A model generated the notes under the pieces. That model saw only the letters and a list, made by a program, of their open reading frames with translations, had not been told where the DNA came from and did not search any database. A program made the translations under genes and the position numbers. A stretch of DNA of 64,000 bases from Brachynemurus nebulosus (taxonomy: Eukaryota; Arthropoda; Insecta; Neuroptera; Myrmeleontidae): the NCBI GenBank assembly GCA_035578155.1, contig JAPWDM010000001.1:92021024-92085023 (forward strand), read 5' to 3'. Each line of letters opens with the position of its first letter. Positions within the stretch are counted from its first letter, which is position 1. Positions 1-64,000 of the stretch are shown piece after piece.

Positions 1-324
1 TTGTTTAAATAATTGCAGATTAAAAAAGAAAAGACGTGATAACTCACACCTACCACCCAAAACCATGCCTTAGTCATGAGTGGTGGAATAAGTGTTGACA
101 TAAATTTAATCCTTCTAACGCAAAAGAAGTAGCTCTAAAATATCAATCCGTTAGTCAAAAGCGTTTGGAAAATATTTAAGAAATAATGGTTTTCGTTTCA
201 CCCCTTTACAGAGTTGTATATCCTTTATTATTGAGTTTTGAAAAAAAGTGTACATGAAAAGGTACCATTATTTCTGAACGTACTACGAGCTCTACCAATT
301 ACGATACATAATTCTGGACCCCCT

Positions 325-326
<2 letters not shown>
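1..326. other. AT-rich DNA, no gene seen
   Basis: No convincing coding signal, RNA gene or repeat boundary is visible. The last bases lead into the (TA)n tract of the adjacent repeat. The flank differs from the one that precedes the same tract in other copies of that repeat, so this is a rearranged junction. Confidence 0.5.
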
Positions 327-422
<96 letters not shown>

Positions 423-1917
423 CCCGCCACCTTTTAATGTGTAGGGCCCCCCTATGGAAGTTAAGAGATGAAATTTGGTAAATGGGGCTCATTTTCGAGG
501 CACCTCATACTATCAAAGTGGGGTCAAATCTTAGGCAAATTTTTTTTCTGACCCGACCTTTAAGGGGGTGGTGGGGGGCGGAAAAGCAATAAAACTTTTT
601 CAAACCGGTTTTAAATAATGTTTCGGTCAATTATCTACAACATATCCAAAATTCAGCTTCCTAGGATGATATGGGGGGAGTAGAGGGGGGAAAACTATTT
701 TCGCTGGATCTAACAGGCCCCCAGCCCCCCAGAATTAACGTAGAGGGTTGAAATTTGGTGTGTTGATAAAGTTCGTACCTAGGTTGTGCTTTTTGGAGGT
801 TTTAATATTTTACCCCCACCCCCCTCATTTTTAAGCTACAATTTCATTCATTTTCGACGTTTTCGAATTTTGTACCACTCGCACAGGTCACCCGAATAAA
901 CCTAGAGGGCTGAAATTTTGTATTCGGATTGAGTTAGTATCAAGGGGGTGCCTTTTGGGAGTCTCAATTTTTAACCCTTACCCCCACCATTTTTATACCC
1001 AAAAGAACATGATTTTTCTTGTTTTTTAACAGTTTCGTTCGGGTCAAAATCTCCCCAAATAAACCTAGAGGGCTGAAATTTGGTGTACAGGTTAAGCTAA
1101 TAGCCAGACACTGTTTTTTGGAGGTTTCAACTTTTAACCCTTACCCCCACGATTTTGACGCCAATATTTCCTTAATTGTTTTGCTTGTTTTCTAACACGT
1201 CTAGAGACTCCATAAGAAAACCTAGAGGGCTGAAATTTTGTACGTGTATTCAGTTAGTATCCATCTAGTACCTTGTAGGGAGTCCGCATCACTTTTCCCC
1301 CCACTTCTCCCATTTTTACATCGGAATTGAATGCTATTGTTAAATGTGTTTTAAAAGCATTATGTTTATTCTAAATACAAGTAGGCGAATAGTAATTTTA
1401 AAAAATTTAAAAAAAAGTGAACTTACTTTTATGACAAATGAAATACATACATATTAAGTAATTTAAAAATGTTATTAAAGTCACTGTTTATTTATAAATT
1501 AGGAATTTGGGATTTTTAGTATTTATAAAATAGAAATTTTGGATTTTTTTGGAAAGAAAAAATATCTTTATAAAGGCCTTCCAGTTTACTATTGAAGGTC
1601 CTTTTTTAATATTTAAAACTAAAACATAAAGGCAATTAGCGGATAAACATGGGTAGGAATGTCCTCGTACGAATTGTGTTGGCTTTTTTTCTGCTACCTG
1701 TTTTCGGCACAAAATTGAAATTTACAGAGATACAGCCCTTAAATACTTAAAACCTTTTTTTAAAGCCTCGATCAGCCGAACACTCATCACCAGTTTTGAA
1801 ACCAACAAAATGACAATTCGGTTGTAGACTTTCAATCACATTTCGCTTGTAGACATTCAATACCGAAGATGAAGGGGAAAATTCGACTACCGTGATGGGG
1901 CCCCGCTGCTCACGGCG
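327..1917 (+). mobile_element. HINE (Helentron-like non-autonomous) copy A, 5' end replaced
   Basis: First of several copies of one dispersed family (see 61,878-63,575 for the full form). It opens with a (TA)n tract of about 46 units (327-418), then the conserved GC-richer block beginning TTTTCCCGCCACC, several diverged internal repeats of the type CCTAGAGGGCTGAAATTT, and an end with the stem CCGTGA...TCACGG followed by CGGCG and a T-run. The 5' terminus AGTCGAATTTT seen in the intact copies is missing here. No protein is encoded; short frames in it are chance. Confidence 0.7.
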
Positions 1918-2160
1918 TTTTTCTAAATACAAGTAGGCGAATAGTAATTTTAAAAAATTTAAAAAAAGTAAATACAATTTTTTAACGAATGAAATATATA
2001 CATATTAAGTAATTTGAAAATGTTATTAAAGTCACTGTTTATTTATAAATTAGGAATTTTGGATTTTTATTATTTATAAAATAGAAATTTTGGATTTTTT
2101 TGGAAAGAAAAAATATCTTCATAAAAGCCTTCCAGTTTACTATTTAAGTTCCTTTTAGCG
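1918..2160 (+). mobile_element. Fragment of the same HINE family (internal part)
   Basis: It repeats the segment of copy A that contains CAAGTAGGCGAATAGTAATT and the A/T-rich block after it, starting directly after copy A's T-run. It stops before the 3' stem-loop. It is either a partial tandem copy or the remains of a second insertion into the T-rich end. Confidence 0.6.
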
Positions 2161-2270
2161 AATTTCCAAAACTGGAAATTCAGCTTTTACGCCAGGTGTC
2201 GACCTAAGCCCGGGACCATATCAGAAATATGTTTTGAGGTCCCTAGAATACGAAAATGATATTCACTAAA

Positions 2271-2273
<3 letters not shown>

Positions 2274-2354
<81 letters not shown>
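2274..2354. repeat. (TA)n microsatellite
   Basis: About 40 uninterrupted TA units. The tyrosine/isoleucine frames across it on both strands are artefacts of the repeat. Confidence 0.98.
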
Positions 2355-2358
<4 letters not shown>

Positions 2359-2984
2359 CCGCGCGATAACTCTCGAACGAAACGTCTAACGCTTATGAAA
2401 TTTTGTGTGCGGACTGGATTCTGAATTGGCTTGGCTAAGTTCGTTAGCCAGACACGTCGGATGCCCAGAAGTAGGTTTTCTGGCCATTTTTTATCATTCG
2501 ATCCTATCATAAGGCAGTTCGATTTTTACATCGTTGAAAAGGAAAAAAAAAATTATGAAGAAAATATTCTTATAATTTTCTTTCTATTTTAAGTATTTTT
2601 CGAGAAAATGTAAATTTTCACTTTTATTCTTTCTTTGTTAGTCTAATAAGTAATTTATATTTATATCTCAAGTATAAAAATATTTCACTTTTTTATTAAA
2701 GAATTTTGTGAGAACAAGTGAAAACTATTCACATATATGTGATATAACACACATACATGTATAGAGTTTTGTTTCTCATTTATTGCATTATAATTAGCAT
2801 GGTTCTATCCCATGTTAAAAAATGTAAATTAAACAGATTTTCTAAGCTAATGTAATGAAGAATTTTTTTTTTTTTATTGAATTTTTAAGTAAACAAGAAA
2901 TTGAAGATTATGTTATGATATAAATATTATTAAATATAAAACAAAACAAAATATGTACAATGTACATATGTATGTACGGAAAAA
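2355..2984. other. AT-rich DNA, no gene seen
   Basis: Unique-looking AT-rich sequence between the microsatellite and the satellite array. No frame with recognisable protein similarity and no inverted repeat with clear ends. Confidence 0.45.
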
Positions 2985-4740
<1,756 letters not shown>

Positions 4741-4756
4741 TGCAGATGCTGCGACA

Positions 4757-5076
4757 GGGGTATTTTAATATTTAAAAATAAAACACAAAGGCAATTGGCG
4801 GATAAGCATGGATAGAAATGCCTTCGTACGAATTGTGTTGGCTTTGTCCCTGTTAACTGCTATCGGCACAAAATTGAAATTTACTGAGATTCAGCCCTTA
4901 AAAACTTAAAATTTTTTTTTAAAGCCCCGATCAACCGGACACTCATCATCAGTTTTGAAACCACGAAAATTACAAATCGCTTGTGGACTTTCAATTATAT
5001 TTCGCTTGTAGACACTCAATACCGAAGATGAAAGGAAAAATTCGACTTCCGTGATGGGGCTCTGCTGCTCACGGCG
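4757..5076 (+). mobile_element. HINE family 3' fragment
   Basis: It contains only the last 320 bp of the family, including AAAATTCGACT-like sequence (one change), the CCGTGA...TCACGG hairpin and the CGGCG end followed by a T-run. Everything upstream has been lost. Confidence 0.7.
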
Positions 5077-5480
5077 TTTTTTTCTAATCTACTATTATTT
5101 TTTTGAAATTAACTCTAATTTTACGGCCCTGGCACAATAATCCCACTCTCCTGGGTTGCTAACACTGTCACCAACTTATGGTTTTTGGTAAAATTATATT
5201 TTCGGAAATTATTACTAAATTTCTGAACTTGTACAGGGGATCTATCTAAAACCGAAAACCATGGCAAGTGATTTATGGGACAAAAAAGTTGTGAACCACT
5301 GATATGCACAGTGATAATACATCATATACATACAATACATAAACCACATAAACATTGAACTTATTTACATACTTTTAGTTTACCGTTCAAAACAGCATAA
5401 ACATTAGAAATCATAGAAATATAAAGAAATTTCGAGAATGTTCCTTTTATAACGATTTTACTACATATGTACATATGCAT
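5077..5480. other. Upstream region of NUPR1, no gene seen
   Basis: AT-rich sequence between the repeat fragment and the NUPR1 promoter. The 62-codon minus-strand frame at 5,121-5,309 has no recognisable similarity. Confidence 0.4.
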
Positions 5481-5574
5481 ATGAATGTTCCATGAAATTC
5501 TAATAGTAGAGAACGTAGAGATATTACCGATATTACGTGGTCAATAAACAATAACACGCTTGCGCTGGAAAACA

Positions 5575-5582
5575 TATAAATA
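5575..5582 (+). promoter_or_regulatory. TATA box of NUPR1
   Basis: TATAAATA lies about 125 bp upstream of the NUPR1 start codon, in the position of a TATA box for a start site near 5,605. The transcript would then have a 5' UTR of about 100 bases. About 40 bp further up is TTACGTGG (core ACGTG), a possible bHLH/bZIP site; that reading is speculative. Confidence 0.65.
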
Positions 5583-5704
5583 GAGGAACATCGAGTGTTT
5601 GTTTATAGTTATTTGGAAATTGTCAAGCTAAATAGTAGTATTCGTACGTTACTCTCGCGTTATTGTTGTGAATTATTTATTGTCTGTATTGTGCAAATAT
5701 AAAA

Positions 5705-5914
5705 ATGTCGGACGAAGCCCATTTTGATGAATACGATCACTACAACTTTGAAGTTGATAAAATCATGCATGCTGGACATAGTGGAAAACAACGAAGCAAA
5801 AGGGAAGTCGAAGAAAATACAAATCATTTCGATCCATCGGGACACACTAGGAAAATTTTAACAAAATTAATGAATACAGAACAAAATAAGAAGGCTGAAG
5901 GTAGTAAGCACTAA
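5705..5914 (+). CDS. NUPR1: Nuclear protein 1 (NUPR1/p8) homologue
   Basis: Complete 69-residue protein in a single exon. The family is a small, basic, largely disordered stress-induced chromatin and transcription cofactor related in character to HMG proteins. The sequence shows the acidic/aromatic N-terminal part HFDEYDHYNF and the family core HSGKQRSKREVEENTNHF followed by DPSGHTRKILTKLMNTEQNK, where the Lys/Arg-rich stretch is the nuclear localisation and DNA-binding region. The length matches insect homologues, which end soon after the LMN motif. The start at 5,705 is the first ATG after the predicted start site, in a good context (AAAAATG). A TATA box upstream and AATAAA signals at 6,277 and 6,292 complete a compact gene. 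No frame damage is seen. Neighbours on both sides are repeats, so there is no functional clustering. Confidence 0.93.
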   Translation: MSDEAHFDEYDHYNFEVDKIMHAGHSGKQRSKREVEENTNHFDPSGHTRKILTKLMNTEQNKKAEGSKH

Positions 5915-5975
5915 AAAGTAAAATTACATGTAGATAAGACAATTTCGCTATGATTTCAAATGGTTTTGTGACTAA

Positions 5976-6173
5976 TTTTGCGAGTTGGATAATGAAAATT
6001 TTTGTAACATATTGGAACTATCTGGAAAGTGTCAGCACAGATTGAATAATGCGCAGTTACAGTTACATATTCAAGGTGACAGATCAATCAACATCAACAA
6101 CTTATTAACCGAATATAGGTTAATAACAGCCACAATAAAAAGAATTCAAGTACAGAAAATTATTTGTCTGTGA
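5976..6173 (+). other. Open frame in the NUPR1 3' region, unidentified
   Basis: A frame of about 65 codons opens just after a TAA and has no ATG near its beginning. It reads through LDNENFCNILELSGKCQHRL and further polar sequence before a stop. It lies between the NUPR1 stop and the poly(A) signals, so it is probably 3' UTR. Its composition (Leu, Gln, Asn, few Lys runs) looks more protein-like than the surrounding AT-rich frames, so a second coding segment cannot be excluded. Confidence 0.2.
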
Positions 6174-6276
6174 TACACATTTTTTTTTTTAATTTATGTA
6201 TTCCATTTGTTACAAATATAACTTTTATTAAATTGTATCAATTTTTTTTTTTTTTATTGTAAAATTTTTTTTTATA

Positions 6277-6297
6277 AATAAATAATTTTATAATAAA
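6277..6297 (+). terminator. Poly(A) signals of NUPR1
   Basis: Two AATAAA hexamers at 6,277-6,282 and 6,292-6,297, in a T-rich context, about 365-380 bases after the stop codon. They are the most likely 3' end signals of NUPR1. In DNA this AT-rich such hexamers also occur by chance. Confidence 0.45.
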
Positions 6298-6714
6298 TTA
6301 TTTGTGCCCATTTTTTATTTATAATTGATTTTATTCATGAAATTACATATGTATATAGTTATCAACCAAATATATAAAAGGAATAAGTAAAACGTTTTAT
6401 TATAAATAAGTACTGACAATGAGTAGTGTGTACATAAGTTCTAAAATAGTGAAAAAAAAAGTTATTAAAAGAAAATACTTTTAGAAAAGCGAAATTAATA
6501 GACAATTTCGAAAATTTTTAAACAAGTAGAAAATTAATCTGAAGGTGGGGGACAGTTTCGAATGACTGTGATTAGGAAGTAAGTTCTGGAACTTAAAAAA
6601 TATAATTTTGTGAGGCCAATACTGACCTACACATATGTCACTAGTCATATCCGGAGTTTGACATGATGCGACTGAGTTTTAATCCTGGTTCGACAATGAA
6701 ATGTAAATATTTTG

Positions 6715-6980
6715 TTTCAAGTCCGTAAGGGGGGATACTACGATTAGTACGGCGCCAAAATTTGATGACACTTCCTTATAGAACTTGACAAAATAAAACG
6801 AAAAAAAAGAATAAAATTTTTCGAGATCTCGTTTCGTTCTCGAGATATTGATCGTTAAACTTGTTTTTGAATTCCAATATATTGTATGTATGGGATGTGG
6901 GTACGAGTACGAGGAAGTGTCATCAAATATTGGCGCCGTACTTATCGTAGTCTTGCCCTGTAAGGATTTACAGGGCAAAT
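6715..6980. mobile_element. Short hairpin MITE
   Basis: Inverted arms hold TACGGCGCCAAAATTTGATGA (6,749 onward) and TCATCAAATATTGGCGCCGTA (6,920 onward), with further pairing outward through the tract around ACTACGATTAGTAC / GTACTTATCGTAGT. The loop is about 130 bp and non-coding. The family was not identified. Confidence 0.65.
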
Positions 6981-7332
6981 TTCAAGATGGGGATGAGTGA
7001 TGAGTTTTATTTTGATTATTAGATAAAGTATTTTGTAACTTTTATAATGACATGAAAATTATTAACAACTGAAAATATTTTGGTAGAGAAAAGCTCAGGT
7101 TATTTTTCAAAGTACCATTGGGGCAGTTTAGAAAAAAAATAACTGGGGCACCTTTAAACATGTTCAGCACATACCATCTCAAAAGGTGGATAAGTATGTC
7201 TTTTCGAAATTTATGCTTTTTTAGGGTTCCGTCATTTACAATTTTGTATTTGTTTATACTTGTGTCAAACAATCACACTCCACTCGATGCTTAACTTGTT
7301 TGTAACTTTGTTTTAATACTATAGGCTATTGA

Positions 7333-9067
7333 TAGGGTTGCCACCTTTTTTTAAGGCAAAAAAAGTATTTTTCGGTTTTTAAGAAAAAAATAAAAGTACA
7401 GTTAGTAAAAAAAAAAAGTACGCATTAAATTTTTATATTATTTATTTTTCCATAAATATTTTTTATTGCTTTTAGCTATGTTAATTAGATATTTGTCTTC
7501 CTTAAAAACATTTAAGGCATTCTTACAATCTATATCTAAATTTATAAATATCAGTAGTTCATTTTTTATTAAGTTAAGGGACGCCTTGTTTCTTTCCACA
7601 CGCCATTTGATATTCATTATCGAAAATATTCTTTCTATGAATGCCGAAGTAGCAGGAATAGATAAAAGATAGGCTATTATTTTATACGTATTTGGAAAAT
7701 CGTCGCAACGTTCAAAAATATGCTGCCATTTTTTCGCAGTAGGCTTATCTTTAAAATCTGCACAATTAATTAATTTTGCAAGCAGCTCATTTATTATGTT
7801 TACTTCAGAATACAAATCATCCATGTTAATACATAGCTTTTGGAGATTTAGATTCTCAATAATGTATACAAAATCTTCATATTTAACTAAAGATTTTAGA
7901 TTTAAGTTATTAAGTGAAAACAGCCAATTGGAATGACTCATATTGAACCACTTTTCTAAGTATTCTATGGCTTTATTTATGAACAATAAAAAATTTTCAT
8001 AAATTTTCTTTGTAAGTTCAGGTGAAGACGTTTCAAGTTTTTTTTAACAATTTCCCGGTTTCGAAGCCAAAAAATAAATCGATTTTTCTCTGTGTCAATT
8101 CTTTTTTTAAATTATTCATGATATTAAAAATATCTAAAATAGTAACCAAGTTACCCTCTAAGTATATTATAGTTTTATTAAACACATTTAAAATGTGGCT
8201 ACTGAAGTGTAAGTAAATTTCAACTGTGTCATCAGGGTTCTTCAGCATTAATAAATTTTGCAAAAGCATTGGGCAATCTTCCTCCAAATTCACAAAATAA
8301 TTTCTAATAACTTTCCAATTTAATAATATCGTATCAACACATGGTAAAAGAGAAAGCCATCTAGTTCCTATATGACGTTTAAGTTCTCGAAATTGCCCAT
8401 CAACTATTTCCGTTGATTTTATTAATTCCTCTCTTCGTACAGCCGAATGAGCAAAATGGCTGTAAATTTTCAGTATAATATTTTCAACATCACAAGATAA
8501 AAAATTCATAGCGTGTTTTACACAGTTGTGCGAATTTTCCTCAATTTTTCTCTTTTTAGGTGTATTACACTCAGAATTTACGATATCATCATTATTAACT
8601 AAATTATTTTGTTCCATTTTAAAAACAAAATTATATATAAGTTGTACGAAAATAATATTATCAAGGCTTGATAAGTGTTATATGATGTTAAGCCGACCAG
8701 CCAAAACACACAACAAATAACATTTTACGTTAAATTAAAATAATCACATGGCGGAACGTAAAATTCAAATATATCACATGCGCGTCTGGCATTTGAATTC
8801 TATGATACTAACTGTTGCCAATTTATGCAACCAAGTACAACCATTTTTGGTTTTGGCGCTAACTTTGAACAACAAATCAAGTGACAACAAGATACTTAAA
8901 CATTATAATTTAAAATAAGAGAGTTAAAAATGGGATGAATGAGTGACAATTTGACATACGTAAAAAAAAAAGTATTTTAGCGTACTTTTCTTCTTTTAAA
9001 AAGTACAAAGTACGTTTGTCTAAATAAAAGTACAATACTTTTTAAAAAAGTACGGGTGGCAACCCTG
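7333..9067 (-). mobile_element. hAT transposon, decayed
   Basis: Ends TAGGGTTGCCACC (7,333) and, reverse-complemented, CAGGGTTGCCACC (ending at 9,067). Both are flanked by the perfect 8-bp duplication GCTATTGA (7,325-7,332 and 9,068-9,075), the hallmark of hAT insertion. Length is 1,735 bp. Inside, on the minus strand, are the remains of the transposase. About 440 bp between the right end and the first coding segment hold no readable N-terminus. Confidence 0.93.
7438..8617 (-). pseudogene. hAT transposase, truncated and frame-broken
   Basis: Two adjacent minus-strand frames (8,617-8,033, then 7,986-7,438) together make about 375 residues of a transposase normally 600 or more. The first has the hAT central segment HCVKHA-like ...HFAHSAVRREELIK...GTRWLSLLPCVDTIL. 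The second has the C-terminal dimerisation region IAYLLSIPATSAFIERIFS (near residues 105-123) followed by RVERNKASLNL. The 46-bp gap between them carries a stop or frame change, and the N-terminal BED zinc finger and first catalytic Asp are absent. The element cannot make an active enzyme from this copy. The terminal repeats and target duplication are still clean, so decay of the coding part preceded or outpaced that of the ends. Confidence 0.88.
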
Positions 9068-9082
9068 GCTATTGACTATGTA

Positions 9083-10009
9083 CCGGAAAGAAGTTGGCGC
9101 CGAAAGTTGGAAAATCTTTCTGTTTTTTATATGGCTAAATTGCTCCCAAATTGCTCCTTTGGAATCAGTAATTGGCGACGCAAAAATTCTCACTCGCGCC
9201 TCTGGTGGTAAAATTAGAACTAGCATCAAGTAAAAATATACATATACGATTAATGGGTGTATAAAATCTAGTAATCCGCGCATAATTTATATAGTACATT
9301 TTTCTATCGACAATTAAGCGTACACAAAAATTTTTACTTGATACAGCTTCTAATTTAAGAAACCAGGAGCGTTCGCGTAATCTTTGTGTCGCCAATTGCT
9401 CCACCTGGAACTTAATTACTTAATTAGTTATTTACAAAAAAAAACTTTTTTGTTTGACTATTTCTATTATCAAAATCTTGTCAAATAATGCATTTTTATA
9501 CAATTACTTTATATCAAAAAATTGCTCCCAATTTGCTCCATCTAATTTAAAAGTTAGTTATTAATTTTTCTGAATAATAATTAAAATATATTAAAATAAA
9601 AAATATTATGAATTAGGTTATGTATTATTAAAACGTATAGGCAATCCATTATACTTTTAAGTCGTTTGCATATATTTAAGGATAATTGAATTTTGACAAG
9701 TTAAATAACATTATAAAAAAACACAATATATTTTAATAATTATTCAAAAAAATTAAGATTTAGCTTTTAAATTAAATAGAGCAGACTGGGAGCAAATTAT
9801 CGACGTAAAGAAATTATATAAAAAAGTATTATTTTGGGAGATTTTGATAACCTAAATAACGGAAAAAAAATTTTTTCTTTATAAATAACTAATTAAATAA
9901 TTAAGTTTCAGGTGGAGCAATTACTAATTTCAAAGGAGCAATTTGGGAGCAATTTAACCATATAAAAAACAAAAAGATTTTTCAACTTTCGGCGCTAACT
10001 TCTTTCCGG
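9083..10009. mobile_element. MITE with long inverted ends and 11-bp target duplication
   Basis: It starts CCGGAAAGAAGTTGGCGCCG and ends with the complement, with pairing continuing for over 80 bp (the ATTGCTCCCAAATTGCTCC blocks). TTGACTATGTA is duplicated at 9,072-9,082 and 10,010-10,020. It is 927 bp, including a 220-bp insertion at 9,174. It is non-coding. The superfamily is unassigned; a 9-11-bp duplication would fit a Mutator-like origin. Confidence 0.85.
9174..9393. mobile_element. 220-bp MITE nested in the preceding MITE
   Basis: The ends GGCGACGC and GTGTCGCC are imperfect inverted repeats flanked by AATT (9,170-9,173 and 9,394-9,397). The other arm of the host MITE keeps the uninterrupted target AGTAATTGCTCC, which confirms both ends. 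A second copy, broken by later insertions, lies at 50,832-54,106. Confidence 0.85.
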
Positions 10010-10740
10010 TTGACTATGTACAAAAAAACAGGGGGAAAAGGAACTAATTTGTAACAGGTGTTTTATTGTTTCATATGTTCAGTTCTACCCCAAAGATGAT
10101 AAATTCACAAAGTGCTATTAAATTTAGGCGTGCGTTTTTACGAACGGCGTAAACTTATCGACGCTTAAGTTTTTTAACTATAACTCAAAAACTATGCATT
10201 TTTCGTAAATACACATAATATGAGTTTTTGTAGAGAATTAAATTTCCTATCGAAATAGCACTTTATGAACTCAAACAACTTTTTCCTCAACAAAATAAGT
10301 CAAAACAATTATTTAAAAAAAAGCTCAAATTTTTCAATTTTTCTTTTTTTTTTTAAATTTTTGGGTAGTACTTTTTTCTGAGTGAATTTAGGTATAGGGA
10401 TTGGTTCACAAAAAAGAAAGCTGATGTAATTCCCGTCAGAATGGTGACCGATCAAAATATTTTCGATAAAAACCGGCTGAGATACAGTCGTTCAAATTTA
10501 CCTACTTTTTTACAATTTTATTTCTTTTGACTTTTATAATATACCATATTATTTGTAATTTTTACACAAAAAAATTATTTTTATTGAGTACAAAAATTAT
10601 TTCTGCTTTACCAGAGGTAACGATAAAAGTGGTAACGATAAAATTTTGATATTCATATGATCTTAGGTATAAAAAAAAAAACTTTAATATTGTACTAATT
10701 TATAGTTCTAATTTTCTTTAAAAGTTACATGTACATATTA

Positions 10741-10915
10741 TATTTCTCTCATAATGTTTTCAAATTCAATATCAATATCTTCATCAACATCGTTTTGGAC
10801 ATCCTCTTCTGTCATTTCTGGAACATCCGCATTTTCACAATTTAGGCCCATACATTCTTTGCAGAACATGGAACAGCTAATTCCTATAATTTTCTACAGC
10901 CGCAATTTACGTAAT
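10741..10915 (-). pseudogene. Left-arm copy of the cysteine-rich protein tail
   Basis: The complement of this arm reads a cysteine cluster NCGCRKL, a frame break, then GISCSMFCKECMGLNCENAD and an acidic end DVDEDIDIEFENIMREI. It is the inverted partner of 11,228-11,405. It keeps three more cysteines (CSMFCKEC) than the right-arm copy but has a frame shift near its start. It ends in a stop at the same place as the other copy. Confidence 0.7.
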
Positions 10916-10934
10916 AGAATTAAATCGTAATTTC

Positions 10935-11405
10935 TCTTTATGGCATTAAGGCCAACAGTTTAGGTAGTTCTCGGTTACAACTTTTTCAAAAATTATCAAA
11001 AAGCACAAAATTTTCTCTAACCAATTTCCCACTAACTTCTGATACCACTAAATATCACGGTTTAAGGACGTACCACCAAATTCAACAGTGGGAAGGAAAT
11101 ATTTTAAATCCATTTGAGTGGGGTTGGAAAAAATCTAAAAATGGATTAGTGCCAATTAAAACAACAAAACCTCCTACACTGCAGAATTTACTGGAACAAA
11201 TAGCTTGCGGGTGTATAAAAGGTTGTCACGGAAACTGCAGCTGTAGAAAATTAGGAATTAGCTGCAAAGAATTTATTTGCGAAAATGCGGATGTTCCAGA
11301 AAATTGTGAAAATACGGATGTTCCAGAAATTACAGAAGGAGATGTCCAAAACGATGTTGATGAAGATATTGATATTGAATTTGAAAACATCATGGGAGAA
11401 ATATA
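10935..11405 (+). pseudogene. C-terminal part of a transposon-borne protein with a CXC-like cysteine tail
   Basis: An open plus-strand frame of about 156 codons with no start of its own. It reads a Ser/Leu-rich lead, then TSDTTKYHGLRTYHQIQQW and NPFEWGWKKSKNGLVPIKTT, then the cluster CGCIKGCHGNCSCRKLGISC and an acidic end to the stop at 11,405. The Y-H-x-V/I-Q-x-W and N-P-x-E-W-G-W blocks before a Cys-rich tail are a pattern I recall from many insect repeat-encoded proteins; the tail resembles CXC (tesmin/TSO1-like) clusters. I cannot name the family. Downstream of the first cluster it has lost part of the motif kept in the left arm, so this copy is also degenerate. Confidence 0.65.
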
Positions 11406-12116
11406 ATAGGTACATTTAATTTTTTAAAAAAAATAGAACTGTAATTTAGTACAATATTAAAGTTTCTTTTTATACCTAAGATCATATGAATATCAAAATT
11501 TTTAGCAAATAATTTTATCGTTACCTCTGATAAAGCAGAAATAATTTTTGTACTCAATAAAAATAATTTTTGCGTGTAAAAATTACAAATAACATGGTAT
11601 AAAAGCAAAAGTAATAAAATTGTAAAAAAGTAGGTAACTTTGAACGACTGTATCTCAGCCGGTTGTTATCGAAAATAGTTTTATCGGTCACCATTCTGAC
11701 GGGAATTACATCAGCTTTCTTTTTTGTGAACCAATCCCTATACCTAAATTCACTCAGAAGAAAGTACTACTCAAAAATTTAAAAAAAAAAGAAAAATTGA
11801 AAAATTTGAGCTTTTTTATAGTTTTTTTGACTTATTTTGTTGAGAAAAAAGTTTTTTGAGTTCATAAGGTGCCATTTCGATAGGAAATTTAATTCTCTAC
11901 AAAAAATAATATCATGTGTATTTACGACAAATACATAGTTTTTGAGTTATAGTTAAAAAACGTAAGCGTCGATAAGTTTACGCCGTTCGTAAAAACGCAC
12001 GCCTAAATTTAATAGCACTTTGTGAATTTATCATCTTTGGGGTACAATTGAACATATGAAACAATAAAACACCTGTTACGAATTAGTTCCTTATTCAACT
12101 ACATAGTCAATAGCCT

Positions 12117-13010
12117 ACTAGATGATTTCAATAAAATGTTACTCAGTTGTTCCTAATGAAAACTTACACTTGATAAATAGTTCCTAGTGAGATAATTTAA
12201 TACTTTAAATGATTAAGACGAGTTAACTCGTCCTGCAATATCAAGAATATGGCGGCTCAAAATGCTGTAATATGTATATGTTCACTGGTACAGGTGCCGC
12301 CATCTGTGACGGATTTTTCGAAATACGGTATAATTCTAAATAATGTTCAATTTTATCAACATAGTTTAGTATAATTATATTTTATGAATTCCTAGGGTTG
12401 ACTTTTTTGATGTTGGGATCTTTGATTTTTTTTTCTTTTTTTGTAACCTTATCCATTGTACTTATCACTGGCAGTAAAAAGTCCGGCATTTTGAGACAAA
12501 AATTTTTTTCCATATGGTTTGTTTAAGAGGGCTAATAAAAAATGAGCATTAAACTTATTTCCATTTATAGCTTATGGTTCAAAATTGCCCCACTTACCCT
12601 AGTAACCTACTTGATGATGATTTAAACTGTATGAGATGTCTGAAATGATTTTATTTAAGAGAAATACATTTCCAAAATCCAGAATAAATATAACGCCACA
12701 TATAAAGTAAGACTGTAAATATTTTAACATTTAAAAAGAAAGTTAATTTTGAATTGAATTTGATAGTTTTCCATAAATTTAAATAGGGGGAACTCTCGGT
12801 GGTGAAATGATAATTATGTTCTGTTATAAAGGAACCAGTAAGTAACTCTATTTTATTTTTAATTATTCATATTTAAAGGTTTTTTGAAAATTTTTCTTTG
12901 TATCGAGTCACTATTAAGTTTTTTCATGTATTGTAATTATTTAGTATTGTACATGTTAGGTTAGGTTTAAGCACTAGTTGTAGGTACCAGGGTACAGTAA
13001 CTCCGCTATT
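12117..13010. other. No gene seen
   Basis: AT-rich sequence. A segment ending near 12,600 with AAAATTGCCCCACTTACCCT resembles ends of Tc1/mariner-type MITEs in general style only. No coding signal was recognised. Confidence 0.4.
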
Positions 13011-13015
13011 TTTTT

Positions 13016-13870
<855 letters not shown>

Positions 13871-13959
13871 TAAAAAAAAAAGTTTTTTTTATTTAATATA
13901 TATTACATTACATTACAAAAAACATTAACAATTAAATAATGTTAATAAATATCACAATA

Positions 13960-14520
13960 ATTACACTATAAAATATAATTTTTTTATTTTTAAGCAGAAA
14001 TTGTCCGAAAAATTATTTGCTGATTACAAAATAGGGAAAAATATTACAAATTATGTAGCTTAAAAATTTCATTAATTATGATATAATAATATAAGCATCC
14101 ATACAATTTTATAATTACTATTACAATTATACAATTTGATAATTTTTATATTTGAGCAAAAATTGTTTGAAAATTTATCTGTAGTTAATAAGATACCGGA
14201 TATAAGATTTTAAAAATAGTTAAAATAAGTTTTTTGAATTATTATTATATTATTTATATATATTTATATATATTTATTTTTTTTTTTAATTTGTGTTACA
14301 ATTTAATTCCTATTCTTGAGCATAAACTATCAGAAAAATTATTTGCAATTTATAATATCGGCGGAAAAAATTACAATTCACTATTTTGTGGGGACTCATT
14401 TTCCTCTTTGGAACTTAACAATTATATTAATTATTGTTAATTAACAACATACCAGCTATAAAATTTAAAAAATAGTTACAATAAGTTTGCACTATAACTT
14501 AAAATAGTAATATTTTTACA
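13960..14520 (+). repeat. Diverged tandem repeat, about 160-bp unit
   Basis: The block AGCAGAAATTGTCCGAAAAA at 13,996 recurs in diverged form at 14,154 and 14,317 (spacings 158 and 163). Each is followed by a TTTGC..TTATAA block and a purine-rich AATATTAC-type block. Related units occur at 22,269 and about 22,447, after the second copy of the flanking repeat, so the two regions are segmental relatives. Confidence 0.6.
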
Positions 14521-15014
14521 AAATTTTTTTGAATTCAAGCTTTTTTTTGTTTATTTTACAATTTAGATTAGTATGAATTTTTTAATATCGGAAAGGCAAT
14601 ACTAACACATAATTTATAACTTCTGTAGAAAAAGTAATTATATATTTTCTTGGACGAAGGTAAACTTGCTTCATTGACCTTTTTTATTGAGTAATTTCAA
14701 ATCTGACTTCCAGGTCTCGTAATGATCAGAGTAAACTGGCTCCGAACTTTGCTTGGGTTTAATTTACGTTTTTTTTATTGAAATAGTAAAAAAATGAAGG
14801 ATGACATTGGCATTTGAAGATATGAATATACACTACCCTCTAAAAATCGATGAACGTCAAAATTATGAATAATAATCTAATTTGCAGATACTAAATGCAC
14901 GTAATATTTAAATATTTTTGAAAAAAATTACAAAAAAAAATAATAATTAATTAAAATTTATAAATACCATATAAATAGAGTGTACTCTTGTACTGAAGTG
15001 TACGTCAGTACACA
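14521..15014. other. No gene seen
   Basis: AT-rich sequence without recognisable coding or RNA features. Confidence 0.4.
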
Positions 15015-15285
15015 CTACATATCGCGCGTACTCTTTCTATACCTCGTATCTGAAAAGTCCCAATTTTTGGAGACACAAAAAAACGTATTTAAATCTGTGT
15101 TTTCATCATTATGAACTTAAGATTTATGCTAATTACACCCTTTGATGTTGGCTACCTACATATATAAATATATATAGATAAGTATATATATAAATACAAT
15201 ATTTAATGTTTTTTGTGTGTCCTAAAACATGCAATTTTTGATATACGAGGTATTGAAAGAGTACGCGGGATATGTGCTTTTCTCA
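15015..15285. mobile_element. MITE with ends ATATCGCGCGTACTCT, copy 1
   Basis: It begins CATATCGCGCGTACTCTTTC and ends with the near complement (GAAAGAGTACGCGGGATATG). Inner arms hold CCTCGTATCTGAAAA and its partner near 15,240. A second copy with the same order is at 55,616-55,880. Non-coding. Confidence 0.75.
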
Positions 15286-15767
15286 TGTACTGAAACTTAT
15301 TCCTATGCAGGTTTAAGAATGGCTCCTACTTATGGAGATATAGAAAAGACGAAATAGGAATAGGGAAAAAGGTCTCGAAAACGGCGACTCTAGGCTTGTC
15401 TATGTTAGAAATTCAGACGTGATTCTGTAACACTCTCTTTTACAGAAGTGTAGATCGAGTTCATCTCAATTATAGAGTCGTGCAGAAAAGTTCCAGTAAA
15501 TACTTAACAAAACTAATAATAATATTAAAACTAAACACAAAATATTATAAAAATATCATTTTTTAAGTTAATCGGCATTATTTGTTTCTAAAATTAGACT
15601 AATGTAAGTACAACAATAAAAGTGCCAATTAAAAATGAATTTTTTTCTTAGTAAATTACGTATTTTTAAAAAAAAATAATGCTGAATTTGACAGGTCAAT
15701 GAATTAAACGTTAATAAAAAATTATTTGACATAAAAGTGAATAATAATTTTACGCTTTATGTAGAGC

Positions 15768-15985
15768 AGTGATTCCCAAACTTCTTTATCTGATCGATCC
15801 CTTGTCATGATTTTCCATGATTTTAGATTTTAGATAAACCCCCTGATAAATTCACAAATTCAGTAACATCTTGGGAAGCATAGTCGATCCGATGATCGTT
15901 TTTTTTTTTTTGCTCTTGACGTAAATATTAATGTAATATAACTGGGTCTACGACCCTTATTGACCGTTTCGGGAACCAGTTTACT
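15768..15985. mobile_element. Possible hAT-type MITE relic
   Basis: The left end CAGTGATTCCCAAACTTC and the complement of the right part (CTGGTTCCCGAAACGG) are hAT-like ends. The inner sequence is short, with GATCGATCCC and GGGTCTACGACCC as in many vertebrate and insect hAT MITEs. No clear 8-bp duplication was found. Confidence 0.5.
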
Positions 15986-17364
15986 CAAGTAAGAAAAGTC
16001 AACGACTCCTGAAGAAATTAACCAGTTTGCTTTGATTTTCTTAACTAAGATATTTTAAAAACAAAACATGATTAACCTCTTCGCTACTGATGCACAATAT
16101 GTACATCAAATTTAGGGGTATGTTAACATGATTTTTTTAATTTTGAAAAATTAAAAACTTCCTAATATTATTTAAAATTATTAAATTACGTTTATTTAAA
16201 AATGTAAGATTACAAATTTTAATTAAAATAAACGCTTGTTTAAAATAATAATAGTATAAATAAATAAAATGAATTATATAATTCAATTTATACAGATAAA
16301 AATTATATGAGAATTTTCTGTAATTTATTTTTTTTTATTAATTTTCTTGTTCCAATAAGAATATTCCTATTGTCATTAAAAACGCAACTTATTTTCATTA
16401 AAAAAATTCATTCAAGTGAATTAGTTAAATTCTAAATAAATAACAACACATTTTTTAAAAACTTTCACGTATTATTGTATTAACAAGAAATTTTATCTAA
16501 AATCTAGTACAATATTACTCTTGTATTTAAATTAGTACTCTGCGAGTAAAATCATATCGTATACATCTCTATGATACGATGATTCTAGCATACATAGTTT
16601 ATAGTCAGTAATAGCGCTCGGTATACATCGCTTCACCCTTCCCTCAAGAACATCGAAAGTGAGACAGGAATATACAAATATCTCCAAAGTAAGGCAAAAG
16701 CACTTCAAAACAAGTGTAATGTTCTTAAAAGTAAGAGCAAGACACTTTGGCTAGTTGCGTTACGAATGCTCCCAATTTTCAGCACCCCCATATCGCACCT
16801 GAAAATGTAAATACATAATATAAATTTATTATTAATAAATAGAGAAACCGAAATTTTGTAATTTCTAGCAAGCCGTTCATGATTTTATTTGCAATTTCTT
16901 TAAATACTTGCTTTATAAATAACTTATTGTCACTATTATTTATAACAAAAATTTACCATATGATTTAAAAAAAAAAATTTTATGAAATTTCTAATTTTTC
17001 GAAAATTAAAAAACTATTAGTCAAATATAGTAGCAATTTCAAGCCGTCTAAAACCAATAGAGATACTAGTACGAGAAACAAAGGAACTGAGTAGGCAGTT
17101 AATTTTTTTAATTGCTTAATTAATAACATCATTCTTACATTAAAGGAAATAAATTTTGCTATTGCATTATTCAAAATTTAATAACTATTAATATATCAAT
17201 TATCTACGTAACGCAAAATTTGACCATTTTTGACGACCTTCGTCCCCGTCGTCACGCTGCATCACATTTTGTCGACTCCCCCCCCCAATTAATATTACGT
17301 CACACTGACTTAGACAATTTGTCTGTAATTTGAAATATTTTTTGTTCGTCGACTATATTTTGGG
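15986..17364. other. No gene seen
   Basis: About 1.4 kb of AT-rich sequence. The 64-codon minus-strand frame at 16,980-17,174 has no similarity that I recognise. Confidence 0.4.
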
Positions 17365-17367
17365 CCA

Positions 17368-18148
17368 TTCCATGTCAAATCATCTAGGAAGTTTAAACTC
17401 AAAAGCCCACCAATTTTATTTCACCATTCTGTAGCGAATTTAATCTAGCTTTTGGTGATATAACTCCAAATTTGGGTTCAGGAGTCAGATTCTAGTTATT
17501 GACCAAGTTTTGAACACATGTAAAATTTTAGAGAGCGGTCTAAATTTTTACTTTAGGGCTCAAATTAAGGAGCTTAAATATGGATTTAGATTCAATCTAT
17601 TGCACATTTTACTTCAGAATTTTATTCTGAAAAAAACTGGTACAACTTGGACCTCTATAGCTTAATAAATAACAGATTTATTACCAAAAACGTAAAACGA
17701 TGCAGCGTTCCGAAGCGATCAGTGCCACACTATTAACGAATTTTTTTCCAAAACTTTGTCTTTCTATAGCTCAGAAATTAATCCAGATATTGAAAAAAAA
17801 TTTGAAACTGGGGTTATTCCAGTTTCAAATCATCCAACCAAAGGGCTCATTGACACCCAAAGTTGTCAGAATTTAATGAAACTTGGTGAATTCGTTCAAA
17901 CCACAGACAGATGTAAAGAACCACACCAATTTTTTTTTCAGTATATTGATTAATTTCTGCGTTATAGAATAACAAAGTTTTAGAATTGGGAAAACTTGGT
18001 CACTAACTAGAGTCTGATTCCTGAACCCAAATTTGGAGTTATATCACCAAGAATTAGATTAAATTTGCTATAGAATGGTGAAATAAAATTGGTGGACTTT
18101 TTAGTTTAAGCCCCCTGAATGATTTGACATGGAATGACTCAGCGATAT
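17368..18148. mobile_element. Foldback MITE, 0.78 kb
   Basis: The left end CCATTCCATGTCAAATCATC and the right end (complement of GATTTGACATGGAATG) pair. The pairing goes on through CCACCAATTTTATTTCACCA and CCAAATTTGGGTTCAGGA blocks for about 170 bp. The 65-codon frame in the loop (17,756-17,953) is more balanced in composition than its surroundings but is not recognised. Confidence 0.8.
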
Positions 18149-19450
18149 TTTTGGATTTAAAATCAACGTTTTGAACTTACTGGATTCAAATAAACAAACG
18201 GTCCTGTTCTGATGCCGCTAAATTCAAATCATTACTAATATGATGATTACATCCAAATGATGTTGAAAGTCACTGAATTCAAATATGTACCCAAATGATT
18301 TTGATATCCGTAATGTTCGTAATTATACATAAAAAGAGAATAATTTTTAATGTATTATTTTATTTTAAAGGCACAAATTTCTATTTTTAAATAGATCATC
18401 TATATTTTCTATCAGATAAAACCAAGACACATTAAGAAGAAATTTATATAGGTACATTTGTATATTCAATATTGATATGGGACATTTGAATTATTGTAAA
18501 AACGTTGCTCATAATATATGCTAAGGACTGAAAAAATCATTTTTATAAAAATCTACAAATTATCTAGTCTCAGAGTTTTTCATCCTATTAGCCAAAGAGT
18601 TAATATGCACAAATTAGAGTAAAAAGAAACGTATGAACATTCCATTTGCTCTACTTTATCAGTACCTTGTTACTTAAATATACCAAAATACAAAGGTTAA
18701 TTATTTTTACTTGAAAAATGTATTATTAATATTATTCTAAAAGCAGAATTTATTTTATTCATAAAATAAAAGAGTAACAACGAGTAATAATTATACAAAA
18801 GGCAAAAAAAATTAGGAAATTTTAGAAACCAACTTACCTTTACTTTAAATAAGAAGCCTCGGCTTTCTCATAAACACTATTAACAGAAAAAGTATTCCAA
18901 AAGAAGCCGTAAAAATTTAAAATATTCCAAAAAAAAAAAAAAACTAATATTAACGAATAGAAAATAAATTATTTCCCAAAAATAGTAAAAACTTGTGTTG
19001 ATAAAATGCTTAAATTGATTGTTAGAAAATTTTATAAATGTAGCATCTAATGAAACTCACGAATCACGTTTAAAAATAACAAACAAATAGGTACCGAAGG
19101 AGATAGAATTATAAAAGAAATAAACCGCGATATTATAATTTGTTTAAATTTTTGCACAAATTTAAACAAATTGCTAATTTAGTTATATATTTGAATTAAA
19201 CTATTTATTTTAAATCATTTAAATACAAACGTTTGTTGCGTTTGTTGTATTTGTTTACAAAAAGCACGCATTTTTATTGTTTGCTAGTGAATTTTAATGA
19301 ATTTACCGCTAGAGAGCAGACCAGTTCGTTCGTAACACTCGTAACGCTTTACAAATGAAGAAAAGTATAAAACAAAAAGTGTGTTCCAGGAATATTGATA
19401 AACATTTTAAAAAGACTATTCCAAATGCATGTGATATTAATAATAACAAT
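18149..19450. other. No gene supported; weak first-exon-like segment at 19,354-19,460
   Basis: Mostly featureless AT-rich DNA. At 19,354 an ATG opens a frame MKKSIKQKVCSRNIDKHFKK that runs into a run of Asn codons and then GGTAATAT, which could be a splice donor. The Asn/GGTAAT stretch is itself repeated near 38,385, so this is more likely repeat sequence than a gene. Confidence 0.3.
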
Positions 19451-19454
19451 GGTA

Positions 19455-19565
19455 ATATAAAACAAAAATTTTATTAATTTTCTGAAACCCGCTGTACGAG
19501 TTTTTAGACTGTCAGAGGGGGTACATTTTGCTCCTGCTGGAGTAAGGGGATTGCAAGTTACATAT
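19455..19565 (+). repeat. Dispersed repeat, copy 1 (partner at 38,390-38,500)
   Basis: Both copies read a GGTAATATAA block, then CTGAAACCC, CTGTCAGAGG and CTGCTGGAGTAAGGGGATTG in the same order and spacing. Non-coding and of unknown class; the GGGGATTG end could be an LTR or SINE remnant. Confidence 0.6.
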
Positions 19566-19589
19566 TGTTTTTATGTAAGTTCCACCCAC

Positions 19590-20761
19590 CAGGGCCCTAT
19601 TTCATAAAAGTACAAGTTACAGTTTTACAATTTTACAATTACAGGTGCTTGTAATGCACCACTTACAATTTTAGGTGTTGCACAAAACAATTCTTAAATT
19701 TCTTAACTTTTTTACAATTGTAAATGATATCCATAGAAACGTATCAATAAAATTAATATCTTTTTTGCCAGTTATTATATTTTAAATTTCATAAATATGT
19801 TGAAGACAATTACATCAGTGTTGACAAGCTGAATTTTGTCCGCAGAGATGCGAGGTCCGGTCTTTGATCGAACGAAGATAGTTGAAGAGGACATTTTTTT
19901 AGGTTTATAGATATTTATTGTGTTCTCAATTTTTCTTAAACGTTTGGTCATCGAAGAGATGTACCAAACCTTTCCCTAAGAGGCAAATAAAGGCAATTTG
20001 TTATCTTTTCTGTCCCCACGTAAAAGATAATTAACTTGACCATACGTCTTATTTGTGCTATTGTACCCTGCTTAAGCTTTGGTAAACTAAAGTGTTCGGT
20101 TAGATAAAACAATTAACTCACCACAGCGATTATAAGCAAAATATGGGCAATTTTAAACTGTAGCTAAGTTGTAGTTAATTTGGTAAATTTACCATAATAT
20201 AGTTAATTCTGTTTAGAATGGTAAACCGTATCGGTAGTATCGGTGAAACAATTACTGCAAAACAAATTTACATATATTTTTGCAAAATGCGGTATCTATA
20301 TTCACTTTTATCAAACTTAGTATAGGTTCCCCTTATTATATGAATATGTATAGAAAATGCAAACGATGTTTATATATGAAAGAAAAATTAGAGCGCAAAG
20401 TAGAAATATTTTTAAAATATTTAGAAAATACGAAAATATTATTTGATATAATTTCCGAGAACGAATGTCCACAAAACAGTCAAAAATTAAGACTTGTTCA
20501 AAAATTACAGAACTTAAAAGGTACGTAAAATTGTAATAACAATTTTACAAATTATGTAAAATTTTAATCTGTACTTTGTAAAACATCAACTGAATTGCCT
20601 GTGAAATTGTCAAAGAAATGTCTGTAAAATTGTAGAATTGATCGTTACTTACATATTTGTAATAATTTTTTATACAACACCTGTAACTTAAATATTTACA
20701 TATTTGTAAAAAAAAAAAACCTGTAAATTGTAAATTGTACTTTTATGAAATAGGGCCCTGG
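19590..20761. mobile_element. Terminal-inverted-repeat element, 1.17 kb
   Basis: It begins CAGGGCCCTATTTCATAAAA and ends with its exact complement at 20,740-20,761. The subterminal region is rich in short TTTACAA / TTGTAAA repeats on both sides. No perfect target duplication is apparent. An open frame at 20,280-20,528 (KCKRCLYMKEKLERKVEIFL and on to LVQKLQNLKG, then GTACGT as a possible donor) is the only coding candidate. It is unidentified. Confidence 0.75.
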
Positions 20762-20874
20762 TAGGTACCTAGATTTAAGTCACATATTATATTTACATAA
20801 AAATCTTTGTAAAATATTGTACCATTGTTCGAAAAAATATATTCTATATTCTATTCTAACTCTTTCGATCCCCT

Positions 20875-20995
20875 AGTGACCAGTCCTGGCGTTAGAAATT
20901 TGGATCAGATTTACGTCTATCTGCGACGTTTCTGACGAATATATAGACGGCAGATTATCAACAGAATCTAACGTCAGGAAAAAACAGCATAAATA
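20875..20995 (+). repeat. Dispersed repeat with GATTCTGTTGATA-type block
   Basis: CTGACGAATATATAGACGGC and the adjoining AACAGAATCTAACGTCAGGA recur, inverted, at 40,565-40,645. The neighbouring TTTGGATCAGATTTACGTC block recurs inverted at about 49,715-49,740. The region is a mosaic of one dispersed family. Confidence 0.6.
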
Positions 20996-21044
20996 CCAGC
21001 CTACGGTAACTCGCATGTATTCACTTCACCGCTCATAATGTTTT

Positions 21045-21290
21045 AAGGGGCCGTAGGGGAATTATGCCTATCATTTGTTTTACCCTGGCACGGGGGAGGC
21101 AGGGTATAAAGTTGTATGCCTATATATACTAGTTTTACCTTGGTATTACGCGTGTTATTTCCCCACAGGCCAGGACGTTTATTTTGCCCGCGAGATTTAA
21201 ATATACTTTTATATATTTATTAATTATTATGAATACATATATAGGATTAAAATAAAATATCACATAAATAAAACACAATTTTTAAAAAAT
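21045..21290 (+). repeat. Dispersed repeat, copy 2 (partner at 13,016-13,870)
   Basis: GGCAGGGTATAAAGTTGTAT and ACAGGCCAGGACGTTTATTT correspond to the blocks of copy 1. The 0.5-kb stretch and TA tract between them in copy 1 are almost absent. Confidence 0.65.
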
Positions 21291-21519
21291 TATTAGTTTT
21301 ATTTAAAAATAATCATATTTACATTATAAAATTATTAATAATTAAATAATGATATAAACAATGACGTTTATGGACTAGTCCTTTTTTATTAGGTGATCTG
21401 AAGCCAAGCACTGGTGTTTCTCCTGTCATTGTTTAGTTGTGTGTGTGCGTCACGTCGGATTTTTGAAAGGTTGTCGTGAAATTAAAATTGACTACAACGT
21501 TTTCCATCGGAAACCAAAA

Positions 21520-21606
21520 TGGTTAATTGTTGTGTTTTATCGTGCAAAAGCGACAACAGAGTAAAAACAGAAGGAAAAAACCCAATTACGTTTCATAGAT
21601 AAGTAG
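21520..21606 (+). pseudogene. THAP-domain N-terminus, fragment
   Basis: An ATG at 21,520 opens MVNCCVLSCKS, then a Lys-rich loop and ITFHR before a stop. A first Met, the C-x(4)-C spacing and the S/T-F-H-R motif are the beginning of a THAP zinc finger (C2CH), a DNA-binding domain found in P-element-like transposases and host regulators. Only about 28 of 80-90 residues are present, and the stop follows directly with no proper splice donor. The 130 bp upstream are GC-richer (GTGCGTCACGTCGG) and could be its old promoter. Confidence 0.6.
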
Positions 21607-21857
21607 AAAATATGTTTCAAAAATTAAATATGGGTATCCGCCATATTATAATGTTATACACATGGGTGTCTAAACAAAATTTTTTTATGTATATATTTTT
21701 TATGTATTTTAAATTTTTTATACATATATCTCTTATTTCCATTAAAATTCGTTAAGTGCGTGTTTTTGACATGCACTAAGTAATGTCATCTCAGTGAAAG
21801 TGTTAATTTATGATCTTTTGTTAACTCTGTAGTTGTTAACTCTACACCCCTCTTGCG

Positions 21858-21962
21858 TTTATTCAGTATGGATGTACAACTCTATAATAATTATAGAGTT
21901 GTACATCCATATTGAATAATTATAGTATAATTATTCAATATGGATATACAACTCTATAATAA
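21858..21962. repeat. Triple alternating palindrome
   Basis: The block ATGGATGTACAACTCTATAA occurs forward at 21,868, inverted at 21,892 and forward again (one change) at 21,938, each joined by AATTAT. The single strand can fold in two mutually exclusive hairpins. Confidence 0.8.
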
Positions 21963-22249
21963 TGTTTCCCCCACTATGATCACACAACGATATTAATATG
22001 TCATCCTTCGATGACATAAAAAAACATCAAAACACCAAAAAAAGTTTTTGTTATTGGTAAATACTTTGCTAAATGTTCCTTTGCTAAATATCCCCCATTT
22101 AAAATTGTTAGGAGATCAGTTTTTCTTTTAGGTACGTATGCGATTGTAAATGTGTGTGTAGTGCTTCATTTCTGTAATGTTCACACATACGAGATACCGT
22201 CTCCATATACCTCCGTGGATATAAATACATATTACAATAAGTAAATTTT

Positions 22250-22660
22250 AAAATATAATTTGCTATATTTGAGCAGAAATAATTTGAAGAATTATTTATA
22301 TTTCACAAAATATTAGAAGGAAAATTACAATTAAGTATATTAAAAGAAATTTATTATACTGAAGGATTTGGACACTATTTTCTTTTTATACCATAAATAC
22401 ATTAAATATATAAACATTACAACTAAATTGTATAATTCGTATATTTGAAAAAACGTCGTTGGAAAAATGATTTGCTATTAACAATACGTTGAAAATAAAA
22501 ATTAAAAAATATTTAATACGTACTTTTTAATTTTATTCTACAATAAGTGTAGGAGAGAAATATTAAAATAGAAAAAACAATAAGTTCAAAATGAAATGTA
22601 TGCCTTAAAATTTTCTTAAATGTTTCATTTCAATTTTCATTTTTTAAGTTTCATTTTTGT
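22250..22660 (+). repeat. Diverged tandem units related to 13,960-14,520
   Basis: TTGAGCAGAAATAATTTGAA at 22,267 and GAAAAAACGTCGTTGGAAAA near 22,447 align with the 160-bp units of the other region, including the trailing ATATTAGAAGGAAAATTAC. No gene. Confidence 0.45.
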
Positions 22661-22689
22661 CTTACAATTTATATTATTATTATTATTAT

Positions 22690-23191
22690 TATTTTTAATT
22701 AAAATTGGGGTACTGCTGCCGGTGGATGGCGCGGTCAGCAGCACCCGGCGGCATCGCCTACTAAGGGCAGTTATTATTATTATAGACTTTTACGCCAACC
22801 TGGCGCTCACTACTCAGTAGGACAGTACTGGGTAACATTCACCTATACCGGCATTATGCAAGGTATTAGGCTCTGTGGAAGGGTAATGTGCCAAACCAAT
22901 CCGTAAAAGTACCGTAGTACATTCACGGACGGGTTTGTCACATCACTCCCTATATTGTTGTTATTGCTACTTGAAACGAGGTGTTATTCGTCTATTTTGG
23001 TGTACACTGGGTCGTACGGCGAGACTTTTGTGGGAGCGTAGATGTTGGCTCAATGACAGAGGGCTGTGAAAGCCTAGTTCGTTTTCGTGTCCTCAGATGG
23101 TAGGTAGGAGTAGGGACAGAGGGAAGGGAAAGGACTGTTTGTGTTTGTGTGTGTGTTTGTGTATGTGTGTGGATGTGTCTTTCTATTTTAC

Positions 23192-23223
<32 letters not shown>

Positions 23224-23692
23224 GCGCGAACTCTTGATGTAATTTTGTACGGTAACCAGTTTTGTCCGTTTCAAGTCTAGTAACTTTGAAGTATGTGCGT
23301 ACGATGAATTCATTCAGTTCATCTGTCCATTGCATACGCACACGCTTCTTACCAGCTTTAGTGGTCCCCAAAGGATGCTCTGAGGAAACACTTAAAGTCG
23401 GCTGAGCCAAAGGTGTTGGGGGCTCCGTAAGTAGGGCAGTAGCATTTTGGCTGAAGGTGTTGTTACAGCTGACAGGTGGCTGCCTAGAACCCAGCCTGTC
23501 GTCACCGCGATCTAAGCTGTCACATTCAGTGGTGACCCTGATGCGCCCGGTCGCTCCACCGGCAGCGGCATTTTTCCGAGGCTTTTTTTGTTTTTTCACC
23601 ATCCTAATGGGGTGTCCTTTTAGTCGCCTTTTACGACAAGCAGGACTTACTGTGGGCAAATTCTGCAAAGTGAAGCCCCCACCCACAGGGCG

Positions 23693-23782
<90 letters not shown>

Positions 23783-23785
23783 TTA
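22690..23785 (-). mobile_element. Non-LTR-retrotransposon-like or SINE-like segment ending in (TTA)n
   Basis: This segment is much GC-richer than its surroundings and is bounded by TTA microsatellites (22,675-22,695; 23,195-23,222; 23,694-23,782). It contains TTTTAGTCGCCTTTTACGAC, a block widespread in insect repeats. Simple trinucleotide tails and foreign composition fit target-primed retrotransposition. The reverse transcriptase itself is not in the window. Confidence 0.5.
23183..23686 (-). pseudogene. ORF start of a non-LTR-type element, truncated
   Basis: A frame of 167 codons. It begins with the translated repeat block RKRRLKGHPIRMVKKQKK, then a polar Ser/Thr/Pro-rich linker, then KRVRMQWTDELNEFIVRTYF and LETDKTGYRTKLHQEF, a Trp-containing helix-rich module of the Myb/SANT kind that I associate with the N-terminus of retroelement proteins in insects. 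After this it runs straight into Asn codons made by the (ATT)n microsatellite and stops, so the reverse-transcriptase part has been lost at that tract. The identification is from memory of the family pattern and is moderate. Confidence 0.45.
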
Positions 23786-23845
23786 AGATATTGGAAAAAT
23801 ATAGATATAAAAATTCATTTAGTACTTGATGATTGATGCCATATT

Positions 23846-24083
23846 TCGACGGCTTAATCTGCAAACAAGCTAACTCCATTTTTTATGAAAATACAGATTA
23901 TTACTTCATTAACTTCTTTTGTGTGGTTTCTTTAATTCTGTAAAGGTGATAAGTCCTAAATTTTAATAAAATTTTAATTATAAAACAAAATATTTAAACA
24001 AGCATGAGAAATTAAGCAGTTTTAAATCGCTACTGTAAAATCAGCTACAATGGAGTTAGTTTGTTTGCAGATTAAGCCGTCGA
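23846..24083. mobile_element. Hairpin MITE, 238 bp
   Basis: Ends TCGACGGCTTAATCTGCAAA and its complement; the arms continue into CTAACTCCATT. The loop is AT-rich and non-coding. Confidence 0.8.
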
Positions 24084-24487
24084 TTTATCCTGTTTGCCAA
24101 TAGGGGCCAATGATCACATATGTATATTTTTGATATCTTTGATATTACAATTTTTAAAAATATTTTTTCAAATAAAAAAATCTTACTATTAATTGTAATA
24201 GTTCAAAACTTTACTTCGATGAAATTTGTTTGGTAAACTTTCATTTTTAAGCAATATTAAAATGTCTGATAACTTTAAAAGAAAAAGAAAATACGCTGCC
24301 AATGGGGTGTGGCACACTATTTTCTCGTACTTGTAAAAGACTTTAAAATAGTATCTTACCAAATGTGTATACCGTAAAATTATACTTTCGCCTTAAAGCT
24401 CATAAAAAATTGGTGTAACTCACAATACTTAAAGGCTAAATTATAAAATAATAGCAAAGATATTTTAAAAACTAACCTCACAATACT
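24084..24487. other. No gene seen
   Basis: AT-rich flank downstream of the minus-strand gene. It could include its 3' UTR; no clear poly(A) signal was singled out. Confidence 0.35.
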
Positions 24488-25557
24488 TTAAAAATTTGAG
24501 CGAAATGGGACTAAGTAGCAGTAAATAAGATATTGACATTCAAGTGAGTTGTGTGGAGTTTCGGAAGGAGTTAAGTCAGGCGTGCGACTTAGAGGACTTC
24601 TGTGTTTTCTTAGTTCGCCACGACCTGGTGATCGGCGAACAGATGGCATAAGGGCAGTTAGTAGAGTAGACGTGGGCGCTTGAGGTACTTCTTGAAGTGC
24701 TCTTTTGCTAGGAATTGGTGTAACAGCGATTGCGGGAGGTGCTGATGTAGTATAGACAGTAGTTGAACTAGGTGGAGTTGTAGTTCCAAGAGGTTCTTTT
24801 TTGATACTCGGAGATGAAGGAGTTTGAGTCTAAAATGGTGAAAGTAATAAATTAATTTTATAAAAAGTAGTTTGGTTTAATAATTTAATTTCACCTGGTC
24901 TGGTTAGAACTCTTCCTCCAAAGCATCGGTATCCATAGAACTTCTTTGTTGATGTTGAAGCATAAGCAAATGTTTTCGTCTGGATGACGGAGCTAGTAAT
25001 GTACCCGAAGGAAAAGTAGCAGTTAAGGAACTTAAGTCTGATGTACATAATACAGTGCCATTATCAGTGCCTGAGTCGGCTTGTAAAACAGTGACTTGGG
25101 ATTCATTCCAGATTCCATCAGAATAATCCCTGAAAAATACAAAAGAAAGTAAATATATCGTTAGAAAAAACGTATTTCTATGTAATTTTAACCTGACGTC
25201 ATTTGCTAGTGAATCTGAAGATGCAAAAGGTGATTTTGTTTTTTCTTCATAGGTAAGCACAACTCCCTCATCATCCTTTTCAGGTTCTAAATTTAAACCT
25301 GGTGATGAAGGTGCTGACTTTATAATAGAAATAGGCTCCTGTTATTCCGAAATTTCTAGCAGCTTACCGTCACTTGTTGAGGTCCATCTTTTAGGCTAAT
25401 ACTACGTTCACATTGTTTCGCCGCTGAAAAATTTCTGGTAGGGTGATGTTGGTACTGGTATTCCGAATTTTGTTCCAGCTTCCGAATATGATTTTGTTAA
25501 TCGGCGACCATTTAAAAGGCTTTCATTGCTTTGTGCGCGTTGAGATACCATTTTTAC
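24488..25557 (-). pseudogene. Three exons of an unidentified Ser/Thr/Pro-rich protein with broken frames
   Basis: Exon 1 is 25,557-25,193, with acceptor TTTCCAG before it. It reads MVSQRAQSNESLLNGRRLTK, GIPVPTSPYQKFF, then (after a one-base shift) ERSISLKDGPQQ, then (another shift and an in-frame TAA) SDGKLLEISE / QEPISIIKSAPSSP and EEKTKSPFASSDSLANDV. Exon 2 is 25,129-24,895: RDYSDGIWNESQVTVLQADS, then SRRKHLLMLQHQQRSSMDTD, ALEEEF and a TAA six residues before its donor. Exon 3 is 24,829-24,488: TQTPSSPSIKKEPLG, SVRRSPGRGELRKHRSPLSR, TPDLTPSETPHNSLECQYL to a stop. Donor and acceptor sites and phases agree across both introns, so this is not a processed copy. It looks like the C-terminal tail of an intracellular signalling or scaffold protein, with many phosphorylatable Ser/Thr-Pro sites and no membrane segment. 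I do not recognise it. Upstream exons are not visible. The breaks mean either a pseudogene or base-calling errors. Confidence 0.6.
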
Positions 25558-25992
25558 CTGGAAAGTTTTTAAAGTTTCGTTCAATAACTTTTCGTAAAAA
25601 TTAATTCGTAGATAGGTACATACTTAGGGAAATTTTTAACCGATAAAAACGAAACAGTAGTGGTGGAAATTTTAAATTATGAAAAGTTAAAGCGCGGAAG
25701 CATATTTTTGTTTTGGAAGGATCAAATTTATTAATATTTTTAAAAATTTTTAATAATGACAACTGTATGATATAACACTTTTTTTAAACAAATTATTGTA
25801 TAATTTATTTAAAGAAAACGATAAAAATTACAGAACAATGCATAACACAAGTGAGTAAAGCGGCGCCGCTCACGCGGGGCCATTTAATATACTAGGCAAA
25901 TTAGTTTGTGTCTCAAAATCCGTTTTTTAATTGTCCTAACCTTTATAATTTGACCCCTTTTAAAGTGTGATAATTAATAAAATAATAAAGGG
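25558..25992. other. No gene seen
   Basis: Sequence upstream of the minus-strand exons, presumably intron. It contains a small GC-rich patch (AAAGCGGCGCCGCTCACGCGG near 25,858) in otherwise AT-rich DNA. Confidence 0.35.
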
Positions 25993-26457
25993 TGTTGCTA
26001 GTCGTCCGATAAACGGACGAATAAAAAAAACTCGTTTTTATATAAAAAATCGAAATATATTGTCAAAACTAACTAAACTAACCTAACCAAAACCAACCTC
26101 ACCACCTAGTTTTTATATTAAAAATCGAAGTATATTGTCAAAACTAACTAAACTAACCTAACCAAAACCAACCTCACCACCTAGTTTTTATATCAAAAAT
26201 CGAAGTATATTGTCAAAACTAACTAAACTAACCTAACCAAATTTAAAATGTTATAAATTTAATTCCTTCTGTAATATTTTATAATCAAATATGTAATTAT
26301 TAATTACAAAATAGTAAGCATACCATTCCTAGAAGAATTAGATTTATCGGACGATTAATTTATTTTATTCATCCGATAGTCAGACGACTAGGTTATTTTA
26401 TTCGTCCAATAGTCGGACGACTAGGTTCTTTTTACTCGTCCGTTTATCGGACGACTA
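25993..26457. mobile_element. MITE with self-complementary ends and internal tandem repeats
   Basis: The ends are CTAGTCGTCCGATAAACGGA (25,994) and, inverted, TCCGTTTATCGGACGACTAG (near 26,438). Each end is itself palindromic (CGTCCG...CGGACG). Inside the right end the TAGTCGTC motif occurs two more times. The middle holds three near-identical units of about 84 bp (26,036-26,240). Confidence 0.75.
26036..26240 (+). repeat. Tandem repeat, about 84-bp unit, 2.5 copies
   Basis: Each unit contains TATTGTCAAAACTAACTAAA, CTAACCTAACCAAAACCAAC and CCTCACCACCTAGTTTTTAT. The CTAACCTAACC core resembles the insect telomere repeat (TTAGG)n but is too short to be telomeric. Confidence 0.8.
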
Positions 26458-26958
26458 GACACTTCGAATAATAAAACGCAATTATTTTTAATAAAAATAT
26501 GTGACCGCCCTTTAACTCTTTAAGTACAATAATTCTCACCCGCATTTGTTTCTTTTTTCCGGCAGACATCGAAATTACAGCATATGGACGAGTTCTACAT
26601 TTTACCCGAAATGTACATATAATGGAAATTTTTTTAATGTCCATAAGGGGGAATGAAAATTCATATTGCGCTTATATTATATTTCAACATTGATGAAAAT
26701 ACGATTGTGAATCAACAATTTTCATAGTTGATTTCATTCCAATCAAAGTTCGTCTAACCTAACTTTTACTTAATATATGCAATTGGTAATGGACAAATCT
26801 GGAATAATAGTGTAACGTGTATGGACTTTTTGTTATTACGCATATTGTAGTATTTATACAGGTTATAAATGGTTATATGTTGAACAAAAACACTAGATGG
26901 CATTTTTCGCTTTTCGGTATTTTTCGTTATTTTTCGTATTTTTCGTGTTTTAAAGAAT
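26458..26958. other. No gene seen
   Basis: AT-rich flank of the large transposon. The plus-strand frame beginning at 26,817 continues into the tandem subrepeats of the transposon arm and is not a gene. Confidence 0.4.
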
Positions 26959-26969
26959 ACAAGATAGTG

Positions 26970-28222
26970 ACGTGTGTGAAGTTAGCCCCGCACTTTTTGA
27001 AATTTATGTTTTTCTTAATTGTGCTACATTGTGCTACGTTTGTGCCAATTTGTGCCGCATACCACAACTCGAAATTACCAAGCACCTCGAAGAAAACGCC
27101 AAAAAACAAATTTTTTGCCAGCCCCGCACTTTTCAAATTTTCGATTTTTTTTAGTTGTGCTACTTTGTGCTACGTCTGTGCTGCGTTGTGCCGCAAACGG
27201 CAACTCAAAATAATCAAAGACTTTGAAAAAAAATCAAAAAACAAATTTTTAGCCAGCCCCGCACTTTTGGAAATTTGCAATTTTTTCAGTTGCATTGCAC
27301 TATACAAGGTTTGTGCCGCGTTGTGCCGTCGAAATAATTTTAAAATTGTATTCCATTTGCATAAAAAAAAATTTTTGTTTTCTTAAAAAACCGCCACAGA
27401 TTATTAAGAATTGGCCTGTGCTGTGCAATCTGTTAATCTGAGGAAATTTTGTCATTTGGGAAAATTATTGTGCTGGTCTAGCACAGTCCGGCACAATAAA
27501 AAAAAGATTCGAAAACCCCAAAATTTTAATTTCCCCCCACTCCTAATCCATCAATTTTTAATGAATTTGAAAGTAGATGTTAATTTTTATGGATGAACTT
27601 TATAGAGCTTAAGCAGCATAACTCAGCACAACTTACAGAATTCCGTTATCGACCGCTGTTCAGAAGTTACACGGATTTAAAATTTTTTTATTCATAAAAA
27701 ACCCTTACAAATTTTTTTATATTTTGGCCTGTGCTGTACTATCTATTAATCTGAGGAAATTTTGTCCTTTGGCAAGATTATTATGTTCGTCTAGCACAAT
27801 CCGGCACAATCAAAAAAGATTCGAAAATAGCAAAATTTTAATTTCCCCCCACTCTTAATCCATCAATTTTTAATGAATTTGAAAGTAGATGTTAATTTTT
27901 ATGGATGAACTTTATAGAGCTTAAGCAGCATAACTCAGCACAACTTACAGAATTCCGTTATCGACCGCTGTTCAGAAGTTACACGGATTTAAAATTATTT
28001 TATAAAAAAAAAACCGTTACTGACTTATATAAAGCTGGCTACACACGTAACTGCAAGCTTGACAAGCATGCATGATCAAGCTTTTTGTACAAGCATGCAC
28101 AAATTCCCTTCGCCACCACACGGTTCGAGCATGCTTGTACAAACGCCCGTTTGTTCTTAAAAAACGTCGAGTTCGGAAAACGATGCGCTCGCTTTAGCTG
28201 CTTTTGTTCTTATTTATATATA

Positions 28223-28257
<35 letters not shown>

Positions 28258-28310
28258 GAAATAAGTAATTAAATTGGCCGAAGAGCTTCTTGGGGTATCT
28301 TGATCGTCCA
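26970..28310 (+). repeat. Left inverted arm of the Foldback-type element
   Basis: Three units of 135-136 bp start GCCCCGCACTTTT at 26,985, 27,121 and 27,256. Each has runs of TTGTGCTAC / TTGTGCCGC. Two units of about 315 bp follow (27,400-27,690 and 27,720-28,010), each with GGCCTGTGCTGT, TCCGGCACAAT and TTACAGAATTCCGTTATCGA. The last 290 bp belong to a nested MADF-bearing element. Because the 135-bp unit is divisible by three, it creates long repeated plus-strand frames rich in Cys/Phe; these are artefacts. Confidence 0.88.
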
Positions 28311-28888
28311 AAAAATGAAACAAATGGTAATACCATTAATTTCATTTGTTCCAACGCCAGAACGGCGTGAGTCTTCAACTTTTTTCCTCTCTCTTCTGTA
28401 GTTTGTTCTAAAGGAGTTTATTTTTTTATAACGGTTTCCTTGTCGGCGTTTACATCAACTAATTTATATTGTTGCAGTAATGTATCGTACGCTGCATCTA
28501 TCTCTATTGTGGTACTCCTTCAATTTGATACGCCAAAGATATTCCTCAATTTGAATAAAGTCTACAAGTAATCCGCGGTTTAATTTTTTTAAGTTTCTAG
28601 ACATGATGTTTTAACAATCAGATTGACATCAACATAGGACGATGAAACAAACAGATATCATATAAGATTGATTTTGGCTTGTAAAATCTTGCACATTGGT
28701 ACACGCAATCTGCTTTGCTTGCCAATTTAACGTGTCCAAGCATGCATAATTGAAATTCAATTAATCTTCAAGCCGCTTGTACAATCAAAATGATTGTACA
28801 AAGTTATCATATAAACGCTCAAGTATGCTTGTACAAGAAGCTTGATTATGCATGCTTGTCAAGCTTGCAGTTACGTGTATATCTGCCT
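28033..28888. mobile_element. Nested inverted-repeat element carrying a MADF-domain fragment
   Basis: The left end (ACACGTAACTGCAAGCTTGA, near 28,043) and right end (its complement near 28,858) pair through GCATGCATGATCAAGCTT and TTGTACAAGCATGC. In the right arm of the large element only one end and the MADF C-terminal part are present. MADF/Myb-like second proteins are typical of PIF/Harbinger transposons, so a Harbinger-derived origin is plausible; no transposase is present. Confidence 0.7.
28262..28604 (-). pseudogene. MADF-domain protein fragment
   Basis: From the ATG at 28,604 it reads MSRNLKKLNRGLLVDFIQIE, EEYLWRIKLKEYHNRD, then a frame slip, DAAYDTLLQQYKLVDVNADK, INSFRTNYRRERKKVEDSRR, SGVGTNEI, a second slip, and FHFLDDQDTPRSSSANLI. 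The order Leu/Trp (ELWxxxxxxYxNRD), helix 2 with Arg-rich FRTNYRRE, and the C-terminal FLxDQDTPR is the MADF (Myb/SANT-like DNA-binding) domain. At least two indels break it, so it makes no full protein. A shorter inverted copy (FLDDQDTPRSSSANLI) is at 36,565-36,615. Confidence 0.75.
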
Positions 28889-30264
28889 TAAGATTATAAT
28901 ATAACTTTAATTAGTGAAAAAAAAGTTATATATACAGGGTACAAAGTAAACAACTCTGGAGCATTTCAGATTTAAATCGGGGCAGATGTTAAAAATCACA
29001 CTGATTCCACGATTTTTTCAAATGTTTCTGAATGCGAATATGACTAAATTATGCCTTGATTAAATTTTAAAATGAAAAATTTCTGAACAATCTTTAAAAA
29101 ATTAAATACTATATTTATATACTTGGTAAAACGTTTATTTTTATTGTTAGATTGTATTAGAGTTCACATATATTAGGGTTCCTTAGTGACTAGAGCTTTC
29201 CATATTGCACGGGCCGGACGTGACGTATCCTGGCATAAATAATACTTTATCTTGACACTAGAGTCGCTAGTCATTACAATTTATAACAAATATAAATAAT
29301 TATTCAAAAAATAAAAAATAAAAGGATTACAGGAAATTTAAGTAAAATATAAACAAACCGACCTGCCCAGGTCACATATTTATAACATTTATGAGTAATT
29401 AATGAAAAGAAACGAAGTTTGTCTATTTCCGTTGTTTCTTTTCAAGTATGCTTTCATGCAGAGTTACGTCAGCAAATAATGTTGGGTTTAGTTATGTTTA
29501 AATTTTATTTAAAATTTCATCTTTTACAATTTATTTATTTATATTTTTTTTTTTTTATTAAAATTGAAATGTTTTGTATTATCACAATTTAAATTTCCAT
29601 ATACTTACTACTAGAATGTAAAAAAAAAAAAAAATATTTAATATTTATTTGAGTTATATGCATATTCTCAATTCTTGAAATAAATTTTTATTCCCTATTT
29701 TATTTTTTACGAACTCTGATTTAATGCATGTGAAAATTTTTTACACAATTGTTACTTTATACTTATATTATTACTAAATATTGAAAGTATGTGTGACTCT
29801 TATAAAAGAATACTGCCCGTAATTTTTTCAAATGTTTTGCTTTTCAGGTTTATTTTTTGCATTTTTTAACTTTTAAAGTTACCTATGAAAATTACTCGAA
29901 ATAATTATAATTGAGTGCTTTCAGTAAGTGCTAGTGCCTGCAATTTTTCAGATTTTTTTTTATCAATATTCAAAAATTTCAGGTGGACAAAAATTGTCGG
30001 CGAAAACGACCACTTTGAAGAAGTTAAATATTTTGCAAACGAGACTTTAAAATTACTTCGGGAAAGTACCTCAAGATACTAAAAAAATTATTTTGCCTCA
30101 TATTAATTGAGACTTGCATCTATAGCACGTACTTGCAAAATTCTATTTTGGTAGGCCGAAATATGTGGCAATTATGGGGGTATGTGACAGACGGACGGAC
30201 AGACATGACCGATTCATAAGGTTTCAAAAAATTTTCCTCGGAACCCTAAAAAAGTGCAAATTAT
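28889..30264. other. No gene seen; repeat fragments only
   Basis: AT-rich DNA inside the large element. A segment at 30,150-30,250 with GACAGACGGACGGACAGAC and GGAACCCTAAAA is a common insect retroelement-tail motif. TATACAGGGTACAAAGTAAAC near 28,931 resembles ends of other small elements. Confidence 0.4.
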
Positions 30265-30867
30265 TTAGACTGAATTCTTTTCACTTGTAAGGTAAATAAT
30301 TAAATGTGGTTTTATTTTGCAATGCTTTGGTTTGATTTTAGTATTTTTAATTAAATCATTAAACTCTAGCCATTGAGATCTTTGATACGAATACCCTACG
30401 TAGTGCCCATTTTCAGAATCACCATATCGTGCTACTATGCCCGCTAAAAGAAATAAATTAGCACCAACTTGAATCTCGGGCGAAAATTCTTCAAGAGAAT
30501 GTTCTTTTTGTAGATCATCTATTCCATCGCATTCGATAAATATTTGTTTTTCATATTTTATATTTCTGTTCATAAGCTGGTTACAGCAGGTGGATCTGTT
30601 AGTTGGCATACCTTCTGATATAGCAGCAGCTAGCTCACAATACCCATACTTAACAATAATATCAACATTAAGGGGAACTAATACAGATTGGCGCATGATG
30701 ATTGTAGAACATACGATACAACTTTTTATTTCTGTGTAACTAGGATTTTGTTTGAAAATATATTGTACAACATTACCTATGCTTGAGAAACAATCGACAG
30801 TTATATTATTTCCATGGAAGAAGGAGAGGTATATAATATTGTAAAGGAAGGAGCATTTCCCAAAATA
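30265..30867 (-). CDS. C19 (USP-like) deubiquitinase, zinc-finger and His-box exon of the transposon
   Basis: The minus frame is open from 30,900 to the stop at 30,265; a plausible acceptor TTGATCAG lies just before 30,867. It reads YFGKCSFLYNIIYLSFFHGN, a C-x2-C pair (SCIVCS), then PLNVDIIVKYGYCELAAAI, a second Cys cluster (TCCNQ), and LFLLAGIVARYGDSENGHYV followed by GYSYQRSQWLEFNDL. GHYVGY (His codon 30,403-30,405) and the Asn/Asp of EFNDL are the catalytic His and acid of ubiquitin-specific proteases, and the Cys pairs resemble their zinc finger. The matching Cys box is at the C-terminus of the transposase frame, 1.1 kb upstream. Together they would make one fused protein that removes ubiquitin or a related modifier. 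The simplest splice (donor ACTG^GTAATT near 31,999) is one base out of phase with this acceptor, so another exon, another site, or decay must be assumed. Confidence 0.7.
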   Translation of the reverse strand, partial: YFGKCSFLYNIIYLSFFHGNNITVDCFSSIGNVVQYIFKQNPSYTEIKSCIVCSTIIMRQSVLVPLNVDIIVKYGYCELAAAISEGMPTNRSTCCNQLMNRNIKYEKQIFIECDGIDDLQKEHSLEEFSPEIQVGANLFLLAGIVARYGDSENGHYVGYSYQRSQWLEFNDLIKNTKIKPKHCKIKPHLIIYLTSEKNSV

Positions 30868-30900
30868 CTGATCAACATAATTGAATATTAAACGTGCGTA

Positions 30901-31960
30901 TTATGAATGACGTCATTTTGTAAATATACAGTAACGGTTTTAATTTAATTAAAACATTGCCATTGCTTTTAAAACAATACATTTAGTATATTTTTCTTAT
31001 AGTTGTGATTTCTATATAAAAACATAAACAATTAATTAATTATTTTTAATATCTGTTCTATTTAATTCAATAATCAACTCCTTAAGAATGCTGTTCGACT
31101 ATTTTATCAGTTAATTTTTCGAATTCTTAATTGTCTACTAAATTATTGTATTTTTTAACGGTGCTTAAAGAATATTATAAATTACCATAAACTGAAAACA
31201 AAAATTGCTCAAATTAATCGATTATTTACAATTTATAACAATTTTTGTAAAAAGATTACGTTTTGGTTTATAATTTTCCATCACTAATAAGACATATCTT
31301 TTTGATAAAAGTAGACACAAACATAAATAAAACTATACAGTTATTAAATTATCATTTTATTAATAAATAAATAAATACAAACAAAATACATAATCTTGAA
31401 GTTAAATTTTTATATGCTCATTAATTTTACATATAAGACGCTACTGAAATGAAGGGTCAATCTAACCTATATTTTAATTTTTACATAATTTTATTTTTTA
31501 CAATATTTTTAAAATTTTTGTCGTCATTATCACATATTTTAACTAAAAAACGAATTCCTTATTTACGTAGAATGATTCCTTTTTCGATATTTCCTTTACT
31601 TTGTGTAATGTCAAAATTGGTATTTTTCCGCTTATTATAAACCTGTTTTGTTAAATGAAAAATGTAGAAAAATTAACAAATTTTCCCTAGAAATGGTTGC
31701 ATTTATTGATCAATACAATATTTACTTACCCAAATATTATATTTACGGTGTATTACGTTTACTAATTTTATTTTAAATTTAATTTTTTGTAGGACTGGAT
31801 GTTTAGTGCTTATTTGCACGTGTTATAGTGTATATTTACTCTTTTGTTTTTTATTTTTTGTGGTTCATTCAAAAGAATCTACGTATTCATTCTAACATAT
31901 CATATTAAACTATATCTTGTCCCTCTCTTAAGAAATAGTCTCCATCCATATTCTTCTATA
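30901..31960 (-). other. Putative intron between transposase and protease exons
   Basis: Very AT-rich, with no coding signal on the minus strand. Position and composition fit an intron, but its ends are not resolved by phase. Confidence 0.45.
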
Positions 31961-34582
31961 TCAATGATTATTTCTGTCTATGTGTGTTTTAAAATTACCA
32001 GTGTTCATTAATAGTTCCGCCCTTAGTTTATAAGTATGTTGATTGCAACCACTTTTTAAAAAATATTTCACAAATTTCATAATGTTAGTGTCAGATGTTT
32101 CAATACTATTCTTATAATATTCGTTAATGCATGCACCTGCAATTATAGACACGATACTGTCAAATCCACATGTATTGACAACAACAACTCTTTTTTGATT
32201 GATAGTTAAAAAGGGACACAGGCTACCATTTTGTAGATTTGCGACTCCTATGCGTGTTCCCGTAAGATTTATATCCCAGTCCGGACAATTGTCCAAATAT
32301 GTTTTTCTTCTTTTCGTTGATGTTGCATTTTTGTTTCTCCAGTTATGTTCTAAATTTAATTCATTTATTTCATCTGATACAATGCTACTTACTTCAGAAG
32401 GAGATCCTATTCTAGTATTTGTCGGAGAATTAGAAGGATCGGTTCTAATGTTTTTTGACTGGTTAACCATAACTTCTTCTTTAAGTGGAACATTGGGCTT
32501 ATAATTACTCATCGAGCTACTTATCACTTCACTTTTTGGAAATGGTTCATTGTTCTTGGCAGAAAGCGGGGATTTATGTGATGACATGGCTAACAGTGAT
32601 CTACCTGCGAAAGAGTTTAAGTGAATTGTTACAAATTTGTCTACTCTCATCGGAGGTTTTTGATTCTGTAACAATATATGCTTAACATCTTTCATTTCAG
32701 ATTCTACAGATGATGAGCTGGCATTTATTTCTCCATAACCAAATATTGGAATCATTACGCCCGAATATAATGGAAAATATGGAAGAAATGTTTTTAACTT
32801 TTGACTTAATTGTGGAATGTAATACGGGTTTATCAGGTCACATTTTATTTTTGTTTCTGCTAGCGTTCTCCCACAGTCTTCGATGAGATTATTAGACCAT
32901 AATGCAATATTGCAATTTGTTATTTCTACATCGAAATCTTCATCCTGACTATTTTCGTTATCCCTTTCAAACAGTGATTCCTCTTTAAGACCTTTTATGC
33001 AGTTCGTTATAAATAGACGAGCGGATTCCGATGGTAAATCATTTCCATCACCGTCTTTTCCAATTTCTTCACTGAGGGATAATAAAACAATACTTCTGGC
33101 CAGTTTAACGAAATCAGAAAAATTCGTCTGCTTTGTTAATAAAGCCATAGCACGTATGTAAAATTTTTTTACTTTTGGATTTAATTGTGAAAATAATTTC
33201 CATTTTGTCACCATATTCATATAGTGGCAAATATCAAGTCTTATAAAGCACTTAGGTGGTTCGACATAGTGTACGGATAAAATTAAATCAAAACAGACTG
33301 ATAAATAGTGCTTTAAATTTGAATATTGTCCAAAAGCTTTTGCAATAGCATTAAGTAATGCCATATCAAAGTCGCATACAACTGATCGGGGAATTGGGAA
33401 ATTTTTCTTACGTGTCGATCCAATACGTAAAAATTCACTTAGCCAGTATTGAATTGCGTTGACATTTTGCACAGCGCTCAACATTTGAAGCACTGGCATT
33501 TTGTAGCTAGGCGTGTTCGTAACAGCTTGATATAAATATATATGCGGCGATAATTCTCCATTAGGTAATTTAAATTTTTTTATTAACGAACCAGTTGCGT
33601 CAATACAGATAGTATCGTGGTACTGGAGATAAACAGCCATTTGTTCAGGTGTCCAATAGTGAACAAAGAAAGGGTCAAAACCTATAGAATGAATAGATCC
33701 TGCGTGATTTGTATACTTCATATTTTGAAGGTTACTATACGCACAGGATCCTCTGATTTGTAAATTAATATCTCGCCGTTCTTGTTTTGCCTTTCTCAGT
33801 GTACTAGCCTTGTATAAATGTGGTGGTTCCGAATCGTACATTTTCATTAGTTTTGTAGCATGTTGTCTTCGCCAAGTTGTTGCCGATAACGAACCCATTG
33901 CGAGACATTCTGATATCTCTACCCTTTTATGTCCACTCAGGGGACGTTTGCTTATATGTTCTATGTCTCCGTTAAAATTTGTTACCTGACATTCCATTTG
34001 AATATTAATATTTTTTATAGGTTTATTGATAATTTTTCCGACAAAATCTGATTGGCAGTCTGGACATTTTCCGTTAATAGTAGCATAAATGCCAGTTTCC
34101 GAGATTTTGCAACGTTTAAACCGAAATGCGCAAGGCAACTTTGTAGTTTCATATATTAGTTCAAAAATTATGTTCGTCCATCTGCGGCGTTGTAATGTGC
34201 TATAACTTCTTTGTACCTTACTATTAGATTTATAAATTACTGATTCGCAGTCTATATCATGCCATGTTTTTACAGGTATATTAAGATAAAAGTCTATACT
34301 TTTTTCCGCTGTTGACAAATCAAACGATTCATCAGTAGTAATATCAAATTTAGTATTATTAGGTTTTTTTAAGTTATGATAGTTTAGAACTTTATCATAT
34401 AGACCATGTCGATTTTGCAGCAAAATGGTATAAATGTATTTCGGCGATATCTTATTCTCCAATAAAGAGCTTATTTCTTTATATATAACAGATTTTGGAT
34501 TAACCACTTTTTCATTTTCATCCAAAACACACCTATACTTTGCACATAACAATATTTTTTCTAATGTGTCCATTGGCGCCAT
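31961..34582 (-). CDS. NOF/MULE-type transposase fused to a USP-like Cys box
   Basis: An intact frame of 873 codons from the ATG at 34,582. Residues 1-65 are a helical N-terminus (LENKISPKYIYTILLQNRHG). Residues 151-176 hold Cys pairs including CPDC, probably zinc-binding. The MULE DDE core follows: CIDATG (Asp328), SVVCDFD (Asp404/406), then IRLDICHYMN with the Mutator-type C/D..H motif (450-453), and SSSVESEM with Glu627 or Glu629 as third acid, followed by MRVDKFVTIHLNSFAG. Residues 660-770 are a polar Ser-rich linker. Residues 773-850 (TGTRIGVANLQNGSLCPFL, VVVVNTCGFDSIVSIIAG) match the N-terminal Cys box of C19 ubiquitin proteases, with Cys805 as nucleophile. The stop follows soon after a good splice donor, so the protein probably continues in the exon at 30,867. 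The DDE triad and Cys box are all intact. The transposase would cut and rejoin the element ends in the nucleus. Confidence 0.87.
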   Translation of the reverse strand: MAPMDTLEKILLCAKYRCVLDENEKVVNPKSVIYKEISSLLENKISPKYIYTILLQNRHGLYDKVLNYHNLKKPNNTKFDITTDESFDLSTAEKSIDFYLNIPVKTWHDIDCESVIYKSNSKVQRSYSTLQRRRWTNIIFELIYETTKLPCAFRFKRCKISETGIYATINGKCPDCQSDFVGKIINKPIKNINIQMECQVTNFNGDIEHISKRPLSGHKRVEISECLAMGSLSATTWRRQHATKLMKMYDSEPPHLYKASTLRKAKQERRDINLQIRGSCAYSNLQNMKYTNHAGSIHSIGFDPFFVHYWTPEQMAVYLQYHDTICIDATGSLIKKFKLPNGELSPHIYLYQAVTNTPSYKMPVLQMLSAVQNVNAIQYWLSEFLRIGSTRKKNFPIPRSVVCDFDMALLNAIAKAFGQYSNLKHYLSVCFDLILSVHYVEPPKCFIRLDICHYMNMVTKWKLFSQLNPKVKKFYIRAMALLTKQTNFSDFVKLARSIVLLSLSEEIGKDGDGNDLPSESARLFITNCIKGLKEESLFERDNENSQDEDFDVEITNCNIALWSNNLIEDCGRTLAETKIKCDLINPYYIPQLSQKLKTFLPYFPLYSGVMIPIFGYGEINASSSSVESEMKDVKHILLQNQKPPMRVDKFVTIHLNSFAGRSLLAMSSHKSPLSAKNNEPFPKSEVISSSMSNYKPNVPLKEEVMVNQSKNIRTDPSNSPTNTRIGSPSEVSSIVSDEINELNLEHNWRNKNATSTKRRKTYLDNCPDWDINLTGTRIGVANLQNGSLCPFLTINQKRVVVVNTCGFDSIVSIIAGACINEYYKNSIETSDTNIMKFVKYFLKSGCNQHTYKLRAELLMNTGNFKTHIDRNNH

Positions 34583-35174
34583 GCTTAATGGCGTATTTCC
34601 TAAAATAAATGATCCGGGTGTAGATAACTAACTATATTTTTTTTTAATTTTAAAACTTATAGAAATCTTACCAACTGAATGAGGTACGAAAAAATGAAGA
34701 ATTCACTTTGAATTTTCCACAAACTTCCCTCTTTGTAAAGTATTTCGAACAGTAAATATGTATTAACACTGATATTAATGTTTACAAACTGCACTAACAT
34801 ACCGCAAAATAAAGTTTTAATAGCAACTAAATAAAGTTTTAATAGCAACAATTAATTCTTGAAAAATATGTTAACAGTTTTAAAATAAATGCCTAGTTTT
34901 GGTTCTGTTTAGAAAGATAACAAACAATTCAAAAAATTCTTAAAACTAATTGTATTTTCCAAATAATTTTAAACTGTAAATAAAGCCTCGGTACGACCCA
35001 AACGTATGTTCGAACCATTTTTTGCCTTAGTTACAAAACTAAAAGTAATTAATTATATTATGTTACTTAACATAAGAATAAAACGTAACAAATTAACCAA
35101 AAGACCTACAAATTTTTTTTGTACAAAACCAATATCTACTTGATTTTGAAATAATTATTTGCATAGCTTTAAGC
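34583..35174. other. Spacer between the two divergent transposase copies
   Basis: AT-rich and non-coding. Homology between the two copies begins abruptly at TAAGCATGG, a few bases before each start codon, so the spacer itself is not an inverted repeat. Promoter activity in either direction is possible but not visible. Confidence 0.4.
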
Positions 35175-36570
35175 ATGGGGCAAATGAACGCATTAGAAAA
35201 AATATTGTTATATGCAAAATATACACCACAAATCCAATTTTACGTAGTGGTCGGTGCAAATTTAAGGGGAAGTACGTAAAATCGGAAGATCAGGGGCGTC
35301 GGTAAACTTTTGTTTTGGGGGGTTGGTAAATATTATTATCTGAATTTATTTAAAACAATATTACTTAAGAGACAATTTACACTTAAAATTCGGTTGTGTA
35401 CACAAAGGAAATCGAATGTTATACTAATGAATACGAGTGACAACTTTTAGAAAACTGTCCAAAAATCAACTTCACTATCGCATTCATCAGCGTAAAAGAT
35501 GCCAAATAGCGGAAGGTGACAAAAATTCTAGAATATTCTACTCGTGAACTGGCAAAGATACCAAAAAATCGATTGTACCATTTAATTGGTCATCGAATAA
35601 AAGACGGAATAGCACATTTTCATAAATGTTCTAGAATATTCTATTCGTCAGATAGCAAAAATTGTTTGTTAAAATCGGACATTTGGTTTACATTAGTTTA
35701 ATTTCGGTTGGACAATTAAGTGGTGCAGTAGATTTTCCAATACCTTTGTTAGTTGACAAATAGAATATTCTAGAACATTTCTCAAAATATGTTATTTGGT
35801 CTCTTTTTTGGTACTCAATTCAACGGCGACGTTTGTTTTTGAATATCTTTGCTAGTTGACGAATAGAATATTCCAGAACATTTGTCGAAATGTGTAATTT
35901 GACCTCTTTTTCAATGGACAATTAAATAGTACAATTGATTTTTCAATATCTTTGCTAGTTGACAGATAGAACATTCTAGAATTTTTGTCAAACTACACTG
36001 TTTAATCTCATTTTTAATGACCAATTCAACGGTGAAGTTTGTTTTTTGATATCTCTGCTAGTTGATGATTAGAATATTCTAGAATTTTACGTTACTCATT
36101 TTGCATTTGCATTTTGCATATTACGTATACAGAATATGTGCATATATATCTGCAGTGAAATTTTAAAATTTTTAACAGTTACGAAACCCTCAGACAATAT
36201 TACCTACGGCCCTGACTCTGGCTTGGTACATAAATTTTCACCAACACAGACAAACAACAACTGTATCTGTGAGAGGAGAACCCCACTAAATCGCTGACGT
36301 CACTACGTAAAATCGGATTACGTACCATTGGATGGCCACTGTAGGTGTGTTTTGCATGAAAATGGAAAAGTGGTTAATCCAAAATCTGTTATACATATAT
36401 AAAGAGTTAAGCCCTTTATTGGAGAATAAGATATCTCCGAAATATATTTATACCATTTTGCTACAAAATAGACACGGTATATATGACAAAGCTCCCGTTT
36501 CCCAATTTTCCAATTCTCAATTCTCCGATTCCCTATTTTCCAATTCCCCGATCAGTTATATGCGACTTTC
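35175..36570 (+). pseudogene. Second, inverted transposase copy: N-terminus only, interrupted and internally deleted
   Basis: Part 1 (35,175-35,222) encodes MGQMNALEKILLYAKY, matching residues 1-16 of the intact gene. A TA-flanked element follows (35,224-36,341). Part 2 (36,344-36,490) continues RCVLHENGKVVNPKSVI, has a short in-frame stop region, then LLENKISPKYIYTILLQNRH and GIYDKA. It then jumps to PRSVICDF (36,555), matching residues 398-405, and joins directly to a MADF fragment (FLDDQDTPR). About 330 residues are deleted between GIYDK and PIPRS, and everything after VICDF is gone. No functional protein is possible. Confidence 0.88.
35224..36341. mobile_element. TA-flanked MITE with heat-shock-element-like array, copy 1
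   Basis: Flanked by TA (35,222-35,223; 36,342-36,343). Removing it plus one TA restores AAA-TAT-AGG-TGT, exactly the KYRC codons of the intact transposase. Imperfect inverted ends are CACCACAAATCCAATTTTAC and CAGTGGCCATCCAATGGTAC. A TA duplication points to the Tc1/mariner group. The middle repeats a unit of about 105 bp, each holding the palindrome AGAATATTCTAGAA or close variants at 35,526, 35,629, 35,763, 35,866, 35,969 and 36,072. The 1.22-kb copy 2 is at 46,988-48,209. Confidence 0.87.
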
Positions 36571-37910
36571 GCTTTTTGGACGATCAAGATACCCCAAGAA
36601 GCTCTTCGGCCAATCTAATAACTTATTTTATTTTATTTTATTCATTTATTTTTTTTTTTTTATTTAAATAAGAACAAAAGCAGCTAAAGCAAGTGCATCG
36701 ACATCCGAACTCGACGTTTTTTAAGAACAAACGGGCGTTTGTGCAAGCATGCTCGAACCGTGTGGTGGCGAAAAGAATTTGTGCATGCTTGTACAAAAAG
36801 CTTGATCATGCATGCTCGTCAAGCTTGCAGTTACGTGTGTAGCCAGCTTTATATAAGTCAGTAACGGTTTTTCTTTTTAAATAAAATAATTTTAAATCCG
36901 TGTAACTTCTGAACAGCGATCGATAACGGAATTCTGTAAGTTGTGCTGAGTTGTGCTGCTTAAGCTCTATAAAGTTCGTCCATAAAAATTAACATTTAGC
37001 TTCAAATTCGTTAAAAATTGATGGATTAGGAGTGGGGGAAATTAAAATTTTGCTATTTTCGAATCTTTTTTGATTGTGCCGGATTGTGCTAGACGAACGT
37101 AATAATTTAGCCAAATGACAAAATTTCCTCAGATTAATAGATAGTACAGCACAGGCCAAAATATAAAAAATTTATAACGGTTTTTTATGAATAAAAAAAT
37201 TTTAAATCCGTGTAACTTCTGAACAGCGTTCGATAACGGAATTCTGTAAGTTGTGCTGAGTTGTGCTGCTTAAGCTCTATAAAATTCATCCATAAAAATT
37301 AACATTTAGCTTCAAATTCGTTAAAAATTGATGTATTAGGAGTGGGGAGAAATTAAAATTTTGGCATTTGCGAATCTTTTTTGATTGTGCCGGACTGTGC
37401 TAGACGAGCACAATAATTTTTCCAAATGACAAAATTTCCTCAGATTAATAGATTGCACAGCACAGGCCGATTCTTAATAATCTGTGGCGGTTTTCTAAGA
37501 AAAGAAAAATTTTTTTATCCAAATGGAATATAATTTTAAAATTATTTCGACGGCACAACGCGGCACAAACGTTGTATAGTGCAATGCAATTGAAAAAATT
37601 GCAAATTTCCAAAAGTGCGGGGCTGGCTAAAAATTAGTTTTTTGATTTTTTTTTCGAAGTCCTTGATTATTTTGAGTTGCCGTTTGCGGCACAACGGGGC
37701 ACAAACGTAGCACAAAGCAGCACAACTAAAAAAAATTGAAAATTTAAAAAGTGCGGGGCTGGCAAAAAATTTGTTTTTTGGCATTTTCTTCTAAGTGCTT
37801 GGTAATTTCGAGTTGTGGTTTGCGGCACAAATTGGCACAAACGTAGCACAATGTAGCACAATTAAGAAAAATATAAATTTCAAAAAGTGCGGGGCTAACT
37901 TCACACACAC
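36570..37910 (-). repeat. Right inverted arm of the Foldback-type element
   Basis: Near-identical inverted copy of 26,970-28,310, including both classes of subrepeat and one end of the nested MADF element (CAAGCTTGCAGTTACGTGTG near 36,818). It ends CTTCACACACAC before the target duplication. The minus-strand frames rich in Cys/Phe here are the mirror of those in the left arm. Confidence 0.88.
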
Positions 37911-38159
37911 AAGATAGTGTCTTCCCGTACCCGTGACGTTGTTCACGCGAAACTTTGAGTAGTTTCTTTTTCCAATCTGTAGTTTATTGCAACACAAAAT
38001 GCATTAAATTGTCTCCAAATTGAGAATTGTGTATTTATTGTATTTTTCGGTACACAGTTAGCAACATTTTTTTTTTTTTTTTATTTCAAATTCAGAAAAA
38101 TTTCCAAACTACTATTTACACATTTTGTTACTATAGTTATAAAATTTTTTTATGAAATA

Positions 38160-38378
38160 TGTAAATTTACGTAATGTGTGTACATGCTCAAAATAGTTTT
38201 TCCATTTTCCCGTGGGAATGAGACATTTTCCCGGAATAAAAAGTATCTTAGATGTTGACGCAGGTAATAAGTTATCATCATACCAAATTTCATTAAAATC
38301 CGTCCAGTAGTTTTTACGTGATGCGTGAACAGACAGACAGACAGAAAGTTACAGTTTTATTATATGTACAGATAAATG
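38160..38378 (+). mobile_element. 3' tail of an RTE-like non-LTR retrotransposon
   Basis: CATACCAAATTTCATTAAAA, TCCGTCCAGTAGTTTTTACG, CAGACAGACAGACAGAAAG and an end in TTTATTATATGTACAGATA are the typical order of RTE-clade 3' ends in insects. No coding sequence is left. Confidence 0.6.
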
Positions 38379-38389
38379 CAACAGTAATA

Positions 38390-38500
38390 ATAATGGTAAT
38401 ATAAATAAAAATATTTATAATTATTCTGAAACCCATTGTACGATTTTGTGGGCTGTCAGAGGTACCAAATTTTACCCTGCTGGAGTAAGGGGATTGTTTG
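38390..38500 (+). repeat. Dispersed repeat, copy 2 (partner at 19,455-19,565)
   Basis: It shares the GGTAATATAA, CTGAAACCC, GGCTGTCAGAGG and CTGCTGGAGTAAGGGGATTG blocks in the same order. It directly follows the retrotransposon tail. Confidence 0.6.
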
Positions 38501-38585
38501 ATACATGCATATACATGTGGTCGCCAGTTTTGCCTATCTATGTTACCAGCCCGTGATAAATACGTAAGTCTGACGAATAATTTTT

Positions 38586-40241
38586 AGGATGTGGCTATTT
38601 ATACATACAGTATGTATAACCAATTGGCTATTTATACATACAGTATGTATACGCAATTGGCTATTTATACATACAGTATGTATACGAAATTGGCTATTTA
38701 TACATATATAGTATGTATATGAAATTGGCTGTTTAATACATATAGTCAGCTAAGTATTGGTTTGTATCAAGTCAATTTTTTGAAAAAAATTTTCTGATAG
38801 TGGTTTCGGCTTCCTCAATGTCCAAAACTAACAAAACAACTACCTAGAAAAAATATTTAAAAAGTTGACTTGGTACAAACCAATACTTAGCTGACGATAT
38901 GTGTATACTGAATTGGCTATTTAAACCTGCAGTATGTAGTTATGTACCTAAACTAAACTGATTACGTAGCTGGCTACTTATACATACTGACTGAATGCGC
39001 TATTATTACAATTAATATTTTTATAATAACTACACAATTATAATAACCGAATACCTCCGATTGAGCTGAATTATTTTTTTACATAATCTTTTTGGCTTAA
39101 GAAGTTATCCCCCAAACGGATATTTGGCGACGCGGACCGGAAGTGTATTTTTCTATGGAATTTCAAGCCTAAGGGTTACTAAAAGATGTTTTCCGTTACC
39201 ATAGTAACAAAAATTAAAGATCGATTCTTATGGAACTTGGTGAGTAGCACAAAAAAGAAAGAATGAAGTTTTTCAATATTTTGCTTAGTTTTCGTGATAT
39301 TACGTGTCAAATTTGTAAAACTTACTATATTGGATAGACAATTATTGTAGGTATATTACGGCTTGTATTGATAGAAATAAGTGGAAAATGGACCGGACAA
39401 CATCACTGAAACCTCATTTTCAGGAAAAGGGTAATTAAATAATTTTGAAGTGATTACACGACGAGACACATTTATAAATAATTACCCTTTGCCCAAGATT
39501 GAGGTTTCATTGGTGATGTGCCGTTCATTTTTCACTAATTTCTATGAATAAAAACCAAAATATACCATTCAAAAATTATATTTAAAACTGAGTTTATATT
39601 CGTAAAAATTGATACTACGTATATGTGTATGTGTATGTGTGTAATATACAATCCATTATCTCATAGTAAGTTTTAGAAATACAACACATATTATCTCGAA
39701 AACTAAACAGGATATCGAAAAAATTTGTTCTTCCTTTTTTGTTCCACTTATCAAATTCTATAATAATCTGCCTCTATTTTTTATTACCATAATAAAGAAA
39801 ATCTTTTTTAGTCCTCAGATATGCAACTTCCGGTTCGCGTCCCCAAAAATCCGTTCTTAAGCTAAAAAGATTATACAAAATTCAATCGGTGGTACGCGAG
39901 AAATTCGTTATTATTAGAATCGATAAATTTGTTATTATAAGTTATTTTACTGTCACCAGTGGAAAAGTCCATTTTAATACGCGCAACACGAAATTTGGAC
40001 GATATTTTTGGTGCTCAATGTGCGCAGTATACATCAGAAATTACGGTAATTCTGAATAAGTCGTCAACTGCGTATACATATTGCATGTTTAAACAAAATA
40101 TTTCATATACATACTATATGTATAAATAGCCAATTTCGTATAGGTATATACTGTATGTATAAATAGCCAATTGCGTATACATACTGTATGTATAAATAGC
40201 CAATTGCGTATACATACTGTATGTATAAATAGCCACATCCT
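38586..40241. mobile_element. Long hairpin element with palindromic subrepeats
   Basis: Ends AGGATGTGGCTATTTATACA and its complement, flanked by AATTTTT at 38,579-38,585 and 40,242-40,248. Near each end are 3-5 units of about 31-32 bp, AATTGGCTATTTATACATAC with AGTATGTATACG, each itself containing the palindrome ATACATACAGTATGTAT. Inner arms pair through CTTTTTGGCTTAAGAA / TTCTTAAGCTAAAAAG and a CCATAGTAACAAAAATTAAA-type block. The 0.2-kb centre holds a weaker inverted repeat (GGTGATGTGCC). Non-coding, 1,656 bp. Confidence 0.82.
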
Positions 40242-40247
40242 AATTTT

Positions 40248-40548
40248 TATAATAACTCGGTCGACAGACTTATGGCACGAAGACGGCAGCTACCTGCTTT
40301 AAATTCTCCCCTCCCATAAGTTTTCAGCTGTTCTCATTTTCATTTTCTAAGTTGATAAACGCGCCATCACGCGGTATGTGGCTGAACTAAACCCAAAATT
40401 TTGCGCCAAAAAATATTCCCAACCACCGCATATATATAAATAAAAATCAACTTAAAAAAATGAAAATGAGAACCGCTGAAAACTTATAGGAGGGGAGAAT
40501 TTAAAGCAGGTAGCTGCTGTAAGTCTGTCGGCCGAGTTATTATAAAAA
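40248..40548. mobile_element. Short hairpin MITE, 0.3 kb
   Basis: Arms TATAATAACTCGGTCGACAG and the complement of CTGTCGGCCGAGTTATTATA, continuing through GCAGCTACCTGCTTTAAATT and TCTCCCCTCC. It abuts the preceding hairpin element with no spacer. Confidence 0.75.
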
Positions 40549-40564
40549 TTATTCGTCAGACGTA

Positions 40565-40830
40565 CGTATCTATGCTGTTTTTTCCTGACGTTAGATTCTG
40601 TTGATAGTCTGCCGTCTATATATTCGTCAGAAACGGCGCAGCGTATTTAGAAAATATACCCGTATTCAGAGCTCAATGTATCTGAACTCGGGTATACATT
40701 CAATGTTTAATAAGCATAGTTCGATACTTGAAAATATACCCATTAAAAGCGCTGAGCTCGGGTATATTTTCAAACTAAATAATTAATAAGAATAGTATGA
40801 AAAACATACCCACTTTCAATTTATTGGTAA
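40565..40830 (-). repeat. Dispersed repeat with GAAAATATACCCG blocks, copy 1
   Basis: TTGAAAATATACCC and its complement GGGTATATTTTCAA occur several times in both orientations (40,652, 40,731, 40,757). The adjoining CTGACGTTAGATTCTGTTGA block is the inverted partner of 20,940-20,990. A related cluster is at 49,480-49,770. Confidence 0.6.
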
Positions 40831-43800
40831 ACAAATGGTTCAATCAAATAGTTAAGGAAAAACAGCACTGTGACGCCGCAAAAAATTGACAATTTTAGCG
40901 AATTTTTTTTGCAAATGTGAGTAAATAGCTATATGAGAGTCGAATTAAAAAGACTTTAATGAGTATCCATTTATTCATATAAAATTGTATAGAATAATAT
41001 TAAATATTTGCAAACTTAATAATGCAAATGCACCTAAAAAAATTGCAAATTATACGATATTGCAATAATGAATCATTTCAAATTAAAAGAAGAAAAAAAT
41101 TATTAAAGTACATAATTGTATAGATTGTTTATTCTGGATAGCATATACGTCATAACTTTCCTTGTCTATTTTTCGTCTTCCTCTACTTTCTGAATATTTT
41201 TGCAATAATGACCCTTAAGTAAAAAAACATAAGATCCTTGCAGCTAAATATTTATATTCTTTTTTATATGACATCATAATCCCTGCATATTTTTATTATC
41301 TACGACATACGTTTAAGTAATTACTTCGTAATTAGTTGAAAGGAGATGTCTGATATTTTCAATAAAGTAGCTAAGAAAAGCTTTTATTAAAATAAACGCC
41401 CAGTGTTTCCTCCCTCTTTGTTATTAATGACACGCCCTTCGAAAACCTAAACAAGTCGTCAAAGGTAAGTTGTACTTGTGCAAACAGTGTTCCGTACAAT
41501 CAGTTGCTTTTATAAATTTGATATAATAGTATATGAAAGTGGCTGAAATATTTTTTCTAATGAATACATTTTGTTTCTAAAACAAACCATATTTTTCGGT
41601 TTCAACATGATGGTATCGTTATTTTGGTCTATTTACCTTTATCACAAACGCACAGTAATATTTACTGAATGGAGTAAATGTACTAAGAAACTCTGTTTTT
41701 TCTTTTTTTCAATAATAATTTTTAGCAGTACTATTAATTATAAAAATTGTATTAGATAATATTGCAAGTCAGAAAATTATTTAAATATTATTGTGAATTT
41801 CTTTGAACAGATTGAATTTGCTTTATTTCTCTGGATACCTAACAAAATTTTACAAATAATATTATTATAGATAATATTTAGATACAGAGATTGTAATATA
41901 TTTTGCCCGTACAGATTTATCTGCTATTCCTTACTTCTTTAATTTCTAAAACTCACTTTATAAAAAAATTACCAAAATAACATAGATACTGTTAATGCAA
42001 TTGATCAACAACATCTTTAGTAAAGCAAAATATGTCACCAACTTTTATTTTTATATACCAAGAAAATTATACAAGGAAATTCAGTCCTGATAATTTTCGC
42101 TTAATCTACACCCCATTCTTAATGTTCATTAATTTTTTCAGATTTTTCTGAGCAACCCTTCTGATAATAGGGGTCGGGAACAGCAATTTTTATGATTCAC
42201 GTCCCCTCCCCTAAAAAAGGACGAAAAGTATGTAGTTAGGTACATATATTACTGAATTCGTACTTTAATAGGCTTTCGTTTGATACTCTACTCAATGCTC
42301 TTTGGGAAAAATTTTGTTTTTACTTTCCAGGTTATCCTCTAAAATTAATTCCCAGAATCAAAATTCAATTTCACATCTGTAATCTGCCACCACACCCTAT
42401 CTCTGTGTTAAGTTTCAAATTTTCGCGTCGAGTGATTTCAGAGAAAATTGCTTGTGACACCCGGACAAATGTTTCGTTTTGCCAATTTTGGTACGGAATA
42501 CTATAAAAGATACATTATTTATTAAATATGTTCTAAGATTTTTTATATGCCAGTACCTTTGGGCCAGGTGTCAGGTGTGAGGGCAGGTGTGTTTGAACAT
42601 AATAGATTATTTTATTAGGTACTCAATTACAGAGCGAGAGCCTAGCTTTAAAAAAATATATAGGACAAATTTTATCATAGCGAAAAAAAAATAGTACAAA
42701 ACCTTTTATTAACAAGTAAACGCGATAAAAAATGAAACGAAAATTTTTATTGGCAATTTTAACTGATTTCAAAACTATAATAAAAAGATAGTTATAATAT
42801 AAATTAAACTTATTTTATTCGTCAAATTGTCTTACTATATTAGATTTAAGTTCTGTATTTTTTCTGAGTTTTGTATATTATACAACTCAAATTTGTTGCA
42901 ATTAAACTGAAAGGACTCAATTTAACTGAGGGGATATCATACATCGAATACAATGCAACCGGATACCGACTGTTCGGATCAATATATTGTATCTTTATTT
43001 AGATGAGAGCGATTCTACTCTTTGTTTCGTATTAATTAGATGTTCAACATCGAGATAGTAGACAAAGAAAACATTTTTTTCTCAAATTAGGTCCCCACTA
43101 AATATACGTTTGACCAAGATTTTATAAGGAAAATATACACTGGCTGAAAGGAAAAATTTTCCACAATTGAACAACTACAGGTTGGTATTCTCATATTTAC
43201 CCCAACAGAAAGTAACCTGCTTGTACCGGAAATGAAATTTGTCCGAGGAGGATGTTTCTAGGAACCACTTTTGTCATTGTTTAAACTACACTTTCTGAGT
43301 TTTATTGATAAAGAAATCAACTACATTCTTTTACATTGGGGTTTTGGACTATTAATTATTGGGATTAGCAAGCTTGCAAACTAATATAGGGTATAGGAAA
43401 AAACCATACCAGAGGTTTCTATCTATGTAAAATAGATATTTTTTTATTATTAGTGTAATATATTTAATGCCTCAGATACAATATTCTCTAAAAATCAGTC
43501 CAAAATATATTAATTTTTATTAGTCTTTATCTGAAAATCTAGTTATTTAATATTGAATTGCTTCCTTCTGGTAGATACAGTTTATGAATTTTAGGACAGT
43601 TCCGACAGTTTGTTGTACAAATTTTATTTTACACTCACACAATTTTAAATTGTGATAATTACATACTAAACTTAACTGTGAACATTATTAGTTTACATAT
43701 AACACCTTCACAGATATGCAGCCTGAGAGATTTCTATGTTATGGCTCATCAGACTCATATCAACTTCTTTCAGTAAAGTCCCTTTAAAAGGGTTATCTAA

Positions 43801-45182
43801 AGACGTGATAAATAATCAGTAAGTGCTAATCTTACTGAATATGTACTTACGTAGTGTGAGAACCACTCAAAAAGAAAATTTTTAATTTTATGTCTCTGTT
43901 TGCGTTATGCAAGATTCCATAAATGAAATAGGTGATCCAAGAGTGGTTCCACAGTTTAGGGCTTCAGTAAATCACGTGACCCAATTAAAGGGGTAATTAA
44001 GTATTACAAACTCTTAAGTTAATATTGAAATGCATCAAAAGAAGTTTTAGCAGGTCACTTTAAAAAAAAATTTATTTTATAACAAAAAAAGAAAAAAATA
44101 CGCACATATCGCCATTAGTAATCACAATTGACAAGTTTTCAAGTTTTTGGCATTTAAGCAACGGAATAAAAATTTTTTTCAGGTAAATTTTTTTCTTATT
44201 ACTAGTAGAAAAGATTTTGGTTTATATCATTGCCACATCAGTGAACTTTAATTGAAGTAAACAAATTTTTTTCCCTTTCAGTTTTGGTAATTCCCGAAAA
44301 AATTGCTTAATGGTGATTATATTTATTCTAATTTAGGTTATAGATTTTTTTCCTCTGAAAAGAGTCCTGTAGTTATAAGTCCTGTAGTTAATAAGTTCTA
44401 CCGTTGTAAACAATGATATATAGAGAGAAATTTTTATTTATAAGATTACTGTATAAGAAAGTCATGTACAGAGGTAGTATCTAAAACTAGTAAAAGAAGC
44501 GTGTAATTAAGGTTTCTAACAAATTTTAGGCAAATACCTATTCAAACTCTGTTTTTATTTTTGTATAAAATTTGTATAATTTTTTTTCTTGTACCCTTCC
44601 TTTATAATTTTTTTTCACAAATAGAAGATACATAAATCATTTCAAAGTAAACATGAGGGAAAAATATAATACTTTGATTGTAAATATAGCAATCTAATTA
44701 GCATAAAAATGGGCGTATTGTTTGTTAAGCTTTTTTTTTTAGTTATCGCAATAAAAATTGGATGCATTTCTTTCCAACTAATTTAAAATTAATTAAAAAT
44801 CGTTTGTCGTGAATAACTACATTTTAAAATATTTATGACGTCATACGAAAACATATAGATATATTTAACAATATATACCAAATGTACCTATTACAAAAAG
44901 GCTATTATTGCCATAAATCAAAAAAATTAAAGAAGATAAGAAAAGTTGTGCAAAACAGAGAAAGAAAATTTATTACGTGTATGTTATCCAGAATAAACAA
45001 ATTATAGCTATCGTTATACATAGATTTTTTTTTACATTTTCTTCATAAAATAGCAACGGATTCAAAAATTTTTCGTTTTGTTTTGTTTTGTTTTGTTTTC
45101 GTTGAATTTTGGTCTAAAATTTTCACCATTTTCACAGTATATTCTCAGTATGTTGTAGTTTCGAATTAAACAAAAAAAAAAA
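40831..45182. other. 4.3 kb of AT-rich DNA without a supported gene
   Basis: I read both strands and found no repeat boundaries, RNA genes or recognisable exons. The only coding hint is at 41,571-41,759 (+), which would read MMVSLFWSIYLYHKRTVIFT and EWSKCTKKL. It has one hydrophobic segment and looks vaguely like part of an insect chemoreceptor, but it lacks a start and family motifs. A short (TTTTG)n run is at 45,079-45,100. Confidence 0.4.
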
Positions 45183-46832
45183 CGCCGTGAGCAGCGGGGC
45201 CCCATCACGGTAGTCGAATTTTCCCCTTCATCTTCGGTATTGAATGTCTACAAGCGAAATGTGATTGAAAGTCTACAACCGAATTGTCATTTTGTTGGTT
45301 TCAAAACTGGTGATGAGTGTTCGGCTGATCGAGGCTTTAAAAAAAGGTTTTAAGTATTTAAGGGCTGTGTCTCAGAAAATTTCAATTTTGTGCCAAAAAC
45401 AGGTAGCAGAAAAAAAGCCAACACAATTCGTACGAGGACATTCCTGCCCATGTTTATCCGCTAATTGCCTTTATGTTTTAGTTTTAAATATTAAAAAAGG
45501 ACCTTCAATAGTAAACTGGAAGGCCTTTATAAAGATATTTTTTCTTTCCAAAAAAATCCAAAATTTCTATTTTATAAATACTAAAAATCCCAAATTCCTA
45601 ATTTATAAATAAACAGTGACTTTAATAACATTTTTAAATTACTTAATATGTATGTATTTCATTTGTCATAAAAGTAAGTTCACTTTTTTTTAAATTTTTT
45701 AAAATTACTATTCGCCTACTTGTATTTAGAATAAACATAATGCTTTTAAAACACATTTAACAATAGCATTCAATTCCGATGTAAAAATGGGAGAAGTGGG
45801 GGGAAAAGTGATGCGGACTCCCTACAAGGTACTAGCTGGATACTAACTGAATACACGTACAAAATTTCAGCCTTCTAGGTTTCCTTATGGAGTCTCTAGA
45901 CGTGTTAGAAAACAAGCAAAAAAATTAAGGAAATATTGGCGTAAAAATCGTGGGGGTAAGGGTTAAAAGTTGAAACCTCCAGAAGACAGTGTCTGGCTAT
46001 TAGCTTAACCTGTACACCAAATTTCAGCCCTCTAGGTTTATTTGGGGAGATTTTGACCCGAACGAAACTGTTAAAAAACAAGAAAAATCATGTTCTTTTG
46101 GGTATAAAAATGGTGGGGGTAGGGGTTAAAAGTCGAGACCCCCAAAAGGCACCCCCTTGATACTAACTCAATCCGAATAGAAAATTTCAGCCCTCTAGGT
46201 TTATTCGGGTGACCTGTGCGAGTGGTACAAACTTCAAAAACGTCGAAAATGCATGAAATTGTAGCTTAAAAATGAGGGGGGTGGGGGTAAAATATTAAAA
46301 CCTCCAAAAAGCACAACCTAGGTACGAACTGTATCAACACACCAAATTTCAACCCTCTACGTTAATTCTGGGGGGCTGGGGGCCTGTTAGATCCAGCGAA
46401 AATCGTTTTTCCCCCCTCTACTCCCACCATATCATCCTAGGAAGCTGAATTTTGGATATGTTGTAGATAATTGACCGAAACATTATTTAAAACCGGTTTG
46501 GAAAAGTTTTATTGCTTTTCCGCCCCCCACCACCCCCTTAAAGGTCGGGTCAGAAAAAAAATTTGCCCAAAATTTGACCCCACTTTGATAGTATGAGGTG
46601 CCTCGAAAATGAGCCCCATTTACCAAATTTCATCTCTTAACTTCCATAGGGGGGCCCTACACAAATTAAAAGGTGGCGGGAAAATATATATATATATATA
46701 TATATCAGACATTTTTTTTTTCTACATATTCGTGTTCTACGGGTCCGAAAACGGATAGCGCCCCTACTCTCGCCTCTCGCAGCTCTTATCGTATAGACTG
46801 TATAAGTCTAATTTTTCGGAGAAAATTCGACT
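45183..46832 (-). mobile_element. HINE copy B, complete, inverted
   Basis: Both ends are present: AGTCGAATTTTCTCCG (complement, ending at 46,832) and the stem CCGTGA...TCACGG with CGGCG at 45,183. T-runs lie outside both ends. The internal (TA)n is only about 10 units (46,685-46,705). Length is 1,650 bp. Confidence 0.85.
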
Positions 46833-46985
46833 AAAAATTTTTCAATTTTTTCAATCCAAGTTACCAAACTATCCATATTCATACGCTTTTGTAAAAAATC
46901 CTTCTAAATCTGTTTTATTAATCATTATTTAATTTTAAACAAATTTTGCACGTTTAACTCACACGCTAACAATTAAGAATTAAGA
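46833..46985. other. Short AT-rich spacer
   Basis: Unique-looking sequence between HINE copy B and the TA-flanked MITE. No features. Confidence 0.4.
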
Positions 46986-46987
46986 TA

Positions 46988-48209
46988 CACCACAAATCCA
47001 ATTTTACGTAGTGGTCGGTACAAATTTAAGGGGAAGTACGTAAAATCGGAAGATCAGGGGCGTCGGTAAACTTTTGTTTTGGGGGGTTGGTAAATATTAT
47101 TTATCTGAATTTATTTAAAACAATATTATCTTAAGAGACAATTTACACCTAAAATTCGGTTGTGTAGACAAAGGAAATCGAATGTTATACTAATGAATAT
47201 GAGTGACGACTTTTAGAAAACTGTCGAAAAATCAACTTCACTATCGCATTCATCAGCGTAAAAGACGCCAAATAGCGGAAGCTGACAAAAATTCTAGAAT
47301 ATTCAACTTTTGAACTGGCAAAGATACCAAAAAACAAATTTCACTATTGAATTGCGCACTAAAAATTAGATTAAGCAGCGCATTTTGACAAAAATTCTAG
47401 AATGTTCTATTCGTCAACTAACAAAGATATCAAAAAATCGATTGCACCATTTAATTGGTCATCGAATAAAAGACGAAATAGCACATTTTCATAAATGTTC
47501 TAGAATATTCTATTTGTCAGATAGCAAAAATTGTTTGTCAAAATCGGACATTTGGTTTACATTAGTTTAATTTCGGTTGGACAATTAAGTGGTGCAGTAG
47601 ATTTTCCAATATCTTTGTTAGTTGACAAATAGAATATTCTAGAACATTTCTCAAAATATGTTATTTGGTTTCTTTTTTGGTACCCAATTCAATGGCGACG
47701 TTTGTTTTTGAATATCTTTGCTAGTTGACGAATAGAATATTCCAGAACATTGGTCAAAATGTGTAATTCGACCTCTTTTTCAATGGACAATTAAATGGTA
47801 CAATTGATTTTTCAATATCTTTGCTAATTGACAAATAGACCATTCTAGAATTTTTGTCAAACTACACTGTTTAATCTCATTTTTAATGACCAATTCAACA
47901 GTGAAGTTTATTTTTTGATATCTCTGCTAGTTGATGATTAGAATATTCTAGAATTTTACGTTACTCATTTTGCATTTGCATTTTGCATATTACGTATGCA
48001 GAATATGTGCATATATATCTGCAGTGAAATTTTAAAATTTTTAAAGGCTACGAGACCCTCAGACAATATTACCTACGGCCCTGACTCTGGCTTGGTACAT
48101 AAATTTTCACCAACACAGACAAACATCAACATATCTGTGAGAGGAGAACCCCACTAAATCGCTGACGTCACTACGTAAAATCGGAGTACGTACCATTGGA
48201 TGGCCACTG
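46988..48209. mobile_element. TA-flanked MITE with heat-shock-element-like array, copy 2
   Basis: TA at 46,986-46,987 and 48,210-48,211. It is 1,222 bp and 104 bp longer than copy 1 because of one extra repeat unit near 47,300-47,410. Seven palindromic sites of the TTCTAGAATATTC / AGAATATTCTAGAA type lie at about 105-bp spacing (from 47,292 to 47,950). Confidence 0.87.
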
Positions 48210-48242
48210 TAAGAAGAAACTAAAAATTATTTCAAAATTTTT

Positions 48243-49389
48243 AGGGGCGCTATCCGTTGTGCTTTTTGGAGGTTTTAATATTTTACCCCCACCCCCCTCA
48301 TTTTTAAGCTACAATCTCATGCATTTTCGACGTTTTCGAAGTTTGTACCACTCGCACAGGTCACCCAAATAAACCTAGAGGGCTGAAATTTTGTATTCGG
48401 ATTGAGTTAGTATCACGGGGGTGCCTTTTGGGGGTCTCGACTTTTAACCCCTACCCCCACCATTTTTATACCCAAAAGAACATGATTTTTCTTGTTTTTT
48501 AACAGTTTCGTTCGGGTCAAAATCTCCTCAAATAAATCTAGAGGGCTGAAATTTTTTGTACAGGTTAAGCTAATAGCCAGACACTGTTTGGGGGTTTCAA
48601 CTTTTAACCCTTCTCCCACGATTTTTACGCCAATATTTCCTTAATTTTTTTGCTTGTTTTCTAACACGTCTAGAGACTCTCTAAGGAAACCTAGAGGGCT
48701 GAAATTTTGTACGTGTATTCAGTTAGTATCCAGCTAGTACTTTTTAGGGAGTCCACATTGCTTTTCCCCCCACTTCTCCCATTTTTACATCGGAATTGAA
48801 TACTATTGTTAAATGTGTTTTAAATGCATTATTTTTATTCTAAATACAAGTAGGCGAATAGTAATTTTAAAAAATTTAAAAAAAGTTAGTATAATTTTTT
48901 AATAAATGAAATACATACATACATATCAAATAATTTGAAAATGTTATTAAAGTCAATGTTTATCTATAAATTAGGAATTTTGGATTTTTATTATTTATAA
49001 AATAGAAATTTTGGATTTTTTTGGAAACAAGAAATATCTTCATAAAAGCCTTCCAGTTTACTATTTAAGTTCCTTTTTTAATATTTAAAAATAAAACACA
49101 AAGGCAATTGGCGCAAAAGCATGGGTAGAAATGCCCTCGTACGAATTGTTTTGGTTTTTTCCCTGTTAACTGCTATCGGCACAAAATTGAAATTTACTGA
49201 GATGCAGCCCTTAAAAACTTAAAACCTTTTTTTAAAGCCCCGATCAACCGGACACTCATCATCAGTTTTGAAACCACCAAAATGACAAATCGCTTGTGGA
49301 CTTTCAATTACATTTCGCTTGTAGACACTCAATACCGAAGATGAAAGGAAAAATTCGACTTCCGTGATGGGGCTCCGCTACTCACGGCG
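48243..49389 (+). mobile_element. HINE copy C, 5'-truncated with internal deletion
   Basis: It starts at AGGGGCGCTATCCGTT, about 65 bp inside the normal 5' end. It then jumps straight to GTGCTTTTTGGAGG, skipping the TA tract and the next 350 bp. The 3' hairpin and CGGCG plus T-run are intact. It faces copy B head to head across the TA-flanked MITE. Confidence 0.8.
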
Positions 49390-49479
49390 TTTTTTTTTAT
49401 TTGCGACAAAGTAAATCTTGTTTTAAATCATATGTGCATATTTTTTTCTTTATGAAGATCGAGTATAAATTACAGTTGA

Positions 49480-49770
49480 AATAAGTTTGAAAATATACCT
49501 TATTAGTAACTGTATAAGATTACACTAATTTATTGTCGGGTATATATTCAAATTCTCATAGTAGTATTCTTGTACTTGAAAATATACCCGATTTTGGCTT
49601 TGAAATGAGGTATATTTTAAAGAGTCATTTTGTAAATTATACCCGATCCTAGATCGGTCAGTGACGTCACAAGCTCTGACTTCGGGTATATTTTCAAAAT
49701 ACGCAACGGCGCAGATGGACGTAAATCTGATCCAAATTTCTGACGACAGAACTGGTTACTAGGGTAGGGG
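49480..49770 (+). repeat. Dispersed repeat with GAAAATATACCCG blocks, copy 2
   Basis: GGGTATATATTCAAAT, TTGAAAATATACCCG and CGGGTATATTTTCAAA recur here. It is followed by GGCGCAGATGGACGTAAATC, related to the block at 20,915-20,950. Confidence 0.6.
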
Positions 49771-49812
49771 GATATATAAATATAAATAATAAATATATAT
49801 ATTTATTATTTA

Positions 49813-49903
<91 letters not shown>

Positions 49904-49926
49904 AATATATATATATTTATTATTTA

Positions 49927-49990
<64 letters not shown>
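49771..49990. repeat. (TA)n with embedded palindromes
   Basis: Two long TA runs alternate with AATATATATATTTATTATT-type segments that are themselves inverted repeats (49,774-49,822 and 49,898-49,935). It borders the next element directly. Confidence 0.9.
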
Positions 49991-49992
<2 letters not shown>

Positions 49993-50343
49993 GGGTGTCT
50001 CGTTTGGATGTATGCATACGGTTTACATGTTAATTGATAACATTGAATTCCCATAAGGAAAAAGTAAAAATTATGTCACAAGAGTGCTTTGAATAAAATA
50101 ATATCAACTTAATATTATAGCTACTGTTACTATCTCTTTAACGACAATAATGCAGTAAAATAAAGAAATGAATGTGACAATTTTCAAGCAATTCACATTT
50201 TCACATAATAAGTATTCTCATTTTCTGTAAATTCAAAAGGCATTTTTTTATTTTTTTGAAAATAAATATTAAAATAATAAAAATACCGAAGAAATATTCT
50301 GTTGAAGAAATAGTGAAAATAATTAGGTGGTCTTACAAAGCCT

Positions 50344-50410
50344 TACCAGTTAGGCTACCGACCGCTTGGCTAGCAACCAAGAGATCCGCGTTCGAGTCCC
50401 AGCCGAACCA
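50344..50410 (+). tRNA. tRNA-like segment (Ala-AGC-like), probably a pseudogene or SINE head
   Basis: CTTGG-CTAGCAA-CCAAG makes a perfect anticodon stem-loop with AGC in the anticodon position. GCGTTCGAGTCCC downstream is a good B box / T-loop. The D-arm and acceptor stem do not pair well, and there is no matching 5' half, so I do not call it functional. Confidence 0.4.
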
Positions 50411-51496
50411 GTTGTTAATTTTTCAAACACTATGTGAATTTTAATTAACGTAATGAATTGGTCATACATGCCAAAGTAAATCGAATGTTCAAGTATCAGC
50501 TAAAGCTGCACATTAAGTGAAAATATGAATATTGGTGTATGTATAAATACGAACAAAAGTCCGCCATACATTAATAATGTTTCACAGTCACTCGATAACA
50601 TTTGAAATTGTAGGGAATAATCCCGCGTAACTTGTCTTTCGACAACTCGGACATTTTTAATGTTTTGAAAAGGCTTAGCACTGTAAGCAGATGATTCACG
50701 GGGATTTATTATGTGGCTACCGTCTAGGTTTAACTTCATAAAAAAAATAAATAAATCTAGTATCCTGTATTTATAAAAATTGTATATTGCAAAACTTATC
50801 TAGGGACCTATGTACATATGAGATAGCTATTGGCGATTCAAAGATTACGCCAGCGCCTCTGGTTTTTTAAATTAGAAGCTGTATCAAACAATAGTATATT
50901 GTACAATAAGTGGGAAAAGAGGTTTATTTCTCACGAATGAGTTTGTTGCGCGAGCCCGTAGGGCGAGTGCAACAATTCATATGACTGAGAAATAAGCTTT
51001 TTCCACGTAATTTACACCATACTTTTTCTATGGGTACATTTTTTTCGTAAAATTTACATTAATATTTATTTAAATAAGTACCGTCAAGTGGGATTACTTT
51101 GGCCCAAAATATAACATTTTCAAAATTTACTTGTGATATATTTTATACAAATGGCAGCATATTATTTTAAAAAATTTTAAAACAATATTTGTATAATTCT
51201 GGTGCTGTGGCTATCATTTTTATTTTTTAATTTTGGAACTATGCGTATGTTTTTTTTAAAATTTGGCCAAAGTTACCCAGGGGTTGGGGTTACTTTAGCT
51301 ACTTGTTATTTTAATTGTTTAAAATTCATAGTAAAGGCATTTTAAGGCATAAGGTATTTAAAGGGGCTGGTTTCACCCCCTAAACGTGGAAGATGGAAAA
51401 AAATAAATACGGGTCCCTTATTTTTGTCTATTCTACACACCAGCGAAGTTTCATCAAAATTCCGAATTTCACTCTGGGTGCATCTCCTTGTTAGAC

Positions 51497-51733
51497 CAGA
51501 GGTGGCCAACCCAAATGATCTTGCGGACCACTTTGGAAGCGAATCATAACTCCGCGGGCCGCATATAAAATTATGTGTTCCCATATATTATGTATTTTTT
51601 TAATACATTGGTTTTCACTACCTTGGTCATTATAAAATAAATATATTTTGTATAATTGTGATGAATCTCGCGGGCCAAAAAAAGTACAAAGCGGGCCGCA
51701 TGCGGCCCGCGGACCGCGGATTGACCACCCCTG
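51497..51733. mobile_element. hAT-type MITE, 237 bp
   Basis: It starts CAGAGGTGGCCAACCC and ends with the complement of CAGGGGTGGTCAATCC. Inner arms hold GCGGGCCGCAT and GCATGCGGCCCGC, a form common to hAT MITEs in many animals. The flanking 8-mers TGTTAGAC and ACTTAGAC agree at six positions. The GC-rich island stands out from its surroundings. Confidence 0.82.
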
Positions 51734-52195
51734 ACTTAGACACTAACACATTCAAACATATTTGCTTTAAAACACGGAAGGGTGTCATTATACACATCTT
51801 GTGTGTGACGAAATTGTTAAATGGGAGCGTGCTATGTATTAGTTTGTTCAAAGCACTCTTGTGGCATAACTTTTTCCTTATGGAAATTCAGTGTTATCAA
51901 TTAACATGTAAACCGTATGTATACATCCAATCGGGACACCTCTGGTATAAATATTATATATTAAATTAAGGAAACAGCCTACTTTTTTATTATTTTTTTA
52001 AAGCGTGGGAAATTATTTCGCATGGTGTGGGCAACTATTAATTTTTACATATTACCCGTGCGCAAAATGTTACTTTTAATAGTAGGAGTAGAAAAAAATT
52101 TTTGTATACGTTTAATTATCGATAGAAATATCTATTATACAAATTATGTGCGGACTGCGGATTACTAGATTTTATATCACCGATTAAACGTATAC

Positions 52196-54034
52196 GGGTA
52201 GTTCTCCAAACGAAAGAAAAAAATGGACTTAATCCCGGCCCGATATTTTTTTCATCCGTAAGCTTTGGCAAGTAGTTTTATTTCAAGTTGATGACATTTT
52301 TCACACTATTTCAAAGTAGCCAGTCAAAATATTAAAAATTATAAATTTTATGACCATTATAAAAAAAAGAGACATCCAGAAAAGTGAAAAAATGAGTAAA
52401 AAACTAAAATTAACAAAAGAGAATTTCGTATATTCATTTTTGTTATTAAGCACAATTTATTAAACTATTAAACAATTTATTAATTTGTATTATTAAACAA
52501 TTTTTATTATTTTTATTATTAAATTTTTAATTATTAAACAATTTATTATTTGTTTAACAGATATTATATATTATATTAGTAGTATATATATTAGTAGTTA
52601 TATAGTGTATATATGTAAATATTAAAAAAAAAATTTTTTAAAAATTTAAAAAAAACTAAATAACTTTAAAAAAATTGGGAATTTATTATTTATTAAAAAA
52701 TATTCGAAGTCATTTACTACAGTTTAATACATATTATATATTATATTAGTAGTATATAATATGTATCAGTAGTTATATTAATTATATAGTATATAGGTAT
52801 TATACAAAAAGAAAAAAAAAATGGGAATTTATTTTTTATTAAAAAATATACGGAGTCATTTATTACAGTATTCTAATGACATTTACCTAATTTATTTACA
52901 TTATTTAAGTTAAATCCCCGTTTTCGGAGCTACCAGGAGACTGAGAATTCTTCAATATTCTTTAAAAATCGGCTAAATAACGTTTTATAAAAAAAAAGAC
53001 AGGTCCGCTATTCCAATACAGCATATTTACAACTCATACAACTGAAAAATTTCTTATATCCACAGTATTTTTCACGAAAATGCTGACCAGGATACTGAGA
53101 AATTGACTGGACCGAGTACGATCTCACTTACAATGTTAACTGAATTAATTGATACAACCCCAAATTAAATAAAACATGTACTTTATTTTATTTATTATAT
53201 TTGAGTTAATTACTATGACAAACGATGATTTAATCGGAATATAATTTTTTTTATACGGGGCTTTCATTATATTCCGATACCCACGTGATCAAATTTATTT
53301 AGTGCGCTTGGTAATTTGTTTACTGTATGTTGGTGGCACTGTAGTGAAGTTAGTTGCTAGCTGAAAACACTAAAAATAAATAACCAAAATCATTCGTATT
53401 TTTCAGTGTTGTAATTATTACTTTAAATATTTAGTTGCAAAATATAATAAATTTCATAAATAATCTTTAATTAAGTTCTTATTATGTAAAACAGTATTGT
53501 TATATAACAGATTTTTAAATGATACCGCATTTAGGGTATTTTTTTTTTCATAATTACCATACACACAAATATGGCGGAAATTATATTTGGTCACGTGGGT
53601 ATCGATATATAATGAAAGCCCTGTATTTTTTAAGTGTTTTGGTTTGATAGAATGATGCAAAGTTCGGGAGACAAAATTCAATAGAATATTTCTTAAAGAA
53701 AATATAAAAAAATTCAAAAATTATTTATACAATAAAAAAGTACCAATATTATAGATTACTACTGCAGTGTAAATTTTTTGTTATACATTCAGAAAAAATA
53801 ATTATTTAGTCTGCTATGTTTTACTTTGGAGAGGAGACATACCAGGAGACTGAGAATTTTACATTTTAAGTGTCATTTTTTATAAAAAATATATTTCGAA
53901 ACCGGGTTATTTTGAGTGACCAGTTAGATGCAGTAATGGTTTACAGTTTCCATCTAGAAAAAATGTATTTTTCAAAATATTAATATACAAAATGCGTTGG
54001 GCCGTCAAAAATTCCATAGTTTGAAGAACTACCC
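52196..54034. mobile_element. Element with ends GGGTAGTTCT, 1.84 kb
   Basis: It starts GGGTAGTTCTCCAAACG and ends with the complement near TTTGAAGAACTACCC. It sits exactly inside the 220-bp MITE copy. The block ACCAGGAGACTGAGAATT occurs at 52,931 and 53,841, with a looser copy at 53,087. The rest is AT-rich with TATTA repeats. The 87-codon minus frame at 53,454-53,717 overlaps a MITE and is not supported as a gene. Confidence 0.65.
53256..53627. mobile_element. Nested MITE, 0.37 kb
   Basis: Ends CGGGGCTTTCATTATATTCC and the complement of TATAATGAAAGCCCTG. The inner arm has CGATACCCACGTGA on both sides. Non-coding. Confidence 0.75.
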
Positions 54035-54106
54035 GTACATATATTTTTACTTGATACTAATTCTAATTTTACCACCAAAGACGCGAGTAAGAATCTTTGC
54101 GTCACC

Positions 54107-55120
54107 AACACACTATACAAATAACCCACAAATGCTTACACACTCTCGTGTGTGTTTATGTTCAGCCAGGAGCTAAAACGTACGAAGGCCTTCGAATATC
54201 ACTCTGTTTTGAGAGGTATTCTTGATATGTTTAAATGTTTTTTACTAATATTCTATGAAAGAAGGACATTTCAAAACTTTTTTTGTCCTTCTAAAGGTAT
54301 TTCTTCCCTTAAGGTTTTTTTATTTTTTTCTGGAAATGGCTATTATGTATGTATTTAATTTTAACTAAATACATGGATAATTTACATATTATGCATGTAT
54401 GATAAAAACAATAATTTTTTTCCTAAATCTTAGATAATTATTATTTTTATATCTTTATATTTGTTTAATTATTCAGTGATAAAACAATCCAAATAAGAAT
54501 AACAGACGTAAGCTTATTTAATGATAAAAATTGGAAATAAAAGAAAATTGCAATTAATATGTATATTATACAGTATATGTATTTGTTATTAGAGCACGTA
54601 CGAGGTCAAAAAATTATGTACTGATAAAAGAAACGATAATACCTATGCTAAATAATTTATTGTATGTATGTAGATAAAATTGGTGGCGACACTTGAGAGT
54701 ATCCAAGAGAGATAATAGACATATTCAAGACAACGTTACTTCAAAACCGTCCGCAAACACATTACTCAACCATTTGCAACACTAATTATAGTCAAAAATA
54801 AAGTGTAGGGTGTTTTCAAAATCTGCATGGTTGCATCTTTATCGCATGTCATCTTTTCATTTTATTTATATGCGAAATGCTTCCTATTAACTCTTTTCAT
54901 ATTCACAAATAAATACACACATGTATGCAAGCTTGAACGATTAAGCCTGATTTCTACACCAATGAGCTTTAATGTAGCATAGATCGGTTAAGCAATACAC
55001 TGTATTTGTTTGAACGGTGTAAATATACTAGAACTGTACCCAAAAATTAAAAATTTATTACAGTTATTTTTAATCATTCTCCTCTACGGTTAATACATCC
55101 CACATACTCAATAAATACAT
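54107..55120. other. No gene seen
   Basis: AT-rich DNA. The stretch at 54,990-55,060 (GTGTAAATATACTAGAACTGT) is loosely repeated at 55,380-55,410, so part of this is an old duplication. Confidence 0.4.
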
Positions 55121-55124
55121 TAAA

Positions 55125-55272
55125 TGGTATGCATAAGGTTGAACATTGTGAGACTTTGCTCAAGTATACACACACATACACACATCTCTGGTACACGCAG
55201 TATGTGTATATAACAACATATTCATATTTACTTGAGCAAAGTCTCACAATGCTCAAACTTATGCATACCACT
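55125..55272. mobile_element. Small hairpin, 148 bp
   Basis: The arm GGTATGCATAAGGTTGAACA, continuing TTGTGAGACTTTGCTCAAGTA, pairs with the complement at 55,225-55,272. The loop is a short run of CACACATAC repeats. Confidence 0.8.
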
Positions 55273-55615
55273 TATTATTATTATAACTCCAAAATAGTCA
55301 CAAAAGTGCCTCTTCGATTTTGATGAACTTTGGTGTGTTGTAAGTAACAAAATAAACAATATTCTGTATTGTTTTGAAAAGTGTAAGCATACTAGAACTA
55401 TACTAAAAAATAAAATTAATTTTATATGCAATTTAAAATTTAGGGGAAAATGTCAAAAAAATATATAATATTGTCCCAATAGTTATAGTTTTTGATAAAA
55501 TTGAATTTGAAAAATTACATCACTCACACATATTTTGGTTAATATCTCAAGGATAAGTTAAGGTTTAGAGTTAATGACCCTATATTTGATAATGACTTGG
55601 GGTACCAATAATGAC
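55273..55615. other. No gene seen
   Basis: AT-rich DNA between two small elements. No coding signal. Confidence 0.4.
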
Positions 55616-55880
55616 ACTACATATCGCGCGTACTCTGTCTCAACCTCGTATCTGAAAACTCCCAATTTTTGGACACAAAAAAAAACATATTTTAAATCCG
55701 TGTTTTCATTACTATGAGCTCAAGATTTATGCTAATTACACCCCTTGATGTTGGCTACCCAGATATATAAATATATATAGATAAGTATATATGTAAATAC
55801 AGTATTTAATATGTTTTTTGTGTGTCCTAAAACATGTAGCTTTTGATATACGAGGTAGAGACAGCCAACGCGCGATATAT
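55616..55880. mobile_element. MITE with ends ATATCGCGCGTACTCT, copy 2
   Basis: It aligns over its whole length with 15,015-15,285, including TTGATGTTGGCTACC and the ATATATAGATAAGTATATAT core. The right end is more diverged (GCCAACGCGCGATAT). Confidence 0.75.
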
Positions 55881-56121
55881 TTATTACAGACATCGGTTAT
55901 GGGGACCATTTCTTTATGCTTATCTTGCTATTATATAATTTCCCTCATGTTCAGTGACACATATCCTATGACATCTTCACCATACGACTATCTTGCGGAT
56001 CCACAAGTAAAAATAAAAAATATTAAAACACTGCTTGGTCCGTTACAGTTTAAAATGTTGCTTGCAATAAAAATCTCAATTTCGATAAAAGTGTCGCTTA
56101 CGATAAATCGGCGGTAATGGC

Positions 56122-56213
<92 letters not shown>

Positions 56214-56230
56214 TATGTGTATATATATAA

Positions 56231-57150
<920 letters not shown>

Positions 57151-57195
57151 ACCTTTGTAATTTCTACGTTTTAAGGAGTTTTTCGTTAAATAGAA

Positions 57196-57354
<159 letters not shown>

Positions 57355-57449
57355 CACTGCTTGGTCCATTACAGTTTAAAATGTTGCTTGCAATACAAAA
57401 TCTCAATTTCGATAAAAGTGTCGCTTACGATAAATCGGCGGTAATGGCT

Positions 57450-57528
<79 letters not shown>

Positions 57529-57603
57529 TTTTACTTGTGGATCCGCAAGATAGTCGTATGGTGAAGATGTCATAGGATATGTGTCACTGAACATGAGGGA
57601 AAT

Positions 57604-57906
57604 TATACATCGTTAATATAAAAACGTCCTGAACCTAAAGTTCATGCTAAATCTTTTTCAGTTTGGGTCGATAAGTAAATAACACGCAATAAGTAACTAA
57701 TTAAATATGAAATCCTCTCGCCGCTTAAAAATAAAAATATCAGATTAATCTTTGCGATAAAAGTAAGAACTATTTATGAGCTTTTGAACTGATATAGTTT
57801 CGATTTCTAAGCTAACCTCTTAGTCAAACTCAAAAAAAAGCTACTATAAAAAGAAGAAAATCCATTATACTACATATTGCTAAACTTTTACTGGTATTTT
57901 TTGCAG
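57604..57906. other. Intron upstream of the GGT exon
   Basis: AT-rich, non-coding, ending in TGGTATTTTTTGCAG, a good polypyrimidine-AG acceptor. Confidence 0.6.
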
Positions 57907-58127
57907 AGAAGTTCTTGCAAAAAATGGGACAGCAGTAGATGCAACAATAGCTGCCATGTTTTGTAATGGAATGGTCAATATGCAGAGCATGGGATTAGGA
58001 GGAGGTTTCTTAATGACTATCTACAGCCATGGAACTAAAGAAGTTTATACATTAAATGCAAGAGAAGTTGCACCGTTGAAGTCTTCCAGAGATATGTTTA
58101 AGGAGGACCCAAAAACTTCAAAATTAG
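57907..58127 (+). CDS. Gamma-glutamyltranspeptidase (glutathione hydrolase), one internal exon
   Basis: 221-bp exon between acceptor TTTTTTGCAG and donor TTAG^GTAAAT. It reads EVLAKNGTAVDATIAAMFCN, GMVNMQSMGLGGGFLMTIYS and TLNAREVAPLKSSRDMF. The AVDA-(x)n-G-(x)n-NxxSMGLGGG signature and the following (N/D)xREVAP are diagnostic of the large-subunit part of GGT, a membrane-anchored ectoenzyme that cleaves the gamma-glutamyl bond of glutathione. Arg in NAREVAP corresponds to a residue that binds the substrate carboxylate. The catalytic Thr of the small subunit is in later exons, not in this window. The frame is intact. The downstream intron would contain at least 5.8 kb of repeats. One isolated exon cannot exclude an exon-bearing pseudogene. 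Confidence 0.88.
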
Positions 58128-58577
58128 GTAAATTTTGGTACTTACCGTAGACAGGGTTGAATCGGGGCAGCCGGGTGAATAAGGGCAAAACAAAAAATGT
58201 TATTCATGAGCTTAGTTTAAAAATACTAAACGTAAATGCGAACATATTTATCTTTCTTAAACTATATACACCGGTCGGCGGTCAATTTAAACACGCAAGG
58301 GTACAAAAATTAGGGGATAGCTGAAAATTGGTATGAATGTTCGGAACACCATTATAAATAAGTGTTGAAAAGTCCCCATCGATCCTGTACGTGGAAAAAA
58401 TTTTATTCAAAGTTAAAGGTGTCAAAAATGATTTCGCGTTTTTCAGCAAAACGGTAAGTTTTATCATAAAATTAGGCCAGACAAAAATTATAGATTATAT
58501 AATTATCCATAAAAATAGTCTCAATACTTTTTTTTCTAACAAGGGGAGTATCAAACATGGGAATCACAGATTTGGGA
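58128..58577. other. Downstream intron of GGT, no other gene seen
   Basis: It contains CACCGGTCGGCGGTCAATTT (58,270), which looks like the end of an unidentified small element, and otherwise AT-rich non-coding DNA. Confidence 0.45.
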
Positions 58578-58589
58578 GAAATTAATATA

Positions 58590-59587
58590 CAGTGTCATTC
58601 ACGAAAGTGGCAACATATGGAAAACTTTTCTATACTAAGTTTCTCAGAAAATTTTATTCTTACTAAAAGTTGGTGCATGTTCTTAAATTAAAAATGCACC
58701 CATTAAAATTTGAACAAACTCTATTGTATACAGGGTGGACTTAAGAATGTGAAATTGACGTAAGAGCAAAGTACCCTAATTATTGAAACTTGACAAAAAT
58801 TTTACTGGGAAAAGTTGTTTAGAATTAAAAATTAATGTAAAATACAGAATCATAGCTAACTACAACTAATAAAAAATTTTCCTATATTCTTCCTTTTTTT
58901 CCATATCACCCGGTACATTATGAAAGCGGACGTACTTAGACGACTACTATTTATGTAGTACTGCAAGACTACACTCTTAATTTTTAAGTTCAACTATTTA
59001 CTAACTTGAAATTTAAGTTTATTAATATTATAATCAAAATACACAATTAATCTGTTGCCATAACAAAAGTCATAAGTACTGAAATAAAATATACCAATAT
59101 TTTAGTACTATTCGATGTAAAAATTAAATAATTAGTTAGTGTGAATAGTTTAAAAACAATTAATTATTTAATTTTTACATCGAATAGTACTAAAATATTG
59201 GTATATTTTATTTCAGTACTTATGACTTTTGTTATGGCAACAGATTAATTGTGTATTTTGATTATAATATTAATAAACTTAAATTTCAAGTTAGTAAATA
59301 GTTGAACTTAAATTTCAAGTTAGTAAATTCCGTATTTTACATTAATTTTTAATTCTAAACAACTTTTCCTAGTAAAATTTTTGTCAAGTTTCAATAATTA
59401 GGGTACTTTACTCTTACGTCAATTTCACATTCTTAAGTCCACCCTGTATACAATAGAGTTTGTTCAAATTTTAATGGGTGCATTTTTAATTTAAGAACAT
59501 GCACCAACTTTTAGTAAGAATAAAATTTTCTGAGAAACTTAGTATAGAAAAGTTTTCCATATGTTGCCACCTTCGTGAATGACACTG
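58590..59587. mobile_element. TA-flanked hairpin MITE, 998 bp
   Basis: TA at 58,588-58,589 and 59,588-59,589. Ends CAGTGTCATTCACGAAAGTG and its complement, with arms pairing for about 250 bp (including TATACAGGGTGGACTTAAGA). A second inner palindrome is centred near 59,155. The uninterrupted target survives in the other arm of the surrounding palindrome (near 63,990). The TA duplication and CAGTG end fit the Tc1/mariner group. Confidence 0.88.
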
Positions 59588-59739
59588 TATGTTGTGGAAT
59601 ATATTTCTCTGAGTATTGTAGTGATAATAATTTAGGCCAATGCGATTTTATTTAGAAATTAAACGCACGAAAAATTTCGAATAACATATCGTGTTTGATA
59701 TGTATCAGTTATAGTTGGTATTGTTTGCAACAAGGGCCG

Positions 59740-60366
59740 CTGGTGATGTGGTTAGTGCTTGCTCTCATGAATGTAACTTTTTTATACAGACGGAAAGGTT
59801 CTATGTTCGAATCTATGCCTTTCCAACATATAATACATAATTCTCTTTTCAATTTTTTTTTTTAATTTTTTCAATATTGTACAATGGTCAATTACATTGA
59901 CGATGCCATAATTCTTTTTTTAAATGGAGATATGGTATTCTTTTTTATGTTTATAGTTATTTTTTGAAAAAGGGGATATAATATTTTTTGTACATGTTGT
60001 CATTATATGTAACAGTAATTTTATCGCAAATTTTAAATTACTGAATTTTTTTTTACATAAAATTAAAGCGATTTTTATTATAAATTATTGATACTATTTT
60101 TAGACATTCTTCATTTTATCCTTATTAAAATTAATGGCAATTGTAAAATTTTTTATAATAATGACATAAAAAGAATACCATATCTCCATTTAAAAAAAGA
60201 ATGATAGCATCGTCAGTGTAATTGACCATTGTACAATATTGAAAAAATTAAAAAAAAATTGAAAAGAGTATTATTTATGTTGGAAAGGCATAGAATCGAA
60301 ACTAGAACCTTTCCGTCTGTATAAAAAAGTTACATACATGAAAGCAAGCACTAACCACACCACCAG
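59740..60366. mobile_element. Hairpin with tRNA-like ends (inverted SINE pair?)
   Basis: Both ends read GTGGTTAGTGCTTGC, then TATACAGACGGAAAGGTTCT and, in the left copy, GTTCGAATCTATGCC. These resemble the A box and B box of a tRNA-derived SINE head. The arms continue inward through GGTCAATTACA and ATGGAGATATGGTATTC. The copies face outward. The other arm of the host palindrome lacks the insertion (GGGCGCTGGTGGGG near 63,835). Confidence 0.65.
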
Positions 60367-61877
60367 CGGACTCCATGATGCTGGCACAGCCTCTAAAACG
60401 ATAAACATTGAAAAAATTTTGTCTAATAGGTCACAAATTGGTCATAATTGGTCACTTAGTCACACTAATTGGTCAGCAATAGAAAATTTTTAAATGAATT
60501 TTGAAAAATTTGTAAAAATTTCAAGGTCACTCAAAAATTTTGGCACACCATCTAAAGAAAAAAACAAAATAATAAGAGCAATCGTTAGGATTTTAAACTC
60601 TGATAATTGGTCAGTTAAAATAAAAAATTGGTCAGGTCCCCAGGATTTTAAAAAAATTAAAAAAGGCTTTTTCATACTGTGACGCATGCGCGAAATCTCT
60701 ACTGGTGAATCTAGCTGTCAGTAAATCTAGTCGATACATTGACTTTTCCAATAGGATAGAGCCACCAGTATTCGACCAGCCTATTAGCCTATATTAGCAT
60801 TATTTTTGTATACTGAAGCATTTATTAAAAAAAAATTGATTTTAAATCAAAATTGCAATTAAAGTATCATTTTTTCTATGTAAATTATGTATTTATTTCT
60901 TTTCATTAAAATTTTCAATAAAATTAAAAATAATCAACAAACATTGATTATATGTTTATTGTTTTTATTTCAAGTTTATTTTTTGGTTTTTTGGTAATTA
61001 ATTTAATTTTTCATTTAATTATCAATTGTTTTATTATACACATTCTTAAGTATACCCCATTTCAAATACAATTGATTATGAGTCATCGTTAAAAAATTAA
61101 ATAATTCTTATATTCGAAACAAATTATGTAGATAATCTTCTATTCTTTTCTAAAAACAAACTGTAAATTTAAAATTTACGTAAATGCGATAATGAAAGAG
61201 ATAAAGTCAAGAAAACGGAAATTATTTAAAATCAAAGTGATGAAGCATGGTTAAATTTAAGTGAAATGAACCATACTATAAGATCTTTAACTAAGGAATA
61301 TTGGAATATTTTTCTACACAAATTTGCCCTACTATATTTCTTGGAAAATAAACGTTATTTCCTTATAACCCATTGTTAGGGCTCCGCGATCTTAGCACCC
61401 CAAATGTGAGATTTCGAATGACCAGTTACATCATTCAAAAGGTCAGAAATTGGTCATAAAAGGTCAACTGGTTTCATTAATTAGTCAGCGATAGAAAATT
61501 TTTTACTAAGGTTTAAAGTTCTTTCAAGGTCAATCAAAAAATTTTAGCACCTCATATGTGAAATTTCGGATAACCAATTAGATCATTTAAAAGGTCCGAA
61601 ATTGGTCATAAAAGGTCAACTGGTTTGATTAATTGGACAGCGAAAGAAAATTCTTTCTTAATTTAATAATTTAATTCTTCATTAAAATGCCTTAATATAT
61701 AAAAATAATGCTAATATAGGCTGATCGAATACTGGTGGCTTTACCCTATTGAAAAATTCAACGTATCGACTAGATTTACTGACAGTTAGACTTACCAGTA
61801 GAGATTTTGCGCATGTGCCACAGAATGAAAAAGCCTTTTTAATTTTTTTTTAAATTCTGGAGACTTGACCAATTTTT

Positions 61878-61999
61878 AGTCGAATTTTCTCCGAAAAATT
61901 AGACTTATACAGTCTATACGATAAGAGCTGCGAGAGGCGAGAGTAGGGGCGCTATCCGTTTTCGGACCCGTAGAACACGAATATGTAGAAAAAAAAATG

Positions 62000-62088
<89 letters not shown>

Positions 62089-63575
62089 CCCGCCACCTTT
62101 TAATTTGTGTAGGGCCCCCCTATGGAAGTTAAGAGATGAAATTTGGTAAATGGGGCTCATTTTCGAGGCACCTCATACTATCAAAGTGGGGTCAAATTTT
62201 TTTTCTGACCCGACCTTTAAGGGGGTGGTGGGGGGCGGAAAAGCAATAAAACTTTTCCAAACAGGTTTTAAATAATATTTCGGTCAATTATCTACAACAT
62301 ATCCAAAATTCAGCTTCCTAGGATGATATGGTGGGAGTAGAGGGGGGAAAAAACGATTTTCGCTGGATCTAACAGGCCCCCAGCCCCCCAGAATTAACGT
62401 AGAGGGTTGAAATTTGGTGTGTTAATAAAGTTCGTACCTAGGTTGTGTTTTTGGAGGTTTTAATATTTTACCCCCACCCCCCTCATTTTTAAGCTACAAT
62501 TTCATGCATTTTCGACGTTTTCGAAGTTTGTACCACTCGCACAGGTCACCCGAATAAACCTAGAGGGCTGAAATCTTGTATTCGGATTGAGTTAGTATCA
62601 AGGGGGTGCCTTTTGGGGGTCTCGACTTTTAACCCCTACCCCCACCATTTTTATACCCAAAAGAACATGATTTTTCTTGTTTTTTAACAGTTTCGTTCGG
62701 GTCAAAATCTCCCCAAATAAACCTAGAGGGCTGAAATTTGGTGTACAGGTTAAGCTAATAGCCAGACACTGTTTTTTGGAGGTTTCAACTTTTAACCCTT
62801 ACCCCCACGATTTTTACGCCAATATTTCCTTAATTTTTTTGCTTGTTTTCTAACACGTCTAGAGACTCCATGAGGAAACCTAGAGGGCTGAAATTTTGTA
62901 AGTGTATTCAGTTAGTATCCAGCTAGTACCTTGTAGGGAGTCCGCATCACTTTTCCCCCCACTTCTCCCATTTTTACATCGGAATTGAATGCTATTGTTA
63001 AATGTGTTTTAAAAGCATTATGTTTATTCTAAATACAAGTAGGCGAATAGTAATTTTAAAAAATTTAAAAAAAAGTGAACTTACTTTTATGACAAATGAA
63101 ATACATACATATTAAGTAATTTAAAAATGTTATTAAAGTCACTGTTTATTTATAAATTAGGAATTTTGGATTTTTAGTATTTATAAAATAGAAATTTTGG
63201 ATTTTTTTGGAAAGAAAAAATATCTTTATAAAGGCCTTCCAGTTTACTATTTAAGGTCCTTTTTTAATTTTTAAAACTAAAACATAAAGGCAATTAGCGG
63301 ATAAACATGGGCAGGAATGTCCTCGTACGAATTGTGTTGGCTTTTTTTCTGCTACCTGTTTTCGGCACAAAATTGAAATTTACTGAGATACAGCCCTTAA
63401 ATACTTAAAACCTTTTTTTAAAGCCTCGATCAGCCGAACACTCATCACCAGTTTTGAAACCAACAAAATGACAATTCGGTTGTAGACTTTCAATCACATT
63501 TCGCTTGTAGACATTCAATACCGAAGATGAAGGGGAAAATTCGACTACCGTGATGGGGCCCCGCTGCTCACGGCG
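61878..63575 (+). mobile_element. HINE (Helentron-like non-autonomous) copy D, complete
   Basis: 1,698 bp from AGTCGAATTTTCTCCG to CTCACGGCG. The first 11 bases (AGTCGAATTTT) recur inverted as AAAATTCGACT about 30 bp before the 3' end, an asymmetric terminal inverted repeat. Between that and the end lies the stem CCGTGA...TCACGG with a GGGGCCCC loop. The insertion lies in a T-run: the empty site in the opposite palindrome arm reads GACCAATTTTTTATTTTAAC, and the filled site has five Ts on each side. A (TA)n of about 41 units lies 128 bp in (62,005-62,086). Asymmetric terminal repeats, 3' hairpin, T-rich target and a microsatellite near the 5' end are the marks of Helentron-associated elements such as DINE-1. 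Confidence 0.87.
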
Positions 63576-64000
63576 TTTTTATTTTAACTGACCAATTATC
63601 AGGGTTTAAAATCCTATCGATTGCTCTTATTATTTTTGTTTTTTTCTTTAGATGGTGTGCCAAAATTTTTGAGTGACCTTGAAATTTTTACAAATTTTTT
63701 AAAATTTGTTTAAAAATTTTCTATTGCTGACCAATTAATTGGACTAAGTGACCAATTATGACCAATTTGTGACCTATTAGACAAAATTTTTTCAATGTTC
63801 AACTTTTTAGATGGTGTGCCAGCATCACGGTGCCCCACCAGCGCCCTTGTTGCAGACAATACCAACTAACTGATACATATCAAACACGATATGTTATTCG
63901 AAATTTTTTATGCGTTTAATTTCTAAATAAAATCGCATTGGCCTAAATTATTATCACTACAATACTCAGAGAAATATATTCCACAACATGTATTAATTTC

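Follow-up and report, generated by a model that had tools for sequence, protein, structure and literature searches.

The stretch of Brachynemurus nebulosus DNA that was analyzed, 64,000 nucleotides in length and referred to here as the window, almost certainly includes an animal DNA transposon of the Mutator/IS256-like kind, one that has 9-bp target duplications and long arms composed of sub-repeats and that codes for a DDE transposase joined through a linker to a USP (C19) domain, in which a four-Cys finger accompanies an intact Cys-His-Asp/Asn set. The initial annotation had described a foldback MULE-type element with a transposase fused to a USP/C19-type domain, and this identification was upheld by relatives with both parts in a single ORF, by profile and fold comparisons, and by the same order of parts within arms elsewhere. 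As for its function, we give an even chance to an explanation that combines the fusion element with ubiquitin removal in cis. The USP domain, carried on the same chain, would trim ubiquitin off the transposase and off the transpososome assembled on the DNA ends, and the trimmed complex would escape extraction or degradation ahead of insertion.

Results

The transposase is encoded on the minus strand in a frame that starts with an ATG at 34,582 and stops at 31,961 (Table 1). The DATG, CDFD, ICHYMN and VESEM motifs originally listed for its 873 codons were all recovered, and the acidic residues of the DDE core could be placed at D328, D404 and E627. The traits of Mutator/MULE (IS256-like) elements, namely a DDE core of the RNase H fold, a target duplication of about 9 bp and inverted repeats, are present. 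Pfam yielded no MULE match in the window protein; its MULE signature reached E <= 1 in three of 36 members, with a best score of 17.5 bits against a cut-off of 27.6, and it was likewise weak in L013 and P0049. A Foldseek search with the transposase model gave no match at E <= 0.001, and ISCth4 ranked first for this model only after re-ranking with VIA-align.

The ends of the element agree with the earlier description. Colinear ungapped segments of the inverted arms are 84-94% complementary, and the direct repeat that flanks both ends is 11 bp long here (ACAAGATAGTG) and 9 to 12 bp long in other copies. A target duplication was found in seven of the eight copies examined; in the other one, B76, the stretch inspected did not reveal the left end.

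Table 1. Positions of the transposon features within the window
Feature	Position	Strand	Basis or remark
Left target-site duplication ACAAGATAGTG (about 9 bp, lengthened by chance)	26959..26969	.	Same letters at other end
Left inverted arm, tandem sub-repeats	26972..28320	.	Repeat comparison
Second USP half: Cys pairs, GHY, Asp/Asn box; stop 30,265-30,267	30265..30810	-	119 bits, USP profile
Asn at catalytic Asp position	30358..30360	-	Sisters A58 and A67 have Asp
Catalytic His of GHY	30403..30405	-	
Second finger Cys pair, CC	30583..30588	-	
First finger Cys pair, CIVC	30709..30720	-	
8-bp direct repeat GAAATAAT, one flank of nested insertion	30805..30812	.	
1,154-bp nested insertion splitting the fused ORF	30813..31966	.	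Absent from A58 and A67
Transposase, linker and first USP part, 873-codon open frame	31961..34582	-	ORF read
8-bp direct repeat GAAATAAT, opposite flank of nested insertion	31967..31974	.	
First USP part including Cys box	31982..32236	-	72.7 bits, USP profile
Catalytic Cys C805 of NTCGFDS	32168..32170	-	
DDE catalytic Glu E627 (VESEM)	32702..32704	-	
DDE second Asp D404 (CDFD)	33371..33373	-	
DDE first Asp D328 (DATG)	33599..33601	-	
Inverted stub of transposase 5' coding sequence, piece	35169..35223	+	
Second nested insertion	35224..36342	.	Not in A58; 96% relative at 47,386-48,211
Inverted transposase stub, remainder	36343..36494	+	
Right inverted arm	36567..37908	.	
Right target-site duplication ACAAGATAGTG	37909..37919	.	

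A Cys box, NTCGFDSI, had been noticed near the end of the transposase frame, together with a second stretch containing two Cys clusters and GHYVGYSYQRSQWLEFNDL. Both were confirmed; the Cys is residue 805, and the second stretch, whose Cys clusters read CIVC and CC, lies in an open frame of the minus strand at 30,900-30,265. The likeness of both halves to USP exceeds chance: a USP profile constructed with no sequence from the window scored 72.7 bits (8e-23) with the first half and 119 bits (6e-37) with the second. Pfam UCH gave 21.4 bits with the second half against a cut-off of 23.9, a value just surpassed by the single-ORF relative P0008 (24.5 bits), and reached E <= 1 in six of 36 members. 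In an alignment of 34 rows, Cys (33/33), His (19/19) and Asp/Asn (18/18) are kept in that order in every row with a letter at the position, as is a Trp, despite an identity to the reference row of 25-36%. The Asp/Asn position of the window domain is presumably the one given by USP7 numbering. The four finger Cys are conserved in 30/30, 26/28, 27/27 and 27/27 rows; zinc binding by this finger is uncertain because the two Cys of the second pair are adjacent in the window and in some relatives. Outside the 34 rows, the Cys is replaced by Ser in L008, a decayed copy, and the main frame of L016-L019 covers only the first 166 of the 278 model positions.

Profile and fold comparisons recovered a predicted USP fold, with matches to USP30, USP46/12, Ubp8 and USP14/Ubp6 at 14-21% identity. 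The transposon domain has in common with these cellular USPs the fold, the Cys-His-Asp/Asn order and the Cys finger, but it has about 270 residues and is joined to a transposase. Many USP Cys boxes are led by Gly-Leu-x-Asn. This lead is absent from the transposon domain, which counts against the proposed explanation. The domain is probably an active ubiquitin or ubiquitin-like isopeptidase.

The two halves had been interpreted as exons of a spliced fusion. This part of the initial annotation had to be abandoned, as the halves belong to one ORF cut in two by a 1,154-bp insertion. The sister copies A58 and A67, which are at 99% in the transposase part, are devoid of it. Among relatives with the second stretch, the four closest ones (P0003, P0004, P0009 and P0012) show homology to it from its residue 31 on, the edge of the insertion. 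Local alignments of the second stretch to some more distant relatives start earlier. The splice originally named, 31,999/30,867, shifts the frame and runs into a stop at codon 882. A working spliced gene in the window could draw on the two of 164 GT-AG pairs that, in the frame of the second half, reach the natural stop (e.g., 31,999 to 30,776); however, these pairs would remove conserved residues or insert foreign ones, and what separates the halves is an insertion, flanked by an 8-bp duplication and missing from the sisters, so that this model is very improbable and was rejected. With the USP part interrupted by another element, the window copy in its present state is unable to produce the fused protein. 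Terminal repeats in the insertion were no better than those of shuffles (18 of 200 reached the score).

Transposase and USP were found within one ORF in nine relatives in the first search and at no fewer than four loci of the same genome, where 20 of 62 genomic matches were examined. At other places in this genome the MULE-C19 order recurs between inverted arms, and two other families, B with L013 and C with L005, keep the fusion intact there. In the window's own family, none of the best three copies is intact for the fusion. Given the young intact copies elsewhere in the genome, transposase and USP have apparently long been moving as a unit. The trees agree across 19 rows picked for having both parts (16 of 49 proteins, L005, L013 and the window, represented by its second USP half only; P0003 and P0043 were left out in spite of having both). 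An unrelated host USP fragment that merely came to lie beside a transposase has nothing in its favor beyond the single broken copy of the window, and the single-ORF relatives, the genomic loci and the agreeing trees reduce the probability of such chance adjacency to practically nil.

Some observations speak against the explanation in cis. In both A58 and A67 a TAG precedes the USP domain and the His box is hit by a frameshift, and they are located at different sites with different target duplications. Therefore, mobility extends to copies that cannot encode the whole fusion, perhaps with help in trans or perhaps because the USP part is dispensable. P0034 and P0048 have long tails without a recognized USP domain. 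Near-identical copies carry too few changes for dN/dS to be informative, and the mean identity of the USP part (30.6%) is hardly higher than that of the linker (28.7%) in a forced global alignment, a crude and method-biased measure that was not taken as support. Twenty-one stretches of viral contigs fitted a pattern, but not one could be confirmed as a relative. A query with just the USP region of P0008 on 785 candidates recovered only P0008 and P0007; as it overlooked known relatives, this search says little about stand-alone or host USPs.

Discussion

When set against rival targets, the transposase and transpososome in cis are a tentative choice of substrate, somewhat short of an even chance, and we infer that the element benefits from protease activity on them. 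Self-protection or escape from silencing had been put forward in the initial annotation as a role that the domain may have. The same fusion could instead act on host chromatin or repair, clearing ubiquitin off histones or repair factors where excision or insertion takes place, which would ease access or steer the break to a repair that favors the element. In Bao et al. (2010), the ULP1 and OTU domains of transposable elements are suggested to take part in DNA repair, according to the accessible text (PMC2836005), and the fold search includes Ubp8 of SAGA and some entries on ubiquitinated nucleosomes. However, USPs generally score alike, the fold similarity does not indicate a substrate, and Pfam finds no histone- or chromatin-reading part in the window protein; we consider this target unlikely. 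A somewhat lower likelihood is assigned to an action against host defense, in which the domain would stabilize or rewire germ-line silencing factors of the piRNA or heterochromatin pathway. The argument for it is an analogy with the transposon-derived VTD deubiquitinases (PMC9741609, accessible text), but the sequence singles out no host target, and the single chain shared with the transposase suggests the transposase as the site of action.

The USP domain could also be a ubiquitin-binding or structural module that does not need catalysis. The movement of copies without a complete USP frame, the Ser of L008 and the truncated main frames of L016-L019 are consistent with such a module; the conservation of Cys, His, Trp and Asp/Asn among divergent rows argues against it, and we regard it as improbable. 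Returning to ubiquitin removal in cis, the window family, families B and C, a Cotesia wasp relative, the single-ORF proteins and partial aphid proteins may form an old animal foldback MULE clade whose standard machinery includes a catalytically active USP as an integral part of the transposase, a proposal that falls just below an even chance. If it is correct, transposons have recruited a further independent class of ubiquitin protease, and ubiquitin removal at the transpososome is a needed step of the transposition cycle.

Kaonashi is a MULE with a ULP1 domain, and in ULP1 the Cys comes after the His. The window element has, in contrast, the Cys before the His and a USP fold, and neither half had a C48 match in Pfam, where most matches above E 0.1 were filtered out; a ULP1 identity was thus discarded. 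USP being a different protease family from ULP1, a separate capture is indicated. The ULP1 MULEs of plants, hydra and lancelet are likewise MULE elements that also encode a Ub/Ubl protease (PMC2836005). The accessible text of the same source describes Ginger1, in which the protease is also C-terminal on a DDE transposase; however, this transposase is Gypsy-integrase-like and the protease is OTU or ULP1 instead of C19. In one sentence, that text mentions the Trichomonas protein XP_001314237.1, which joins a peptidase C19 to a DNA transposase, but one of another superfamily (transposase_11, IS5-like), in a protist, as a single example and with no described transposon family. The initial annotation was not aware of any described MULE with a C19 domain, a view that has to be qualified by this C19-transposase protein, mentioned in 2010. 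There was no such MULE among the literature matches listed, a scope that leaves out Repbase, supplements and most subscription papers. The words ubiquitin, peptidase and protease are absent from the main texts of a 2026 survey of arthropod MULEs (PMC13359780) and a 2019 MULE survey (PMC6446971), and the accessible texts of PMC10318531, PMC3169594, PMC8277862 and PMC6431247 hold no MULE-C19 case.

The VTD deubiquitinases of Helentrons are likewise borne by transposons and their activity was reported; for those with male-germline expression, the authors speculate on overcoming limits to transposon inheritance (PMC9741609, accessible text). They differ in their Asp-x-His motif, in being another DUB class and in belonging to a rolling-circle element. 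A VTD identity was ruled out because the window reads ENGHYVG and its Asp/Asn follows the His. Ubiquitin and SUMO proteases have entered unrelated transposons several times (ULP1, OTU, VTD). The USP-DDE transposase fusion, whose parts are co-inherited and which young copies keep intact, adds another independent case and provides a marker domain for animal MULEs of a group that has been little described. It has long been guessed that local removal of ubiquitin is needed for transposition, and the presence of protease and transposase in a single chain makes this testable by one Cys mutation.

NOF and Rehavkus form one group, of which the window element is a putative member according to the initial annotation. 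As described in the accessible text of PMC6446971, Rehavkus has the 9-bp target duplication, long inverted repeats, arthropod hosts, MULE-like DDE and a minisatellite near the 3' end in common with the window element, a likeness by description and not by sequence; that text mentions no C19 domain for it. The minisatellite trait is present as the tandem sub-repeats of the window arms. Rehavkus is also listed with a PHD finger (PMC6446971); Pfam does not find one in the window protein, while a Znf_SCAND3 is present in two relatives.

Structure of the window copy

According to the initial annotation, the C19 domain of the window element was encoded by two exons, the final part of the transposase frame (with NTCGFDSI) and an open stretch further on (30,900-30,265), joined by splicing at 31,999/30,867. 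This was right in substance, as a C19-type domain is present and both of its parts occur in single-ORF relatives, but not in gene structure, as the halves are separated by an insertion. A 1,154-bp segment with GAAATAAT on either side lies between them, and removal of the segment and one repeat leaves a continuous reading that matches the relatives across the joint. The segment is absent from two sister copies of the same family (family A), A58 and A67, found on contigs C58 and C67 (transposase part 99% identical). When A58 is aligned to the window, the match is interrupted exactly at the segment, with an overlap of 8 bp, and the frames of both sister copies continue through the joint. This comparison identifies the segment as a nested insertion; the insertion-free copies rule out its reading as an intron. 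The frame joined at the proposed splice sites hits a stop at codon 882. When 164 GT-AG pairs matching the frame of the second half were tested, the natural stop was reached by two, and both change the conserved domain.

A second nested insertion in the window element is absent from A58 (2-bp overlap at the joint). A relative of it lies about 11 kb away (96% identity over the best 827 bp); internal repeats of about 103 bp are present, as well as inverted repeats. The window also contains a hAT transposase remnant (Pfam Dimer_Tnp_hAT, 31.9 bits).

Coordinates of features in the window, a sister copy of its element and related loci
Feature	Sequence	Position	Paired or related region
Nested insertion, 1,154 bp	window	30,813-31,966	
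Second nested insertion	window	35,224-36,342	about 46,982-48,211 (relative)
Open stretch with second half of the C19 domain	window	30,900-30,265	
hAT transposase remnant	window	7,438-8,043 (-)	
Coding piece and its inverted copy	window	34,387-34,588	35,169-35,223 + 36,343-36,494
Coding piece and its inverted copy	A58 (joined stretch)	5,011-5,212	5,792-5,993
Coding piece and its inverted copy	L013 (family B)	621-835	2,905-3,119
ORF of decayed copy	L008	3817-4770 (+)	

The fusion in relatives and in the same genome

The Pfam UCH match of the second open stretch in the window scored 21.4 bits, slightly short of the cut-off (23.9). Among 36 proteins retrieved using the transposase frame as query, nine (P0006, P0007, P0008, P0010, P0015, P0016, P0018, P0019 and P0022) run from transposase through linker to the same C-terminal domain in an uninterrupted single ORF; P0008 has a UCH match above the cut-off and a weak MULE match. 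The profile search brought the relatives to 49 proteins, with sources that include the aphids Semiaphis, Aphis and Macrosiphum and, among wasps, Cotesia glomerata; a protein of the ant Temnothorax had already been retrieved with the transposase frame. Among the relatives with named species, the Cotesia protein alone extends as far as the His/Asp box. Pfam finds a Znf_SCAND3 finger in P0027 and in P0023, where it follows the transposase core and precedes the USP domain; a Cys-rich stretch at locus L016 looks similar by eye.

The genome comprises 960 Mb in 138 contigs, with the window at C1:92,021,024-92,085,023; of the 62 genomic matches listed, 20 were read. A USP-profile match (E < 1e-20) within an ORF of at least 200 codons was found in 16 of these 20 loci, and four (L005, L013, L014 and L015) have the transposase and the complete domain in one frame. 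No such match was found, at the same thresholds, in L006, L007, L009 and L011, which overlap one another as parts of two decayed copies; neither L009 nor L011 contains an ORF of at least 200 codons. The decayed copy in L008 has Ser in place of the catalytic Cys (NTSAFD). In the L016-L019 family the main frame (1,062 codons in L016-L018) contains the first USP part only, and L017 has a fragment of the later part on the opposite strand.

The order transposase-C19 within inverted arms, originally noted in the window, was found again, intact, in two other families, B and C. Three family B copies (B34, B58 and B74) have a frame of 1,099 codons (1,056 if counted from the first ATG) and differ among themselves by a single amino acid. 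Their arms, about 3 kb or more, are made of repeats of about 150 bp, and their duplications are GATGATAAT, TGATTTTAT and TTCTCCAAG, the first two of which allow more than one register. The left end of a fourth, broken copy, B76, was not found in the stretch retrieved. The family C copy, C74, has a frame of 1,026 codons (1,015 from ATG), arms of about 0.94 kb and the duplication GCGTAGAAT.

Age, constraint and possible function

Transposase and USP trees of 19 rows, chosen for having both parts, had 14 of 16 splits in common, while label-shuffled trees had 0.3 on average (maximum 3); no conflicting splits both had support above 0.9. The agreement is most simply read as a single fusion that occurred before the families separated and was retained since. 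Direct selection tests on copies were uninformative. In a crude comparison over 78 pairs, the USP part (mean identity 30.6%) was hardly more conserved than the linker (28.7%); the transposase core reached 36.5%. The main sign of constraint appears to be the retention of the catalytic residues.

The USP domain is most likely an active deubiquitinase. Fused to the transposase, it would act first on that enzyme and on whatever is bound at the transposon ends, where ubiquitin removal could spare the complex extraction or degradation before strand transfer. Alternatively, the domain could target chromatin or repair, or host defence; a non-catalytic role is less likely. A58 and A67 bear on whether the domain is needed in cis. 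Within the 19-kb stretches compared, their similarity is confined to the element (about 7.95 kb), and each has its own target duplication, TGTTTTTGT and TTAAGCAAA. They share a TAG at codon 769 (counted from the ATG), and in both the same frameshift lies just 5′ of the His box. Barring gene conversion, these lesions predate the last move, so both copies (L021-L024) transposed after the full frame was lost, perhaps helped in trans. This counts against a USP part needed in cis.

Transposons with their own ubiquitin-family protease are already known, and the MULE-C19 fusion is a variant of this arrangement. Bao et al. 2010 (PMC2836005) list several cases: Mutator elements of hydra, lancelet and plants carry ULP1, Ginger1 has OTU/ULP1, Helitrons have OTU, and a single Trichomonas protein combines transposase_11 and C19 domains. 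Helentron-derived VTD deubiquitinases are reported to be active (PMC9741609). By anatomy, and compared by description only, the closest described neighbour is Rehavkus, for which the account, with Repbase as sole source, gives a 9-bp duplication, TIRs of 26-400 bp, a minisatellite preceding the 3′ TIR and a PHD finger (PMC6446971); a Pfam search of the window protein gave no match to a PHD finger. The main text of a MULE survey across 4,268 arthropod genomes (PMC13359780) does not contain "ubiquitin", "peptidase" or "protease". No description of a MULE with C19 was found in the literature covered, which lay outside Repbase reports and most subscription papers.

Element ends and inverted coding pieces

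By eye, the three families have similar termini (A, CGTGTGTGAAGTTAGCCCCGC; C, ATGTCCGTAAACTTAGCCCTGCC; B, ACCTCTGTGAACCTGGCACCCCAC), with a shared GTGAAGTTAGCCCC-like look. Because they are alike despite window transposase identities of 31% to family B and 42% to family C, the families may share one way of recognising their ends. In families A and B, part of the element's own coding sequence is repeated in inverted orientation upstream of the gene. A transcript spanning both could form a hairpin, reminiscent of Mu killer.
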